Source of the DNA: Chloroflexota bacterium
GTDB taxonomy: Bacteria; Chloroflexota; Anaerolineae; Anaerolineales; Villigracilaceae
Length of the DNA stretch: 64,000 nucleotides
Direction: 5' to 3'
NCBI GenBank assembly: GCA_016191845.1
Contig: JACPVF010000011.1
Span: forward strand, 124,001 to 188,000
In this document: one piece after another, positions 1 to 64,000 of the stretch
Layout of the letters: every line of letters starts with the position of its first letter
Numbering within the stretch: position 1 is the first letter of the stretch
Position numbers and translations under genes: made by a program
Notes under the pieces: generated by a model
Database searches by the model: none
Seen by the model: the letters and a program-made list of their open reading frames with translations, nothing else
Told to the model about the DNA's origin: nothing

Positions 1-211
1 ATCCCAGCTCGTCAAACAACGCCAAGGCATGGTCCGCGCGGTCGGTGACCAGCACGATGGGCTGGTTCAGGTCCGCATGCAGGGCGGCCAGCACAGGCAG
101 CCGCGCCGAACGATGCAGGCTGAGCGCAGGCGTGGACTTACCAGATCTGACCTCTTCAAGCAATTTCTCGTATGGGGGAAGATGCTTTATCTCTTTGAGC
201 AGAAGTTCCAT
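1..211 (-). CDS. mfd: Transcription-repair coupling factor Mfd, N-terminal fragment (runs off window)
   Basis: Only the first 70 codons are inside the window; the reading frame is open to base 1. The protein starts MELLLKEIKHLPPYEKLLEE and continues with a segment (about residues 38-70) on accessing a nucleic-acid-bound helicase-like fold, PVLAALHADLNQPIVLVTDR followed by a helix. This matches the start of the UvrB-homology module of Mfd, which removes stalled RNA polymerase from DNA lesions and recruits UvrA. Its position just downstream of pth on the same strand is the usual pth-mfd order. The ATG at 211 is chosen because it opens the frame, with a weak GGACAGG upstream. Identification rests on a short fragment plus synteny. 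Confidence 0.75.
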   Translation of the reverse strand, partial: MELLLKEIKHLPPYEKLLEEVRSGKSTPALSLHRSARLPVLAALHADLNQPIVLVTDRADHALALFDELG

Positions 212-302
212 AAACCTGTCCAGAAAGTACAAGGAGGAAATTCATGCGCCGAAAGCGATCCGCGTGGGATGCCACTTCTTCGGAATTTGTCTGCGTGCTC
301 CG

Positions 303-887
303 TTAATCGATCGCCGAACCATTGAACTTATTCATGGAAGCATTCAACCCCTTGACCACAAACTCCAGCGCGGCATCAGCGGCGTGGTCGAGGACATCGG
401 ACAGGAGCTTGACCTCGTCCTTCGAGAAATCCTGCAGGACGTAGGCGGCGGGGTCCATGCGGCCAGGCGGACGGCCGATGCCGATGCGCAGGCGCGGGAA
501 GTCCCTGGTGCCCAGGCGCTCGATGGTGGAGGCCATGCCGCGCTGTCCGCCTGCGCCACCCGAAGCGCGGATGCGGATGGTGCCGAACGGGATGTCGAGA
601 TCGTCGGAGAGCACCATCAGGTTGGTGAGCGGGATCTTGTAGAAGTGCGCCAGTCCCTGCACAGATTGACCTGAAAGGTTCATGAAGGTCTGCGGCTTGG
701 CGAGGATCAGCTTGCGCTCTTCATGCGTGGCTGTGACCACGATGGCTTTGGACTGCAATTTCATGCCGCGCGCGTTCAGGCGCACGACCAGTCGATCAAT
801 GACCATGAAGCCGACGTTGTGACGGTTGTCTTTGTATTCACGGCCAGGGTTGCCGAGGCCGACGAGGAGGAAGGGGTCGAGTGCCAT
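303..887 (-). CDS. pth: Peptidyl-tRNA hydrolase
   Basis: This 194-residue protein is of normal family length and cleaves peptidyl-tRNA released by stalled ribosomes. The family hallmarks are visible: the VGLGNPG motif near residue 12, the catalytic His in the RHNVGF motif, the AKPQTFMNLSG segment and the LSDDLDIPFG segment. The ATG at 887 gives the standard MALDPFLLVGLGNPG start; an upstream in-frame TTG at 899 would add only four residues and is less likely. It follows the secreted-protein gene by 29 bases on the same strand and precedes mfd by 91 bases. Identification is secure. Confidence 0.97.
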   Translation of the reverse strand: MALDPFLLVGLGNPGREYKDNRHNVGFMVIDRLVVRLNARGMKLQSKAIVVTATHEERKLILAKPQTFMNLSGQSVQGLAHFYKIPLTNLMVLSDDLDIPFGTIRIRASGGAGGQRGMASTIERLGTRDFPRLRIGIGRPPGRMDPAAYVLQDFSKDEVKLLSDVLDHAADAALEFVVKGLNASMNKFNGSAID

Positions 888-916
888 GTATGATGTCAAG
901 TATTTGGAAGTTGAGA

Positions 917-1549
917 TTAGTTGCGGCGGAGACGGAGGAAGAGTCCCAGGACGACAAACAAAGCCAAGGCCAGCAGCGCGCCACGGATGAGGTAGAAGTT
1001 GATCTGGTCCACGCGGATGGCGGCGGGGTTGGCGGGCAGCGGCTGGGGTGTGGGTCCGCTAGAGAAAACGGGGACCGGCGAGGCCGTCGACGCGGGCGCG
1101 GATTCGACCACCAGCGGTGACTCTTCCGTAGAGGCAGGGACCGCTTCCGCAGGTTGGGAAGCCGCGGGCGCGGAGGTCGAGGTGGCGGGCGGAGCGTTGT
1201 TCTGCACCTGTAGGCCCGTCACGGTGAAATCCTGGAAGGTACTATCCTGCGAGTAGACGCGCAGGCGCAGGCTGTAGTCGCCGTCGCTGATCTGGGTCGT
1301 GTCCCAGGCGGCCAACGTGGACTCCTGCACGGGCTGGGTCAGCCGCACGAGCGGGAACCAGGTACCCGTCGGGTCGGCGGCATAGGCGAAGGCCAGTTCG
1401 GCGGAGGCGAAGTTGGGCGCCTCCGCCGTGCCGACGACGGAAATCTGCCCGCTCAGGGTCTGACCCGCCACGGGCGCGGATATGGCAGGAGCACCCTGCT
1501 GCAGGGCAAAAACCAACAAAAAGGCCTGAAGAATGCTGAAGAATCGCAT
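917..1549 (-). CDS. Secreted membrane-anchored protein with a beta-rich domain and Pro/Ser/Ala linker
   Basis: The protein has about 210 residues and no recognised enzymatic motif. It starts with a signal peptide (MRFFSILQAFLLVFALQQ), followed by a region of about 90 residues with an Ig-like beta pattern (GQTLSGQISVVGTAEAPNF, then SDGDYSLRLRVYS). A low-complexity Ala/Pro/Ser/Thr linker comes next, then one C-terminal membrane helix (IRGALLALALFVVLGLFL) ending in RLRRN. This predicts an outward-facing domain tethered to the membrane. An in-frame GTG at 1573 would lengthen the N-terminus by eight polar residues; the ATG is preferred because it begins the signal peptide. It probably shares a transcript with pth. 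Its function is unknown. Confidence 0.7.
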   Translation of the reverse strand: MRFFSILQAFLLVFALQQGAPAISAPVAGQTLSGQISVVGTAEAPNFASAELAFAYAADPTGTWFPLVRLTQPVQESTLAAWDTTQISDGDYSLRLRVYSQDSTFQDFTVTGLQVQNNAPPATSTSAPAASQPAEAVPASTEESPLVVESAPASTASPVPVFSSGPTPQPLPANPAAIRVDQINFYLIRGALLALALFVVLGLFLRLRRN

Positions 1550-1679
1550 AGGTCGAACAGGTAAGTCTATCACGAAGGAAAAGGCGGGTCAACTTTTTCG
1601 GGTTTGGCGGGGGAAATACTTCCGAAGTCCGTCTGGACTATGGTAAACTAAGGCAGAAATCTTCCCAGGAGACCGCATT

Positions 1680-3765
<2,086 letters not shown>

Positions 3766-3780
3766 TCCCCGCATAAAAAA

Positions 3781-3810
3781 ACAGGCGAGTCTGAGACTCG
3801 CCTGTTTTCG
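3781..3810. terminator. Bidirectional terminator between pyrG and terC
   Basis: A perfect 12-bp stem (ACAGGCGAGTCT / AGACTCGCCTGT) around one unpaired base has an A-run on its left and a T-run on its right. It can therefore terminate both pyrG and the convergent terC. Confidence 0.9.
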
Positions 3811-3812
3811 TT

Positions 3813-4679
3813 TTATTTCTTCTTTTTCTTGTTCGACGTATTAGCTTTCTTTGGCTTGGAAGCTGCGGGCCTGACCTGGGCAGGCGTCGCCATCGCCCCT
3901 GCTCCACTTTCAGCGGCCAGCGCCAGTTTAGGCTGCTTTTCCGCTTTATACGGCTCGCGCAAGTTGACGGGACGAACTTCCTTCCCGCGCATGCGCAGGT
4001 TCAGCATCTCCACAAAGACCGAGAAGGCCATCGCAAAGTAGATGTAACCCTTGGGGATCTCGACCCCGAATCCGCCCGCCACCAGCGTAAAGCCGATCAT
4101 CAGTAGGAAGCTCAAAGCCAGCATCTTGACCGTGGGGTGATGGTCCACGAAATCACCGATGGGTTTGGAGACAAAGATCATAATGACCGCCGCAATGACC
4201 ACCGCGATGATCATGATGGCAATCTCACCCGACATACCCACCGCAGTGATGACCGAGTCCAGCGAGAAGACGATGTCAAGCAGCATGATCTCGATGATCA
4301 CACCTATGAAGGAGGCAGCCACGCGCGCCGAGGCCTGACCTTCCACACCTTCGAGTTTCTCATGGATCTCGTGCGTGCTCTTCCACAACAGGAACAGACC
4401 GCCGCCCAGCAGGATCAGGTCACGGCCAGAGAAGTCGTGATTGAAGAGGGCAAAGATGGGGGCAGTAAGGCCAATGACCCAGCTCAGGAAGAGCAGGAGC
4501 AGAATACGCGTCACAACCGCCAGACTGATACCCAGCGTACGCGCCAGATTCTGGCGTTCCTGGGGCAGCTTCCCCACCAGAATTGAAATGAAGATGATGT
4601 TGTCCACCCCAAGGACGAGTTCAAGGACCACCAGGGTGATCAGCGCAATCCAATGTTCAGGGTTTGTTATCCAATCCAC
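3813..4679 (-). CDS. TerC family integral membrane protein
   Basis: This 288-residue protein has seven or so hydrophobic helices and the TerC family signatures LELVLGVDNIIFIS near the N-terminus and LLDIVFSLDSVITAVG in the middle. Both carry acidic residues buried in membrane segments, as expected for cation transport. TerC proteins are linked to manganese or other metal export and to stress or tellurite resistance; the substrate here cannot be read from sequence. The last 50 residues form an Ala/Pro-rich tail ending in a run of lysines, which is longer than in a minimal TerC. It lies 21 bases after plsC with a GAGGAG site, so the two are probably co-transcribed. Confidence 0.92.
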   Translation of the reverse strand: MDWITNPEHWIALITLVVLELVLGVDNIIFISILVGKLPQERQNLARTLGISLAVVTRILLLLFLSWVIGLTAPIFALFNHDFSGRDLILLGGGLFLLWKSTHEIHEKLEGVEGQASARVAASFIGVIIEIMLLDIVFSLDSVITAVGMSGEIAIMIIAVVIAAVIMIFVSKPIGDFVDHHPTVKMLALSFLLMIGFTLVAGGFGVEIPKGYIYFAMAFSVFVEMLNLRMRGKEVRPVNLREPYKAEKQPKLALAAESGAGAMATPAQVRPAASKPKKANTSNKKKKK

Positions 4680-4700
4680 AATATATTCTCCTCAGCAAAG

Positions 4701-5384
4701 TTACTGGATTTTAAATCCTTTTGGCAATTCTGAATACACCCCGCGCATGTCAGCGGGCAGGGCCGAGGCCAGCGAGAACATGACGCGGTCTGTTAACGAG
4801 AGCGGCGTATCGTCGGGAGTCGGCAGGATGGGCGGGAGCAGGCTCACGGTCACGGTGTTGGGACGAGGCAGCTGCCTGAAGAAGCGGTCCGAGCCGATCA
4901 GCGCCATCGGCACGATCGGGCAATGCGCTTCGATGGCCAGCCGCGCTGCTCCTGTCTTCGCCACGCCCAATCCCCTGCCCTGAGAACGCGTCCCCTCGGG
5001 AAACATCCCCAGCACCTGTCCATGCTCGAGAATGCGCGCCGCATGACGCATGGCCCACTGATCCTTTTCGCCACGATAGACGGGAAATGAACCCATGCGA
5101 CGGAAGACAGCATCCATGATACCAACCTTGAACAACTCGGCTTTACCCATGTAGAAGATCGGACGCGGCAGGGAGATCTGCATCGGGAACACGTCGAAGT
5201 TGGTGACGTGATTCGCGACCAGCACCACCGCGCCTTCGAGCGGAAGATGCTCCAGCCCGCGAACGTCCAATTTCATGAAGGGACGCGAGAGGCCCGCCAA
5301 CAGGGCCACCACGGAGCGGCGGAAGGGCGTATCGTGAAGATAAAATTGTTTACGATCCCTGGGGTCGGATTCCTGGGTGTCCAT
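4701..5384 (-). CDS. plsC: 1-acyl-sn-glycerol-3-phosphate acyltransferase
   Basis: This 227-residue enzyme is predicted to add the second acyl chain to lysophosphatidic acid at the inner membrane face. The PlsC motifs are present: the catalytic HX4D motif as NHVTNFD, the glycerol-phosphate binding region near FPVYRGEKD, and FPEGTRSQGRGLG. The ATG at 5384 directly follows an in-frame TTG and has AGGGAG upstream. It leads into terC on the same strand. Related acyltransferases with slightly different acceptors share these motifs, so the exact acceptor is inferred. Confidence 0.9.
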   Translation of the reverse strand: MDTQESDPRDRKQFYLHDTPFRRSVVALLAGLSRPFMKLDVRGLEHLPLEGAVVLVANHVTNFDVFPMQISLPRPIFYMGKAELFKVGIMDAVFRRMGSFPVYRGEKDQWAMRHAARILEHGQVLGMFPEGTRSQGRGLGVAKTGAARLAIEAHCPIVPMALIGSDRFFRQLPRPNTVTVSLLPPILPTPDDTPLSLTDRVMFSLASALPADMRGVYSELPKGFKIQ

Positions 5385-5515
5385 CAAGTCACTCCCTGTA
5401 CGAACAGGCGTGGCAAAAGTTTTGACCAGTTTGTGCGGGCTTCGTGCAAATTATCATTAAGTTGGGTCATCCAGACAAAATGCGATTATACTTGAGGTCA
5501 GCATTCTACAGAGCC

Positions 5516-5539
5516 GACCTGCGGACGATTGGGCAGGTC
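5516..5539 (+). other. Hairpin in the eno 5' leader
   Basis: A 7-bp inverted repeat (GACCTGC / GCAGGTC, loop of 10) sits about 34 bases before the eno start. A TATACT -10-like box lies at 5487-5492. The rest of the 5385-5572 intergenic region shows nothing further that I recognise. Confidence 0.4.
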
Positions 5540-5557
5540 AACATTCTGAGATATTAA

Positions 5558-6868
<1,311 letters not shown>

Positions 6869-6888
6869 AACAATTCGTTAGAACGGAA

Positions 6889-6930
6889 AATAGGTCCCGA
6901 GTCATTGTGGACTCGGGACCTATTCTTTTC
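6889..6930 (+). terminator. Rho-independent terminator of eno
   Basis: A perfect 15-bp stem (AATAGGTCCCGAGTC / GACTCGGGACCTATT) with a six-base loop is followed by CTTTTCTT. Confidence 0.92.
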
Positions 6931-6950
6931 TTAATAAATAGTTAAAATGC

Positions 6951-6993
6951 TTGACAAAGTTTAAAATTATGCTATTATTATTAACAAAGTTGA
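6951..6993 (+). promoter_or_regulatory. Promoter of the ROK gene with a repeated operator-like element
   Basis: A TTGACA box (6951-6956) and a TATTAT box (6973-6978) are 16 bp apart. The -35 region is part of TTGACAAAGTTTA, which recurs almost exactly as TTAACAAAGTTGA 30 bp downstream (6981-6993). The two copies therefore face the same side of the helix and flank the -10 box. I infer an autoregulatory site for the ROK protein. Confidence 0.65.
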
Positions 6994-7018
6994 GCCAAGC
7001 AAGGCAAAAAAATGCACC

Positions 7019-8251
7019 GTGAGCACTTATTTTCACTATATTCCGACACAAAATGTAAAAAGCATTAACAAACATGCCGTCCTGGATTTGATCCGTTTCA
7101 CTCCAGGCGGCATTTCGCGCGTACAACTGGCGCAGCGCATGAGCCTGACCCGCGCAGCACTCACGGTCATTGTCAACGATTTGATGGAAAGCGGTGTGAT
7201 CCGCGAGACGAACAGCCGCCTTTCCAACGCTGGACGGCCCGCCATCACTCTGGAGATTAACCCCCAGAGCGGATTCGTGGCGGGCGTGGATATGGGCGCT
7301 ACACACCTCTCGATCTTGATCGCCAATTGTGCAGCGCATGTCATCGCAGAAAAAGAAGTGCCCTTTAACATCGCCGATGGACCTACGGTCTGTCTCGACC
7401 GGGCTGATAGCCTCCTGCGCGAGACTGCCAGCCAGGCAGGCATCGAACTCAGCAACCTGTTAGCCATTGGGGTGGGTGTGCCTGGTCCGATCATGTCGGA
7501 GGCGGGCATGGTGGTGGCTCCCCCCATCATGCCGGGCTGGGACCGGTACCCCATCCGAGCCTCGCTGGAGAAACGCTGGAACTGTCCCGTTTCGCTGAAC
7601 AATGACGCTGAACTGGGTGCGGTTGGCGAATGGGCTTACGGCGCAGCACGTTCGGCCGCCAACCTGGCTTACATTAAGGTTGGAACAGGCGTGGGCGCAG
7701 GACTGTTATTGGATGGACATATCTATCGCGGCGCAACCGGCTCTGCTGGTGAAATTGGACACTTAACAATCGACCCAAACGGCACCCTCTGTACCTGCGG
7801 AAACCGCGGCTGTCTGGAGACCTTTGCCAGCGGCACCGCCATCGCTCGCATGGCTCGCGAGGCCGTTGTGAAGAACCAGCCGACCCAATTGTCCCAGTTC
7901 GAGCGGGACCGGATCACCGCCAGGAACGTGGCTGATGCGGCCCGTCGCGGCGACCTGACGGCCCAGCAGATCATCGCTGAAGCAGGCGCGCAATTGGGTG
8001 TGGCCCTGGCGGGCCTGGTCAACCTGATCAACCCGAACATGGTAGTGGTCGGCGGCGGCGTGGCACAAATCGGGGACCTGTTCCTCGAACCGGTGCGGCG
8101 CGAGGTCAAACGACGGAGTCTGCCCGGGTCGGTCAATACCATGCAAATCACCACCGCCCTGCTGGGTCGCCGTTCGATCGGCATGGGCGCTCTTGTGCAG
8201 GCCATCTCCATCGCCCTGCATCGCATTGCGGATGAGAAGAATCTGAATTGA
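7019..8251 (+). CDS. ROK family transcriptional regulator (sugar-responsive)
   Basis: The 410-residue protein joins an N-terminal winged helix-turn-helix (about residues 15-65, with RVQLAQRMSLTRAALTVIVN) to a sugar-kinase-like ROK domain. The ROK domain shows GVDMGATHLS, the GVGVPGP motif, the GTGVGAGLLLDG loop and the zinc-binding CTCGNRGCLE. Such regulators (NagC/XylR/Mlc type) bind an effector sugar in the ROK domain and release operator DNA. It lies just upstream of a sugar ABC transporter and amylases, so maltodextrin or glucose sensing is likely. The only suitable start is a GTG with AAGG upstream at a loose spacing. Confidence 0.93.
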   Translation: MSTYFHYIPTQNVKSINKHAVLDLIRFTPGGISRVQLAQRMSLTRAALTVIVNDLMESGVIRETNSRLSNAGRPAITLEINPQSGFVAGVDMGATHLSILIANCAAHVIAEKEVPFNIADGPTVCLDRADSLLRETASQAGIELSNLLAIGVGVPGPIMSEAGMVVAPPIMPGWDRYPIRASLEKRWNCPVSLNNDAELGAVGEWAYGAARSAANLAYIKVGTGVGAGLLLDGHIYRGATGSAGEIGHLTIDPNGTLCTCGNRGCLETFASGTAIARMAREAVVKNQPTQLSQFERDRITARNVADAARRGDLTAQQIIAEAGAQLGVALAGLVNLINPNMVVVGGGVAQIGDLFLEPVRREVKRRSLPGSVNTMQITTALLGRRSIGMGALVQAISIALHRIADEKNLN

Positions 8252-8258
8252 CGAAAAT

Positions 8259-8293
8259 TGGTTCGAACCATAACAACCCGACGAGAGTATAAT
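8259..8293 (+). promoter_or_regulatory. Promoter with perfect palindromic operator before the sugar ABC genes
   Basis: A perfect 12-bp palindrome with a central CG (TGGTTCGAACCA, 8259-8270) overlaps the -35 region of a TATAAT box at 8288-8293. No good -35 box is visible. A central-CG palindrome at this place suits a LacI-type or other sugar repressor; the protein is not known. Confidence 0.6.
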
Positions 8294-8327
8294 CAAGTCA
8301 CTATACTATCTCGACTGGAGGATTCTC

Positions 8328-9428
<1,101 letters not shown>

Positions 9429-9538
9429 CCTTTCCATGGAAGGAGGTGGTTCGCAAAACACAGAGATACGTGTATTGAAAGAAACGCCATCCCGCAAGGG
9501 AAATAACCATCTAATTCACTTTCAAGAGGAGTAAGAGA

Positions 9539-10783
9539 ATGAAAAAGTCTCTCTGGACTGTGCTCAGCCTGCTGCTGATCGCCAGTGTTTTGCTCACCGC
9601 CTGTGGCACCGCCGCCACCGAGGCCCCTGCCGCTACCGAGGCTCCCGCTACGGAAGCCCCCGCCGCCACCGAGGCCCCCGCTGCCACTGAGCCGCCCGCC
9701 GCACCCGTCGAAGTGACCTTCTGGCACGCTTACGGCACCGGCTCCGCCGAAGAAATGGCCCTGACCAAGGTGCTCGACCAGGCCGCCAAGGATCTGCCGA
9801 ACATCAAGATCAACGTGCTGCAGGTTCCGTTCAACGATATCTACAACAAGTATCGCACGGACGTGGCTTCCGGCGCCGGCCCCGATATGTTCATCGCCCC
9901 GAACGACTCCCTGGGTGACGATGCCCGCAACGGCCTGGTTGCCGACATCACCGACCTGGCCGCTGGCAAGCTCGGCGACTACACCCCGCTCTCGATCGAC
10001 GGCATGACCGTGGACGGCAAGCTGTACGGCATCCCCGAGTCCCTCAAGGCCGTGGTCTTCTGGTACAACAAGGATATGATCCAGACCCCGCCCGCCACCA
10101 CCGATGAGCTCAAGGCTCTCATGGAAGGCGGCACGGAAGTCTCCATCACCTATGGCTGCTACCACCACTTCGGCTTCTTCAGCGCGTTCGGCGGCAAGGT
10201 CTTCGATGAGAACTGGAAAGTCATCGCCGACCAGGGCACTGGCGTCACCGATGCCATGACCTACCTGAACGATCTGTACCAGATCTCCAAGAAGAACAGC
10301 TGGCCCAAGAACGACAGCGACGGCCTGGCTCCCTTCACCGAAGGCAAGGCTGCGGCCATCACCAACGGTAACTGGGCCATGGGCGACTACAAGGCTGCCC
10401 TCGGCGACAAGCTCGGCGTCGCTCCCCTGCCCGCTGGTCCTGCCGGCCCCGCCACCCCCTTCCTCGGCGTTGACGGCTTCTACTTCAACCCGAACAGCCA
10501 GAACAAGGAAGCCGCCCTCGAGGTGGCCCTCTACCTGACCGGCAAGATGGCTCAGGAGACCATGATGAACGAAGCTGGCCACGTTCCCGCCAACACCACC
10601 GTCGAAGTGACCGATCCCCTGATCCAGAGTCTGCTGGATGCCTTCGCCAACGGCTATGTCCGCCCGCAGGTTCCTCAGCTCGGCCTGTACTGGTCGAACT
10701 TCTGCGGCACCGATGAGGTGTTCGAGAAGGGCGTCGCCCCGGCTGACTGGGTCAAGACCGCTACGTCCAACGCCAACAAGTAA
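9539..10783 (+). CDS. Sugar-binding lipoprotein of the ABC transporter (MalE-like)
   Basis: The 414-residue protein has a lipoprotein signal with the lipobox LLTAC (Cys22). A low-complexity tether of Ala-Thr-Glu-Pro repeats spans about residues 25-55 and distances the receptor from the membrane. The mature part is a family 1 solute-binding fold: VEVTFWHAYG, the GPDMFIAPNDSLGD segment, and GDYKAALGDKLGVAPLP in the second lobe. The flanking amylases suggest maltodextrin as ligand. AGAGGAG lies upstream of the ATG. A 110-bp spacer separates it from the ATPase gene and a strong hairpin separates it from the permeases. Confidence 0.93.
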   Translation: MKKSLWTVLSLLLIASVLLTACGTAATEAPAATEAPATEAPAATEAPAATEPPAAPVEVTFWHAYGTGSAEEMALTKVLDQAAKDLPNIKINVLQVPFNDIYNKYRTDVASGAGPDMFIAPNDSLGDDARNGLVADITDLAAGKLGDYTPLSIDGMTVDGKLYGIPESLKAVVFWYNKDMIQTPPATTDELKALMEGGTEVSITYGCYHHFGFFSAFGGKVFDENWKVIADQGTGVTDAMTYLNDLYQISKKNSWPKNDSDGLAPFTEGKAAAITNGNWAMGDYKAALGDKLGVAPLPAGPAGPATPFLGVDGFYFNPNSQNKEAALEVALYLTGKMAQETMMNEAGHVPANTTVEVTDPLIQSLLDAFANGYVRPQVPQLGLYWSNFCGTDEVFEKGVAPADWVKTATSNANK

Positions 10784-10802
10784 GTCCCTTTTCGTATGAA
10801 CC

Positions 10803-10836
10803 ATGGGGCGAACAGAGAGTTCTCTGTTCGCCCCAT
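10803..10836 (+). other. Intercistronic hairpin between binding protein and permease genes
   Basis: This is a perfect 16-bp stem (ATGGGGCGAACAGAGA and its complement) around GT, with no T-run after it. It is likely to protect the binding-protein message or reduce read-through, giving more binding protein than permease, as in other maltose operons. Confidence 0.75.
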
Positions 10837-10874
10837 CCCTTAATCACAAGCTTGCTTTTCGAGGAGAACTTCGC

Positions 10875-11897
10875 ATGGCAACGACGACGCTTGAAATTTC
10901 CAAGTCAGCCGGAATGGCGCGGATAAAAAAAGCGATCCTTCCTTATGTTTACCTGCTTCCGGCCTTCGTGGTCATGTCTGTGATTACCTTCTACCCGCTG
11001 ATTTACCAGGTCATCATCTCTTTCACCGATTTCCAGACCAAAGACCTGCTCAAACAGCTGGCCTCCCCAAACCTGAATTACATTGGGGTCAAAAATTATG
11101 TGGACATCGTCACAGGGGGCCTGCCCGTTCAAAACTTTGAATTCTTCCGTGTCCTTACTTACAACATCTGGTGGGCGGTGACCAACGTGCTGGTCCATGT
11201 GCCCGCCGGCGTGCTGATCGCCGTCCTGCTCAACACGCAAGGTTTGTGGGGAAAGAAGATCTATCGTGCGTTGTACGTCCTGCCGGTGGTGATCCCGCCC
11301 ATCGTGGTCGGCACTGTCTGGAAGAACATCTTCGATGAGCAATACGGCGCGATGAACCAATTCCTGACCGCTGTAGTTCATCTCTTCGGCACGGCTGACC
11401 CGGTCCGAATCCGTTGGCTGACCGAGTACACTCCGCCCATCCCCTGGCTGCTGCCCAACGGTCCATTGACCCTGGCATACTACGCCATGATGATCGCCAA
11501 TTTCTGGCTGGGCTGGCCTTTCATGACCCTGGTGGCGACAGGCGCCCTCCAAAGCATCCCCAAGGACCTGTACGAAGCTGCCTCCATCGACGGCGCATCT
11601 GGCTCACAACAATTCTGGAACATCACCGTTCCCTTGTTGAGACCCGCCATGATCCCCGCGGCCATGTATGGGTTCACGATGTCGTTCAACCTGTTTAACT
11701 TCGTCTTCTTCATGTCGGGCGGCGGCCCCGCCCGCTCGACTGAGATCCTGGTCACCTTTGCGTATGACCTGGTCCGCAACCTGCGCCTGTATGGGGCGGC
11801 CGCGGCCTTCTCGGTGATTGTCTTCTTCGTGGCCTTGATCGTCTTCCTCGTCACCAACCGCATCACCCGCGCAACTGAAGCCTATACGGAGGCCTAA
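10875..11897 (+). CDS. Sugar ABC transporter permease (MalF/UgpA-like)
   Basis: This is one of two inner-membrane subunits of the importer. The 340-residue protein has about six membrane helices (first at ILPYVYLLPAFVVMSVITF). The cytoplasmic EAA loop that contacts the ATPase reads LYEAASIDGASGSQQFWNIT. The ATG at 10875 is preferred over one 24 codons earlier because it follows GAGGAG and because the earlier start lies inside the hairpin. The next permease begins one base after its stop. Confidence 0.94.
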   Translation: MATTTLEISKSAGMARIKKAILPYVYLLPAFVVMSVITFYPLIYQVIISFTDFQTKDLLKQLASPNLNYIGVKNYVDIVTGGLPVQNFEFFRVLTYNIWWAVTNVLVHVPAGVLIAVLLNTQGLWGKKIYRALYVLPVVIPPIVVGTVWKNIFDEQYGAMNQFLTAVVHLFGTADPVRIRWLTEYTPPIPWLLPNGPLTLAYYAMMIANFWLGWPFMTLVATGALQSIPKDLYEAASIDGASGSQQFWNITVPLLRPAMIPAAMYGFTMSFNLFNFVFFMSGGGPARSTEILVTFAYDLVRNLRLYGAAAAFSVIVFFVALIVFLVTNRITRATEAYTEA

Positions 11898-11898
11898 C

Positions 11899-12909
11899 AT
11901 GACCGCCCAGTCTCCCTCCAAAAGCACCAATCCGATCATCCGCTTTCTCAGCATGAACACCTCCGGCGAGGTAGCCGGACGTGACCTCCCGCTGTGGAAA
12001 CAACTGCTCCTGCAGGTATTGACCCTGTTCATCGCGGCGGAAGTGTTGTTCCCCATCATGTACATCATAACGATGTCGTTTAGTTCCAAGACCACTCGTC
12101 CCTCGGCGCTGGAGTTGTTCCCGAAGGAAATTTCCTTCGTGGCTTACCAACAAGTACTGGACCGCCCCACAGCCAACCCGGTCACCTTCCTGGAACTGTT
12201 GCGCAACAGCTTCCTCCTCTCGGTCGGGGTGGGTCTGGTGGCCCTGTTGGTGGCCGTCAGCGCTGCGTATGCCTTCTCGCGCTTCAAATTCAGAATGCGT
12301 CAGGTGATGATGGTGCTGGTCTTCGTGCCGCTGCTGATGCCCGCCATCGGTCTGTCCACGCCGCTGTACCTGCTGATGAACAGTTTCCGCATCGCGGACT
12401 GTGGAAACGGAGTAACGGCCATTTCACCGTTCATGGCCTGTGCACAAGGCCTTGGCAAGGTTACCTTTAACCTGCGCGACTCCCTGCTGGGCGTGGGTGT
12501 CGCCATGATCGCGGGCGCCCTGCCCTTCGCGGTTTGGAACCTCAAAGGCTATCTCGACACGATTCCCAAGGAACTGGAAGAGGCCGCCATGATCGACGGC
12601 GCAGATGCCAACCAGATCTTCTGGCAGATCGTCCTGCCGCTGGCTGTGCCTCAACTGGCCGTGACCTTCTTCCTCGGCTTCATTGGCCATTGGCAGGAGT
12701 TTGCGCTGCCCTGGCTCTTCCTAACTCAACCCAAGGACTACACCCTGGCGATGACCCTATACAATATGACGGGACAGTACGCCAGCAGTATTCCGTGGAA
12801 CCGCTTTGCCGCCATGGCTATCATCGTGGCGCTGCCGGTGGCGATTATCTACATCGCTTTGCAGAAACAGATCGTCAGCGGTCTGACAGCAGGCAGCGTC
12901 AAGGGTTAA
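11899..12909 (+). CDS. Sugar ABC transporter permease (MalG-like)
   Basis: The second permease subunit has 336 residues and six or so membrane helices. Its EAA loop reads LEEAAMIDGADANQIFWQIV. A 30-residue polar N-terminus precedes the first helix. The start is one base after the malF-like stop, with GGAGG inside the end of that gene, which indicates translational coupling. A strong terminator follows. Confidence 0.94.
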   Translation: MTAQSPSKSTNPIIRFLSMNTSGEVAGRDLPLWKQLLLQVLTLFIAAEVLFPIMYIITMSFSSKTTRPSALELFPKEISFVAYQQVLDRPTANPVTFLELLRNSFLLSVGVGLVALLVAVSAAYAFSRFKFRMRQVMMVLVFVPLLMPAIGLSTPLYLLMNSFRIADCGNGVTAISPFMACAQGLGKVTFNLRDSLLGVGVAMIAGALPFAVWNLKGYLDTIPKELEEAAMIDGADANQIFWQIVLPLAVPQLAVTFFLGFIGHWQEFALPWLFLTQPKDYTLAMTLYNMTGQYASSIPWNRFAAMAIIVALPVAIIYIALQKQIVSGLTAGSVKG

Positions 12910-12930
12910 CTCCCTTCATCCGAGATTTTC

Positions 12931-12968
12931 CTTTCCTCCTTCCAGACGGAAGGAGGAAAGATTTTTTT
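12931..12968 (+). terminator. Terminator of the sugar ABC operon
   Basis: A 13-bp stem (CTTTCCTCCTTCC / GGAAGGAGGAAAG) with an AGAC loop is followed by seven Ts. The next gene starts only 14 bases beyond the T-run, so it may depend on read-through. Confidence 0.92.
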
Positions 12969-12981
12969 CAGGACACCCAGC

Positions 12982-13248
12982 ATGGAAACCGACCCCGCCT
13001 CCCTCGACCCGGATGTTCGCCAGAAGCGATTCTTCGCCCTGCTCTCGGTCAGCCTGGGGCTGGTCAGCCTGTGCACATCCATCCTGCCAGTTTGCGGGGT
13101 GATCACCAGTGCACTGGGACTCATCTTCGGCATCCTCAGCCGCAAATCCGAGAACGAGAAGATGGCCACCGCAGGCATCCTGCTTTCGACGCTGGGTCTG
13201 TTGATCGCAATCACCTACGCAGTGTTCGTCTATCTAGCGGGGACTTAA
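12982..13248 (+). CDS. Small membrane protein (DUF4190-like)
   Basis: The 88-residue protein has a 15-residue polar start and two long hydrophobic helices around LGLVSLCTSILPVCGVITSA and GILLSTLGLLIAITYAVFVY. They are joined by a charged loop SRKSENEKM. The GLILGILS-like turn between helices resembles DUF4190 proteins of unknown function. AGGA lies eight bases before the ATG, just after the operon terminator. It precedes the secreted amylase on the same strand. Confidence 0.7.
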   Translation: METDPASLDPDVRQKRFFALLSVSLGLVSLCTSILPVCGVITSALGLIFGILSRKSENEKMATAGILLSTLGLLIAITYAVFVYLAGT

Positions 13249-13317
13249 CGGTCGCTGCTTTCAGCCGCGCATCGACTCACGAAACGGGACCCGCTCCCGC
13301 CCCAGCGCGGATAGGAA

Positions 13318-15081
13318 ATGAAAATCCCCATGAAACGAATTTTGCTCTTGCTCCTCCTGTTGACGACTGCCTGTACACCCGTCACAGCAATTGCCCCATC
13401 TCCCGTCTCCTCCCCTTCGCCCACCTCCACGCTCACGCCCAAAGACAGGATCGCCACGGCTGTGGCTTTGGATGCCGCCACCCAGACGGCTCAGGCATCG
13501 ATCACGCCGATAGCCACCCTCGATCCATCCATCCCGACCCTCGGCCCGATCCAACACCCAGGCGCACAGCCCGGGCAGATGTTCTGGTGGAATGACACCG
13601 TTTTCTACGAGGTCTTCGTGCGCAGTTTCAGGGACTCGAACAGTGACGGGGTGGGCGACCTGAACGGCCTGATCGAGAAACTCGATTATCTCAACGACGG
13701 CGACCCGGCCACCACCAGCGACCTGGGTGTGACAGGGCTATGGCTGATGCCCATCATGGAGTCGCCCAGTTATCACGGCTACGACGTGGTGAATTATTAC
13801 ACCGTGGATCAGGAGTACGGTACGAATGAAGATTTCCAGCGTCTGATGCAGGAGGCCCACAAGCGCGGCATCCGCGTGGTGGTGGATTTGGTCATCAACC
13901 ACACCAGCAGCGAAAACCCGTGGTTCCTGGCCTCGGATGCGGGCGATCCGCAATATCGCGACTGGTATCTCTGGGCCGCGCAGGATCCAAGTTACCTTGG
14001 CCCATGGGGGGAACAAGTTTGGCACGCGGGAAAATCAGGCTATTACTATGGCATCTTCTCGCCGGTCATGCCTGATCTCAATTTGAACAACCCCGCCGTG
14101 ACCGCCGAAGTGGACCGTATCATCCGCTATTGGCTGGTGGACCTGGGCGTGGATGGTTTCCGTCTGGACGCCGTCCGCCATTACGTCGAACAAGGCAAGG
14201 CACAGGAAAACACGCCCGCCACGCACGCCTGGTTAAAGAATTTCTATCAATACTACAAGAGCGTCAATCCCAGCGCCTTCACCGTGGGCGAGACGTGGAC
14301 CGATATGGCCAGCGCCGCCCAGTACGCGGGCGACGAAGTGGACGTGAGTTTCAATTTCCCCCTGGCGGAGGCCTTCGTGCGCACCGCCAATAGTCCGCTG
14401 ACCTCTTCGGCCAGCAAGCAGATGCAGGCCACGCTCGAAGCCTACCCCGAAGGTCAGTTCGCGGTATTTTTGACCAACCACGACCAGAACCGTGTGATGA
14501 GCACGCTCAACGATGTGGAAAAGGCCAAACTGGCGGCAGTCATGCTGCTCACATCACCTGGCGTGCCGTTCCTCTATTATGGCGAGGAGATCGGAATGAC
14601 GGGCGTCAAGCCCGACGAAGATATCCGCCGCCCGATGCAGTGGATGGGCAACTCGCCTACGGTCGGATTCACGAACGGCACACCCTGGCGTCCCGCCGCA
14701 GACGACTACCCGACCGTCAACGTGGCCAACCAAACCGACGATCCCAACTCGCTGCTCAGCCTGTACCGCGACCTGATCCACCTGCGCAATGATCATTCCG
14801 CCCTGCGCACGGGACGAGCCACCGTCATCGAAACAGGCAATCGTAGCGTGTATGCGCTCCTGCGTTACAATGACAAGGAGGCCTTGCTGGTGCTGGTCAA
14901 CGTGGATTCCAAGCCCGTCAGCGACTATAACCTGGAGATCGAGTCGGGGGCGCCCAATGCCCTCACGCTGTTGGGGTTGCCAAACCCATCTCTGTTGCCT
15001 GCCAGTGCAGGCTCCAGCGGTTGGCACCCCTTTGCAGAACTGCCCGCCCGTTCGTTCGCAATCATTCAGCTCAAGCCGTAA
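13318..15081 (+). CDS. Secreted alpha-amylase family GH13 lipoprotein
   Basis: The 587-residue enzyme has a lipoprotein signal (lipobox TTAC near residue 19), a Ser/Thr/Pro-rich tether to about residue 75, then a GH13 barrel and C-terminal beta domain. GH13 regions are clear: [17 protein letters not shown] with nucleophile Asp284, VGETW with acid Glu325, and LTNHDQNR with Asp389. It should cut alpha-1,4-glucans outside the cell and feed the nearby importer. Sequence alone does not separate amylase from oligo-glucosidase activity. An alternative ATG at 13330 is possible; the ribosome site AGGA is one base from the first ATG and 13 from the second. Confidence 0.93.
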
Positions 15082-15136
15082 AAAAACTCAACCGACCCAA
15101 AAGGTTGGGGATGAGCCGCAGAAAGAGAGATCCAAC

Positions 15137-16264
15137 ATGACAACAGCCAAAGACCTGGAACGCTATCGCACCAACCTGCAAAAGGAGATTGATGGTGCCT
15201 TCCAATATCGCGCCTTGGCTGCCGTGGAGAAGAACGCAAAGCTGGCTGAGGTATACACCAGATTGGCAGACACGGAAGAAAAGCATGGCGCCGTCTGGGC
15301 GGGAAAATTGAAGGAGGCTGGCGCTCCAAATCTGCCCAGCCGCCCCTCCTGGCGTGCACGGACCCTCGGTCAGCTGACGCGCTGGTTCGGGCCGAAGCTG
15401 GTTCTGCAGACTATCGTCGGCAACGAAGCCAGCGACAGCCGCGCCTACGACGATCAGCCCGAAGCGGAGACCGCCGCCATGGCCGCCGACGAAAAGGCCC
15501 ATGCCCGCACGTTGACGCAGATCAGCGGGGCAGCCAGCGGAAACACGGGCAGCGCCATCGCGATGGTGGAGGGACGTCATCGCTCGGCGGGCGGAAACGC
15601 CTTGCGCGCCGCTGTGTTGGGCGCCAACGATGGGCTGGTCTCGATTCTCAGTCTGGTGATGGGTGTAGCAGGCGCCAACCTCGCCAGCGGTGACGTGCTC
15701 ATCGCGGGGCTGGCGGGCCTGCTGGCAGGCGCTGGTTCGATGGCCATGGGCGAATGGCTCTCGGTGCAAAGCTCGCGCGAACTGTACGAGCACCAGATCG
15801 CCATCGAAAAAGAGGAGATCGCTCAACATCCCGAAGAGGAGCAGGAGGAGTTGTCGCTGATCTATCAGTCGAAGGGACTCTCCGAGGAACGCGCTCGCGA
15901 ACTGGCCGCCAAGATCATGTCCGATCATAGCGTCACGCTCGACACGCTCGCCCGCGAGGAGTTGGGCATCGACCCCGAGGAATTGGGCGGTTCGGCCTGG
16001 GAGGCGGCGCTGACCTCCTTCTTCCTGTTCGCCGTCGGCGCGATCTTCCCGCTCTTCCCGTTCTTCTTCCTGCAAGGTCTGACGGCCGTCTTCACCAGCC
16101 TGGCCGTCAGTGGGGTGGGATTGTTCATCATCGGCGCGGCCATCACGCTGATGACGGGTCGCAACGTGCTCTACTCGGGCTTCCGCCAGGTGCTCTTCGG
16201 CCTGGGCGCGGCGGGGCTGACCTACGGTGTCGGCAAACTGATTGGCGTGACCGTTACAGGGTAA
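15137..16264 (+). CDS. Ferritin-like/CCC1 (VIT1) fusion iron transporter, MbfA-like
   Basis: This 375-residue protein fuses an N-terminal rubrerythrin/ferritin-like four-helix domain (residues 1-140) to a C-terminal CCC1/VIT1 transporter with five or so membrane helices. Metal-binding Glu/His residues are visible in KEIDGAFQYRALAAVEKNAK, ADTEEKHGAVW and the later AADEKAHART. The transporter half shows RAAVLGANDGLVSILSLVMG and GEWLSVQSSRELYEHQ. MbfA proteins of this architecture export ferrous iron and counter iron/oxidative stress. The start is the ATG with AGAGAGA upstream. The frame is open far upstream but there it overlaps the amylase gene. Confidence 0.9.
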   Translation: MTTAKDLERYRTNLQKEIDGAFQYRALAAVEKNAKLAEVYTRLADTEEKHGAVWAGKLKEAGAPNLPSRPSWRARTLGQLTRWFGPKLVLQTIVGNEASDSRAYDDQPEAETAAMAADEKAHARTLTQISGAASGNTGSAIAMVEGRHRSAGGNALRAAVLGANDGLVSILSLVMGVAGANLASGDVLIAGLAGLLAGAGSMAMGEWLSVQSSRELYEHQIAIEKEEIAQHPEEEQEELSLIYQSKGLSEERARELAAKIMSDHSVTLDTLAREELGIDPEELGGSAWEAALTSFFLFAVGAIFPLFPFFFLQGLTAVFTSLAVSGVGLFIIGAAITLMTGRNVLYSGFRQVLFGLGAAGLTYGVGKLIGVTVTG

Positions 16265-16332
16265 AATAGTCCGCCGCCGCCTCACAAGCGCGGCAAACCT
16301 GGCACGATTTCATTCAAAGAGGTACTTTCGAC

Positions 16333-17826
16333 ATGACCACCACCCCCGATTGGGTCAAGGACGCCGTTTTTTATCAGATCTTCCCCGACCGTTTTGCGCG
16401 CAGTGAACGTCTCGCCAAGAATGGGCTGACTTTCGAGCCCTGGGACTCGCCCCCCACTACTTTCGGTTTCAAAGGCGGCGACCTGTACGGCGTGGCCGAA
16501 CGGCTGGATTATTTGCAAGACCTGGGCATCAATGCGCTCTACCTGAACCCGATCTTCGCCTCCGCTTCGAACCACCGCTACCACACCTTCGACTATTACC
16601 AGGTTGACCCGCTGCTGGGCGGGAACGACGCCCTGCGCCATCTGCTCGACGAGGCCCACAAGCGCGGCATCCGTGTAGTGCTCGACGGCGTGTTCAATCA
16701 CGCCAGCCGCGGCTTTTGGCAGTTCCATCACGTGCTGGAGACGGGCGAGGCCTCGCCGTACAAGAACTGGTTTCACTTCAACCCTGAGTTTTTGACGGGC
16801 AAGAAATCCTGGGGAGCCTATCCCACTCATCACCAGCAGCAATCCATCAACAACGAGGGCAGTTTCAAGGCCATCGGCTATCAGGGCTGGTGGAACCTGC
16901 CCGCCCTGCCCAAGTTCAACACCGACACGCCCGCTGTGCGCGAATTTCTCTTCGGCGTGGCCGAGTACTGGATCCGCTTCGGCATCGACGGCTGGCGGCT
17001 GGATGTGGCGGGCGAGATCAACGACGACTCCTTCTGGCAGGAATTCCGCCGCCGCGTGCGCGCCATCAATCCCGAGGCCTACATCGTGGGCGAGATCTGG
17101 CACGAGGCCCAACGCTGGCTGCAAGGCGACCAGTTCGACGCGACCATGAACTACCTGATCACCGCTGCCGCCCTATCCTTCTTCGGCGGCCCACACCTCG
17201 ACATGGGTGTGGTCAACCACGCGGGCGGATTGCAGGGCCGCGTCTACCCGATGGACGCCTACACCTTCGCCAACGAAGTAGACCGCGTCTTCCACCTGTA
17301 CCAGCCTGAGTTCACCTACTCGCAACTCAACCTGCTCGACAGCCACGATATGCCGCGCTTCCTCTCGTGTGTGGGCGGTCAAAAAATGGCCCTCAAACAG
17401 GCCTTGCTCTTCCTGCTCACCTACCCTGGCGCTCCGTGCATCTACTACGGTGACGAGGTTGGCGTGGATGGCAGGCACGATCCCGAATGCCGCAAATCCT
17501 TCCCGTGGAACGAGGAACGTTGGGATGCCGACCTTCTTTCCTACACGAAAGCCTGCATCAAGCTCCGCAAGGATCACCCCTCCCTGCGGGGTGGCTCCTT
17601 CCAACGGCTCCACGCCGAGGGTCAGGTGTACGTCTTCGCGCGGACCTTCGAGCGGGAACAGATCCTCGTGGCGATCAATGCGGGCGACGCGGCGGCCCAG
17701 GTCGAGGTCCAGGCCCAGGGGGCGTACGCCTCCATCTTCGGCAAGGCCAAAGTCGAATCCGCTGAAAAGGGTCTGCGGCTGAAACTCGAACCGCGCGGGA
17801 GTGTTGTACTAAAAAGAACAAACTAA
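16333..17826 (+). CDS. Cytoplasmic GH13 enzyme (neopullulanase/cyclomaltodextrinase/maltogenic amylase-like)
   Basis: The 497-residue enzyme has no signal peptide, so it should act on imported maltodextrins. GH13 motifs: DAVFYQIFPDRFA at the start, DGVFNHAS, GWRLDVAGE with nucleophile Asp224, VGEIW with acid Glu254, and LLDSHDMPRFL with Asp339. The FPDRF start and the MPRFL motif are typical of the neopullulanase/cyclomaltodextrinase group, but it lacks the long N-terminal beta domain those enzymes often have. AGAGG lies upstream of the ATG. It follows the iron transporter gene by 68 bases. Confidence 0.93.
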   Translation: MTTTPDWVKDAVFYQIFPDRFARSERLAKNGLTFEPWDSPPTTFGFKGGDLYGVAERLDYLQDLGINALYLNPIFASASNHRYHTFDYYQVDPLLGGNDALRHLLDEAHKRGIRVVLDGVFNHASRGFWQFHHVLETGEASPYKNWFHFNPEFLTGKKSWGAYPTHHQQQSINNEGSFKAIGYQGWWNLPALPKFNTDTPAVREFLFGVAEYWIRFGIDGWRLDVAGEINDDSFWQEFRRRVRAINPEAYIVGEIWHEAQRWLQGDQFDATMNYLITAAALSFFGGPHLDMGVVNHAGGLQGRVYPMDAYTFANEVDRVFHLYQPEFTYSQLNLLDSHDMPRFLSCVGGQKMALKQALLFLLTYPGAPCIYYGDEVGVDGRHDPECRKSFPWNEERWDADLLSYTKACIKLRKDHPSLRGGSFQRLHAEGQVYVFARTFEREQILVAINAGDAAAQVEVQAQGAYASIFGKAKVESAEKGLRLKLEPRGSVVLKRTN

Positions 17827-17835
17827 TTTTGGATG

Positions 17836-17857
17836 ACCGCCGCCGTTGGGCGGCGGT
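17836..17857 (+). other. GC-rich hairpin after the cytoplasmic GH13 gene
   Basis: A 9-bp stem ACCGCCGCC / GGCGGCGGT with a GTTG loop and only a short pyrimidine tail. It may be a weak terminator or an RNA-stability element. Confidence 0.5.
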
Positions 17858-17881
17858 TCCATTCCTACACAGGAGCCTTGG

Positions 17882-20800
17882 ATGGGAGACACCTCAGGCA
17901 AGCCCGAAAGCCACGCAGAGACCCTCGATCGATTGCTTGCGGCGCTGAAAAGCAGCGACCTGCAGGCTCAACACGCCGCCCTGCAAGAGTTGGATAGCCT
18001 GACCTTCAGCAGCGCCGCCATCGTGGTCACGCTGGAGCAGATCGCCTTGAATCAGGAGGAGTTGCGCCCGCTGGCCCTCCTGGCGCTGACCAGCCCTGCC
18101 AGCCGTGCCGTGTATCGGAGGGGCGCGTTGTTGGATGCGCCCAAACGGGAGATCATCCTGGGCGAGATTGCAGGCTGGCAGAAGAGCGGACTGCTGGATG
18201 AGGCCCGTGCGGCGATTCTGAAGGGACGCTACGGCTTCGACTTCTTCTCCGCGTCAACGCCGAGGCCTGCTCCTGTTCCCCAGGCGGCCCCGCCTCCCAT
18301 CCCCGAACCCGTCAAACCCGCGCCCCAAGTTCCGCCCACCCCCGCGCCTGTGACGGCCTCCCCCGTTCCCCAAGCTGCGCCTGCCCCGATCCTCAAAAGG
18401 CTGTCGCCCGCGCCCTCAGCGGCTCCCGCCTCCCCCGTCCCGCAACGGACTTTTTTGCAGGCCATCCTGAGCGAGACCAGCATCAAGATCTTCCTGTACC
18501 TGGGTGCCTTCTTCGTGGTCGCCTCGGCCGCCATTCTGGCTGCGCTGGTGGAAGTGACGCGCCTGCCCGTGTTGGGGCTTGCCACCCTGATCTTCGGCGG
18601 GGCGGCGCTCGGGCTGCGCAAACGCCTGCCACAGCCAAGTTTCGCGCTATTCATCGTCTTCTCGTTCCTGTTGCCGATTACGGCCTCGGTCCTGCGGCAA
18701 ACCCTGTCCATCACGGGCCAGGCAGCGAACCTGTACTGGCTGGCCGTGTTGCTGATCATGGCAGGCGTCTGGTCGTTTAGTACATGGATATACGAATCCC
18801 GTCTATTCAGCCTGACGGCCTTCGGCTCGCTGACCCTGGCCCTCCTGCGCGTGGGCAACCTGCTCGACGCCGAGGCAGAATTGTACGGCGTGCTGGCGGG
18901 ATTATCGGCCCTGATTGGGCTGGCGGGCGTCTGGGTGCTGAAACGCTGGAAGGGTCCAAAATTCGCGCTTGGCCTGTTCCTCACGACACAGGCGGTTCAA
19001 GTCGGTGCGCTCCTCCTAACGCTGGTGGTGGGCATCATGCGGCTGGTCAATTCAGATGTGCCGGCCAGTTGGCATTTCGCCTCCGCGCTGACCTGGCTGA
19101 TGGCCTTCGGCTTCTTCGCTCTGTCTGATATCCTGTTTTCCACCTTCTTCTTCCCCTGGCTGGCCGCGGCGACGTTGATTCCCGTGCCGTGGTTCGTGAA
19201 CGCGGCCATGCAGTGGGAGGGCTCGAGCACGACCTGGCTGTTCCTGGTCTGGGGTGTGATCCCTTCACTGGTGAGCGAAGCCGCCCAGCGTGTGGAATCG
19301 ACCCGCAAGTACAACCTGCCGATCCTGCTGGCGTCCATGCCAAGCCTGATCCTCGCGTTGGCTTTCGGCTTCAACGTGGATACGCTGAACGGCTTTGGCG
19401 TGGCATTGATTGTGGCGGCAGCCTATACGTTGCTGCACCTGCTGCGCGAGCGTGAATGGCTGTGGACGCTGGCGCTGCTGTACTTCATCATCGCCTATTT
19501 TTCCTTTTTCAGCCTGCCTTTCATCGAGAACACACACGTGTTCTGGGGCTATCGCCTGCTGGGCCTCAGTTTGCTCTCCTTGCTTCCCGACCTGTTCCTG
19601 AAGGCTGACTTCAAAGATGCCCTGCCCTGGCGGCGTCCCTTGCGTCTGTTTGGCGCGCTGTTCACGGGAGTGAACATCTTGTTGCTGGCGTTGTTCCGCG
19701 AGGACCCGCTCGGGAATGCGGCTATCATTTTCGGGGTATACGCAATCCTGTGCGCGGCCTATGCCTGGCGGTATCAGCGACCCATCATCGGCTATGCCTC
19801 CACGTTGACCTTGGCACTGGCAGCCCTGTTCGCGCTCCAGCACTTCGACCTTGACCTGTGGCTGCCTATGTTAACAGCGGTGAGCGTCCTGTACTACGCG
19901 GCCTCGCTGGTCCTGCGCCGAGACATATCTCGTACGGGCTGGCGGCAGATGCTGATGGTCAGCGCGTTGACTTTGGGAAGTGTCGTCTCGCTGGTGGGGC
20001 TGGTCACCCTCAAGCCGCACGGCGGATGGTTCATCGCCATTGTCGGGGTACTGTTCATCGCTGAGATGTACCTATCAAAACGGAGCCAGTTCGAGGTCGG
20101 CACGCACCTGCTGTTCCCTGCCGCCGCTTATCTGTTGCTGCGCGACTTCCATATAGACAAAGCCTCCTACCTTCTGCTGACGCTCGGCCTGACCTGGCTG
20201 GCACTGGACCTGGCCTTCTCGCGTACTTTTGCGGGCAAACGTTCCCTCGGATATATTGCCAAAATCGTGGGTGCGGTGGGCGTCCTGCTCAGCACAGCCC
20301 TGGTCTTGCTTAAAGGAGATCCAGCCGAAGCGGCCATTTGCTTTGGCATCTCAACAGTCTTCTTTGTGATCTACACCGCCGTTCAGAGCAAGGCGATCTA
20401 TGGATATGTACCTGCGGCATACCTGCCGTTGACGATCTATTTCACGCTCCAGCACTTTGATCTCGACCTGTGGATGCCCGTATTGACAGGGTTAAGCGTC
20501 CTGTACTATACAGCCTCGCTGGCCCTGCGCAAGGATGAATCCCGTGCGAGTTGGCGGCAGATGCTGATGGTCAGTGCGCTCACGCTGGGAAGTGTCATTT
20601 CAATATTTGCGTTGACCACGTTCAAGCTACACAGCGGATGGTTCGTGGCGATGATCGGGGCATTGTTCATCACTGAGATGTATCTCTCGAAACGGAGTGC
20701 ATTCGAGGTCGGCGCGCACCTGCTGTTCCCTGCCGCGGCCTTTTTGCTGCTACGCGATTTCCATGCGGACCAAGCTTTCTACGTTTGGTTGGCCTTCGGC

Positions 20801-22417
20801 CTGACCTGGCTGACCCTGGACCTGGTCTTCTCGCGCACCTTCCCGGGCCAGCGCGACTTCGGGTACGTTGTCAAGACCGTGGGCTTTGTGAGCGTTCTGC
20901 TCGGCTCGGCCCTGGTCTTGATTCAGGGAGATACCTCCGAGGCCGCCATCTGCTTCGGCATTTCGACCGTTTTCTTCCTGATCTACACAGCGGTGCAAGG
21001 CCAGGCTGTGTATGGCTACGCGCCCGCGCTATACCTGCCATTGACGGTTTATTTCACGCTCGAACATTTCAACATCGACGCCTGGCTGCCATCCATCACG
21101 GGGCTGGCCGTGACCTATTTTGCCGTTGGGACGTTGCTTCGCGCCAAGGCGGACTGGGGTGGAATGCTGCGTCGCAGCGGATTGATCGTCGGAGCGGCGC
21201 TTTCGCTTGGAGCCTTCGTCGCCCTCAAAGAAACAGGCGGATGGTACATCCTGGTCATCGGGTTCCTGTTCGCGGCTGAAATGTACCTGTCACGCGACAG
21301 CCGCTTTGAGGTCGGCCTGCCCATCCTGTTCAACCTCGGCGCGACCCTGCTACTGCGTGACTTCGACGTGCGTGAGACCGCCTATTTCCTGCTGGCCTAC
21401 AGCCTGACCTGGCTGCTGACCGACCTGCTCGCCCACCTGACCTTTGCACAGCCGCGTCTGCTCGAGATCCCCGTGCGCGTTATCGGCGGATTATTAACTG
21501 CAGGGGCGTACCTCTACCTATTGTTCAATTCCGCCGACGCTCCCCTGCCCGCTGCCATCAGCTTCGGGATGTATTCGCTGATCGCGGTTGGATTCATCCT
21601 GGCGTATCGTCAACCCTGGTTGGTCTACGCGCTGACGGGTACGCTGCCGCTTTTCGCCGCTTATTTCTTTCGCATCTATGGGATCACGCAGTGGATCCAC
21701 CCCGCGGCCATCCTCGCGGCGGGATACTACGCAGCGGGATATATCCTGCGTCGCTCGGGTCAGTCTCCGCGTTGGGACACGGCCTGGCTGACCAGCGGCC
21801 TCGGGCTGGGAGTCCTCCTCTCGGCCGCGGCGGTCCTGCTTGGCGGCTTGGACGCGGCCATCCCCGTGGCGGTCGCCGCCACGTTATGGGCCGTGGAGGC
21901 CTTCGCGCGCAGGAACGTCTGGCTGGGATTCCCTGCCAACGCACTTTACCTGCTGGCCTATTTCATCGTCTTGTTCGAGCTGAGGGTGGATGAGCCCCAA
22001 TTCTTCTCAATGGGCGCCGCCCTGTTGGGGCTGGTCCAACACTACTTCCTGACGCGTGCCACCAGCAAGGCCGCCACCTTCGTCACGGGCATGGTCTCGC
22101 AGTTGATCCTTCTAGGCGCCACCTATATTCAGATGTTCAACACCGAGGAGTTGGTCTACTTCGCCATGTTGTTCTTCCAGGGACTGGCTGTGTTATTCTA
22201 TGGCATCGTCATCCGCTCGCGCAGCCTGGTCATCACACCGATCCTCTTCGTGGTGCTGGGCGTGGTCACGGTCGTGTACAGCACCCTGCAGGGCATCTCC
22301 ACCATCCTGATCGTTGGATGCACGGGCATCTTCATGATCCTGCTGGGGACGCTGGCCGTCATCCAGCGTGAACGGTTGGTGCGCATCAGCGAACGCTTCA
22401 GCGATTGGAATGCATAG
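17882..22417 (+). CDS. Giant multi-pass membrane protein with internal 204-residue repeats
   Basis: The 1511-residue protein has a soluble N-terminus of about 120 residues (helical, HEAT-like hydrophobic spacing), a Pro/Ala-rich linker to about residue 190, then dozens of hydrophobic helices to the end. From about residue 640 the membrane part is made of units exactly 204 residues long, marked by HFDLDLW, WRQMLMVSALTLGS, EMYLSKRS, FEVG-HLLFPAAA, LLLRDFH and GDxxEAAICFGIS. Large poly-helix proteins like this are common in Anaerolineae and some are annotated SCO7613-like, but no function is established. No catalytic motif is visible. AGGAG precedes the ATG at 17882. Confidence 0.85.
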   Translation: MGDTSGKPESHAETLDRLLAALKSSDLQAQHAALQELDSLTFSSAAIVVTLEQIALNQEELRPLALLALTSPASRAVYRRGALLDAPKREIILGEIAGWQKSGLLDEARAAILKGRYGFDFFSASTPRPAPVPQAAPPPIPEPVKPAPQVPPTPAPVTASPVPQAAPAPILKRLSPAPSAAPASPVPQRTFLQAILSETSIKIFLYLGAFFVVASAAILAALVEVTRLPVLGLATLIFGGAALGLRKRLPQPSFALFIVFSFLLPITASVLRQTLSITGQAANLYWLAVLLIMAGVWSFSTWIYESRLFSLTAFGSLTLALLRVGNLLDAEAELYGVLAGLSALIGLAGVWVLKRWKGPKFALGLFLTTQAVQVGALLLTLVVGIMRLVNSDVPASWHFASALTWLMAFGFFALSDILFSTFFFPWLAAATLIPVPWFVNAAMQWEGSSTTWLFLVWGVIPSLVSEAAQRVESTRKYNLPILLASMPSLILALAFGFNVDTLNGFGVALIVAAAYTLLHLLREREWLWTLALLYFIIAYFSFFSLPFIENTHVFWGYRLLGLSLLSLLPDLFLKADFKDALPWRRPLRLFGALFTGVNILLLALFREDPLGNAAIIFGVYAILCAAYAWRYQRPIIGYASTLTLALAALFALQHFDLDLWLPMLTAVSVLYYAASLVLRRDISRTGWRQMLMVSALTLGSVVSLVGLVTLKPHGGWFIAIVGVLFIAEMYLSKRSQFEVGTHLLFPAAAYLLLRDFHIDKASYLLLTLGLTWLALDLAFSRTFAGKRSLGYIAKIVGAVGVLLSTALVLLKGDPAEAAICFGISTVFFVIYTAVQSKAIYGYVPAAYLPLTIYFTLQHFDLDLWMPVLTGLSVLYYTASLALRKDESRASWRQMLMVSALTLGSVISIFALTTFKLHSGWFVAMIGALFITEMYLSKRSAFEVGAHLLFPAAAFLLLRDFHADQAFYVWLAFGLTWLTLDLVFSRTFPGQRDFGYVVKTVGFVSVLLGSALVLIQGDTSEAAICFGISTVFFLIYTAVQGQAVYGYAPALYLPLTVYFTLEHFNIDAWLPSITGLAVTYFAVGTLLRAKADWGGMLRRSGLIVGAALSLGAFVALKETGGWYILVIGFLFAAEMYLSRDSRFEVGLPILFNLGATLLLRDFDVRETAYFLLAYSLTWLLTDLLAHLTFAQPRLLEIPVRVIGGLLTAGAYLYLLFNSADAPLPAAISFGMYSLIAVGFILAYRQPWLVYALTGTLPLFAAYFFRIYGITQWIHPAAILAAGYYAAGYILRRSGQSPRWDTAWLTSGLGLGVLLSAAAVLLGGLDAAIPVAVAATLWAVEAFARRNVWLGFPANALYLLAYFIVLFELRVDEPQFFSMGAALLGLVQHYFLTRATSKAATFVTGMVSQLILLGATYIQMFNTEELVYFAMLFFQGLAVLFYGIVIRSRSLVITPILFVVLGVVTVVYSTLQGISTILIVGCTGIFMILLGTLAVIQRERLVRISERFSDWNA
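19790..21630 (+). repeat. Tandem 612-bp in-frame repeats in the giant membrane gene
   Basis: Anchor sequences such as CAGCACTTYGAYCTYGACCTGTG recur with a spacing of exactly 612 bp (19841, 20453, 21065). Units 1 and 2 are clearly similar at DNA level over nearly the whole unit; unit 3 is conserved mainly in its first part. A more diverged fourth unit begins near 21626, at a spacing of 609 bp. Confidence 0.85.
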
Positions 22418-22428
22418 AAAAGGAAACC

Positions 22429-22935
22429 ATGAAAACCACAGATACCACCAAGCGCGTGGTCAACGTCCTGAGTTACGGCATCCTCATTGCCATGACGGCC
22501 CTGATCTGCTACTGGATCATTACCAATAGCCTCGAAGATATCGAGACCATCTTCATCGCCATCTTCCTCTCGGCGCTCATGGGGGCAAACATCGTGCTGT
22601 CCAACCGCGGGCGGACGCGTCTGGCCGCCTGGCTGGTGATCGGGCTGATGTTGATCTTGAACGCAGCCAACATCATTTGGTACGGAATCGGTACCACATC
22701 CACGGCGGCGCTGCTCATCCCGATCGTGGCGGCCTTCATTGGGTTGGGCGTGATCGCAGGTGGAATCGTCACGGGCATCTCACTGGCGGTCGTGTGGGGC
22801 ACCGTCCTGGCGCAGAGCGCAGGGCAACTGCTGACCGAAATTCCCTACCAGGTCTCCAACCTGACTTTCGATGCCCCCATGCTCACCATCCTGTTCGTCT
22901 TTGTGGCCGTCCTCACGGCGCAAGCCAAACGCTGA
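22429..22935 (+). CDS. Small multi-pass membrane protein of unknown function
   Basis: The 168-residue protein consists of five or six hydrophobic helices with short loops (SNRGRTRLAAWLVIGL and WYGIGTTSTAALLIPIVAAF). It resembles the membrane sensor region found at the N-terminus of some Chloroflexota histidine kinases. Here it stops right after the last helix with AQAKR, so it could be a stand-alone sensor or a truncated kinase. The ATG at 22429 follows AAAGGA; it starts 11 bases after the giant gene, so the two are probably co-transcribed. The sirtuin gene converges with a one-base gap. Confidence 0.65.
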   Translation: MKTTDTTKRVVNVLSYGILIAMTALICYWIITNSLEDIETIFIAIFLSALMGANIVLSNRGRTRLAAWLVIGLMLILNAANIIWYGIGTTSTAALLIPIVAAFIGLGVIAGGIVTGISLAVVWGTVLAQSAGQLLTEIPYQVSNLTFDAPMLTILFVFVAVLTAQAKR

Positions 22936-22936
22936 C

Positions 22937-23704
22937 CTATCCCCACACCGCCTGCACCAACGCAGGCAACACCTCGCCCGATTTGCCTTGAATCAAAAAG
23001 TCGGTTTTGGGCGTGAGCGGCGTCGGCTCCATATTGACCTCGACCACCAGTGCGCCGCGGTTGTGGGCTGCAAATCCCAGCGACGCGGCGGGCTGGACCA
23101 CGCCTGAGGTCCCGATGGAAAAGAAGGCATCGCATCCCCGGGCGGATTCCACCGCCGCCTCCAACGCGGACCTCGGCAGGGTCTCGCCAAACCAGACCAC
23201 ATCGGGCCTGAGCAGCCCCCCGCATCCCGCGCAGCGCGGCACAGACTCCGTGTCGTCGCCCCACTCATCGGTGAAGGTCCCGCACTCCGAACAGCGAACA
23301 CGCTGGATGTTTCCATGCAATTCAAGAATCGAATAATCCCTAAAGGTCTGTGAGGTCTTTAGGGATTCATGTTTAACAAACTCGTGCAAACCATCCACGT
23401 TCTGGGTGATGAGCGTGAAATGCGGCGCGCGCTGCGCCATCTCGTGCAGGGCATAATGCCCTGCGTTGGGCCGCACCGACTTGATGGCTTCACGTCGCCA
23501 GGCGTACCAATCCCAGACCAGTTTGGGGTCGCAGGCAAAGGCCTCGGGCGAGGCCAGGTCGGTCGGTTTGTACTGCGCCCACAGTCCCGTTTGGGCATCG
23601 CGGAAGGTGCGCAGTCCGCTCTCCTGCGAGACGCCCGCCCCCGTCAGCACGGCGATTCGTTGTGCCTTCCACAGGTATTGGATCAGTTCAGGGGCGAAAT
23701 CCAT
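22937..23704 (-). CDS. cobB: NAD-dependent protein deacylase of the Sir2 family
   Basis: This 255-residue sirtuin removes acyl groups from lysines using NAD. The NAD site GAGVSQESGLRTFRD, the ITQNVDGLH motif, the catalytic His130 in ELHGN and the four zinc cysteines (Cys138, 141, 158, 161) are all present. Tyr67 and Arg70 form the YxxR motif that in SIRT5 and E. coli CobB binds acidic acyl groups, so desuccinylation or demalonylation is possible in addition to deacetylation. It is the first gene of a minus-strand block. Confidence 0.93.
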   Translation of the reverse strand: MDFAPELIQYLWKAQRIAVLTGAGVSQESGLRTFRDAQTGLWAQYKPTDLASPEAFACDPKLVWDWYAWRREAIKSVRPNAGHYALHEMAQRAPHFTLITQNVDGLHEFVKHESLKTSQTFRDYSILELHGNIQRVRCSECGTFTDEWGDDTESVPRCAGCGGLLRPDVVWFGETLPRSALEAAVESARGCDAFFSIGTSGVVQPAASLGFAAHNRGALVVEVNMEPTPLTPKTDFLIQGKSGEVLPALVQAVWG

Positions 23705-23711
23705 GAAAGGG

Positions 23712-24377
23712 TTACGGACACTTGTCGAGGGTCAGGTCCTGGGAAAAGACGAGCGAGCGGGCCACCTCGTTAGTGTTCTTATCAGTGGCTACAATCTGGA
23801 AGATGACCCAGTTGGGCTGAGGGTCATACATGCCCATCTGACGGCCATCCAGCGTAATGGAGTAGGTTCCGCCGCCCATGTCTTCCAGCGAAAAGCCCTG
23901 GTTCCAAGCCGTTTCTCCACCCGTCCCGCGATTACGAAACTTGAAGAAGAGCACCACGCTGACAACGCGTTCTGGCTCCGACATCTGCACAGTGAGGGTG
24001 ACCGTGTGCGGATCGCACGAGCCCCAGTAGAACAGGTTCGTAGATTGTTCGAGGCTGAGGAAGCCTTTGCCAAGCGGACGCGGAGTGGGCGTGTCAGTGG
24101 GAAGGAGCGGCAGCGGCGTGGACGTGGCCGGCGTGATGAACAGGATCTGGTCGGTGGGGATGGACGTCTCGGTTGGCGGGAGAGTCGGCTTGGCCCCGAT
24201 CAAGGTCGGCGTGGACGTGAAAGTGGGCGGGACCTCGGGCGTGAACGTCGAGGTGGGCAGTGGCGTAACCGTCTCAGTCGGCGGGAGGGGCGTCGCCGCC
24301 CCAGGCAGGGGCAGGTCAGACATCGAACAGGCCAGCAGGAACACAACAAGCAGTGAAAGGAAAAGGAGTTTTCTCAT
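23712..24377 (-). CDS. Secreted lipoprotein with Thr/Pro-rich tether
   Basis: The 221-residue protein has a lipoprotein signal (MRKLLFLSLLVVFLLAC) and a 90-residue Thr/Pro/Ser-rich tether. The globular C-terminal domain of about 120 residues contains CDPHTVTLTVQM, VVSVVLFFKFRNRG and a final Cys. The beta-rich pattern suggests an Ig-like surface domain, and two cysteines could form a disulfide. No known function. The ATG at 24377 starts the signal peptide. It lies seven bases upstream of the sirtuin start on the same strand. Confidence 0.75.
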   Translation of the reverse strand: MRKLLFLSLLVVFLLACSMSDLPLPGAATPLPPTETVTPLPTSTFTPEVPPTFTSTPTLIGAKPTLPPTETSIPTDQILFITPATSTPLPLLPTDTPTPRPLGKGFLSLEQSTNLFYWGSCDPHTVTLTVQMSEPERVVSVVLFFKFRNRGTGGETAWNQGFSLEDMGGGTYSITLDGRQMGMYDPQPNWVIFQIVATDKNTNEVARSLVFSQDLTLDKCP

Positions 24378-24440
24378 GGTCGCCTCGTGCCCCATTTTAA
24401 CGCAAACCCCATCCTCCCCACTGACCCGTTCCTCCCAGTC

Positions 24441-24782
24441 TCATTCTTTTTTGGCGAGCGCGTTCATGTAACGCCAACTTTGGGAGAAGGCCACGCCGAA
24501 GATCACGACAAACACCCCCAACACCAACAGAGCATAGACATCAACGCTGATACCAGGCCAGAAATACAAGCCCACAGAAGCTGCGACCTGGAACAGCGCC
24601 AGGACGAAAAGCCGATTCCCAAAGTGACGGTTGACAGCATACCAGACCTCTGGCTTTTCCAATGTTTGTTGGACTCGAAACCCGTAAAAAGGATTCGGCC
24701 TGATCTTATCGCGCATCAGGGGCAGAGCGATCAGCGCTTGCAACAGGCTCAGAGCCACATAGAAAAGCAACAAGGTTTGCAT
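24441..24782 (-). CDS. SdpI-like membrane protein
   Basis: The 113-residue protein has three hydrophobic helices. Between the first two lies the segment NPFYGFRVQQTLEKPEVWYAVNRHFG (about residues 28-53), which resembles the SdpI family motif (GxRxxxTLxxxxxWxxxNRxxG). SdpI was defined as an immunity/signalling membrane protein in Bacillus, but most homologues are uncharacterised. The ATG shares its A with the upstream gene's TGA stop, indicating translational coupling. Confidence 0.75.
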   Translation of the reverse strand: MQTLLLFYVALSLLQALIALPLMRDKIRPNPFYGFRVQQTLEKPEVWYAVNRHFGNRLFVLALFQVAASVGLYFWPGISVDVYALLVLGVFVVIFGVAFSQSWRYMNALAKKE

Positions 24783-25159
24783 CAATTTTTTGTCTCCAAC
24801 AGCACGGGATGAATCTTTCCACGCCAGAGCCAACCCGCCAGAAACAGCAGACCAATCAAGGCGGGAATCCCTGCAATGATCACATACACCGACCAGTGAA
24901 ATCCACGCGCCGCGATCAGGTACCAAACGGGCCACCCCAAAAAGGCCAGCGCACCGACCCATTCCCATTTCCATGCCAGCGCCAGGGCGATGGTCAACAC
25001 GATGGAAGGGATCAAATGCATGAACAGGGCCAGAAGGGTGCCCCAGAAATCGAGTCCCATATCAAAGACGTCGAGGGCAAACAGGCTCAGGAACAGGATG
25101 AACAGGATGCCCGCGATGCGCGGCGTCCAAAACAGGATCGAGCGGAGATTTTTGTTCAT
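24782..25159 (-). CDS. Small four-helix membrane protein
   Basis: The 125-residue protein has four hydrophobic helices and the start NLRSILFWTPRIAGILFILF, a pattern I have seen in short Chloroflexota membrane proteins of no known function. GGGAGG lies five bases before the ATG at 25159. Its stop overlaps the start of the SdpI-like gene. It is probably the first gene of a two-gene unit. Confidence 0.7.
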   Translation of the reverse strand: MNKNLRSILFWTPRIAGILFILFLSLFALDVFDMGLDFWGTLLALFMHLIPSIVLTIALALAWKWEWVGALAFLGWPVWYLIAARGFHWSVYVIIAGIPALIGLLFLAGWLWRGKIHPVLLETKN

Positions 25160-25243
25160 GGCAGCCTCCCATCCCATCTTAACACGCGCACAGAATAATG
25201 CAAGAGGTCTGATAACCGCGGCCCAACGAATATTCTTTTCGTT

Positions 25244-25249
25244 TATAAT
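25244..25249 (+). promoter_or_regulatory. -10 box of GT2 gene; probable leaderless start
   Basis: TATAAT ends nine bases before the ATG and no SD site fits between. Transcription should begin at or within a few bases of the start codon. No convincing -35 box is seen. Confidence 0.55.
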
Positions 25250-25258
25250 CCCGTCACC

Positions 25259-25942
25259 ATGAAACTTTCAGTCATCATTCCTGTGTACAACGAAAAAAAC
25301 AGCATCGAGGAGATCGTCAGGCGCGTCCATGCGACGGGTCTGGCCGATGAAATCATCCTCGTGGACGACGGCTCCATAGACGGCACGCGCGACATCCTGC
25401 CCAGCCTGGAAGGTAAAAACGGCGTGCGCGTCATCCTGCATGAGAAAAATCAGGGCAAGGGTGGTGCCCTCCGCACAGGCATGAACGCCGCCCAGGGCGA
25501 GATCATGCTCATTCAGGATGCAGACCTGGAATACGATCCGCGCGACTACCCAACCCTGCTCAAGCCACTCGACGAGGGCATCGCGGACGTGGTGTACGGG
25601 TCCCGTTTTCTGGGCGGGCCGCGCCGAGTGGCCATGTTCTGGCATATGATCGCCAATTACATGCTGACCTTCATGACCAACATCTTATACGACACCATCC
25701 TGACCGACATGGAGACGGGCTACAAGGTCTTCCGCCGCAAGGTGGTGGAGGGCATGCCCATCCACGCCAAGCGTTTCGACTTCGAACCCGAGTTCACGGC
25801 CAAGGTGCTCAAGCGCCGCTACCGCATCTACGAGGTACCGATCTCTTTCAATCCGCGCGATTACACCGAGGGAAAGAAAATCAAGTTGAAGGACGCCTTC
25901 GAGGCGGTTTGGACGTTGTTGAAATATAGGTTTGTGGATTAA
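25259..25942 (+). CDS. Family 2 glycosyltransferase (dolichol-phosphate mannosyltransferase-like)
   Basis: The 227-residue enzyme has the GT-A nucleotide-sugar fold: SVIIPVYNEKNSIEEIV, the metal-binding DDGSIDGT, NQGKGGALRTGM and IQDADLEYDP. The segment YGSRFLGG and the ending of about 60 residues are like polyprenyl-phosphate mannosyl/glucosyl transferases (DPM1 type). It probably charges a lipid carrier with a hexose for glycan assembly at the membrane. There are no membrane helices apart from one moderately hydrophobic stretch (HMIANYMLTFMTNILY). Single-gene unit with its own terminator. Confidence 0.9.
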   Translation: MKLSVIIPVYNEKNSIEEIVRRVHATGLADEIILVDDGSIDGTRDILPSLEGKNGVRVILHEKNQGKGGALRTGMNAAQGEIMLIQDADLEYDPRDYPTLLKPLDEGIADVVYGSRFLGGPRRVAMFWHMIANYMLTFMTNILYDTILTDMETGYKVFRRKVVEGMPIHAKRFDFEPEFTAKVLKRRYRIYEVPISFNPRDYTEGKKIKLKDAFEAVWTLLKYRFVD

Positions 25943-25947
25943 AACAC

Positions 25948-25979
25948 AACGGGCTGACAATTAGTCAGCCCGTTTTTTG
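25948..25979. terminator. Terminator after GT2 gene
   Basis: An 11-bp stem AACGGGCTGAC / GTCAGCCCGTT with an AATTA loop, followed by T5. It also faces the convergent S41 gene. Confidence 0.92.
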
Positions 25980-25989
25980 TCCCTTTTTC

Positions 25990-28461
25990 CTACGGCCCGA
26001 CATACACCGTGTAATCGAGGATGTAATCGCCCGCCGCAAAATCTGCTGTACCATCGTTGAGCGCGGATGTGAATGTGGCAGTGGTCGAGAGGTGATGTTC
26101 ACCCGCGGGCCAATCACTTAGGGCGGTATAGAGCATGCGACAGCTCTTTCCATTGGCATCCGTGTTGAAGACGGCGAACTGTTCGATTGGGATTTCTTTT
26201 CCGTCCAGGACGAACTGGAGCGAGAGGTTCGCCCAGTTCTGCTCCAGTGTGGCGGCATCCTTGGCACACCAGGCATAGGCCCAGACCAGGGTCTGCGGTT
26301 GGTTCAACGGGATGGTGAACTTCAACGTGCCAGGCTGCTTGTACTCATCGACGGCATGGGTTTCGCGCGCGGCCCCTTCCAGGAAGGAGGCGCCGCCCGA
26401 AAGGGCCGACAAGGCCTCGTCAGCGGTGGCCACTTTCGGGGCGCCCGAGGGAGTCTGTCCCTGGCCGAGCGGCTTCAGGATGGAATCCAGGCCCGCTTGC
26501 AGGACCAGATCATCGGTCGAATAGACCGTGGATTCATCCACGGGCACGCGCAGGCTGGGAACCACGCCCTTTCCTTCGAGGAAGATGCTGCCGTCAGGCA
26601 GGGTGAAACGTCCCGTGGGAATCTGCAGCGAGAAGCCTTCGGGCAGGGCAAACTGTCCGCGTGCGACCTCGGCCTCCACGCCCGCCGTCGGATACTGACC
26701 GACCGTCAGCATCCCTGGCACCTGGCTGAAGCCATAGGCCTCGATCTCGCAGGCGCTGTAACAGGCCTGGCCGACCAGCAGGACCAGCTTGTCGAAGTGA
26801 TATTGATTCGTGTTCGGATAGACTTTCTCGCGCACGCCCTCGGGCTCGAACTTGCCCATAGCCTCGCTGTAATATTCCAACTGTCCGAGTGGAATTTCTT
26901 TATCTGTCAAAAAGCCTGCCAGACCAAGCGGTGCGCCGCCGTTGTTGGTACGCATGTCGATGATCAGGCCCGCCACCTTGCGCGCCTCGAACTCCTTGAG
27001 CGCGCGCTCGAACAGACGGATGATCAGGTTGAGGTCGTCGCCGTTGCTGTTGACGCGGATGTACCCGACCTGGGCGTTGCCCTGGGTGATCAGCTGCGAG
27101 TCGACAGGCAGCAACGGGTCGGTCTCCACGCCGAAATAGACCGAGGTACGGCTGAAGGAGTCGCGCTCCTCGATGGCGGTCAACTTGACGGTCTGCTCCG
27201 AGCCGTTGGGGTTGGTGAACGTGACCTCGGCCTGCGTCCCAGGCTTGGCACGCAACAGATAACGCGCCTTCTGGTAGCGGACGGTGAAGTCGGATGATTG
27301 CAGGGCATAGGAAGTCGCGCTGCTGATGGCGTCCGCAATGGGCTGACCGTTGAAAGCCGTCACCCGCGCCCCAACCTGCATCCCTGCCTGGGCGGCGGGA
27401 CCGCCGTCCATCACATAGATAACCACCACGCGCCCATCGTCCAGTTCGCGGATGGCGAAGCCGTATCCACCCGCCACCACGCCGTTGAAGTCGGTTGCCT
27501 CGTATTGGCCGCCGTCCAGGCTGATGTGACCATCCTTGAAGGCCCAGGTGAAATCGCGCAGGGCAAGGTAGAAGGCGTTGGGGTCTTTGTCCTTTTGGGC
27601 CTGCTGCACGCGCGGCCCGAGTTCAGCGTATAACGCGTCCCAATCAGGCTGCTTGCCTTCCACGCCGTTGAAGGCATATTCCTTGCGGACGATCTCGAAC
27701 ATTTTGTCGAAGGCTTCGGTGTAAGACAGAGATGAGAAATCCTTGAGCGCCACGTCGGCGGGCTCGTACAACGCCAACTCAGGTTTGGAGGTCTGCGTCA
27801 GCTTGAATGGATTCTGATCCAGGTCCACGATGCTGTAGCCCGCGGGGATCGCTGCAACGGGGTCGTCGTCCGTGAAGAGCAGGCCGTCCGCGCCAAAGCC
27901 GGACGGGAATTGCTGATTTGCATCAGGCGCCCAGACAATCAACTTTCCGCCGATGACCTCGTCGTTATTTTCCGAATCCGTCTTGACCGAGGCCAGGTAA
28001 GCGGGCCAACCGCGCGAGCGGTCGTCGCCCTCGGCGAAGGGTCCACCGTACAGGTTGGGCGAATAGCCCACGGCAAAGACCTGCACACCCATATCTTTGT
28101 TGCCGTTGTGGTCCACATCGTTGAATTCGCCACGCGGCAGGGCCGGCAGGCTCAGGTCGAAGGTGCCGCTCTTCGAAGCGGAGTCGTAGGTCATGCGGCC
28201 GAGCACCTGCGAGTCAGCGGGCAGTTCCCACGTTTCATCGCGGATCACGAAACCGTGCATATCTAACAAGGCTACAGCGTTTTCCACGTAATAGGTGAAC
28301 ACAAAATCATTGGTGATCTGAAATGACCCCGTCAATTCCACGGGACCGTGACTTGCATCCACGGCGGGCAGTTGCGCCACATCCCCGTGCGAGCCACAGG
28401 CCGAAAGTACCAACGCCAGGATGACCGTCCACGATAAAATTCGAAGCAGGCGAAATTGCAT
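25990..28461 (-). CDS. Large S41-family protease lipoprotein with PDZ domain
   Basis: The 823-residue lipoprotein has a signal ending LALVLSACG. An N-terminal beta-rich region of about 240 residues is followed by a helical cap (YTEAFDKMFEIVRKEYAFNG), a PDZ-like domain (VVAGGYGFAIRELDDGRVV) and the S41 core. The core shows GLIIDMRTNNGG and the nucleophile Ser569 in CYSACEIEAYGFSQ. The last 200 residues are an extra beta-rich domain. S41 enzymes degrade or process exported proteins from the C-terminus. The extra N- and C-terminal domains make this much longer than a CtpA protease. GGAGGAAG precedes the ATG at 28461. Confidence 0.9.
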   Translation of the reverse strand: MQFRLLRILSWTVILALVLSACGSHGDVAQLPAVDASHGPVELTGSFQITNDFVFTYYVENAVALLDMHGFVIRDETWELPADSQVLGRMTYDSASKSGTFDLSLPALPRGEFNDVDHNGNKDMGVQVFAVGYSPNLYGGPFAEGDDRSRGWPAYLASVKTDSENNDEVIGGKLIVWAPDANQQFPSGFGADGLLFTDDDPVAAIPAGYSIVDLDQNPFKLTQTSKPELALYEPADVALKDFSSLSYTEAFDKMFEIVRKEYAFNGVEGKQPDWDALYAELGPRVQQAQKDKDPNAFYLALRDFTWAFKDGHISLDGGQYEATDFNGVVAGGYGFAIRELDDGRVVVIYVMDGGPAAQAGMQVGARVTAFNGQPIADAISSATSYALQSSDFTVRYQKARYLLRAKPGTQAEVTFTNPNGSEQTVKLTAIEERDSFSRTSVYFGVETDPLLPVDSQLITQGNAQVGYIRVNSNGDDLNLIIRLFERALKEFEARKVAGLIIDMRTNNGGAPLGLAGFLTDKEIPLGQLEYYSEAMGKFEPEGVREKVYPNTNQYHFDKLVLLVGQACYSACEIEAYGFSQVPGMLTVGQYPTAGVEAEVARGQFALPEGFSLQIPTGRFTLPDGSIFLEGKGVVPSLRVPVDESTVYSTDDLVLQAGLDSILKPLGQGQTPSGAPKVATADEALSALSGGASFLEGAARETHAVDEYKQPGTLKFTIPLNQPQTLVWAYAWCAKDAATLEQNWANLSLQFVLDGKEIPIEQFAVFNTDANGKSCRMLYTALSDWPAGEHHLSTTATFTSALNDGTADFAAGDYILDYTVYVGP

Positions 28462-28486
28462 GTCTTCCTCCAAGTAGTTGAAAGAT

Positions 28487-28492
28487 TATAAT
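28487..28492 (+). promoter_or_regulatory. -10 box seven bases before the 28500 start (probable leaderless)
   Basis: TATAAT is followed by CTACGGA and then the ATG. No SD site exists. No good -35 is visible. Confidence 0.55.
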
Positions 28493-28499
28493 CTACGGA

Positions 28500-28838
28500 A
28501 TGAGCGACTGGAAAAAAGACCTCACCATGGAATTCGAACGCGCCGCCCAAGCCCGCATTCAAAAGAATGAAGGCCAGATGCGCGTCTGCGCCCGCCGTGC
28601 AGCGGGGATCGCCATTCGGGAATATCTAATCCGCCAGGGACAGCGCCCCCCCAGCATGAGCGCTTACGACCTGCTGAATCTTCTCAAGGAGGACCCCACT
28701 CTTTCCTCCAACTTGCGGTTGATGGCTGACCATCTGACCCTGCGCGTCACCGAGGAGTTCAAGCTCCCCGTGGAGGCGGACCTGGTGGCCGAGGCCCGCG
28801 CCTTGTGCAGATCCCTGCTGCCTGATTGGGGAGGCTGA
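28500..28838 (+). CDS. Small helical protein of unknown function
   Basis: The 112-residue protein is soluble and mostly helical, with a conserved-looking segment QMRVCARRAAGIAIREYL and a C-terminal ALCRSLLPDWGG. Its two halves resemble helical bundles, and a HEPN-like fold is conceivable but not supported by any catalytic motif. I do not recognise a family with certainty. It has a TATAAT box seven bases upstream and a bidirectional terminator downstream, so it is a one-gene unit divergent from the S41 gene. Confidence 0.65.
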   Translation: MSDWKKDLTMEFERAAQARIQKNEGQMRVCARRAAGIAIREYLIRQGQRPPSMSAYDLLNLLKEDPTLSSNLRLMADHLTLRVTEEFKLPVEADLVAEARALCRSLLPDWGG

Positions 28839-28841
28839 CAA

Positions 28842-28874
28842 AAAAGGCCCTGGAGTAAAACTCCAGGGCCTTTT
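28842..28874. terminator. Bidirectional terminator between convergent genes
   Basis: A 14-bp stem AAAAGGCCCTGGAG / CTCCAGGGCCTTTT with a five-base loop. A-rich left and T-rich right flanks serve both strands. Confidence 0.93.
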
Positions 28875-28886
28875 GCTTTCTCAAAA

Positions 28887-29156
28887 CTAACTGCCTTTGC
28901 GTCCCACCAGGTGATACAGGGCGCGCGCCACGGTGATGATCAACAGCAGGCCTGAAAGCGTTCCGCTCAGGGCAATGATAAGCGAACGCCAGTTATTGAA
29001 GCGCGTTACAATCTCGGAGCGCTGCGGCAGGCGAATGCGGCGCTTTAGGCGGTGGGTCACTACACTTGGTGTAGAGACAGGCTTCAAAGTCCCAGCCAGA
29101 TGGGATTCAAGGGTGGTCAGATCGAAATCAGGGTCAAACGTCTTGCTGTTGCTCAT
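28887..29156 (-). CDS. Single-pass membrane protein, possible anti-sigma partner
   Basis: The 89-residue protein has a cytoplasmic N-terminus of about 55 residues with DFDLTTLESHLAGTLKPVST, a basic stretch (HRLKRRIRLPQR) and one membrane helix (SLIIALSGTLSGLLLIITVA) before a short basic tail. It is the last gene after the ECF sigma and DegV genes, starting four bases after the DegV stop. Small one-helix proteins encoded with ECF sigma factors are often their membrane anti-sigma factors. This role is inferred from position and topology only; no zinc-binding motif is seen. Confidence 0.65.
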   Translation of the reverse strand: MSNSKTFDPDFDLTTLESHLAGTLKPVSTPSVVTHRLKRRIRLPQRSEIVTRFNNWRSLIIALSGTLSGLLLIITVARALYHLVGRKGS

Positions 29157-29160
29157 GCAC

Positions 29161-30009
29161 TCACTCCGCGGGATATAAGACCACTCCCACCGTCCCAGGC
29201 CCAAAGTTGATAGCCAGAGAGATCGAGAGGTCGGTCAGAAAACTCTCTTTGACATTGAATCGCTTCCTGGCTTCCTCGAGCATGGCTTCCCCCGAAGCCA
29301 GGTCACGGGCGTGGACAACGCCGAGGGAGATGGGCTGGTCGCCATAAGTCTGCTTCGCCATATCGAGTACGCGCTCGAGGGCGGCTTTGCGTGTGCGGAC
29401 CTTGTCCACCATGTTGACGATACCATCCTGCAACAGGGCAATCGGTTTGACGTTCAGCACCGAGGCCAGCGCCGCCGAGAGTGTGCCGACGCGTCCGCTG
29501 CGACGGGCGTAATCGAGGGTATCCAAGGTCAGGATGATCATGGTCTTGGAGCGGACCCCCTCGATGAATCGAACGATCTCATCCACGCTTTTGCCCGCAC
29601 GCTCCATCAGGCGGGCCGAACGGCACATGAAGCCCGTCCCCATCGAACCATTGAGGGTATCCACCGGGATGACCTTGAAGGTGTCCTTCACCTCTTCCGC
29701 TGCAGCGACGGCCGAAGCGTAGGTTCCCGAGAGCTTGCTGGTGATGTGGATGGACAGGATGGTGTCGCCAGGCTGGGCGATCTTCTTGTAATATTCCACG
29801 AACTGGTGCGGTGAAGGTTGGGAGGTCTTGGGGTGCGGCAGGCTCTTGCCATCCACGAGTTCATAGAAATCGGTGAGGCTCAACTCCACATCCTGCAGAT
29901 AGGTCTTTGCGTCCCCAAAGTGGACATTGATCGGGATACGATGGATCTCGTAGGTCTCGAACCAATCATAGGGCATATCCACTGCGCCATCGGTCACAAT
30001 ACGAAGCAT
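29161..30009 (-). CDS. DegV family fatty-acid-binding protein
   Basis: The 282-residue protein has both DegV lobes. The first shows VTDGAVDMPYDWFETYEIHRI, LSLTDFYELVDG and the TSQPSPHQFVEYYKK loop. Then SIHITSKLSGTYASA with the lipid-carboxylate-binding Ser appears, and the second lobe has DTLDYARRSGRVGTLSAAL and VGVVLYPAE at the end. DegV (FakB-like) proteins bind a fatty acid and, with a FakA kinase, present it for phosphorylation. No FakA gene lies in the window. It begins three bases after the sigma gene stop. Confidence 0.93.
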   Translation of the reverse strand: MLRIVTDGAVDMPYDWFETYEIHRIPINVHFGDAKTYLQDVELSLTDFYELVDGKSLPHPKTSQPSPHQFVEYYKKIAQPGDTILSIHITSKLSGTYASAVAAAEEVKDTFKVIPVDTLNGSMGTGFMCRSARLMERAGKSVDEIVRFIEGVRSKTMIILTLDTLDYARRSGRVGTLSAALASVLNVKPIALLQDGIVNMVDKVRTRKAALERVLDMAKQTYGDQPISLGVVHARDLASGEAMLEEARKRFNVKESFLTDLSISLAINFGPGTVGVVLYPAE

Positions 30010-30012
30010 GGC

Positions 30013-30585
30013 TTACTCTCCTTCCAAAGTCATGGGATGGTCACCGATCTGGTCGCGAAGCGCCAGAAGTGTGCGATGGTAGAGGCTTTTCACGGCCCCT
30101 TCACTGCGTCCCATGATCTGCCCGATCTCCGCGTTGGACATGTCCTCGACAAACTTGAGGATCAGCAACTGTTGACGGTCGGGCGGCAGGCGGCGGATCA
30201 GGCGAAGAAGAGAGTCCTGCTCCTGCGAGTGCATAAGCCTCGTCTCGGGGTGGTCGCCCCGCGAGGGCAGCACAGGCAGGTCGTTGATGGGAATCTCCTG
30301 CTTGCGGCTGCGGTCACGGTGCCAGTTGGCCACCAGGTTGTGGGCGATGCGGTAGAGCCAGGCAGAGAAGGGGACGCCGCGGTCTGTATAGTTTTGAATG
30401 TGGTTCATCGCCCGTTGAAACACGCGGGCGGTGAGGTCCTCCGCGTCATGGAGGTTCCCCGTTCGGTAATACACATAGTTGAAGATGCGATCCACATAGC
30501 GCTCGTAGAGCATGCCAAAGGCGTCTTTGTCTCCCTTGGAGGCAAGCGCAAGGATCTCTTCGTCTCTGAGTTCCGACTCCGTCAC
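30013..30585 (-). CDS. ECF-type RNA polymerase sigma factor
   Basis: The 190-residue sigma factor contains region 2 (YVDRIFNYVYYRTGNLHDAEDLTARVFQRA, about residues 29-58) for -10 recognition, and region 4 (LPPDRQQLLILKFVEDMSNAEIGQIMGRSEGAVKSLYHR) for -35 recognition. The linker between them is about 35 residues. A GTG start at 30585 is used, with AAGG upstream. It heads an operon with DegV and a one-helix membrane protein. The 5' leader has a strong hairpin just before the ribosome site. Confidence 0.94.
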   Translation of the reverse strand: MTESELRDEEILALASKGDKDAFGMLYERYVDRIFNYVYYRTGNLHDAEDLTARVFQRAMNHIQNYTDRGVPFSAWLYRIAHNLVANWHRDRSRKQEIPINDLPVLPSRGDHPETRLMHSQEQDSLLRLIRRLPPDRQQLLILKFVEDMSNAEIGQIMGRSEGAVKSLYHRTLLALRDQIGDHPMTLEGE

Positions 30586-30598
30586 TGGTTAAACCTTA

Positions 30599-30629
30599 CC
30601 GACGGGGCTTGCAAATATAACCCCGTCGG
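30599..30629 (-). promoter_or_regulatory. Hairpin in the leader of the sigma operon
   Basis: A 9-bp perfect stem (CCGACGGGG / CCCCGTCGG, loop of 13) is located 14-44 bases upstream of the GTG start, next to its ribosome site. It could modulate translation or transcription of the operon. Confidence 0.5.
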
Positions 30630-30755
30630 ATTTGAGAAGTTTCACATCAGTATAACATGTCTGGGAGGTGCGGTTGGTATAATCAAGGTTTGCCGAGTCA
30701 TCTGGAGTGATCGCAGCCAGCCGATGCTGGCGATTTATTATTGAAACAGATGTGC

Positions 30756-30761
30756 TATAAT
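30756..30761 (+). promoter_or_regulatory. -10 box of uvrA
   Basis: TATAAT is 23 bases before the uvrA ATG, with CAGAGGA as ribosome site. A second TATAAT lies at 30675-30680. No LexA-like GAAC-N4-GTTC site is seen in the 200-bp intergenic region. Confidence 0.5.
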
Positions 30762-30784
30762 CAGCAGGTCTCTCAGAGGAACCT

Positions 30785-33661
30785 ATGACATCCAATTCCA
30801 TCCGCGTCGTGGGCGCGCGCGTCCATAACTTGAAAAATATCACCGTCGAGATCCCCCGTGACAAGCTGGTCGTCATCACCGGGCTCTCGGGTTCGGGCAA
30901 GTCGTCGCTGGCGTTCGACACCATCTTTGCCGAGGGTCAGCGCCGCTACGTGGAGTCGCTCTCGGCGTACGCGCGCCAGTTCATCGGTCAGATGGACAAA
31001 CCCGACGTGGACTACATCGAAGGCCTCTCCCCCGCCGTCTCCATCGACCAGAAATCCACCAGCCACAATCCGCGCTCCACGGTCGGCACCGTGACCGAGA
31101 TCTACGACTACATGCGTCTGCTCTTTGCGCGTGTGGGCATTCCGCATTGCCCCATCTGCGGGCGCGAAGTGGTCAAGCAGTCGGCGCAGGAGATCGTGGA
31201 CGCCGTTGAGAAGCTCGAAGACGGGACCCGACTGCTGGTCCTGGCCCCGTTGGTACGCGGACGCAAGGGCACCTACCAGGCCGTCTTCGAGGAGATCCGC
31301 AAGGCGGGTTTTGCCCGCGCCCGCGTGGATGGGCAGGTCTACAGCCTGGACGACGAGATCAACCTTGACCGTTACAAACAGCACACCATCGAGGCGGTCG
31401 TCGACCGCCTAGTCATCAGCCATCCCGCCGATAAGGAAGAGAAAAAATCCGCTCGCACGCGCCTGACCGACTCGGTCGAGACGGCGCTCAAATTTGGCGA
31501 AGGCTACATCACCATCCACCTGGTGGACAAGGGCGAGGATGCCAGCTTCTCCGAGCACCTCTCCTGCCCCGAGCATGGCATCAGCATCGGCGAGATCGAG
31601 CCGCGCACCTTCTCGTTCAACACGCCGCATGGCGCCTGCCCCGACTGTCAGGGTCTGGGCTCGAAGCTGGAGATCGACCCCGAGCGCATCATCCCCGACC
31701 CCGAGCGTTCCCTGAACGAGGGCGCCATCGCCAGCATGGAATGGAGCGGTCCCAAGGAAGAAGGCGGATACTACTGGCAAAGCCTGGAAGCCGCCGCCCA
31801 CGCCTACAAGATCGACCTGAACAAGCCCGTCCGCGAACTGACCAAGGAACAGATGGACATCATCCTGTACGGCACAGGCGAGCGTCAGATCCAGATGACC
31901 TATCACAACAGCAACGGCAACGAGTTCAAGTTCAGCCGTGCCTTCGAGGGCGTCATCACCAACCTCGAACGCCGCTACCGCGAGACCAACTCCGAGTACA
32001 TTCGCGAGAAGATCAGCGAGTTCATGTCCGACCGCCCGTGCCCGACCTGCAACGGTCAGCGTCTGCGCCCCGAAGCCATCGCCGTGACCGTGGATGACAC
32101 CAACATCATCCAGGCCACTGGCTGGCCCGTCAACAAGACCCTCGAATGGGCGCAGAAACTTTCGAGCAGCAAGTCGCCGCTCAACACGCGCCAGAAGGCC
32201 ATCTCCGAGCGCATTATGAAGGAGATCACCGAACGGCTGGGATTCCTGGTCAATGTGGGCCTGGATTATCTGACCCTCAATCGCTCCGCCGCCACCCTCT
32301 CAGGTGGAGAGGCCCAACGCATCCGCCTGGCGACCCAGGTTGGGTCCCGTTTGGTGGGTGTGCTCTACGTCCTGGACGAGCCATCCATCGGCCTGCATCC
32401 ACGCGACAACACCCGCCTGCTCGAAACCCTCAAGGGACTCCGCAACCTGGGAAACACCGTCCTCGTGGTGGAACACGACGACGAGACCATCCGCGAAGCT
32501 GACTGGATCGTGGACCTCGGGCCTGCGGCGGGCGAACACGGCGGCCGCGTCATCGCCGAGGGCACCCCCAAGGACATTCTGTCCAACCCCAAGTCGCTGA
32601 CGGGCGCCTACCTCTCGGGCCGCAAGAAGGTCGAGATCCCCGAGGAACGCCGCAAAGGAAACGGCAAGACGCTTAAGATCGTCGGCGCGCGCGCCAACAA
32701 CCTCAAGAACATCGACGTGAGCATCCCGCTCGGCAAACTGGTCTGCATCACGGGCGTTAGCGGCTCGGGCAAGTCCACGCTGATGACCGACATCCTGCAC
32801 AACGCATTGGCTGCCAAACTGATGGGCGCGCGCTCCATCCCGGGCGAGCACGAGCGCATCGAAGGCATCGAGCACCTCGACAAGATCATCAACATCGACC
32901 AGTCCCCCATCGGCCGCACACCACGCTCGAACCCAGGCACCTACACAGGCCTGTTCGACGAGATGCGCAACCTGTTCGCCGAACTGCCCGAGAGCAAGGT
33001 GCGCGGCTACAAGCCAGGCCGCTTCTCGTTCAACGTCCACGGCGGACGCTGCGAGGCTTGTCAGGGACAGGGCGAACTGCGCATCGAGATGCAGTTCCTG
33101 CCCGACGTGTACGTGCCCTGTGACGTGTGTCATGGCACACGCTTCAACCGCGAAACCCTGCAGGTCAAGTTCCGCGACCAGTACAGCATCGCCGACGTGC
33201 TCGACATGACCGTTGACCACGCCCTGAACGAGTTCAAGAACTATCCGCGCATGCTGAGCAAACTCAAACTGCTTCAGGAGGTCGGGCTGGGTTACGTCAA
33301 GGTCGGTCAGCCTGCCACCACCCTCTCGGGTGGTGAGGCTCAGCGCGTGAAGCTGGCCAAGGAACTCTCGCGCCGCGCCACGGGACGCACACTCTACGTG
33401 TTGGACGAACCCTCCGTGGGCCTGCATGCTGCCGACGTCCACAAGCTGATCGAGGTGCTGCAGCGCCTGGTCGACACGGGCAACTCGGTTCTGATCATCG
33501 AGCACAACCTCGACATCATCAAGGTCGCCGACTGGATCGTCGACCTGGGCCCCGAAGGCGGTGACCGCGGCGGCGAGTTGATTGCCGAAGGCACACCCGA
33601 ACAGATCGTCAAGGTCAAGAAATCGTATACGGGGCAATTTCTGAAAAGTCACATGAAGTAA
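30785..33661 (+). CDS. uvrA: Excinuclease ABC subunit A
   Basis: UvrA is the damage-sensing ATPase of nucleotide excision repair. The 958-residue length and both ABC modules are typical. The first Walker A is [12 protein letters not shown], with zinc-finger cysteines at CPICGRE and at CPDCQGL..., and the signature [12 protein letters not shown]. The second has [15 protein letters not shown], zinc cysteines [14 protein letters not shown] and CDVCHGTRF, and [12 protein letters not shown] with [10 protein letters not shown]. Identification is certain. It is divergent from the sigma operon. Confidence 0.99.
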
Positions 33662-33665
33662 GCCA

Positions 33666-33752
33666 GCCCTTGCGAAGGTTGGAACTTAACCGCCTGAAGC
33701 AGAGTCAAGGATTCTGTTCACGCAGGTCGGCGTTCGTTCCACCTTCGCAAGG
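33666..33752. repeat. Structured inverted-repeat element between uvrA and LysM genes
   Basis: Arms CCTTGCGAAGGTTGGAAC (33666-33683) and GTTCCACCTTCGCAAGG (33736-33752) pair over 17 bp with a single bulged T. An inner hairpin CAGAGTC / GATTCTG lies in the loop. Each arm tip (CCTTGCGAAGG) can also fold on itself. The element is noncoding and could be a MITE-like remnant or a folded RNA. Confidence 0.7.
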
Positions 33753-33871
33753 TTTAATAATTGCTTACGCGCAGTTTTCAAACCCTTCCCAAAAAGCCGA
33801 AAAGTTCAGGTAGAATTGTCGCCATGCGTGGGTGGGAAGTTTCCAAACACGCTTTTTGAAAAGGAATGAAC

Positions 33872-34654
33872 ATGAACAAACCTACTTCCGATGTCATCAG
33901 TTCCTATCGAAGGCGCAGGCGGGCCCAGGGTCCGTTTATCATCTACGGGCTGGCAGGCTTGCTCGTGCTGGCGGGCCTGATCATGCTGGTTGTCTGGCTG
34001 ACAGGACCCAGCAAACCCCTGCAGACCCTGTTTGCCACCGACACCCCCACACCAACCATCACCCCGTCGCCGACGAATACCTCCACGCCCACGGCGACCG
34101 CCACTGAGACGTTGACCCCCACCGTCACCTTCACGCCCACCCCTTCCGCGCCGTTCGAGTATACGGTGCAGGAAGGCGAGTACTTGGCCGTAATCGTGGA
34201 AAAGTTCGGGCTGGGCGACAATGGCGTGGCCCTGATCATATTGCTCAACCCGTACAGCAGTGAAGGTGCCAGTTACAGCATCGATCCTGCCACACAGATC
34301 GTGTATCCGGGCCAGAAGATCTGGCTGCCCAACCCGGGCATGCCCCTGCCCTCCGCCACCCCCATCCCCGCCGACCTGCCGCGCGGCACCAAGGTCGATT
34401 ACTACGTCCAGGCAGGCGACACCATTGCGCTCATCGCGGCCAAGTTCAACAGCACCTCCGATGAGATCGTCAAGGCCAACAACCTTCAGGACGTGAACAC
34501 CATTTACGTCGGGCAGAAACTGGTCATCCCGGTCAATATGGTAACGGCCACCGCCACCCGCCCACCGACCAGCACCCCCGTCACACCGGGCACGCCCCTC
34601 CCGACCGTCACCTCGGTCTTCACGGTCACGCCTTCCGCTACGACCCAGCCCTGA
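33872..34654 (+). CDS. Membrane-anchored protein with two LysM-type domains
   Basis: The 260-residue protein has a short basic cytoplasmic start (SYRRRRRAQ), one membrane helix (IYGLAGLLVLAGLIMLVVWL) and a Thr/Pro-rich linker. Two LysM-like domains follow: FEYTVQEGEYLAVIVEKFGL to about KIWLPNP, and DYYVQAGDTIALIAAKFN to KLVIPVN. A Thr/Pro-rich tail ends the protein. LysM domains bind peptidoglycan or related glycans, so it probably connects membrane and wall or glycan layer. The second ATG (33872) is chosen because it lies six bases after AAAGGA; the first abuts the site. Confidence 0.88.
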   Translation: MNKPTSDVISSYRRRRRAQGPFIIYGLAGLLVLAGLIMLVVWLTGPSKPLQTLFATDTPTPTITPSPTNTSTPTATATETLTPTVTFTPTPSAPFEYTVQEGEYLAVIVEKFGLGDNGVALIILLNPYSSEGASYSIDPATQIVYPGQKIWLPNPGMPLPSATPIPADLPRGTKVDYYVQAGDTIALIAAKFNSTSDEIVKANNLQDVNTIYVGQKLVIPVNMVTATATRPPTSTPVTPGTPLPTVTSVFTVTPSATTQP

Positions 34655-34671
34655 CCTTCAATTGCTTCCAC

Positions 34672-34706
34672 GCCCCCGGGTTTCGACAAACTCGGGGGCT
34701 TTTTTC
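34672..34706 (+). terminator. Terminator after LysM gene
   Basis: A stem GCCCCCG / CGGGGGC, extended by GTTT / AAAC pairs, is followed by seven Ts. Confidence 0.9.
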
Positions 34707-34782
34707 TGGACAAAAACAAGCCTGTCAAGTAAAATAGCAAGTCGCTATCAAGAAATAGAACGAATCTTTTTGGAGGAAGACC

Positions 34783-35055
34783 TTGGCTAACATCAAGTCT
34801 CAAATCAAACGCAACCGCCAGAACGAGAAGAAGCGCCTGCGCAACCGCGTCGGCCGCGGCTCCGCTCGTACAGCGGTTAACCAGGCTCGCACCGCAATGG
34901 AAGACGGCGCGCCCGAATCCAAGGAAGCCGTGTTGAAGGCCATCAGCGCCCTCGACAAGGCTGCGGAAAAAGGCGTGATCCACAAGAATAATGCCGCCCG
35001 TCGCAAGAGCCGCCTGGTGAAGCAACTCGCTTCCATGGCGAAAAAGAGCGAGTAA
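34783..35055 (+). CDS. rpsT: 30S ribosomal protein S20
   Basis: S20 binds 16S rRNA early in small-subunit assembly. The 90-residue protein has the typical ANIKSQIKRNRQNEKKRLRN start and the basic ending IHKNNAARRKSRLVKQLA. The start codon is TTG at 34783, eight bases or less after a strong GGAGG; no ATG could replace it. S20 genes are known to use weak start codons linked to autoregulation. Own terminator follows. Confidence 0.97.
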   Translation: MANIKSQIKRNRQNEKKRLRNRVGRGSARTAVNQARTAMEDGAPESKEAVLKAISALDKAAEKGVIHKNNAARRKSRLVKQLASMAKKSE

Positions 35056-35074
35056 TCCTCTTTTGAACCCATAG

Positions 35075-35099
35075 CGGGAGTCGAGAGACTCCCGTTTTT
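35075..35099 (+). terminator. Terminator of rpsT
   Basis: An 8-bp stem CGGGAGTC / GACTCCCG with GAGA loop and T5. Confidence 0.92.
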
Positions 35100-35108
35100 G
35101 TTACCTGA

Positions 35109-35114
35109 TATAAT
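35109..35114 (+). promoter_or_regulatory. -10 box of argS
   Basis: TATAAT is 12 bases before the argS ATG. No SD site is visible in TTTCATCCGACC, so the mRNA is probably leaderless or nearly so. Confidence 0.5.
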
Positions 35115-35126
35115 TTTCATCCGACC

Positions 35127-36932
35127 ATGTTCAACGACATTCAGCAAACCATCGAAGACAAGATCAAAGCCTGGAGTGCCGCCAATGACATCCCACTGGC
35201 GCCGCTCAAGTGGACCTCCATCCCCTTCTCGGGTGAATGGGGTGTGTCCACTTCGTTCTTTCAGACCGCGGCGGATGAGGCACGTGCAGGCAAAAGCACG
35301 GGCAAACCCGTCCCGCAGCGAGCGCAGGAGTTGGCCGAACAGGTCAAGGTCCAGATGGGAAGTGTGGAGGGTATCAGCCACGTCGAGGCAGTCAAGGGCT
35401 ATCTGAACGTCTACTTCGAGACAGGCGCTTATGCCCGTCGCGTGGTGGATACGGTCCTGGCTTCGGGCGCGGACTTTGGGCGTGGTCCCGCTAAAGGGGA
35501 ACGCGTCATGGTTGAGTATGCCCAGCCGAACACGCATCACTCCTTTCACATCGGGCATTATCGCAACACCATCCTGGGCGAGGTGCTGGCGCGCCTGACA
35601 GAATTTGCAGGCTACGCCACCGTCCGCGCATCCTATCCCGGTGACTTGGGGCTGGGCGTCATCACTGTTCTGTGGGCCTATGATAAATTTTATAAAGGAC
35701 AGGAACCCGCTGGCGTGCATGAGCGTGGCCAATGGCTGTTGAAGATCTACGCCGAAGCCACCGCGCTGCTCAAAGAGAAAGAAAACGAAACGCCAGAAGA
35801 AAAATCCCAGCGCGAACAATATGAGGCCGAACGTCGCGAACTATATCGCAAATGGGATGCGGGCGATCCTTACGTGCGCGAGTTATGGCGCGTGACACGC
35901 GAATGGAGCCTGGAGGAATTACGCGACATCCTCAACACGATGGACGTGAAGATGGATGTCTGGTTCTACGAAAGCGAAGTGGACGAGCCCTCCAAGACCA
36001 TCGTAGATGAGTTGATCGCCAGAGACATTGCCACGGATGAGCGCTCCACTGGCGGCCCTGTGATCGTCAAGATCGACGAGAAGCTGGGGTTGGCGAAGGA
36101 AAAATACCGCACAGCTGTCATCCTGCGCAGCGATGGTACAACGTTGTACCTGACGAAGGACCTGGCGCTGGCCAAGGTCAAGTTCGAGCAATATCATGTC
36201 GACCGCTCGATCTACGTGGTGGATTTCCGCCAGAGCCTGCACTTCCAGCAGGCCTTCAAGATTCTGGAAATGTGGGGCTTCCCGCAGGCGGCCAAGTGCC
36301 ATCACCTCTCCTACGGCTACGTGACACTGCCCGAAGGCGCGATGTCGGCGCGGCGTGGACAGGTGGTGCTCTTCAAGGATGTGGTCGATGAGGCCATCAA
36401 GCGCGTGCTGGCCGTCGAGTCGGAAAAAGCGCCAGACATGACAGAAGCTCAGCGGCAAACCGTTGCCAAAGAGATCGGTCTGGGCGCGCTGGCCTACTCA
36501 ATGCTGGCGGTCGACAACAACAAGGATATCGTCTTCGACATGAACGAGGCGCTCTCCTTCGATGGTCGCACAGGACCATACATTCAGAATGCACACGTGC
36601 GTGCCAACTCGATCCTCAAGAAGGTCAACGGACAAATCCCAAATGCGACCTTCCAGCATAGCATGGACAAGCATGAGGTCGAACTGATCGAGCAGATCTC
36701 CAGGTTCCCCGCCGTGGTGGAACAGGCCGCCAATGAATATCGGCCGATGGTCATGGCCATGTACGCCTACGACCTGGCCAACACCTTCCACTCGTTCTAT
36801 CATGCGGTGCCCGTCATGCAGACGGAGAACGAGGAAGCCCGCAATGTCCGCCTACGGCTGGTGGCGGCCGCCAAGCAGACCATTGCCAACGCGTTACGAT
36901 TGCTCGACATCCATGCGCCCGATGTAATGTAG
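35127..36932 (+). CDS. argS: Arginyl-tRNA synthetase
   Basis: The 601-residue class I synthetase charges tRNA-Arg. The N-terminal domain of about 110 residues is followed by the catalytic core with VEYAQPNTHHSFHIGHYRN (HIGH motif) and the degenerate KMSKS-like loop EGAMSARRGQ, as is usual for ArgRS. The ending SFYHAVPVMQTENEEARNVRLRLVAAAKQTIANALRLLDI is the DALR anticodon-binding region. It is a one-gene unit with a TATAAT box just upstream and a strong terminator. Confidence 0.97.
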   Translation: MFNDIQQTIEDKIKAWSAANDIPLAPLKWTSIPFSGEWGVSTSFFQTAADEARAGKSTGKPVPQRAQELAEQVKVQMGSVEGISHVEAVKGYLNVYFETGAYARRVVDTVLASGADFGRGPAKGERVMVEYAQPNTHHSFHIGHYRNTILGEVLARLTEFAGYATVRASYPGDLGLGVITVLWAYDKFYKGQEPAGVHERGQWLLKIYAEATALLKEKENETPEEKSQREQYEAERRELYRKWDAGDPYVRELWRVTREWSLEELRDILNTMDVKMDVWFYESEVDEPSKTIVDELIARDIATDERSTGGPVIVKIDEKLGLAKEKYRTAVILRSDGTTLYLTKDLALAKVKFEQYHVDRSIYVVDFRQSLHFQQAFKILEMWGFPQAAKCHHLSYGYVTLPEGAMSARRGQVVLFKDVVDEAIKRVLAVESEKAPDMTEAQRQTVAKEIGLGALAYSMLAVDNNKDIVFDMNEALSFDGRTGPYIQNAHVRANSILKKVNGQIPNATFQHSMDKHEVELIEQISRFPAVVEQAANEYRPMVMAMYAYDLANTFHSFYHAVPVMQTENEEARNVRLRLVAAAKQTIANALRLLDIHAPDVM

Positions 36933-36970
36933 AAAACAGGCTAAACGTACCTTTACGTTTAGCCTGTTTT
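36933..36970 (+). terminator. Terminator of argS
   Basis: A perfect 17-bp stem (AAAACAGGCTAAACGTA and complement) with CCTT loop, then ATTTTT. Confidence 0.93.
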
Positions 36971-36990
36971 ATTTTTAGAATTAAAGTTGA

Positions 36991-37078
36991 TGTCGCTGCG
37001 AGCCCGAGCGTAGCGAGAGGCGAAGCAGCCTCCCAATTCCATGAGATTGCTTCGTCGCTATCGCTCCTCGCAATGACA
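36991..37078. repeat. Dispersed palindromic element of the GTCATTGCGAG type
   Basis: An 88-bp element has ends TGTCGCTGCGAG and CTCGCAATGACA (10 of 12 bases complementary) and inner arms CGAAGCAGCCTC / GAGATTGCTTCG and GAGCGTAGCGA / TCGCTATCGCTC. It folds into one long hairpin. The sequence style (TCATTGCGAGGAGC...GAAGCAATCTC) is that of a noncoding repeat seen in many unrelated bacterial genomes. No ORF is inside. The rest of the 36971-37190 interval shows no gene. Confidence 0.75.
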
Positions 37079-37190
37079 TAGCAAAAATTGTGAATCATGT
37101 CCTCTGGGTAAAAACGAAGAGGCTCAAAACCCAACGTCGGGCATCTTCGGACACTGTCCTCAGAGCGGCATTTCAAAATAGGAGAAACCT

Positions 37191-38513
37191 ATGCCTATCA
37201 AAACCATCATCATGGGCGCCGCGGGGCGCGACTTCCACAACTTCAACACCTATTTCCGCGACAACGCGGATTACGAGGTTGTGGCCTTTACTGCGACGCA
37301 GATCCCCGACATCGAAGGCCGCCGGTACCCGAAGCAACTGGCAGGGTCGCTGTACCCCAAGGGCATCCCGATCCGCGCGGAAGAGGAACTGCCCGAGCTG
37401 ATCAAGAAGCACGGCGTGGAACAGGTCGTCTTCGCCTATAGCGATGTCCCGCACGAGGTCGTGATGCACAAGGCCAGCCTGGTCAACGCCCTGGGCGCAG
37501 ACTTCCGCCTGATGGGCACGAAGTATACCCAGGTCAAGTCGACCAAGCCCGTTGTGTCGGTGTGTGCTGTTCGCACGGGATCAGGCAAAAGTCAGACCAC
37601 CCGCCGCGTGTCGCTCATCCTGCGCGGCATGGGCTACAAGGTCGCGGCCATCCGCCACCCGATGCCCTACGGAGACCTGGTCAAACAGGAAGTTCAGCGC
37701 TTCGCCACCTATGCCGACCTCGACAAACATGAATGCACCATCGAGGAGCGCGAGGAATACGAGCCGCACATCGACAACGGCGTGATCGTCTATGCGGGCG
37801 TGGATTATGAGAAAATCCTGCGCGCAGCCGAGCAGGAAGTGGACATTATCCTGTGGGACGGCGGCAACAACGACTTCCCCTTCTACGTCCCCGACCTGCA
37901 GATCGTGGTTGCCGACCCGCACCGCCCAGGCCACGAGGTTGCCTACCATCCTGGCGAGACCAATGTTCGCGCCGCCGATGTTTTCGTCATCAACAAGGTT
38001 GATACCGCTGATCCGAACGCGGTCATCGCCGTGCGCGAGAACCTGCGCAAGCTGAACCCGAAGGCTATCGTCATCGAAGGCGCCTCCCCGCTCTTCGTAG
38101 ACGATCCTGCCGCCATCCAGGGCAAGCGCGTACTGGTGGTCGAAGATGGCCCAACTCTGACCCATGGTGAGATGGCCTACGGCGCCGGCTACGTCGCCGC
38201 CCGCCGCTTCGGCGCCGCCGAGATCGTGGATCCGCGCCCGTTCGCGGTCAAGTCCATTGCAGCCACGTACAAGAAGTACCCCAAGACGGGCCCCATCCTT
38301 CCCGCCATGGGCTACGGCGAAGCGCAGATGAAGGACCTCGAAGCCACCATCAACAAGTCCGATGTGGACATGGTCATCGTCGGCACGCCCATCGATCTGA
38401 CGCGCGTCATCAAGATCCGTAAGCCGTATCAGCGCGTACGCTATGAGTTGCAGGAGATCGGCCAGCCGACCTTGGAAGACATCCTCAAGAAGAAATTCGG
38501 CAAAAAGAAATAA
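37191..38513 (+). CDS. Cyclic 2,3-diphosphoglycerate synthetase-like P-loop protein
   Basis: The 440-residue protein has an N-terminal Rossmann-like part (IIMGAAGRDFHNFNTYFRDN) and a P-loop domain with GSGKSQ at residues 130-135. The motifs DIILWDGGNNDFPFYVPDL, VFVINKVDTAD and LTHGEMAYGAG follow. This layout matches the cyclic 2,3-diphosphoglycerate synthetase family, which in methanogens closes 2,3-DPG to the thermoprotective solute cDPG with ATP. Bacterial homologues are common but mostly untested. The 23-base leader has AGGAGAAA. A terminator follows, so it stands alone. Confidence 0.85.
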   Translation: MPIKTIIMGAAGRDFHNFNTYFRDNADYEVVAFTATQIPDIEGRRYPKQLAGSLYPKGIPIRAEEELPELIKKHGVEQVVFAYSDVPHEVVMHKASLVNALGADFRLMGTKYTQVKSTKPVVSVCAVRTGSGKSQTTRRVSLILRGMGYKVAAIRHPMPYGDLVKQEVQRFATYADLDKHECTIEEREEYEPHIDNGVIVYAGVDYEKILRAAEQEVDIILWDGGNNDFPFYVPDLQIVVADPHRPGHEVAYHPGETNVRAADVFVINKVDTADPNAVIAVRENLRKLNPKAIVIEGASPLFVDDPAAIQGKRVLVVEDGPTLTHGEMAYGAGYVAARRFGAAEIVDPRPFAVKSIAATYKKYPKTGPILPAMGYGEAQMKDLEATINKSDVDMVIVGTPIDLTRVIKIRKPYQRVRYELQEIGQPTLEDILKKKFGKKK

Positions 38514-38529
38514 CCACCTTCGATCTGAG

Positions 38530-38559
38530 AGTCGGACGGAGTTTCCGTCCGACTTTTTT
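38530..38559 (+). terminator. Terminator after cDPG synthetase-like gene
   Basis: An 11-bp stem AGTCGGACGGA / TCCGTCCGACT with GTT loop and T6. Confidence 0.92.
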
Positions 38560-38581
38560 CATCGGAAATCCACTAAAATGC

Positions 38582-38610
38582 TTGACGCCCTCGCAGGTGG
38601 ATGATACAAT
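38582..38610 (+). promoter_or_regulatory. Promoter of tRNA-Glu
   Basis: TTGACG (38582-38587) and TACAAT (38605-38610) are spaced by 17 bp, and the tRNA begins 19 bases after the -10 box. Confidence 0.85.
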
Positions 38611-38628
38611 CCGCCCGCTTAAAAAAAC

Positions 38629-38701
38629 GCCTCCATCGTCTAGAGGCCCAGGACGCAACCCTTTCAAGGTTAAGACCGGAGTTCGAATCTCCGTGGAGGC
38701 A
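38629..38701 (+). tRNA. tRNA-Glu (anticodon TTC)
   Basis: The 73-base gene folds as a cloverleaf: acceptor GCCTCCA / TGGAGGC with discriminator A, D-arm with TAGAGGCCCAGG, anticodon loop CTTTCAA (TTC), and T-arm CGGAG-TTCGAAT-CTCCG. The anticodon stem CAACC / GGTTA has a C-A mismatch at its first pair (27-43). The CCA end is not encoded. It has its own promoter and terminator. Confidence 0.95.
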
Positions 38702-38706
38702 CTGGG

Positions 38707-38730
38707 AAAAGCCGCTTGCGCGGCTTTTTT
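38707..38730 (+). terminator. Terminator of tRNA-Glu
   Basis: Stem AAAAGCCGC / GCGGCTTTT with TTGC loop and T6. Confidence 0.9.
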
Positions 38731-38844
38731 GTTTAAGGCCTTATCCTTTGGCATGCAGTGTGGGGTCAGTTGAGCGAATTGACATCCGTTAGGGTGGGCA
38801 GGCATGATTTATGCAAGACACGCTGCCTGAACAAGAATTCCTCT

Positions 38845-39231
38845 CTACACTTCCTGTCTTGAGGTCTCTTCGTTGAGCCATGCGATTGCGGCACGCTCAT
38901 CGCGAAATACCCGCACGTTGTACCCTGCATTCATTACCGCCGTTTCTACAAAATCGTGAGTTGTATCAGCAGGATCGACCAGAATAGCAGACCGCACACC
39001 TCTTTGAAGTTTTAGGCCTTTCATGTCTTGATTCGCATATTTATAGTTCTGATTGACACTGGAAACGTTGGGTGCTTCACGCACATCAGTTAGAAACCGC
39101 TTGATATTTTTGGCATGACTTAAATTGTCCATTTCCCTCGCAAACTCTTGCGCAATTTCGACAGTCATCGGGCCAATTACCCGACAGATTATGTAATTTC
39201 CATTTTCTGAAATGGCGATGGTGTAACTCAT
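38845..39231 (-). CDS. SpoIIAA/STAS-like protein
   Basis: The 128-residue protein alternates strands and helices: MSYTIAISENGNYIICRVIG, IAQEFAREMDNLS, IKRFLTDVREA, RSAILVDPADTT and ending with AIAWLNEE. This is the fold of the SpoIIAA-like/STAS family (PF11964 type), common in Anaerolineae and of unknown role. AAGGGAG lies six bases before the ATG at 39231; a GTG five codons earlier is less likely. The gene is clearly richer in A and T than its neighbours and lies just after tRNA-Glu, which fits acquired DNA, though no attachment-site repeat was found. Confidence 0.75.
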   Translation of the reverse strand: MSYTIAISENGNYIICRVIGPMTVEIAQEFAREMDNLSHAKNIKRFLTDVREAPNVSSVNQNYKYANQDMKGLKLQRGVRSAILVDPADTTHDFVETAVMNAGYNVRVFRDERAAIAWLNEETSRQEV

Positions 39232-39246
39232 ATCTGCTCCCTTCAC

Positions 39247-39660
39247 ACGAAAAGATTAATTATAGTGATGGAGTAAATGATAAGTACTTGTTCAGCCCTA
39301 TCTCGTACAATCTCTAGGGTCTCCGCCGGTAAACAGCACGAAAAGAATTTACTGGTTCCAAAGATGGATACAGGAACTGCCAACTATATTTCTGAAATAT
39401 TCCTGCCATCTGAATCTAAATATTGCATAGATTATAAGTCGATTCCCGACGGAGTACAACAAAAGAACAAAGTCATTCCCTATTTAGCATAAGCTTCAAG
39501 ATCTACGCCTCATAATCAATAATCCCTATAACACGCCTGACCGCTTTCGGCTGGCGCCTGGAAAACGGAAACAGGCTCGGGGTCCCGGGAAAAGGGAATC
39601 CCCCCATTCAAAATAAAGGCCTAATCCCGTATAATAAATTTCAGCAATTTACGGTGTTCT
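39247..39660. other. AT-rich interval without a supportable gene
   Basis: Only a short ORF without ribosome site or family resemblance occurs here. Near 39541-39600 there is a GC-rich island with a hairpin (GCCTG / CAGGC at 39556-39576) that could be a structured RNA or terminator. The GGDEF promoter begins at its right edge. Confidence 0.5.
39607..39635 (+). promoter_or_regulatory. Promoter of the GGDEF gene
   Basis: TTCAAA (39607-39612) and TATAAT (39630-39635) are spaced by 17 bp. The mRNA leader would be about 75 bases and includes a short upstream ORF. Confidence 0.65.
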
Positions 39661-39661
39661 T

Positions 39662-39721
39662 ATGTCTATATTCAGTCAAATGCCCATGACAACCGACTAC
39701 CGCTCACAGGATCATCTATGA
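39662..39721 (+). CDS. Possible 19-codon upstream ORF overlapping the GGDEF start
   Basis: An ATG at 39662 opens a 19-codon frame (MSIFSQMPMTTDYRSQDHL) whose TGA overlaps the ATG of the GGDEF gene (ATGA). Translation of this peptide could couple to the downstream start. It has no clear ribosome site, so it may be fortuitous. Confidence 0.3.
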   Translation: MSIFSQMPMTTDYRSQDHL

Positions 39722-41604
39722 AAGGCGAATCGGTTAACAATCGACTTGCAATCGCCACCTATTTCTTCACACTTACGTTTCTGGCTTTAGGCGGCCTGTT
39801 CATCTCTGTCTTTTTCCCTGTCGTATCAAATCAAATATCGTTTCTCCGCGAATTGATCGGCCTGTTGGCTTTGACTGTGACCCTCTACGCGTCTCACAAG
39901 TTATCACCGCCTCTGGGAATTGGCGGCATGGTTTGGTTCATTGCCTTACATGTCCTGGATATCTTGATCCAACCCAATTGGGGTGGAACCGAACTTGTAA
40001 GACAAGCGATTCTACTGGCTGCAGCAGTTCTAGGAAGCAGAATTATCCTGGCCTACCAGCATTCAGAGAAGAAAGCAAAAGAAGCCGTTGTTAACTTGGA
40101 ATCCCAACGGGCAGCTGCGCTCAAACTTGCGGATGAGCTGCTCATCCTCAACGGCATCGCCACTATCGGTGTGGAAGCCAACAACACGGATACACTGATT
40201 AAAGACGCAGTGAGTGTGATCGACAGTGCCCTGCATCCCGACTATTTCGATATTTTTCTTCTCGACGAAAAGCACGATATACTGCGTGCCTTCCGTTCGC
40301 CGCGTACCGCTGATAAAGAACTGAACATTACCCGGGGGAAAGGCATCGTCGGGCAGACTTTGGCTGATGGCAAAGTGCGTCGCATTGGGGATGCCCGTCT
40401 CGAATCTACCTATCTGGCGGTAAACCCAGGTGTGCAATCTGAATTGTGTGTGCCGCTCAGGGTAGGACGATCTGCCATCGGTGTGATCAACGTCGAAAGC
40501 AAACAGCTCAATGCGTTCACAGATGCCGACGAGCACTCGATGATGACCTTTGCCGATCAACTGGCGACAGCCATCCAAAAGGTGCGCCTGTTCCAATCAG
40601 AGCAACGTCATGCCCAGGAGGCGGAAATCTTGCGGGAGGCAGGCTCCATCGTGGCGGCCACCCTCAGCCAGGAGGAGACCATCGAGCGCATCCTGGCGCA
40701 GTTGAAACGCGTTATTCCCTACGATAGCGCCTCGGTCCAATTGTTGGGAGATGGATATGTCGAAATCGTAGGCGGGCAGGGATGGGGAAACGCCTCGGAA
40801 GTGGTGGGGATGCGATTCCCCATCCCGAGTGACAACCCAAACACCATTGTCATCAAAGAGCGCAAGCCTTATGTCCTCAACGATGCACCGTCTGCATATG
40901 CAGCCTTCCGCGAGGGACCGCACAGCCACATCCACTCATTTCTTGGGGTTCCCCTGATCGTCGGCGATCAAGTCATCGGCATGCTGGCAATCGACAGCAA
41001 GGAGCCTGATTTCTTCGACGAGAATCATATCCACCTGACAACGGCCTTCGCTGACCAGGTGGCGGTCGCCATTCAGAATGCCAGGCTGTTCAAGGAGGTC
41101 CAGCAACTGGCCCACACCGACAGTCTGACAGGTTTGAACAACCGCCGTCGCTTCTTCGAACTGGCGCAACACGAATTCAAACGCAGGGAAAGGCACCCCA
41201 CCCCACTGGCTGTGATCATGCTGGATGTTGACCACTTCAAGTCGGTAAACGATACCCATGGTCATGCCATTGGGGATCTGGCATTACAAACCGTGGCTCA
41301 GCGCTGCAAACAAGCTGTGCGTAATATCGATATCCTCGGCCGGTATGGAGGTGAGGAATTTGTCTCCATCCTGCTGGGAACGGACCTGTATGGTGCAAGA
41401 ATCGTGGCAGAACGATTGCGGCAGCGCGTGGAGGCCCCTCCCATCGAAACGGAAAATGGTCCATTAACCATTACCATCAGCGTCGGCGTCGCTGAATTGA
41501 CCCCCGACTGCCAGGATCTGGATCTGCTGCTGCGCCGCGCCGACCAGGCTTTGTATGTCGCCAAGCAAGCAGGGCGGAATCGAGTGGAAGTCTGGCAGGA
41601 ATAG
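39718..41604 (+). CDS. Membrane diguanylate cyclase with two GAF domains
   Basis: The 628-residue protein begins with four hydrophobic helices (residues 10-115), then a short coiled coil, a first GAF domain (about 140-290), a second GAF domain (about 300-450) and a GGDEF domain. The active site is intact as RYGGEEF (GGEEF at 544-548). The product-inhibition I-site RNID at 535-538 has the correct five-residue spacing. It should make cyclic di-GMP in response to small ligands or redox signals bound by the GAF domains. AGGA lies upstream of the ATG. The low GC of the first 900 bases matches the adjacent AT-rich region. Confidence 0.94.
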   Translation: MKGESVNNRLAIATYFFTLTFLALGGLFISVFFPVVSNQISFLRELIGLLALTVTLYASHKLSPPLGIGGMVWFIALHVLDILIQPNWGGTELVRQAILLAAAVLGSRIILAYQHSEKKAKEAVVNLESQRAAALKLADELLILNGIATIGVEANNTDTLIKDAVSVIDSALHPDYFDIFLLDEKHDILRAFRSPRTADKELNITRGKGIVGQTLADGKVRRIGDARLESTYLAVNPGVQSELCVPLRVGRSAIGVINVESKQLNAFTDADEHSMMTFADQLATAIQKVRLFQSEQRHAQEAEILREAGSIVAATLSQEETIERILAQLKRVIPYDSASVQLLGDGYVEIVGGQGWGNASEVVGMRFPIPSDNPNTIVIKERKPYVLNDAPSAYAAFREGPHSHIHSFLGVPLIVGDQVIGMLAIDSKEPDFFDENHIHLTTAFADQVAVAIQNARLFKEVQQLAHTDSLTGLNNRRRFFELAQHEFKRRERHPTPLAVIMLDVDHFKSVNDTHGHAIGDLALQTVAQRCKQAVRNIDILGRYGGEEFVSILLGTDLYGARIVAERLRQRVEAPPIETENGPLTITISVGVAELTPDCQDLDLLLRRADQALYVAKQAGRNRVEVWQE

Positions 41605-41643
41605 TCCCCTCCCCAAACGGCTAGTCTCCGATCCCACCCATTT

Positions 41644-41663
41644 GCCCGAGGCATGCCTCGGGC
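41644..41663. other. Perfect 20-bp palindrome between GGDEF and HtrA-like genes
   Basis: GCCCGAGGCATGCCTCGGGC is fully self-complementary, flanked by TTT and GAAA. It may act as a terminator-like hairpin or as a protein-binding site; there is no T-run. Confidence 0.6.
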
Positions 41664-41710
41664 GAAACTCTTACAATGCTCCTATCTTCCCATGATATAA
41701 AGGAGCAACC

Positions 41711-42562
41711 ATGAGCGACATCCAAACCTTATCCGATGGACTGACCGCCGCCGTCGAAGCGGCCTCCGCCTCCACCCTTACCGTCGACGCGCGCCGTAAA
41801 TTCCCCGCCAGCGGCATCGCCTACGCCGCTGACCTCGTGCTGACAGCCGACCACGTCGTCACGCGCGAAGAAGACATCCGCGTCGGCCTGCCCGACGGCA
41901 ATTCCGTGTCCGCTACACTGGCAGGCCGCGACCCAGGCTCTGACCTGGCCCTATTGCGCCTGAATGAAAAGATTCTCACTCCCGCCAAGACCAACCCCAA
42001 TCCCAAGATCGGACAGATCGTGCTCGCGCTCGGGCGTCCGTCCACGGCGGGCGTGCAGGCCTCCTTCGGCATTGTCAACGCCATCAGCGGGCCCGCCCGC
42101 ACCTGGCGCGGCGGCCTGCTTGACCAGTTCCTGCAGACCGAGACCGTGCCCTACCCTGGCTTCTCGGGCGGCCCGCTGATCGATGCAACGGGCGCCGTGC
42201 TTGGCCTCAATACTTCGGGGCTCACACGTGGCGAGGCGCTCACCATCCCCGTGCGCGTGGCATGGAGCATTGCCGAAGCGCTGGCGCAACACGGCAGCGT
42301 GAAACGCGGATACCTGGGTGTCCGCACCCAGCCCGTCGAGACGGGCCTCTTGATCCTTTGGCTCGAAAAGGACGGCCCCGCCGAGAAAGGCGGCCTGTTG
42401 GTGGGCGATATTCTCGCCAAGGTCAATGATCACATCCTGCACGACGCCGACGACCTGTTTGCAGCTCTTACCAGTGACACCGTCGGCCAGTCCACCGCCA
42501 TCGAAATTCTGCGCGGCGGCCAGGTGCAGACAGTCCACATTACCGTGGGTGAAAGGAAGTAA
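41711..42562 (+). CDS. HtrA/DegP-like serine protease with PDZ domain, no signal peptide
   Basis: The 283-residue protein has a trypsin-like domain with His48 (TADHV), Asp78 (SDLALL) and Ser152 (GFSGGPL), then a PDZ domain (RGYLGVRTQPVETGLLILWL to the end). Unlike most HtrA proteins it has neither signal peptide nor membrane anchor, so it appears cytoplasmic. The Ser motif is FSGG instead of NSGG. It is encoded with a LuxR-type regulator that starts two bases later. The ATG follows AAAGGAG. Confidence 0.88.
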   Translation: MSDIQTLSDGLTAAVEAASASTLTVDARRKFPASGIAYAADLVLTADHVVTREEDIRVGLPDGNSVSATLAGRDPGSDLALLRLNEKILTPAKTNPNPKIGQIVLALGRPSTAGVQASFGIVNAISGPARTWRGGLLDQFLQTETVPYPGFSGGPLIDATGAVLGLNTSGLTRGEALTIPVRVAWSIAEALAQHGSVKRGYLGVRTQPVETGLLILWLEKDGPAEKGGLLVGDILAKVNDHILHDADDLFAALTSDTVGQSTAIEILRGGQVQTVHITVGERK

Positions 42563-42563
42563 T

Positions 42564-43160
42564 TTGATCCGCGTCCTGCTGATCGCACCTATCCCCGCTC
42601 TGCGCCTCGGTTTGCGCGCCCTGTTGGCCGACTCCGATGTGGAGATCGTGGGTGAGGCCGATCGGCTGGATTCCCCCGACCTGAGCGATGCGGAGGCCGA
42701 CGTGATCGTTCACGCCTCGGCCTCCGCCACCCGCCTGGACCTCGAGCCTGATTCCGATACAGGGTCGGCGATCCTCGCTTTGACGGAGGACAGGCCCACG
42801 GTCCAGGCCCTGGCTCAAATGGGGGGCGTCTGGGGCGCGCTGCCGCTCGAGGCCTCTCGCGAGGAATTGCTGGCCGCCCTCCACGCCCTCTCCGAGGGAT
42901 TGGTGGTCAGCGCCCCACAATTCATCAACGCTCAGTCCGCGCCGCGCGAAGGGGATGCATATCCCGCCTTGAGCGAACGCGAGATCGAGGTGCTGGGGTT
43001 GCTCGCTCAAGGCAAGGCCAACAAACAGATCGCGGCAATGTTGAGCATCAGCGAACACACCGTCAAGTTCCATGTCTCGTCCATCTTCACCAAGTTGAAC
43101 GTCACCAATCGTGCCGAGGCTGTGCACCAGGGCGTGCGTGGTGGATGGGTGGCGTTATAA
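42564..43160 (+). CDS. LuxR-type response regulator with a degenerate receiver
   Basis: The 198-residue protein has an N-terminal receiver-like domain (LIRVLLIAPIPALRLGLRAL) in which the phospho-acceptor Asp is missing: the usual DVVLLD position reads ADVIVHAS. The C-terminal 65 residues are a clear NarL/LuxR helix-turn-helix (LSEREIEVLGLLAQGKANKQ, SEHTVKFHVSSIF). It should bind DNA independent of phosphorylation. The start is TTG at 42564, one base after the protease stop with AAAGGAAG upstream; extended frames overlap the protease gene. Confidence 0.88.
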   Translation: MIRVLLIAPIPALRLGLRALLADSDVEIVGEADRLDSPDLSDAEADVIVHASASATRLDLEPDSDTGSAILALTEDRPTVQALAQMGGVWGALPLEASREELLAALHALSEGLVVSAPQFINAQSAPREGDAYPALSEREIEVLGLLAQGKANKQIAAMLSISEHTVKFHVSSIFTKLNVTNRAEAVHQGVRGGWVAL

Positions 43161-43256
43161 CTTGAGAATTTGGGGGAATCAAAAAGACAAAAATCTCATA
43201 TAATCAGAGCATCTGGTTCGATTTTTTCAGGGTGAGTTTCAGCAGGGAGAAAAACG

Positions 43257-43649
43257 ATGTTGATCGAGCATTGGCAACTATGCAGTGGGATGAGTTGCCT
43301 GGTGGTTCTGGTCGTGTGGGGTATGTCGGCGTTCACGCATTTCTACAACAAGCGCCTGCCCGAAGGGGACGAAGAGAAACGTGATTACCATCCCAAGGCC
43401 TGGTTGGTCGTTCCAATTACCTTGCCGTTGTGGGTCATTGTAGCCGTTGTTTCGGCGATTCTCTACAGCTTGATTTTCGGTCTATTGCTGATTGTATTCA
43501 CGATAGCGTTGATCCTGATTCGCAAGCCATTTATTTTCCAATGGCTGAAAGAAATCTCGCTCAAGGTGGGCCGTTTCTTCCTGAAGATCAACACCCGCCT
43601 GCTGAACTGGGCCTGGCCAATACCTGCACCCGCCGTGGCACAGGCTTGA
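43257..43649 (+). CDS. Small membrane protein of unknown function
   Basis: The 130-residue protein has an N-terminal helix (CLVVLVVWGMSAF), a charged stretch (KRLPEGDEEKRDYHPK) and two closely spaced membrane helices (WLVVPITLPLWVIVAVVSAI, FGLLLIVFTIALILI). An amphipathic C-terminus follows. No family recognised. It has a TATAAT box about 55 bases upstream and an A-rich ribosome site AGGGAGAAAAACG. A terminator follows. Confidence 0.65.
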   Translation: MLIEHWQLCSGMSCLVVLVVWGMSAFTHFYNKRLPEGDEEKRDYHPKAWLVVPITLPLWVIVAVVSAILYSLIFGLLLIVFTIALILIRKPFIFQWLKEISLKVGRFFLKINTRLLNWAWPIPAPAVAQA

Positions 43650-43663
43650 TCCATCAAGAAATA

Positions 43664-43693
43664 AAAAGGCAGTCTCCCAGGAGACTGCCTTTT
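43664..43693. terminator. Bidirectional terminator
   Basis: A 14-bp stem AAAAGGCAGTCTCC / GGAGACTGCCTTTT with CA between the arms; serves both convergent genes. Confidence 0.92.
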
Positions 43694-43710
43694 ATCATGT
43701 CAAGGAAAAC

Positions 43711-44193
43711 TTATTTCGATTCGGCATGCTTGCCAAATGGGACCATCAACAGGAATCCGATCGCGATGACCACCTCGCCGATCAGCACGCCCGTGGCCTG
43801 CAAGGGACCGAAGTACGGCACCTGCGGCAGGCTATGCGACCCCATGCCAAAGATATCGGCCATGCCCGCAAAAACCGAGATGATATAGCCCGTACTTACC
43901 AGGCGCAAACCAATGTCAGCAGGGATGGAGCGTTCCCTGCCCTTCCATAGGGCCAACAGACCCACGTATCCGCCCAGGCAGATCAAGCCAAGCCCGAGCA
44001 AGAATACAACGATCTGCACAAAGCCGACCACGGGACTGCGGTCCCAGCCAAACCAGTTGGGTTTGGCTCCCACCATGAAGACGAACAACCCGAACAGGGT
44101 CAGGAAAAAGCCCGTACGGACGCGCATCCGCTTGGGGGTCTCGAAGCGCGAGGTATCGACAGGGGTCGTAGAGGAAAGCATATTTTGGGTCAT
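43711..44193 (-). CDS. Four-helix membrane protein encoded with a dipeptidase
   Basis: The 160-residue protein has a polar N-terminus of about 30 residues and four hydrophobic helices (TGFFLTLFGLFVFMVG; VGFVQIVVFLLGLGLICLGG; ADIGLRLVSTGYIISVFAGM; VLIGEVVIAIGFLLMVPFG). It starts one base after the M19 dipeptidase stop (TGATATG), so translation is coupled. No function known. Confidence 0.7.
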   Translation of the reverse strand: MTQNMLSSTTPVDTSRFETPKRMRVRTGFFLTLFGLFVFMVGAKPNWFGWDRSPVVGFVQIVVFLLGLGLICLGGYVGLLALWKGRERSIPADIGLRLVSTGYIISVFAGMADIFGMGSHSLPQVPYFGPLQATGVLIGEVVIAIGFLLMVPFGKHAESK

Positions 44194-44194
44194 A

Positions 44195-45283
44195 TCAGGG
44201 AAGATCTCGCTGCAGGCGGGTGATCCAGTTCCCGCCGAGGATGTTGGCGATATCCCCTTCCGTGTAACCCCGTTCCGCCAGGAGCGGACCGACCTTTTGC
44301 AGGTCGGCAATGGTATCAATTTCAGGCGGCACGGACTGGAGACCGAAACCGCCGTCGAAGTCAGAGCCGATGCCCACGTGCAGGGAATCACCCGCCAGCT
44401 GACAAACATGATCAATGTGGTCCACCAGCACGCTGAGAGGCACTTCCTCGCGTCGTCTGGTGGAGACGGACCAACCCGTCTTCAGGTAGCCATTGAATGG
44501 CACCACACCCACCACCCCGTCGCGCTCGATCAAGCCGTGCAGGACGCGGTCTGAGAACTGACGATTGTTGGGGAAGTCGGGCAACAGGGACAGGCAATTG
44601 CCGTGCGTGGCAATGATCGGACCCGAGTAACGGTCCAGGGCCTCGAGGATGGCGGCCTCATCCATGTGACTGAGGTCGAGCACGAAGTTATAGTCAGCCA
44701 TCGCGGAGAGCAGCCTGCGCCCCTCCTCGCTCAACGGTCCTGGCTCTTTCCAGCCGCCTGAATAGCGCGTCCCCACCCAGGCCAGACCGATGATCCGCAA
44801 CCCCATCTCATACCACTCCTCCAACTCAGCGGCGTTACGGATGCCGTCTGCACCCTCCATCGAGGGCACCAGGCCGACGGGATGCCCATCCTCGCTGGGA
44901 GTCAGCCAGTGGTCGAGGATCAGCTTCAGGTCAGCACGGGAAGTGACAAGTTGGAATTTGTCAGGGTGGGAGTCGGTCAGGCGGCGGTAGGTCAGCAACT
45001 GCTGGCGGTAGATGCGGTTGGCCTCGTCGGAGGTGCGGTAGGCGTGGCGCGTGTCCAACTCGTGCGAAACACGGCGAATGGGCGGCGCGTACAGCGAGGC
45101 AAAGGCCACGGCCACCTGTCCGCGTTGGTATTCGGGCCAGCCGATCAAACAATCTTCGTTCACTTCGACAACTTGCGAACCCGCCTCCAACTGGCGCGTT
45201 TGAGCGACCGCGCGGGTGTAATCGCGGCCGTAGGCAAGCATATTCCAGGCAATGTCGTTGTGGGAATCAACGAGGAGAGGCAT
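44195..45283 (-). CDS. M19 membrane-dipeptidase family peptidase
   Basis: The 362-residue enzyme belongs to the renal dipeptidase/amidohydrolase fold. Zinc ligands and neighbours are visible: the HxD motif in VDSHNDIAWN, the bridging Glu in PSMEGADGI, His in LDLSHMDE and THGNCLSL, and GIGSDFDGG near the end. It has no signal peptide, so it probably hydrolyses dipeptides or related amides in the cytoplasm. No clear ribosome site precedes the ATG; instead a strong hairpin lies eight bases upstream. Confidence 0.92.
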   Translation of the reverse strand: MPLLVDSHNDIAWNMLAYGRDYTRAVAQTRQLEAGSQVVEVNEDCLIGWPEYQRGQVAVAFASLYAPPIRRVSHELDTRHAYRTSDEANRIYRQQLLTYRRLTDSHPDKFQLVTSRADLKLILDHWLTPSEDGHPVGLVPSMEGADGIRNAAELEEWYEMGLRIIGLAWVGTRYSGGWKEPGPLSEEGRRLLSAMADYNFVLDLSHMDEAAILEALDRYSGPIIATHGNCLSLLPDFPNNRQFSDRVLHGLIERDGVVGVVPFNGYLKTGWSVSTRRREEVPLSVLVDHIDHVCQLAGDSLHVGIGSDFDGGFGLQSVPPEIDTIADLQKVGPLLAERGYTEGDIANILGGNWITRLQRDLP

Positions 45284-45290
45284 GGTAGGG

Positions 45291-45314
45291 AAGAGCGCAC
45301 CCGGGGGTGCGCTC
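45291..45314 (-). terminator. Hairpin between the S1-domain gene and the dipeptidase gene
   Basis: An 11-bp stem AGAGCGCACCC / GGGTGCGCTCT around two bases. On the minus strand it follows the S1 gene and precedes the dipeptidase start; the T-run is poor, so partial read-through is likely. Confidence 0.65.
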
Positions 45315-45321
45315 TGTTCTA

Positions 45322-46584
45322 TTACGCTTCGTTCTCGCCGCTGGGGGTCTCATCGGGGGGCGCGGCGGGATCGTCCGCTTCGCTGCGGAATTCCTCCGCC
45401 AGCATCTTGAAGTCCTTGTCGGCGAAGGCCGCCGAGTCGACTTTGCGCAGGCTGAGGCCGATGCGGTGCTGGTCATGATCGATGCGGATGACACGCAGGG
45501 TCTTGACTTCGCCTTCCTTGATGGCTTCCTTGGGATGTTCGATGCGATGATCGCTGATCTCAGAGATGTGGATCAGGCCTTCGATGTCGCCTTCGAGGCG
45601 GGCAAAGGCGCCAAACTTGGTCAGACGGGTGATGACACCCTCGACCAACTGACCGACGCTGAACTTGGAAACGCGGGCGGCCCAGGGATCTTCCTGGAGG
45701 GCGCGCATCGACAGACCGATGCGGCGCTTGTCGCGGTCGATGTTGATGACTTTGACCTTGACTTCCTGTCCGACTTCGAGGATCTCCTTGGGATGCTGAA
45801 TGCGGTCCCAGGAGAGTTCGGAGAGGTGAACGAGGCCGTCGGCCCCGTTAATGTTGACGAAGGCGCCGAAATCGGCCAGGCTGGTGACGCGGCCCGTATA
45901 GATCTTGCCCTCTTCCAGTTCGCTGATGACGCGATCCTTGAGGGACTGGCGGGTCTCGTTGCTGGTGGCGCGCTCAGAGAGGATCAAGCGGCGGCGTTCG
46001 CGGTCCACTTCGATGATGCGAACGGAGATCGGGTCACCGACCATCTTCTGCCAGCGTTGCTCGGGCGTGTCGCCCTGGGCCATGGCGCGGCGCGAAGCGC
46101 TGATCTGCGAAGCGGGCACGAAGCCGCGCAATCCGCCGATCGGCACGATCAGGCCGCCCTTGTTGAAGCCGATGACCTTGCTATCCATGACGGTCTCATC
46201 GGCAATCATCTTCTCCACGTTCGCCCAGGAGATTTGCTCCTGCGCGCGCTTGAAGGAAAGGACGACATTCCCGTTGGAATCCTCGGGGTTGACGACATAA
46301 ACGTCAACTTCCTGGCCGACGTGAAGCGCAGCGCGCTCATCATCGGTCAGCTGCTCCAGTTCGCGGCCAGCAATCACGCCTTCAGACTTGGCGCCGATGC
46401 TGACGAGGATCTGGTTGGCACCAATGCTGGCAATCATGCCCTTGCGAATTTCGCCGACCTGAGGAAGGTCCACATTCAGCGATTCACTCTCAAGGAGGGA
46501 TTCCATGCTCTGGTGGTTGGTGGGTTCACCCTGCGGGTTCGCTTCTGCGGCCCCCTGCCCGTTCAGGGCATCAATTTGGTCCAT
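45322..46584 (-). CDS. rpsA: S1 RNA-binding domain protein (ribosomal protein S1-like)
   Basis: The 420-residue protein has four S1 domains in a row after a 40-residue acidic lead. They begin near GEIRKGMIASIGANQILVSI, MDSKVIGFNKGGLIVPIG, GKIYTGRVTSLADFGAFVNI and GQLVEGVITRLTKFGAFARL. Domains 3 and 4 have the strong RNA-binding sequence of bacterial S1. Four-domain S1 homologues replace the six-domain form in many Gram-positive bacteria. The acidic ending is typical. The ATG at 46584 has GGAG upstream; a clear promoter lies just before. Confidence 0.92.
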   Translation of the reverse strand: MDQIDALNGQGAAEANPQGEPTNHQSMESLLESESLNVDLPQVGEIRKGMIASIGANQILVSIGAKSEGVIAGRELEQLTDDERAALHVGQEVDVYVVNPEDSNGNVVLSFKRAQEQISWANVEKMIADETVMDSKVIGFNKGGLIVPIGGLRGFVPASQISASRRAMAQGDTPEQRWQKMVGDPISVRIIEVDRERRRLILSERATSNETRQSLKDRVISELEEGKIYTGRVTSLADFGAFVNINGADGLVHLSELSWDRIQHPKEILEVGQEVKVKVINIDRDKRRIGLSMRALQEDPWAARVSKFSVGQLVEGVITRLTKFGAFARLEGDIEGLIHISEISDHRIEHPKEAIKEGEVKTLRVIRIDHDQHRIGLSLRKVDSAAFADKDFKMLAEEFRSEADDPAAPPDETPSGENEA

Positions 46585-46621
46585 CACTGGCTGACTCCGA
46601 TTTAAAAAATTAGTACGGCTG

Positions 46622-46650
46622 ATTATACAAGTGAATGTAGAAGTTGGCAA
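46622..46650 (-). promoter_or_regulatory. Promoter of the S1-domain gene
   Basis: Read on the minus strand: TTGCCA (46650-46645), 17-bp spacer, TATAAT (46627-46622), 38 bases before the ATG. On the plus strand a TATAAT at 46675-46680 serves the chelatase gene. Confidence 0.8.
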
Positions 46651-46705
46651 CCCTAACCGATGCAGAATGTGCGTTATAATCCCCCTTCGGAGTCAAAAGA
46701 TAAGC

Positions 46706-47806
46706 ATGCCAGCCATTTATCCCTTTACAGCCATCGTCGGACAGGAGCGCATGAAGCGCGCGCTCATTCTCAATGCCGTGGACACCCGCATCGGCGGCGT
46801 GTTGATTCGTGGCGAACGCGGTACCGCCAAGTCGACTGCTTCGCGTTCACTGGCAGCCCTGTTACCACACGTCAAGGTCGTACAGGATTGTCGTTTCGGA
46901 TGCGACCCCGACCGTCCCGCCACGTGGTGCACAGAGTGCAAGGAACGTTTCAGCGCCGGCGGAAAACTCCCCACCGCAGAACGCACCACACCCTTCGTCA
47001 ATCTGCCCGTCTCGGCCACCGAGGATCGCGTGGTTGGCACGCTCGACATCGAGCAGGCCATCCAGAAGGGCGAGCGTCATTTCGAACCTGGCGTGCTGGC
47101 TTCCGCCAACCGCGGACTGCTCTACATCGACGAGGTCAACCTGCTCGACGATCATGTCGTGGACGTGTTGCTGGATTCCGCCGCGATGGGTGTCAACACC
47201 GTCGAACGAGAAGGCATTTCCTTCGCGCATCCCGCCCGTTTCATCCTGGTCGGCACGATGAATCCCGAGGAAGGCGAACTCCGTCCGCAACTGCTCGACC
47301 GCTTCGCCTTGTCGGTGGAGATCGTCGGTATCCGCGAGGCGCGTGAACGCGTGACCATCATGGAGCGCAACCTGTCCTATGAGCGCGATGCCGAGGCTTT
47401 CCGCAAGGATTGGCTCGAGAGAGAGCAAGAACTCTCGAACAAGATCGCCCACGCCCGCGAACTCGTGGACCAGGTCAAGTACACCAGCCGTGACCTGCTC
47501 TCCATCGCCGCACTGACGGCTTCCCTCAACGTGGATGGTCACCGCGCCGATCTGGTCATCCTCAAGGCCGCGCGCGCCCAGGCCGCCTTCGAAGGCCGCA
47601 CCAAGATCAACGATCACGATATTGCCCTGGCCGCCGAATTGGCGCTGCCGCACCGCATCAAGCGCACACCTTTCCAACAGGCCGAGATGACCACCGAACA
47701 GTTGCAGGAACGCATCGAGCAGCTGGCCGGTCAGTCGGTCCCGAACGAGGAAGAGGGCGAGGAGTCTGACTCCAAGCAGGGTGAATCCGAAGAAAAAAAA
47801 ACTTAA
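46706..47806 (+). CDS. chlI: Chelatase AAA+ subunit (ChlI/BchI-like); zero-frame product of a probable chlD frameshift gene
   Basis: The 366-residue zero-frame product is the AAA+ small subunit of a magnesium/cobalt chelatase. Motifs: FTAIVGQERMKRALILNAV at the start, Walker A RGERGTAKST, the DRVVGTLDIEQAI insertion, Walker B GLLYIDEVNLLD, and sensor regions GTMNPEEGELRPQLLDRFAL. The C-terminal 25 residues are acidic (NEEEGEESDSKQGESEEKK), which is like the linker of the medium subunit ChlD and not like a ChlI end. It terminates four bases after an A9 tract, with the VWA frame opening at -1. In non-phototrophs such subunits work with CobN in cobalt insertion for B12; no CobN is in the window. 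Confidence 0.93.
   Translation: MPAIYPFTAIVGQERMKRALILNAVDTRIGGVLIRGERGTAKSTASRSLAALLPHVKVVQDCRFGCDPDRPATWCTECKERFSAGGKLPTAERTTPFVNLPVSATEDRVVGTLDIEQAIQKGERHFEPGVLASANRGLLYIDEVNLLDDHVVDVLLDSAAMGVNTVEREGISFAHPARFILVGTMNPEEGELRPQLLDRFALSVEIVGIREARERVTIMERNLSYERDAEAFRKDWLEREQELSNKIAHARELVDQVKYTSRDLLSIAALTASLNVDGHRADLVILKAARAQAAFEGRTKINDHDIALAAELALPHRIKRTPFQQAEMTTEQLQERIEQLAGQSVPNEEEGEESDSKQGESEEKKT
47778..47806 (+). promoter_or_regulatory. Probable programmed -1 frameshift site in chlD
   Basis: The slippery heptamer A AAA AAA (47794-47800) lies inside an A9 run. The zero-frame stop TAA is at 47804-47806. An SD-like AGGGTG (47778-47783) lies 10 bases upstream, the same spacing range as the stimulator in dnaX. 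After a -1 slip the frame reads AAC TTA AGT CTT GAA GAC GAA and continues without a stop into the VWA domain. Confidence 0.75.
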
Positions 47807-47820
47807 GTCTTGAAGACGAA

Positions 47821-48765
47821 GTGCAGGAAGGTCCCCAGCAGGGCCAGCCTCAACCCATGCCGCAGGATGTGTTCGCACACTCGAACTCAAACTGGTGGGA
47901 AGGCGGGCAAAAGATCAAACCTGGTGAGGCCTTCCTGCCTCGCAAGCTCAACACCCCCCTCGATAAACTAGCCCGCAGACATGCCGGCCGCCGCTCACTC
48001 ACCAAGACCGAGCGCAAGCACGGCCGCTACATCAAAGCGCGCCCCGCAGGCGACAAGCTTGACGACATCGCCTTCGACGCCACTTTCCGCGCCGCCGCCC
48101 CCTTTCAAAAACAACGTACTGAAAAACGCAAGCGCCTGGCTTTCGCCATCGAACGCGGCGACCTGCAGCGCAAGATCCGCGTCAAGCGCGTCTCGAACCT
48201 GGTACTCTTCCTGGTGGATGCCTCCTGGTCGATGGCCGTGGCCGAGCGCATGAACGCCACCAAGGGCGCCATCCTCTCCCTGCTGACGGACGCCTATCAA
48301 CGCCGCGACCGCGTTGGCCTGATCGTCTTCCAGAAGGATCGCGCCACGCTGGTGCTGCCCCCCACCAACTCGGTACAACTGGCCCAGCGCGCGTTGGTGG
48401 ACATCCCCGTCGGCGGCAAGACTCCGCTCTCGGCCGGACTGTTCATGGCCCACGACGTGCTGACTCACGAGAAGCACCTCCACCCCGACGTGGAACCGCT
48501 GCTCATCATCCTGACCGATGGGGCGGGCAACGTCTCGTTGGGGACTCTGCCACCCCAGGAGGAATCTTTCCGCTTCGCCGAGTTGATTGCCAACGAGAAA
48601 ACGCGCTCCGTGGTCATCAATATGGAGCACGCCGCCTTCGACCAGGGCCTGGCCCAGCAGTTGGCGGACCACCTCAAATCACCCTGCTATGCGCTCAGCG
48701 AGTTGAAGGCGGAGAGTCTGTACCACACCGTACGCCAGGAAATGTCCACACCGCAGAAGAAGTAG
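47821..48765 (+). CDS. chlD: Chelatase VWA domain; C-terminal part of ChlD, reached by -1 frameshift or from a GTG start
   Basis: This frame encodes a Gln/Pro-rich linker, a basic segment and a von Willebrand A domain with the MIDAS motif DASWSM, the Thr in GGKTPLSAG and Asp in ILTDGAGN. It corresponds to the C-terminal half of ChlD/BchD, which couples the AAA+ ring to the catalytic chelatase subunit. As a separate gene it would start at GTG 47821, which has no ribosome site, and would lack the AAA+ half that all ChlD proteins have. Joined by the -1 shift the product has 686 residues, the normal ChlD size. A terminator follows. Confidence 0.9.
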   Translation: MQEGPQQGQPQPMPQDVFAHSNSNWWEGGQKIKPGEAFLPRKLNTPLDKLARRHAGRRSLTKTERKHGRYIKARPAGDKLDDIAFDATFRAAAPFQKQRTEKRKRLAFAIERGDLQRKIRVKRVSNLVLFLVDASWSMAVAERMNATKGAILSLLTDAYQRRDRVGLIVFQKDRATLVLPPTNSVQLAQRALVDIPVGGKTPLSAGLFMAHDVLTHEKHLHPDVEPLLIILTDGAGNVSLGTLPPQEESFRFAELIANEKTRSVVINMEHAAFDQGLAQQLADHLKSPCYALSELKAESLYHTVRQEMSTPQKK

Positions 48766-48769
48766 TCAC

Positions 48770-48798
48770 AAAGCTCCCCGAAATCGGGGAGCTTTTTC
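48770..48798 (+). terminator. Terminator of the chelatase gene
   Basis: An 11-bp stem AAAGCTCCCCG / CGGGGAGCTTT with AAAT loop and a T-run. Confidence 0.92.
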
Positions 48799-48821
48799 AA
48801 TCTTCCTGTCATATCTGGGGC

Positions 48822-48849
48822 TTGACTTTTAGAACAATTGTTCTATAAT
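48822..48849 (+). promoter_or_regulatory. Strong promoter with LexA-box-like palindrome in its spacer
   Basis: TTGACT (48822-48827) and TATAAT (48844-48849) are 16 bp apart. The perfect 16-bp palindrome TAGAACAATTGTTCTA (48830-48845) fills the spacer and enters the -10 box. Its core GAAC-N4-GTTC is that of LexA boxes in Firmicutes and Actinobacteria. A repressor bound here would block the polymerase completely. Confidence 0.85.
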
Positions 48850-48884
48850 CTATTCAAGTCACCCGATTCGACAAGGAGGTCGAA

Positions 48885-49625
48885 ATGTCTGGTTATCGTA
48901 GGAATATCGGAGACGGGCTGGTGGCCCTCTTCAAAAATCGCCGCTTCAACCGCGGCGCGACTTGGGGCCTGATGATTATCGGTGCCCTGCTGGCCTTCGA
49001 GGTCTTCAACTTCAGCACCACCCAATTCGCCCTGCTGGATATGCTCGGCAATCTCAAATTTGCAGGTCTGCGCTGGGCCACCGTGCTGGCCATCGCCTTC
49101 TGCGGCATTGACTTTGCAGGCATCGCGCGCATCTTCACCCCCGAGCAGGGTCGCGACGAGCCCGCCGAGGTCTGGTACCTGTTCGGCGCCTGGCTGCTGG
49201 CGGCCGCCTTCAACGCAGGCCTCACCTGGTGGGGCGTGTCGGTAGCCATCGCCACCCAGGGAAACGTGGCTGGGACCGCCGTGGTCAGTTCCGCCACCAT
49301 GACCAAGGCTGTGCCCGTCATCGTGGCCGTCATGGTCTGGCTGATCCGCATCCTGATCATCGGCACCTTCTCCATGGCAGGCGACCGTCTGTTCACCACC
49401 GACCACAACGCCGTGCGGACCTATCCCACCCGCACGAATCAGTCCGCCCAACAGCCTGTGCTGCGTCCTGCCTCACAGATCCAGCGCCCCGCTGCCAGCA
49501 ATGCCTCGGCCTATCGCCCTGCGCCCAAGCCCGCCCAACAAACATCCTTTACACGGGCCGAACCGACCTATCACAACGTCAACTTTAGCGAACGCAACAA
49601 CCCCAGCGAACACTACGACGCCTGA
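48885..49625 (+). CDS. Four-helix membrane protein under a LexA-like operator
   Basis: The 246-residue protein has four membrane helices in the first 165 residues (ATWGLMIIGALLAFEVFNF; ATVLAIAFCGIDFAGIARIF; LFGAWLLAAAFNAGLTWWGV; VIVAVMVWLIRILIIGTFSM) and a disordered Pro/Gln/Asn-rich tail of about 75 residues. AAGGAGG is five bases before the ATG. It precedes a lytic transglycosylase by 65 bases with no terminator. I do not recognise the family. Membrane protein-transglycosylase pairs are usual in conjugation or phage-like modules, but no other such gene is nearby. Confidence 0.75.
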   Translation: MSGYRRNIGDGLVALFKNRRFNRGATWGLMIIGALLAFEVFNFSTTQFALLDMLGNLKFAGLRWATVLAIAFCGIDFAGIARIFTPEQGRDEPAEVWYLFGAWLLAAAFNAGLTWWGVSVAIATQGNVAGTAVVSSATMTKAVPVIVAVMVWLIRILIIGTFSMAGDRLFTTDHNAVRTYPTRTNQSAQQPVLRPASQIQRPAASNASAYRPAPKPAQQTSFTRAEPTYHNVNFSERNNPSEHYDA

Positions 49626-49630
49626 GACTG

Positions 49631-49719
49631 CCCGAACAATCGAATACTCCTTTCGAGCCGGGTCCTACGACCCAGAATAAGGATAATTTCATGCCCCGAG
49701 CTCGCTCCCGAACAATCGA
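49631..49719 (+). repeat. 13-bp direct repeats flanking the transglycosylase start
   Basis: CCCGAACAATCGA occurs at 49631-49643 and again at 49707-49719, 76 bp apart. The first copy is between the two genes, the second in the transglycosylase coding start. Between them lies a small hairpin GGGTC / GACCC. Confidence 0.65.
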
Positions 49720-50374
49720 CGAATTCCAGACATCCGCTGCCCCGCAAGAACAAGGCAGCGGATGTCTGTCTGGCTTTCTGATTCCGCCCCTGGCCGTACT
49801 CCTGACCAGTTTGCTGTTGGCGATCTTCGCCTTTCGCCAGCCGACTCCCACCGCCGTGATGGCCGCACCTGCCGAGTCCGTCACCGGGGGACTGGCACCT
49901 TTCTTCCGTCCCGAGGTGCTGCACTGGAGCGACTCCATCTTGCGCTGGGCTGCCGCCGCAGGTGTGGACCCAAACCTGGCGGCCGTGGTCATGCAGATCG
50001 AATCCTGCGGCGACCCGCGTGCCCGTTCTCGCTCGGGGGCCATGGGCCTCTTCCAGGTCATGCCTTTTCACTTTACCCTGACCGACAATCCCTACGATCC
50101 CGACACCAATGCCCTGCGTGGACTCGGCTACCTGGCCCGCTCCCTGCAGGCGGCGGGCGGAAACGCGCGTCTCGCGCTGGCGGGTTACAACGGCGGCATC
50201 GGCGTTATTGCCCGCGCCGAATGGTCCTGGCCTGCCGAGACTCAACGCTATGTCCGCTACGGCGCGCCTATCTACGAAGACGCGCTTCGGGGGGAGACCC
50301 AAAGCGCGGCACTGGATGAATGGTATACAAAATACGGGGTGAGCCTGTGTCAGCAGGCCAGCCAAAATCAATAG
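49691..50374 (+). CDS. Membrane-anchored lytic transglycosylase (SLT family)
   Basis: The 227-residue protein has a cytoplasmic start of 30 residues, one membrane helix (residues 31-48) and an outside SLT domain. The catalytic Glu104 lies in VMQIESCGDPRARSRSGAMG, followed by LFQVMP and the LALAGYNGG motif. It should cut glycan strands of peptidoglycan. A perfect inverted repeat occupies codons 13-26. No strong ribosome site is seen (AAGGATAATTTC before the ATG). A histidine kinase gene converges four bases beyond its stop. Confidence 0.92.
   Translation: MPRARSRTIDEFQTSAAPQEQGSGCLSGFLIPPLAVLLTSLLLAIFAFRQPTPTAVMAAPAESVTGGLAPFFRPEVLHWSDSILRWAAAAGVDPNLAAVVMQIESCGDPRARSRSGAMGLFQVMPFHFTLTDNPYDPDTNALRGLGYLARSLQAAGGNARLALAGYNGGIGVIARAEWSWPAETQRYVRYGAPIYEDALRGETQSAALDEWYTKYGVSLCQQASQNQ
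49727..49768 (+). repeat. Perfect 15-bp inverted repeat in the transglycosylase coding start
   Basis: CAGACATCCGCTGCC and its exact complement GGCAGCGGATGTCTG are separated by 12 bases. The hairpin starts 36 bases after the ATG and would be very stable in mRNA. Confidence 0.85.
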
Positions 50375-50378
50375 GCTG

Positions 50379-51749
50379 CTAGTTCTTGAACAGAGGCAGC
50401 CAGATTACGAAGGTTGTTCCCTTCCCCTCTTTCGACTCGACCTCGATGCGCCCATTGTGGTGCTCCACGATCCACTTGGTGATAGAGAGTCCCAGCCCAA
50501 AGCCGCTGGTGCGCGAGCGTGTGCGGGATTTCTCCGCCCGATAGAAACGCTCGAAGATGTGCGGCAGGTCCTCGGGCGGGATGCCCGGGCCCGTGTCCCA
50601 CACACTGATGCGGGCCTGGTCGCCCGCCTTGGCCAGGCTGATGAATACATCCCCATCTTGTGGCGTGTACTGGATGGCGTTGGCCGCCAAATTCAACAGG
50701 ACCTGCTTCAGACGGTCGCGGTCACCATTGACTTGCAACTGGTCGATCTCCTTCAAATGCACATGGACCTTGGTCCCCGCCAGCACACGCATCTCCTGGA
50801 AAACCTCCACCAGCAGAGAATCTAACTCGACCGGCCGCAGATTGAGGGTCAGCTTGCCCGACTCGGCCTGGGCCAGCATAAGCAGCCCGCCCACCAGGCG
50901 GGTAAGTCGACCCGCCTCCTGGTCGATGCTCGCAAGCGACTCGTCGTCGATCTGCTTCATGCGGCGCATCAAATCCACATTGCCCTTGATGACCGTCAAC
51001 GGCGTGCGCAGTTCGTGGCTGACGTCTGCCAAAAATCTCTGCTGGGAAGTAAAGAGCGACTCAAGACGCTCGAGGGTCTGATTGAAAGATTCGACCATCT
51101 CACCGATCTCGTCGTCGGCCTGGTGACGATAAGGGATGCGGCGCGAGAGATCGTCGGCACGATTGATCTGGTCCACGGTCTCGGTGATGGCCTCCACGGG
51201 CGAGAGGGCGCGTCCCAGGATCACCCACGAGGCCAGCGCTGCCAACACAACGGCCACCGCCGCCGATGCCAGCATGGTAGTGGACATGTTGCGGCGGATG
51301 GTATCGACCACATCCAGGTCGGTAGCCACCTGCAAGGTTCCGAGAGTGCGTTCCCCCATCTGAAGCGGAACGCTCAACACACGCAGGTGATATCCATGCA
51401 AGGTGTTCTCGCGGAAGATGGGGCCGCCCGCCACCAATCCATATGAATCGAGCGGCTCTTTGAGATTCCGCAAGGCCGCCGAAGCCGTCAACAATTTTCG
51501 GTCGCGGTCCCAGATCTGGATATAGTTGTTGGTGTTCATGTCGAGCGGCGGCAGGGAGATGCGGTCCAATTCGCCATCCGGGCCAAGGCGGGCCATCCCA
51601 ATCACATCGTTGGCCTGCGCGGTCAGACGATCATCCACCTGGTTGATGATGAGGATATTGACCAGCAAGAAGACAGTCGTGCCAAAGATCAGCATGATCA
51701 TGCCGATCAGCACGGAATATAACAGGGTCAAACGAAGGCGCAGGGACAT
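50379..51749 (-). CDS. Sensor histidine kinase
   Basis: The 456-residue kinase has two membrane helices (about residues 8-34 and 157-178) around an extracytoplasmic sensor of 120 residues. HAMP, HisKA with His245 in FLADVSHELRTPLTV, and HATPase with N-box LNLAANAIQYTP, DTGPGIPPEDLPHIFERF and GFGLGLSI follow. It should autophosphorylate and pass the phosphate to the regulator encoded upstream on the same strand, 39 bases away. The signal is unknown. Confidence 0.96.
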   Translation of the reverse strand: MSLRLRLTLLYSVLIGMIMLIFGTTVFLLVNILIINQVDDRLTAQANDVIGMARLGPDGELDRISLPPLDMNTNNYIQIWDRDRKLLTASAALRNLKEPLDSYGLVAGGPIFRENTLHGYHLRVLSVPLQMGERTLGTLQVATDLDVVDTIRRNMSTTMLASAAVAVVLAALASWVILGRALSPVEAITETVDQINRADDLSRRIPYRHQADDEIGEMVESFNQTLERLESLFTSQQRFLADVSHELRTPLTVIKGNVDLMRRMKQIDDESLASIDQEAGRLTRLVGGLLMLAQAESGKLTLNLRPVELDSLLVEVFQEMRVLAGTKVHVHLKEIDQLQVNGDRDRLKQVLLNLAANAIQYTPQDGDVFISLAKAGDQARISVWDTGPGIPPEDLPHIFERFYRAEKSRTRSRTSGFGLGLSITKWIVEHHNGRIEVESKEGKGTTFVIWLPLFKN

Positions 51750-51788
51750 AAGATCAAAGAAGCCGCCCGATGAGGGGCGGCTGTTGGG

Positions 51789-52466
51789 TTAGGGGTTTTC
51801 GCGCAGGACGTAGCCCACGCCGCGCACCGTATGAATGAGACGAGGCTCGTTCTCGGCCTCCAGTTTCTGGCGCAGGTAACGGATATACACTTCCAGCACG
51901 TTGCTCTCACCGCCGAAGTCATACCCCCACACACGGTCAAAGATCACTTCGCGGGTGAGCACCTGCTTGGGATGACGCAGGAACAACTCGAGCAACTCAT
52001 ACTCCTTGGCGGTCAACGAGACCAGGCGGCTGCCGCGCGAAGCCTGTCGCGAACCGGTATCCAGCGAGAGGTCCGCGAACTTGAGCACGGGCACGCGCTC
52101 GGGCTGGGTGCGGCGCAACAATGCACGGATGCGAGCCAGCACCTCGTCGAGGTTGAAAGGCTTGACGATGTAATCGTCCGCGCCCGCGTCCAGGCCCTGC
52201 ACGCGATCCTGAACGGTGTCTTTGGCGGTCAACATCAGGATCGGCAGGGAGCCGCCGGTGCGCAGGCGATGGCAAACCTCCAAGCCATCCATGCCGGGCA
52301 GCATCCAATCCAGGATGACGAGATCGGGGTTGTGGTCGCGTGCCAGAATCAGGCCGGTGCGGCCGTCGGTGGCGGTGTCCACAGTGTACCCTTCATAGGC
52401 GAGGCTGCGCTGCAAAAGCTTCAGGATCGCCTGGTCGTCTTCGATGATCAGTATGCGCTCATTCAT
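51789..52466 (-). CDS. OmpR-family response regulator
   Basis: The 225-residue regulator has a receiver with acidic pair EDD near residue 10, phospho-acceptor Asp53 ([12 protein letters not shown]) and LTAKD. A winged helix DNA-binding domain follows ([52 protein letters not shown]). It is the partner of the downstream kinase. AGGAG precedes the ATG. It is divergent from the sugar-phosphate transferase gene with a 57-bp shared region. Confidence 0.96.
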
Positions 52467-52511
52467 AGGTCGCTCCTATGCAAAATATACCACACCTTAC
52501 GCGGGGTGCGG

Positions 52512-52517
52512 TAGAAT
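52512..52517 (+). promoter_or_regulatory. -10 box six bases before the sugar transferase start
   Basis: TAGAAT is followed by GCTCGC and the ATG, without ribosome site. This suggests a leaderless mRNA. Confidence 0.45.
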
Positions 52518-52523
52518 GCTCGC

Positions 52524-53135
52524 ATGCCCGCCAGCAAAAGACTCTTCGACTTGATCGCCTCGATGCTTGCACTGATCGTGCTTTCGCCCGTCATAGGGCT
52601 GACGGCCTTGCTGGTGCGGATCAACCTCGGAGGGCCCGTCCTGTTCCGCCAGCAGCGGCCAGGCTACAAGGGACGCCCATTCCACATCTTCAAGTTTCGG
52701 ACGATGGCTGACCGCTTCGCCCCGGACGGAAGCCTGCTGCCTGACTCCGAGCGACTCGGCCGTTTTGGGCGCATCCTGCGCTCCACCTCGCTGGACGAAT
52801 TGCCCGAACTCTTCAACATCCTGCGCGGGGAGATGAGCGTGGTCGGACCGCGCCCGCTGCTGATGGAATATCTTCCGCTCTACTCCGCCGAACAGACCCG
52901 TCGTCACGACATGCCCCCCGGACTGACGGGTTGGGCCCAGGTCCACGGCCGCAACGCCCTCTCCTGGCAGGACAAATTCCGCCTGGACGTGTGGTATGTG
53001 GACAACTGGTCCTTCTGGCTGGATCTCAAGATTATCTTCCTGACGCTGGCCAAAGTCTTCCAGCGCGAAGGTATTACCCAGGACGGCCAGGCTACGGCGG
53101 AGAAGTTTACAGGGAACACTGACCCGCCTGCTTGA
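52524..53135 (+). CDS. Polyprenyl-phosphate sugar-1-phosphate transferase (PglC/WcaJ-like)
   Basis: The 203-residue enzyme is the short monotopic phosphoglycosyl transferase. It has an N-terminal re-entrant hydrophobic helix (LFDLIASMLALIVLSPVIGL), the segment GGPVLFRQQRPGYKGRPFHI, and KFRTM. The catalytic Asp-Glu pair is in TSLDELPELFNIL, followed by GEMSVVGPRPLL. It adds a sugar phosphate to undecaprenyl phosphate to start glycan synthesis. No glycosyltransferase cluster is attached. The serS promoter overlaps its stop codon. Confidence 0.93.
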   Translation: MPASKRLFDLIASMLALIVLSPVIGLTALLVRINLGGPVLFRQQRPGYKGRPFHIFKFRTMADRFAPDGSLLPDSERLGRFGRILRSTSLDELPELFNILRGEMSVVGPRPLLMEYLPLYSAEQTRRHDMPPGLTGWAQVHGRNALSWQDKFRLDVWYVDNWSFWLDLKIIFLTLAKVFQREGITQDGQATAEKFTGNTDPPA

Positions 53136-53159
53136 CAGCCTTCCCGAGGCGGGTATAAT
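53132..53159 (+). promoter_or_regulatory. Promoter of the T-box-serS transcript
   Basis: TTGACA (53132-53137) and TATAAT (53154-53159) with a 16-bp spacer. The -35 box overlaps the stop codon of the upstream gene. Confidence 0.88.
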
Positions 53160-53165
53160 CCCACC

Positions 53166-53484
53166 ATCGACAGCGTGAAGACACGTAACTTCTTCAGCCG
53201 TTCAGAGAGCCGTCGGACAGTGCGAGACGGTCGGCGCGGAATGTGAAATCCACTTCGCCAGGTTTTCTTCGCAGGGACGGTTCGCAAGAGGTCATCTTGC
53301 GCCGCCGTAAGAAGAACGGTCTCGCCCGTTATCGCGACTCCAAGGTTGTAGCGCAAATCAATGATTTGCAAACAACGAAAGCAGGTGGCACCACGAGACA
53401 CCCCCCGAAGGTGTCGGATGTACTTCCGACGCTCGTCCTGCAAACGGACCGGGGGCGTATTCTATTTCCGCACGGAGGTGCATC
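53166..53484 (+). ncRNA. T-box leader of serS (tRNA-Ser sensing)
   Basis: The T-box core AGGTGGCACCACGAG lies at 53383-53397. Its TGGC would pair with the NCCA end of a tRNA with discriminator G, as tRNA-Ser has. Stem I closes by GTGAAG with CTTCGC. The sequence before the 3' strand reads GAAATCCA, placing a Ser codon TCC (53249-53251) as specifier. Downstream CTCGTCC can pair with the 3' half of the T-box as the competing stem. A good T-run is missing after it, so the output (transcriptional or translational) is uncertain. Confidence 0.88.
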
Positions 53485-54756
53485 ATGCTCGATATCAATC
53501 TGATCCGCGAAACCCCAGACGTGGTCCGCAAGGCGCTGAAAGACCGCCAGATGGATCCCAGCCCGGTCGACTCCATCCTGCAATTGGACGAGAAACGCCG
53601 TGGCCTGCTCTCGGAAGTGGAAAAACTGAAGGCCGAACGCAACACAGTCTCGAAGGAGATCGGCCGCATGAAGGACCCCGCCGAACGCGAGGCCAAAGTG
53701 GCTGCCATGCGCGTCGTCGGCGACCAGATTGCCGCGCTGGACAAGGAACTGGCCGAAGTGGAGTCCAGTCTCAGCGCACTGACCGCCACCCTGCCCAACA
53801 TCCCCGACCCGCGCACACCCTACGGCGTGGACGACAGCGAGAACATCGTCATCAAGACCGTCGGCCAGCCGCGTCAGTTCGACTTCACCCCCAAGCCGCA
53901 CTGGGACCTCGGTCCTGCCCTCGGCATCATCGACTTCGAGCGTGGCACCAAGCTGACGGGTTCTCGCTTCTACGTGCTCAGCGGCCCAGGCGCCCGTCTG
54001 CAACGCGCGCTGATCGCCTGGATGCTCGACCTGCACACCCGTCAGGGCTACCGTGAACAATACCTGCCCTTCATGGTCAAGACCGCCACGGTCTTCGGCG
54101 CGGGCCAACTGCCCAAGTTTGCCGATAACCTCTACCGCGACCACGAAGAGGATTACTACTTCGTGCCGACCGCCGAAGTCCCGTTGACCGGCCTGCACAT
54201 GGACGAGATCCTCGACGAAGCCTCCCTGCCGCGCATGTACACTGCCTACACGCCCTGCTTCCGCCGCGAGAAGATGAGCGCGGGCCGCGACGTGCGCGGC
54301 ATCAAGCGCGGACATCAGTTCGACAAAGTCGAGATGTACATCTACTGCAGGCCAGAGGAGTCGGAGGCCATGCATCAGAAGATGCTGGCCGATGCCGAGG
54401 AGACCTGCGCCCAGTTGGGCATCCCCTACCGCGTCAAACAACTGTGCACAGGCGACATCGGCTTCGGCTCGACCATGACCTACGACCTCGAACTGTGGGC
54501 GCCTGGCTGCAACGAGTGGCTCGAAGTCTCCTCGGTCTCGAACGTCACCGACTTCCAGTCACGGCGCGCCAATATCAAGTATCGTCCCAGTGAGGGCGGC
54601 AAGATCAAATTGCTGCACACGCTCAACGGCTCGGGACTGGGTCTGCCCCGCACGCTGATCGCCGTCATGGAAAACTACCAGCAGGCTGACGGCTCGATCG
54701 TGGTGCCCGAGGTCCTGCGTCCGTGGATGGGTGGCGTGGACGTCATCAAACCATGA
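53485..54756 (+). CDS. serS: Seryl-tRNA synthetase
   Basis: The 423-residue class II synthetase has the N-terminal coiled-coil arm (residues 25-105, with [20 protein letters not shown]) that binds tRNA-Ser. The catalytic domain shows motif 2 as [20 protein letters not shown], plus QFDKVEMYI, and motif 3 as [24 protein letters not shown] is six bases before the ATG. Expression is controlled by the T-box leader. Identification is secure. Confidence 0.98.
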
Positions 54757-54764
54757 GGTAAAAT

Positions 54765-54799
54765 CAACTGGCAGTCACCTTGAAGGTGACTGCCAGTTG
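54765..54799 (+). other. Perfect 17-bp hairpin after serS
   Basis: CAACTGGCAGTCACCTT and its exact complement are separated by one G. There is no T-run, and the next gene starts nine bases later, so it may control read-through into the DUF456 gene. Confidence 0.7.
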
Positions 54800-54807
54800 C
54801 ATATGCC

Positions 54808-55323
54808 ATGACCGAATTCGAACTCTTCCTGCAAACCTTCCTGCAAGTGCTGATCCTGCTCTTCATGCTGGTCGGCCTATTCGGACTGGTTGTCCCCGTC
54901 TTTCCCGGGCTGATCATCATCTGGCTGTCATCCCTGGTGTACGCGTTGATCGAGGCAGGGCTGGGCCGCATGGCCTGGATCGACTGGACTCTGTTCGGGT
55001 TGATCACCCTGCTCATGCTGGGCGGCAGCGTGGTGGACAACATCATCATCGCCTACCGAATGCGCGACAAACAAATTCCCTGGCGATCCATCGGCTTGAG
55101 TTACCTGGCTGCGATCCTCGGGAGCATCTTCCTGACCCCGCTGGTGGGGTTGCTGGCTGCGCCGCTGGCGCTGGTCGGCGCGGAATATCTGCGTTTCCGC
55201 GATTGGCGTCAGGCATTCGATTCCGCCAAAACCTACATGATCGCCTGGGGCTGGTCGTTCCTGGCCCTGTTCGGCATTGGAGTGCTCATGATCATCCTGT
55301 GGATGCTGTGGGCCTGGTTGTAA
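54808..55323 (+). CDS. DUF456 family membrane protein
   Basis: The 171-residue protein has four to five hydrophobic helices and the pattern GLVVPVFPGLIIIWLSSLVYAL followed by LGGSVVDNIIIAYRMRDK and LGSIFLTPLVGLLAAPLALV. This matches the DUF456 family of glycine-zipper-like membrane proteins of unknown function. It follows serS after a hairpin and precedes another small membrane gene. Confidence 0.85.
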   Translation: MTEFELFLQTFLQVLILLFMLVGLFGLVVPVFPGLIIIWLSSLVYALIEAGLGRMAWIDWTLFGLITLLMLGGSVVDNIIIAYRMRDKQIPWRSIGLSYLAAILGSIFLTPLVGLLAAPLALVGAEYLRFRDWRQAFDSAKTYMIAWGWSFLALFGIGVLMIILWMLWAWL

Positions 55324-55353
55324 TCCCCCAAATACCAACGAAAGGATTTTGAC

Positions 55354-55635
55354 ATGCCTGTTCTGCTCACTGACGTCATTGATTTGTTCGGATACCTGTT
55401 GCGCGCCGTTGGTTTCCTCGTCATCGGTTTGGCACTCGGGCGCTTCCTGCTGGATTCCTATAAGAAGGCCATCTGGCAACTGCAGATTGCGCTCGCTTTG
55501 GGCTTCTTCGGCCTGCTGATCGCGTTGACTGACTTCGCCAGCGCAGGTTCGGCGGGAGCCTTCGCGCTTGGCGCGGGCATCTCCATGCTGATGCCCAATA
55601 AGCCGAAGGAAGAGGAAACCGAGGCACAGTCGTAA
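55354..55635 (+). CDS. Small two- or three-helix membrane protein
   Basis: The 93-residue protein has hydrophobic helices LLRAVGFLVIGLALGRFLL, LQIALALGFFGLLIALTDFA and GAFALGAGISMLM and an acidic tail (PKEEETEAQ). No family recognised. GAAAGGA lies upstream of the ATG. It is 30 bases after the DUF456 gene, so they are probably co-expressed. Confidence 0.7.
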   Translation: MPVLLTDVIDLFGYLLRAVGFLVIGLALGRFLLDSYKKAIWQLQIALALGFFGLLIALTDFASAGSAGAFALGAGISMLMPNKPKEEETEAQS

Positions 55636-55652
55636 GACTGGGTCGTCCCAAT

Positions 55653-55683
55653 AAAAAGTCCAGCCTGGCGCTGGACTTTTTTG
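55653..55683. terminator. Bidirectional terminator
   Basis: A 12-bp stem AAAAAGTCCAGC / GCTGGACTTTTT with CTGGC loop; serves both convergent genes. Confidence 0.92.
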
Positions 55684-55684
55684 T

Positions 55685-56155
55685 TTACTTCTTGGCTTCC
55701 TGCACAGCGCGGATGAGCATCTCTTTGAATTTCTCGCCCGACGCATCCTTGCCCAGACCAATGAAGCTGGTGCCGCTTTCGGTCGCTCCCGTGGCCTGAC
55801 CTGTGATATGAACGCCGGTATCGGGCACCATTCTAGCAAAAGCGCTCTTCTCGTGATCTTCGACCACGATATCGGCCAGACGCAAAGACCGCGCGTAGGG
55901 CGCCTCATTATCCGCAGCGCGGATTTCGAACAGCCAGCGTTTCGTCAGCACCACGCCCATCTTCATAGCCTTTGGGCCTGGACCAGCGAACAGTCCCTTC
56001 TTGATCTTTTCGGACGTCGCCTCGATGCACATCAACTCATCGGCCAGCACGTCACCGAGGTTGTATTGTTCAATATGGTCTTTGAGCGCGGCGGACATGG
56101 CAGGGGACAAAGTCTCGAGTTTCAATTCGCGGGTGGAACGGTTGTAATCTCCCAT
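55685..56155 (-). CDS. Soluble protein of unknown function (PH-like pattern possible)
   Basis: The 156-residue protein has a helical start (LSPAMSAALKDHIEQYNL), a beta-rich middle (GVVLTKRWLFEIRA, ADIVVEDHEKSAF, GVHITGQATG) and a C-terminal helix (EKFKEMLIRAVQEAKK). The strand-rich core with terminal helix resembles bacterial PH-like domains, but this is a weak inference. The ATG at 56155 has GGAG seven bases upstream; an in-frame TTG four codons before overlaps that site. It may be the last gene after the binding lipoprotein, with an 87-bp gap. Confidence 0.7.
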   Translation of the reverse strand: MGDYNRSTRELKLETLSPAMSAALKDHIEQYNLGDVLADELMCIEATSEKIKKGLFAGPGPKAMKMGVVLTKRWLFEIRAADNEAPYARSLRLADIVVEDHEKSAFARMVPDTGVHITGQATGATESGTSFIGLGKDASGEKFKEMLIRAVQEAKK

Positions 56156-56242
56156 GGGGTTCTCCAAAACAGGGTTGAGTTCTTCGACATTCTACCTGAT
56201 GGACAGACCATCCCCACTCACCCATTGGTAGACCAGGGGGCT

Positions 56243-57460
56243 TTACTTCAACGCCTCGACCGACTCTTTTGCCACGACCTCAGGCGATTCGCCGTTCAAG
56301 ATACGCCCCAACGCCGTCTGGAAGACGGGGCCCACTGTGAGGACCAGGTCGTTGGCGGGCATGACCTGCGCCGATTGCGAGACAGCATCCAGGGCGCCGC
56401 GTGGGTCGAGGGTCTTGAGCGCGTTGGGACGCGGCGGCAGATAGCCCAAAGCCTGGTCCCATTGGGCGAGGAAATCGCCTGCGGTGAGCCACTCGGCCAA
56501 TTCGGCGGCCAGCGGGTCGGTTTGCGGATTCGAGCCCGCCAGCGCCCAGACCCAGCCCCTGGCAAGGGTGAATGGAGTCCCATCGAGGCTGGGCAACGGC
56601 ATCAAAGCGGAAGCAGACGGAGGGTCCAGCAGGGAGCGTGAGGACCAGGCCACGGTCAGGTCGGCGCGGCCATCTTCGAAGGCGTTCCAGGCAGCATCCC
56701 CTGACCCAACCGCGGTCAGGCGGGCCGACTTCAGCGCCTGCAGCACGCGCACCAAGGCGGCTTCATCCAGGGTGGGATGGTTGGCATCGTCGACCAGGGG
56801 TGTACCCGTGGACAGGTATAAGCTGAGCAGGACCAGGCTGTTCGAGTCGCTGGTGTCGATGGACAAGGAGTGGCGATCCACAAACAGATCAGCCCAGGCG
56901 GAGGGAGGGATTTCGAATTGAGCGGAGCGGTACGCCACGGCCAGCATGTCGCCCGCAAAGGGCAGACCGTAGGCGGTCTTTTGGACCTGCCCCAACTGAC
57001 GGGCGTAGGGATACCAGTCGGGATCGGCCAGTTGGTTCGTGAGGCCTTCGAGCGGGTGGACCATGCCTTTGAGGGCAGCAGCCTCCAGGTCGGCACGGGA
57101 AAGGGCCACCAGATCGGGCAGGGCGCTGGGCGCGACGGAACGGGTAAGGGACAGCGCCTCAAGCAGGCCGACCTCATCTTTTGACCCCTTGATACGGACC
57201 TCGAGCGTCAGACCTGGATGCGCCACGGTAAACGCATCCAGCCGCGCCCTGAGCAGGGACGCGGCGGGGGTATCGGCGTTGGGGTCGAATTGTGGAGGAA
57301 GCCAGATGCGCAGGGAGCGGACAGCAAGTTGGGTGGCCGTCGGCGGCGCAGGCGGCTGCGTCTCGGTGACGGGAGCAGGCGCGGGGGTGGAGGAGGGGGT
57401 CAGCGTGCTGCAAGCGGTGAGGGCCGCCAGCAGGAGCAATCCCAGAAGGCGGCGCATCAA
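56243..57460 (-). CDS. Orphan extracellular solute-binding lipoprotein (sugar type)
   Basis: The 405-residue lipoprotein has a signal with lipobox LTAC and a Pro/Thr tether to about residue 45. The family 1 binding fold follows: LRIWLPPQFD, DAFTVAHPGLTLEVRIKGSK, LPDLVALSRADLEAAALKG and YGLPFAGDMLAVAYRS. No permease or ATPase is nearby. Its first four bases overlap the stop of an M42 peptidase gene (ATGA), so it is translated with peptidases. It could use a shared permease or act as a surface receptor. Confidence 0.87.
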   Translation of the reverse strand: MMRRLLGLLLLAALTACSTLTPSSTPAPAPVTETQPPAPPTATQLAVRSLRIWLPPQFDPNADTPAASLLRARLDAFTVAHPGLTLEVRIKGSKDEVGLLEALSLTRSVAPSALPDLVALSRADLEAAALKGMVHPLEGLTNQLADPDWYPYARQLGQVQKTAYGLPFAGDMLAVAYRSAQFEIPPSAWADLFVDRHSLSIDTSDSNSLVLLSLYLSTGTPLVDDANHPTLDEAALVRVLQALKSARLTAVGSGDAAWNAFEDGRADLTVAWSSRSLLDPPSASALMPLPSLDGTPFTLARGWVWALAGSNPQTDPLAAELAEWLTAGDFLAQWDQALGYLPPRPNALKTLDPRGALDAVSQSAQVMPANDLVLTVGPVFQTALGRILNGESPEVVAKESVEALK

Positions 57461-58455
57461 TCCAGCTTGACAGGCAATTTGAGCAGGGCGGTCAGCAATT
57501 TGACCGTGTTCTCCAGATCGACCATGTCGATCATCTCGGACGGCGAGTGGACGTAGCGCACAGGCACCGACAGCGCCCCCGAGAGATTACCCGCGCGCGC
57601 GACCTGCATGGCGCGCGCATCGGTGGAGCCGATGGTGAGCACTTCGCGCTGATAGGGGATGCGCGCCTTCTCGGCGGTGCGGGTCATCCAGCGCACCACC
57701 GACGGGTCGGCCAGCATACCCACGTCGCGGATCTTGACAGCGGGGCCCTTGCCCAACGCTACCTCGAGCTTGTGCGCGTCGGGGGTGTCGCCCGAGGGGG
57801 TGACATCCACAGCGATGGAGATCTCGGGGTCGAGGCCGAAGGCGGCCGCAGCGGCGCCGATGGTGCCGACCTCCTCCTGCACAGTGAAGACGAAATACGC
57901 CTCATTCGGCGTGGACTTAAGGGCACGCAGCGTTTCGATGGCGACCAGCACGCCCGCGCGGTTGTCCAGCGACTTGGCGACCACACGCGAGCCAAAATCC
58001 TGGAAGGGGCGGTCGAAGGCGGCCACATCGCCGACCTGGACGGGACAATCCTTGCGTCCCGTGGCGCCCACATCGAGGAACATCTTGTCGGCAGAGGGGA
58101 TCTCGGTAACCTTTTCGAGACGGTCATAGCCGATCAGGCCCGCTGTGCCGTTCAGGAAGCGAACACGTCCGCTGAGCAGGTAACGGCCAAAGACGCCGCC
58201 GATGGGCGCAAAGCGCACGAACCCGCGCTCGTCCACGTGGCTGATGATCAGACCGATCTCGTCCATGTGAGCGGCGATCAGGATGCGCTTACCGCCCGGG
58301 CCGAGCGTCCCTTTGCGGACGATGAGGTTGCCCAGCGCGTCCACGCGGATCTCATCAGCCAGCGGCTCGACCTCGGCGCGGATCACGGCGCGGATGGCGT
58401 CTTCGTAGCCCGAGGGGCTGAAGGTTTCGGTGAGTTTTTGCAGGAGTTGTTTCAT
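57457..58455 (-). CDS. M42 family aminopeptidase, paralogue 1
   Basis: The 332-residue enzyme has the M42 metal sites: His63 in AAHMDEIGLI, Asp in SLDNRAG, the catalytic Glu pair in VQEEVG, Asp in AVDVTPSGD and His in RYVHSP. Family members form large tetrahedral 12-mers that digest peptides in the cytoplasm. It starts the pair with the binding lipoprotein, whose start overlaps its stop. Two related genes lie upstream on the same strand. Confidence 0.93.
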   Translation of the reverse strand: MKQLLQKLTETFSPSGYEDAIRAVIRAEVEPLADEIRVDALGNLIVRKGTLGPGGKRILIAAHMDEIGLIISHVDERGFVRFAPIGGVFGRYLLSGRVRFLNGTAGLIGYDRLEKVTEIPSADKMFLDVGATGRKDCPVQVGDVAAFDRPFQDFGSRVVAKSLDNRAGVLVAIETLRALKSTPNEAYFVFTVQEEVGTIGAAAAAFGLDPEISIAVDVTPSGDTPDAHKLEVALGKGPAVKIRDVGMLADPSVVRWMTRTAEKARIPYQREVLTIGSTDARAMQVARAGNLSGALSVPVRYVHSPSEMIDMVDLENTVKLLTALLKLPVKLD

Positions 58456-58481
58456 GATGTCTCGCCTTTTAGAAAGTTTAC

Positions 58482-58543
58482 AGACCTCGGAAGTCTGTTG
58501 AGAGTCTTCCTGATGGGTGAAACGGATGAGACTTCCGAGGTCT
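58482..58543. repeat. 15-bp inverted repeat between S51 and M42 genes
   Basis: AGACCTCGGAAGTCT (58482-58496) and AGACTTCCGAGGTCT (58529-58543) are exact complements with a 32-base loop. The right arm overlaps the stop codon of the S51 gene by one base. Each arm is itself partly palindromic (AGAC...GTCT). Confidence 0.8.
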
Positions 58544-59256
58544 CACAATGGAATTGGTTCGCCCGCGCGATAACTTTTGTCGGCGTCGCGGGTCAACAAA
58601 TGGACCTGGCTGGTACCCAGCACCTGCCACTCCCCGCCCAGCCTGCCGACCAGGGCAGTGTCTTCGTCCACGCCGAGGGCATATTCGCCGTCCTTGAGGG
58701 TCTTGCGCAAGGCGGTCACCATCGGCTTGAACATGGCGGGCATGGCATCGAAGTGCGGCAGGACGTAGGAGGCCGACATCACGCCGAAGGCCGAGGGCGT
58801 CCCATTGCCGAACATGCGGAAGTTGGGTAGCTTCTGCCCGAGGATCATCGCGCCCGCCGAACAGCCCGCATAGATGGCTCCACGCGCCCAGGCCTTCTGG
58901 GCTGCATTCCAGGCGCGGCTGCCGTTCAGGGTCTGGTACAGGTAATTTGGGTCGCCGCCCGAAAAGTAGATCAAGTCGGCGGCTTCCAGCGTGGACTCGA
59001 ACTGTGGGTCATCGGCTGAAGCGCGGTCGATGATGCGCAAGGCCGAGACATCCGCGCCGAGTTTTTGGAAATGTTCGACACCCATGTTCGACCAGCGATT
59101 GATGCTGCCGTCGCCTTCCCTGCCTGCCGCCGTCGGCAGGCAGACCACGCGCGGCCTGCGGCCGTCCAGGTTGAGACTATCAAGCAGGAAACGGTCAATG
59201 GGTTCGACCACGGGCAGGTATTCGCCTGCGCCGTACAGGGCGATCAATCCGTTCAT
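58543..59256 (-). CDS. Peptidase S51 family protein (dipeptidase E/cyanophycinase-like)
   Basis: The 237-residue protein has the class I glutamine amidotransferase-like fold of family S51. The nucleophile Ser is in the elbow YAGCSAGAMILG, preceded by YFSGGDPNYLYQTL. The conserved VMSASYVLPHFD supplies the His region, and GVDEDTALV matches GIDExTAL of cyanophycinase/PepE. It probably cuts Asp-containing dipeptides or related amides. It sits among M42 peptidases on the same strand. Confidence 0.88.
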   Translation of the reverse strand: MNGLIALYGAGEYLPVVEPIDRFLLDSLNLDGRRPRVVCLPTAAGREGDGSINRWSNMGVEHFQKLGADVSALRIIDRASADDPQFESTLEAADLIYFSGGDPNYLYQTLNGSRAWNAAQKAWARGAIYAGCSAGAMILGQKLPNFRMFGNGTPSAFGVMSASYVLPHFDAMPAMFKPMVTALRKTLKDGEYALGVDEDTALVGRLGGEWQVLGTSQVHLLTRDADKSYRAGEPIPL

Positions 59257-59301
59257 GAGTACCTCTAAATATGGTCAACGCTCTTCGCGCTTCGACTTCA
59301 C

Positions 59302-60351
59302 TCAGCGCGAGGCGATCACGCTTTTCGTCACCCGTCCCAGCGCGGCATGGATCAGGTTGAGTGTGTTCTTCCAATCGTCCACGCGCGAGATGCTGATCGG
59401 CGAATGGGTGTAACGATGCGGCACCGAGATCGAGACAGTCGGGATGCCCGCGCGCGCCGTCTGGATGGCGCCCGAGTCCGTGCCGCCGCCGCCAGGCTGG
59501 CGCAGTTGATACGGGATTCCCTCCGCCTCAGCCGTCTCCGTCAAAAAGCGGATCAGGCGCGGGTCGTGGACGGTATGCCCATCCACGGTGTAGATGGCGG
59601 GGCCGAGTCCCAGTTTGGTGTTGTAGGCCACGCTTTCGCTGCCGTCGTGCATGGGCAGATCGTGGGCGGGAGTCGAATCGATGGCGAAGGCCAGATCGGG
59701 ATCGAAATAATGAGCGGCCACCTTCGCGCCATGCAGACCGATCTCCTCCTGCACCGAGAAGGCCAGGCACAGGTCCACGTTGGCGGGAGCATGCTTAAGC
59801 AGCTCGATCAGGATCGCCACGCCGATACGGTCATCGATGGACTTGGAGAGAATCGACGGACCCACACGGCGGAATTGGGTGGCAAAAGTGGCGCGGTCGC
59901 CAACCCTGGCCTTGCCGCTCGGACCGAGGTCGATGCGCAGCGCATCCACGCCCACCTTGCGGGTACGCGAGTCGGGCGAGAGCAAGTGAATCGGCGCAGC
60001 GCCGATCACACCGGGCGTGTGGTCCCTGCCCACGATGACCTGTTTGCCCAGCAGGTGACGGTCATCGATTCCGCCGACATGTTCGAAGCGATACAGTCCG
60101 TCGCCGTCATCCGCGACGATCATGAAGCCGATCTCGTCCATGTGCGCATCCAACATCACGCGCGGACGGTTGCGTCCCGTGCCGCGCTTGGTGACCAGCA
60201 CGCTGCCGAGCGCGTCCACCTTGACCTCATCGGCGTAAGGCTTGACCTCGTCCAGCACGATCTTGCGGACCTCGCCTTCGTCGCCAGAGACGCCCACGGC
60301 GTTGCAGAGTTTTTCGAGCAGTTTGAATTGGGCAGCGCCAAGTGTCAGCAT
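59302..60351 (-). CDS. M42 family aminopeptidase, paralogue 2
   Basis: The 349-residue enzyme has DAHMDEIGFM, SIDDRIG (instead of LDNR), VQEEIG, AIDSTPAHD and HRYTHSP. These are all the expected metal and catalytic positions of M42. The ATG at 60351 is one base after the stop of paralogue 3 (TAACATG), so they are coupled; a longer frame would overlap that gene. By eye it is clearly diverged from paralogues 1 and 3. Confidence 0.93.
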   Translation of the reverse strand: MLTLGAAQFKLLEKLCNAVGVSGDEGEVRKIVLDEVKPYADEVKVDALGSVLVTKRGTGRNRPRVMLDAHMDEIGFMIVADDGDGLYRFEHVGGIDDRHLLGKQVIVGRDHTPGVIGAAPIHLLSPDSRTRKVGVDALRIDLGPSGKARVGDRATFATQFRRVGPSILSKSIDDRIGVAILIELLKHAPANVDLCLAFSVQEEIGLHGAKVAAHYFDPDLAFAIDSTPAHDLPMHDGSESVAYNTKLGLGPAIYTVDGHTVHDPRLIRFLTETAEAEGIPYQLRQPGGGGTDSGAIQTARAGIPTVSISVPHRYTHSPISISRVDDWKNTLNLIHAALGRVTKSVIASR

Positions 60352-60352
60352 G

Positions 60353-61411
60353 TTATTCCCAGACAATCTTTTCGATGAAGTCGGCTTCAAGCGCGCCGAT
60401 GAATTCAGCCAGCAATCGTCCCACGCGCTGAATATCCTTGAGCGTGACCAACTCGACAGGCGTATGCATGTAGCGCAGCGGGATGCCCAGCACCATGGTG
60501 GGAATGCCTTCCGCGGCCAGTTGCAGCGTCATCCCGTCGGTACCCGAGGACTGCGGCATGGGCTCGATGGTGTAGGGGATCTCGAGCTTGTCGGCCAATT
60601 CCTTGAAACGGCTGTGCAGGAAGGGGTGGATGTTCGGACCCAGGCCAAGGGTCAGCCCCTTGCCAAGCGGGAAGGTCTCCCAGCCGTTCGCGCCCGGGCC
60701 CTTGGCAAAGGTGACGTCCACGGCGACAGCCAGGCTGGGATTCAACGCAAAGGCTGAGGTCCCCGCGCCTTTGGCGCCAACCTCCTCCTGGGTCGAGGCT
60801 ACCGCCCACACATCCCAGGCATGGGCCTTGCCCTGCAACTCGTTCAGGGCCACCGTCAGCGCGGCGACCGAGGCGCGGTTATCCAGCGAATGCCCGTTGA
60901 GAACTTCACCCGCCATCTCGACGGGCGGCGTGTCGAACGAGATCAAATCGCCGACTTGCACACGTCGCTTCACTTCGGCAGGAGTCAGGCCCGTGTCTAC
61001 CACGAGATGCTCCAGCGTGAGGAAGCCGTCGTTCGCGCCTGCGGGCAGGAGTTTGCCCATCGGCATGGCTACCACGCCAGGCAGGTCGCCGCCCTCAGCA
61101 TGGACCAGCACGGGCGTGCCAGGCAGGACGCGCACATCCACGCCGCCGACACCCGCCGTGTAGAGGAATCCATCCACGACCTTCTTGACAATCAGGCCGA
61201 TGGCGTCCATGTGGGTGGCAATCAACAGCGAGGGACGCGGCTCGGGACCGCTCCCCTTCTTGAGGGCGTGCAACGACCCGAGGCGGCTGTAGTGGACCTC
61301 GTCCACCAATGGTTTCCACTCCGCCTCGATCAGGCGGGCGGCGGGGGCTTCATGGCCCGAAAGGCCCGAAACCGTGAGCAGGGATTTCAGAAAAGGAAGT
61401 AAGTCTGTCAT
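60353..61411 (-). CDS. M42 family aminopeptidase, paralogue 3
   Basis: The 352-residue enzyme begins MTDLLPFLKSLLTVSGLSGH and shows ATHMDAIGLI, SLDNRAS, TQEEVGAKG, AVDVTFAKG and RYMHTPVE. In the first motif Ala replaces the usual Glu of HMDEIG; this is not a metal ligand, so activity is expected. The start lies two bases after the stop of the Thr/Pro-rich protein gene. It is the first of the three M42 genes in the transcription order. Confidence 0.93.
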   Translation of the reverse strand: MTDLLPFLKSLLTVSGLSGHEAPAARLIEAEWKPLVDEVHYSRLGSLHALKKGSGPEPRPSLLIATHMDAIGLIVKKVVDGFLYTAGVGGVDVRVLPGTPVLVHAEGGDLPGVVAMPMGKLLPAGANDGFLTLEHLVVDTGLTPAEVKRRVQVGDLISFDTPPVEMAGEVLNGHSLDNRASVAALTVALNELQGKAHAWDVWAVASTQEEVGAKGAGTSAFALNPSLAVAVDVTFAKGPGANGWETFPLGKGLTLGLGPNIHPFLHSRFKELADKLEIPYTIEPMPQSSGTDGMTLQLAAEGIPTMVLGIPLRYMHTPVELVTLKDIQRVGRLLAEFIGALEADFIEKIVWE

Positions 61412-61413
61412 GG

Positions 61414-61869
61414 TTATTGGAAGGCGGTCGGTGATGTGGTGGGCGTTCCCGTGGGGGTATCCGTGGGGAGAGGTGTGTTCGTCGGGGAAGGCGTGATGGA
61501 AGGAGTCCAGGTGGGCGAGGGCGTCCAAGTGGGGGTGTCGCTGGGGATCAGAGTGGCGGACGGGGTCCAGGTGGGCGGCAGGAAGGGCGTCCACGAGGCG
61601 GTGACGCTCGGGGTGATGGACGGCGTCAACGACGGGGTGACCGTCACGATCCACGGAGTGATGCTGCCTGTCGGGGTGATGGGAGTGGGCGTCAGGGGCA
61701 CGAGGGTGGGAGGCAGGCCTGTGGCGGTCAGCGTGGGCGTGGGGGTCGGGCTGTGGTCGGGCGCGATCAACAAGGCAAATCCCCCGATGCAATAGCATAC
61801 GAGCGAAAACCCGATGATGGAAACGAGGATCAGGCGCAGACGGGCGCGGGCGTCGGTGGTTTCGCGCAT
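61414..61869 (-). CDS. Membrane-anchored Thr/Pro-rich protein
   Basis: The 151-residue protein has a short charged start, one membrane helix ([25 protein letters not shown]) and about 105 residues that are almost only Thr, Pro and Ser with repeated TPTWTPS-like units. There is no globular domain. It could be a cell-surface stalk. It heads the minus-strand M42 block and is divergent from the SbcC-like gene. An in-frame upstream ATG at 61890 is possible, but 61869 gives a better membrane start. Confidence 0.7.
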
Positions 61870-61880
61870 AACGGTTCGAT

Positions 61881-61886
61881 TATAAT
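61881..61886 (+). promoter_or_regulatory. -10 box of the SbcC-like gene (probable leaderless)
   Basis: TATAAT ends nine bases before the ATG and no ribosome site fits. The promoter must lie in the start of the divergent gene, whose ATG is only 26 bases from this one. Confidence 0.5.
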
Positions 61887-61895
61887 CCATCCAAC

Positions 61896-64000
61896 ATGAT
61901 TCCCCTCAAACTGCGCATCGCTGGCTTCCTTTCGTACCGCGAACCCGTCGAACTGGACTTCACGGGCTTCGACCTGGCCTGCATCTCGGGCCACAACGGC
62001 GCGGGCAAATCGTCGCTGCTCGACGCCATCACCTGGGCGATCTTCGGGCAGGCGCGCAAACGCGACGACTCGCTGGTCAACTTGCAATCGAAGGCCGCCG
62101 AGGTGGCGCTGACCTTCAGTTACGAGAACAACGTCTATCGCATCCAGCGCACGCTGCCGAGGGGCAAGACCACCATCCTCGAATTTCAGGTGGCCGACGG
62201 CGAGTCCTGGCGGCCGCTGACCGAAAAGACGCGCAGCGAAACCGAGGCGCGCATCCGCCAGACTCTGCGGCTGGATTACGATACCTTCGTCAATGCCTCG
62301 TTCTTTTTGCAAGGCAAGGCCGACGAATTCACCCAGAAAAAGGCCAGCGAGCGCAAGGCCGTGCTAGGCTCGATCCTCGGGCTGGAAATGTGGGAGACCT
62401 ACCGCGAGCGCACTGCCGAACGACGCAAGGCCATCGAGCACGAAGTGAGCGAAATCGAAGGCCGCGTCGCCGAGATCGACGCCGAACTGGCCGAGGAGGA
62501 ACCGCGCAAAGCGCGCCTGGCCGAACTCGACACGCAACTGAAAACCCTGACCTCGCTGCGCGCGACGCAAGAAGCCGCGCTGGAAAACATCAAGCGGACC
62601 TCCGCTTCGCTGGCCGAACAACGCCGACTGGCGGATACCCTCTCGGCGGCCCTGACCCGCTCGCAAAACGGCCTGTCTGGACTTCAGGCCCGTCTCGCCG
62701 CCAAAGAAGCGGATGCCTCCACCTATGCGGATCTCGTCAACCGCGCCGATCAGGTCGAGTCCGCGTACCAGGCCTGGCAGTCGGCCCGCGCCGAGGTCGC
62801 CCGCCTGGACGGGGTGGCGGCCCAATTCCGGGAGCATGATGAGAAACGTCAGCCCCTGCTGCGCGAGATCGAAGCGGAGAAGGCCAGGCTGGAACAGGAA
62901 TTAACGTCGCTGACGGAACAGTCAGAGGCGGTGCAGGCCCAATTTGCAACAGCCGAAGAGCTGAAAAACAAAATTTCCGCCGCCCAATCCGCGTTGGAGG
63001 AAATCACCTTCAAGCTGACTACGCGCAAAGAGATCGAATCTCAACTCCAGGCGGGGCGCGAGAGGCAGGCGGAGCTCAAGGCGGAGAACGAGGCGCTCAA
63101 GGTCCAGATGGACGAGATGAAGACGCGCATCGACCGCCTAGAAGAAACCGAAGGCGCGGAATGTCCGCTGTGCGGCCAGCCGCTGACCGCCGATCACCGC
63201 CTGCAAACCATCGAGCAGTTGAAGCAGGACGGCAAGGGCTCGGGCGACCGCTATCGCGCCAACCAGGTCGAGATCAAGGATCTGACCGAGCGCGTCAAGG
63301 CCGATGAGGCCCGCATCACATCCCTCTCCTCCGCCGAGCGCGAACAATTGGCCGCGTCCAACAGCGTCTCGCAGTTGACGGAACGGCTGGAGGCGCTGGA
63401 ACGTCAATACCAGGAATGGGAGCAGACAGGCGCGAAGCGCTTGAAGGAAGTGACCAAGATCCTGGAAAGTGGCAAGTATGCCGTCGAGGCCCACAAGGCG
63501 CTGGCCAAGCTCGACAAGGAACTGGCACGGCTGGGCTACGACCCGTCGGCGCACGAGGCGGCCCGTCAGGCGGAGGTAAGTCAGCGCGAGGCGGAAGGTC
63601 AACACCTGAACCTTGAAAAAGCCAAAGCGGCGTTGAAACCCATCGAGGATGAGATCGCCAACTTGAGATCGGAAATCGGGAGTCGGGAAACGGAGATCGG
63701 AGCGCAGCAAGCCGACTATGAGCGTGTCGCGTCGGCGCTGGCGGCGGCCGAGGCCCAATCTCCCAGCCTGGACCAGGCCGAGCGCGAGTACTTCCGCCTG
63801 CGCGAACAGGAGAACCAGGCCCGCGACGAGATGGTGGCCGCCCGTCAAAAAGTGGACGTATTGGCCTCGCAGCGCGCGCGCAAAGTGGACCTGCTGACTC
63901 AACGCGAGGAACTTCAGCACAACATCGTGCGCCATAAGACGATCGAGCGCGCCTTTGGCAAGGACGGCGTCCCCGCCCTGCTGATCGAGCAGGCCCTGCC
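61896..64000 (+). CDS. sbcC: SbcC/Rad50-like SMC-family ATPase, N-terminal part (runs off window)
   Basis: The frame starts at the ATG at 61896 and is open to the window end, giving 701 codons. The start [20 protein letters not shown] and Walker [21 protein letters not shown] are typical of SbcC/Rad50. A long coiled coil follows, with a zinc hook at Cys423-Pro-Leu-Cys426 ([11 protein letters not shown]) at its tip. The returning coil reaches the end; the signature and Walker B are outside. With SbcD/Mre11 it processes DNA ends and hairpins; no sbcD is seen in the window. Confidence 0.93.

Follow-up and report, generated by a model that had tools for sequence, protein, structure and literature searches.

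A conserved slippery A run in a chlD-like gene of Chloroflexota, predicted to yield both partners of an AAA+/VWA machine

In this study, we found that a chlD-like gene in the window (the whole stretch of 64,000 nucleotides analysed here, from a Chloroflexota genome) ends its ChlI-like reading frame just past a run of nine A residues, while a second frame, displaced by -1, is open across the run and encodes a VWA domain. This feature is genuine and falls within an established group, the frameshifting chlD genes. We consider it very likely that this single gene supplies, through slippage on the run, both partners of an AAA+/VWA machine, a predicted ring that would act on a client other than a tetrapyrrole. 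The original prediction had proposed a slippage site expected to give ChlI-like and ChlD-like products from one gene, and this proposal is upheld by the conservation of the site among relatives. Its further proposal, that the products serve as chelatase subunits together with CobN, is wrong for the window genome, within the reach of the PF02514 model.

The gene, its two frames and its domains

The coordinates and the register predicted for the ChlI-like frame and for the heptamer A AAA AAA are borne out by the sequence (Table 1). The -1 frame has a TGA at 47782-47784 and is then open through the VWA part, as had been claimed, and the joined product comes on recomputation to the predicted 686 residues (365 + 321), with a Gln/Pro-rich linker between the ChlI-like part and the VWA domain. 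Both frames that do not lead to the long product end within four codons of the heptamer, at TAA 47804 and TGA 47811. In the window, whose GC content is 0.596, the A9 is the sole A/T run of eight or more, and thus it is not a matter of chance.

Table 1. Features of the chlD-like locus, in window positions
Feature	Position	Strand	Details
S1-domain protein, rpsA-like, divergent neighbour	45322..46650	-	Pfam S1, 4 stretches
ChlI-like AAA+ ATPase frame (0 frame)	46706..47806	+	ATG 46706 to TAA 47804-47806; 366 aa, short product; Pfam and NCBIfam matches
SD-like AGGGTG	47778..47783	+	10 bases 5' of the heptamer; weak, unconserved
A9 run with slippery heptamer A AAA AAA at 47794-47800	47793..47801	+	Sequence and relatives; heptamer in 0-frame register
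VWA part of the long ChlD-like product, -1 frame	47800..48765	+	Pfam VWA_2, VWA
Third-frame (+1) stop TGA	47811..47813	+	3 codons on
Junction-spanning peptide predicted for the joined product			KKNLSLEDEVQEG

Pfam assigns AAA_lid_2, Mg_chelatase, AAA_5 and MCM to the ChlI part, and VWA_2 and VWA to the remainder of the long product. Among NCBIfam models, the ChlI part matches TIGR02442 best (516.9 bits) and TIGR02030 second (427.3 bits). The joined 686-aa product, with 788 bits, passes the TIGR02442 cut-off of 779.45 bits, which the halves on their own fail (516.9 and 260.3). The chlorophyll-type equivalogs remain below their curated scores, TIGR02030 with 427.3 of 466.95 bits and TIGR02031 with 440.6 of 499.55. 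Furthermore, a profile made from the ChlI part and 13 relatives matches the solved Mg-chelatase I subunits 8osf, 6l8d and 1g8p. In the translation, GERGTAKST is presumably the Walker A motif, a Walker B motif also seems visible, and we take DASWS to be MIDAS-like.

Conservation of the slippery site among relatives

The junction set was composed of the order-level loci, 80 named loci (nearly all from Chloroflexota MAGs, many labelled Anaerolineales or Anaerolineae), 20 further loci and 119 fetched ones. Of these 280 analysed loci, 18 were removed as identical in ChlI-part DNA, which left 262 distinct copies including the window; the class-level junctions were taken from among the matches listed. 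Four copies without a detectable VWA part and four in a +1 relation were set aside before counting. Among the order-level genomes, 57 of 61 contain a copy at least 62% identical, the exceptions being G058, whose closest relative of the gene is a 51% paralogue, and G022, G038 and G050, without a copy that close.

When the A run was aligned across relatives, a check the original prediction had suggested, the frame relation and the heptamer proved to be kept. The 262 distinct copies, whose class-level part comes from among the matches listed, include 219 in the -1 relation and 35 in frame (fused), and the proportion of fused copies cannot be read as their frequency, because 28 of 40 fetched loci had been picked for a long open frame and junctions were taken only among the matches listed. 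An in-register heptamer is present in 218 of the 219 -1 copies and in 29 of the 35 fused ones, 247 of 254 together. Its place is specific: in 179 distinct -1 or in-frame copies, an in-register A_AAA_AAR occurs at 207 of 10,574 codon positions in the linker, at 18 of 49,308 in the VWA part and at a single one of 60,748 in the ChlI part. Lysine codons within the heptamer are AAA rather than AAG by 343 to 1 (172 copies); elsewhere in the ChlI part the ratio is 960 to 805. The complete genome of Pelolinea submarina strain MO-CFX1 (L134) has the same arrangement with A7. One locus outside the family listing (L137) has both an A7 run (A AAA AAC) and an A9, and the former was set aside in favour of the latter.

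The seven copies without the A heptamer, namely six fused ones (families f11, f23 and f39) and one -1 copy (L224), have no linker A run of six or more. Thus, two products are not made by slippage everywhere, and the six fused copies indicate that a need for two products is not universal. The f11 copy (L091) is a 50% paralogue, and in five class genomes with heptamer-less fused copies (G068, G103, G134, G118 and G145) no further ChlI match at 1e-60 was found among the best candidates, up to six for each.

Some copies depart from the common pattern. An additional A6 run lies out of register in the linker of four heptamer-bearing copies. Two diverged copies (L089 and L090, in genomes G058 and G045), which share about 51% identity with the ChlI part, lack an A run and have the VWA part in the +1 relation; in L089 the VWA frame has an ATG 16 bases past the stop, preceded by AGGAG, and both may be two ordinary coupled genes. 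L156 (A11) and L223 (A10) have their VWA frame at +1 relative to that of ChlI, which reflects either indel errors or slippage the other way. A gene of the same type with a slippery site is also present on a contig labelled Halieaceae (L162), which is probably misbinned.

Slippage by ribosome or polymerase, and changes of polarity

Straight reading of the 0 frame would give the ChlI-like ATPase of 366 aa. For the long product, either the tRNA-Lys pair would slip one base back on A AAA AAA, or RNA polymerase would add an A on the A9; decoding would then enter the linker and the VWA domain and yield the ChlD-like protein of 686 aa. Slippage in the window gene is predicted, as is its efficiency; in chlD-family cassettes from other genera than the window's, shifting measured in E. 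coli was 63, 40 and 10% with 11, 9 and 7 A, respectively (PMC3711429). The window copy has features expected of both routes, an X XXY YYZ heptamer in codon register for -1 ribosomal frameshifting, and a run of at least nine A/T with stops in both other frames for transcriptional slippage. Judged by these features, both may act.

The short runs speak for the ribosome. All 40 copies whose longest run is A7 have it in the one register that makes a heptamer, and the sole A6 copy reads A AAA AAG. These 41 copies, spread over 12 family groups, are thus all in exact codon register, which fits decoding in codons and hence ribosomal slippage. The heptamer is also present in all 16 copies with A8; in each of these the run starts at the second codon base, though a start at the third would also yield a heptamer.

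Programmed transcriptional slippage, in which the polymerase slips on A9 and produces mRNAs with 8, 10 or 11 A, one frame of which encodes the long protein, would lead to the same two products with a different slipping machine, and for the window copy we rate it as a serious possibility not far short of even. Thermus dnaX, with a run of 9 A (PMC3711429), has been described as an example of transcriptional slippage in which each of the two remaining frames is closed by a stop (PMC5009743), and this is the arrangement of the window copy, where both stops fall within four codons. Furthermore, an early third-frame stop, within 11 codons, occurs in 177 of 190 copies with at least nine A, in 14 of 16 with eight and in 20 of 41 with seven or fewer, whereas codon shuffling gives expectations of 0.20-0.47. 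For the long-run copies, transcriptional slippage is thereby at least as good a fit as -1 ribosomal frameshifting. The difference between copies with at least nine and at most eight A gives a Fisher p of 1e-8 if relatedness is ignored. However, in 10 independent pairs on the tree, run length and third-frame stops changed the same way in 2.7 and the other way in 0.5, with a median p of 0.5, and the link is not significant; and the 41 copies with A6 or A7, all in codon register, argue that a ribosomal route exists in this gene family.

No conserved stimulator was found across the copies examined, either as an SD or as a downstream structure. The SD-like AGGGTG that the original prediction had noted upstream of the heptamer is indeed present, with a duplex energy of -6.9 kcal/mol (z -2.0 relative to windows from the same gene), but it is not conserved: of 247 heptamer-bearing copies, 4 have it in the 22 bases preceding the site, and in family f1 it occurs in 2 of 40, the window and its same-genus relative only. 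Upstream SD duplexes in general have mean z values of -0.60 and -1.05 in -1 and fused copies, respectively, in a linker rich in Glu codons, and against codon shuffles the spacing profile has an excess at gaps 0-1 (0.256 and 0.186 versus 0.110 and 0.080), with slighter excesses at gaps of 10, 15 and 18. The downstream fold of the window copy is no better than that of shuffles (z -0.25), and 60-nt windows compared with the same genes give mean z values of 0.07 for 143 -1 copies and -0.28 for 29 fused ones.

The fused copies seem to hide the same site with the opposite outcome. In all 29 that bear the heptamer, the -1 frame stops within 11 codons, against a codon-shuffle expectation of 0.29. Chance was considered for these stops and is disfavoured: with one conservative value for each of 12 family groups, the P(<=11) values multiply to 7e-6, and Fisher's method on the observed distances gives p 0.008. 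Their +1 frame also stops early (0.62 versus 0.22). Given these early -1 stops, a slip would make the short product, which is the polarity of E. coli dnaX. The site of family f38 is AAA AAA AAT GA in 4 of 4 copies, with the stop right at the slip, like E. coli dnaX, whose stop lies directly at the slip site (PMC5009743). The two states may also interchange between close relatives. Within genus g15, the run changes from A10 in L064 to A8 in L057 and the following 25 bases are identical; with this change the long frame moves from -1 to 0, and TAA and TGA swap roles. On a FastTree tree of 244 heptamer-bearing copies (3 of the 247 were left out as too short), at least 12 changes between the split and the fused state were counted, and a smaller tree set gave 13, or 11 for heptamer-bearing copies, all of these counts being minima.

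Fused homologues have been reported in Chloroflexus aggregans and Rubrobacter, the slip site going unmentioned there (PMC3711429). No mention of a fused chlD with a hidden slip site was found in the literature searched, which included the available parts of PMC9227772 and PMC3711429, and neither opposite-polarity fused copies nor third-frame stops were seen in the accessible portions of the fs-chlD literature, Antonov 2020 (msaa081) being outside the scope of both searches. Apparently, then, fused copies with a hidden heptamer and an early -1 stop are new, as are the changes of polarity; the comparative polarity and third-frame patterns may be the new part of this work.

A wider reading, which we put forward tentatively and regard as rather more doubtful than probable, is that in the Anaerolineae the output of a short and a long chlID product is selected and the route to it is free, ribosomal at seven A or fewer in exact register and transcriptional at longer runs whose two wrong frames are closed by stops, for a non-tetrapyrrole client and with no large subunit; the polarity would have changed at least 12 times while the heptamer was retained. 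Its odds are lowered by the A8 copies, which side with the long runs in their third-frame stops (14 of 16). If it were true, a dnaX-like site would lie hidden in many chlD genes of ordinary, unbroken appearance.

Other readings, partner subunit and client

That the VWA frame is instead an ordinary second gene, started on its own or by translational coupling, seems very improbable. Start codons for such a gene exist: the -1 frame of the window offers GTG 47821, ATG 47857 and GTG 47869, the linker of 91 of 143 heptamer-bearing -1 copies contains a start codon (with an SD-like duplex in 38 of 143), and the diverged copy L089 looks so arranged. The original prediction had credited the -1 frame with only a GTG lacking an SD; GTG 47821 is the first start there, and none of the three has an SD at the threshold used. 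Moreover, an ATG with an SD occurs in only 14 of 143 copies, ATG and GTG are both wholly absent in 56 of 144, and a start lies within 10 bases of the stop in 10 of 144. Two ordinary genes would also leave the heptamer and the fused copies unexplained.

Less probable still is that the window products are the subunits of an aerobic cobalt chelatase working with CobN, despite the name of the TIGR02442 family, putative cobaltochelatase, and the published chlD frameshifting in carriers of CobN (PMC9227772). The search for cobN that the original prediction had called for returned no PF02514 (CobN/ChlH) match in the window genome, which is 99% complete, nor in any of 61 order-level genomes, the window genome and 60 relatives; controls match in 5 of 14. 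Thus, the large subunit required by a cobalt or a ChlIDH magnesium chelatase was not found, and nor was a pathway that would supply a tetrapyrrole: the window genome has no match to HemB (ALAD), which is present in 21 of 61 order-level and 124 of 298 class genomes, and none to CbiC, present in 2 of 61 order-level genomes, and its single TP_methylase is the 16S rRNA methyltransferase TIGR00096. The prediction that the locus is non-phototrophic apparently holds, as there is no ChlH. In the class sample, PF02514 matches 36 of 298 genomes, 35 of them above the cut-off, and the ChlI query matches 267 of 298 at 1e-60, though some of these may have only the paralogue of about 40% identity, with E-values near 1e-60. 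Carriers of the site that also have CobN/ChlH include G063, G092 and G224 (-1) and G104 and G247 (fused), and in class genomes of this kind a chelatase role is possible.

An assembly or sequencing error, to which homopolymers are prone, was rejected as a practically negligible explanation, since the window's frame relation recurs in its same-genus relative (G001) and in 217 further distinct copies, among which a complete isolate genome has it with A7.

Frameshifting in chlD was found and measured in 2013 (PMC3711429), and the window gene resembles the fs-chlD genes (Antonov 2013; Kuznetsov, Milenkin, Antonov 2022) in its A_AAA_AAR site, its -1 shift to a ChlI plus VWA fusion and its 0-frame product of ChlI size. 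Among these, it had been said to fit exactly the case of B12-producing bacteria; it fits instead the Chloroflexi with fs-chlD and no large subunit described in PMC9227772. That paper, in the part available, reports fs-chlD in Anaerolineaceae without CobN, names as cases without the large subunit Brevefilum fermentans and, with an additional chlI, Anaerolinea thermophila among others, and calls their function unexplored. The window genome differs in having no separate ChlI, and HemB is lacking too. The suggested genome search for a separate ChlI gave no second match above 30% identity, the two weak hits being to proteins with AAA_3 and bpMoxR domains. Most of the order-level relatives have another ChlI-like gene, 36-42% identical, which is unmatched in the window genome.

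The gene also resembles dnaX (tau/gamma), in which one gene with an A-rich site gives a short and a long product, and for which both polarities are known (PMC3711429, PMC5009743). The window copy has the rarer polarity, a slip leading to the long product, and an unrelated function.

Because PF02514, HemB and CbiC are unmatched and the sole TP_methylase is of the rRNA type, the proteins appear, as judged from gene content, to function independently of CobN and of tetrapyrroles made by the cell itself. In our reading, the ChlI-like and ChlD-like products would assemble into a ChlI:ChlD ring, and with the large subunit and the tetrapyrrole pathway apparently absent, this ring would act on another client. 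NorQ:NorD, a MoxR AAA+/VWA pair, combines an AAA+ ring with a VWA partner for metal insertion into a protein (PMC13036017). The analogy is functional only, and unlike that pair, both partners here would come from one gene; by this analogy we infer an AAA+/VWA machine that acts on a protein, perhaps for metal insertion.

The gene neighbourhood was considered as a source of an operon partner, and no neighbour cluster in 61 loci points to a client. The commonest ORF cluster is rpsA-like (at least 27 loci), followed by an upstream ORF without Pfam match (at least 16 of 61), an M19 dipeptidase (at least 15), a histidine kinase (at least 12) and one further cluster (at least 10); other clusters, the gene itself and antisense frames aside, occur in fewer. 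These are lower bounds because longer antisense frames masked genes in some loci. A downstream ORF of 246 aa without Pfam match (48885-49625) has cluster relatives in 7 of 61 loci.

In summary, a recoding site is kept across the class, in many genomes without the chelatase core, and this speaks for a function of the ChlI:ChlD pair itself. To judge by the fused copies, some recoding escapes annotation, and an intact chlD may still make two proteins. Finally, the changes of polarity, together with the split by run length, provide a natural series for comparing ribosomal with transcriptional slippage within one gene family.
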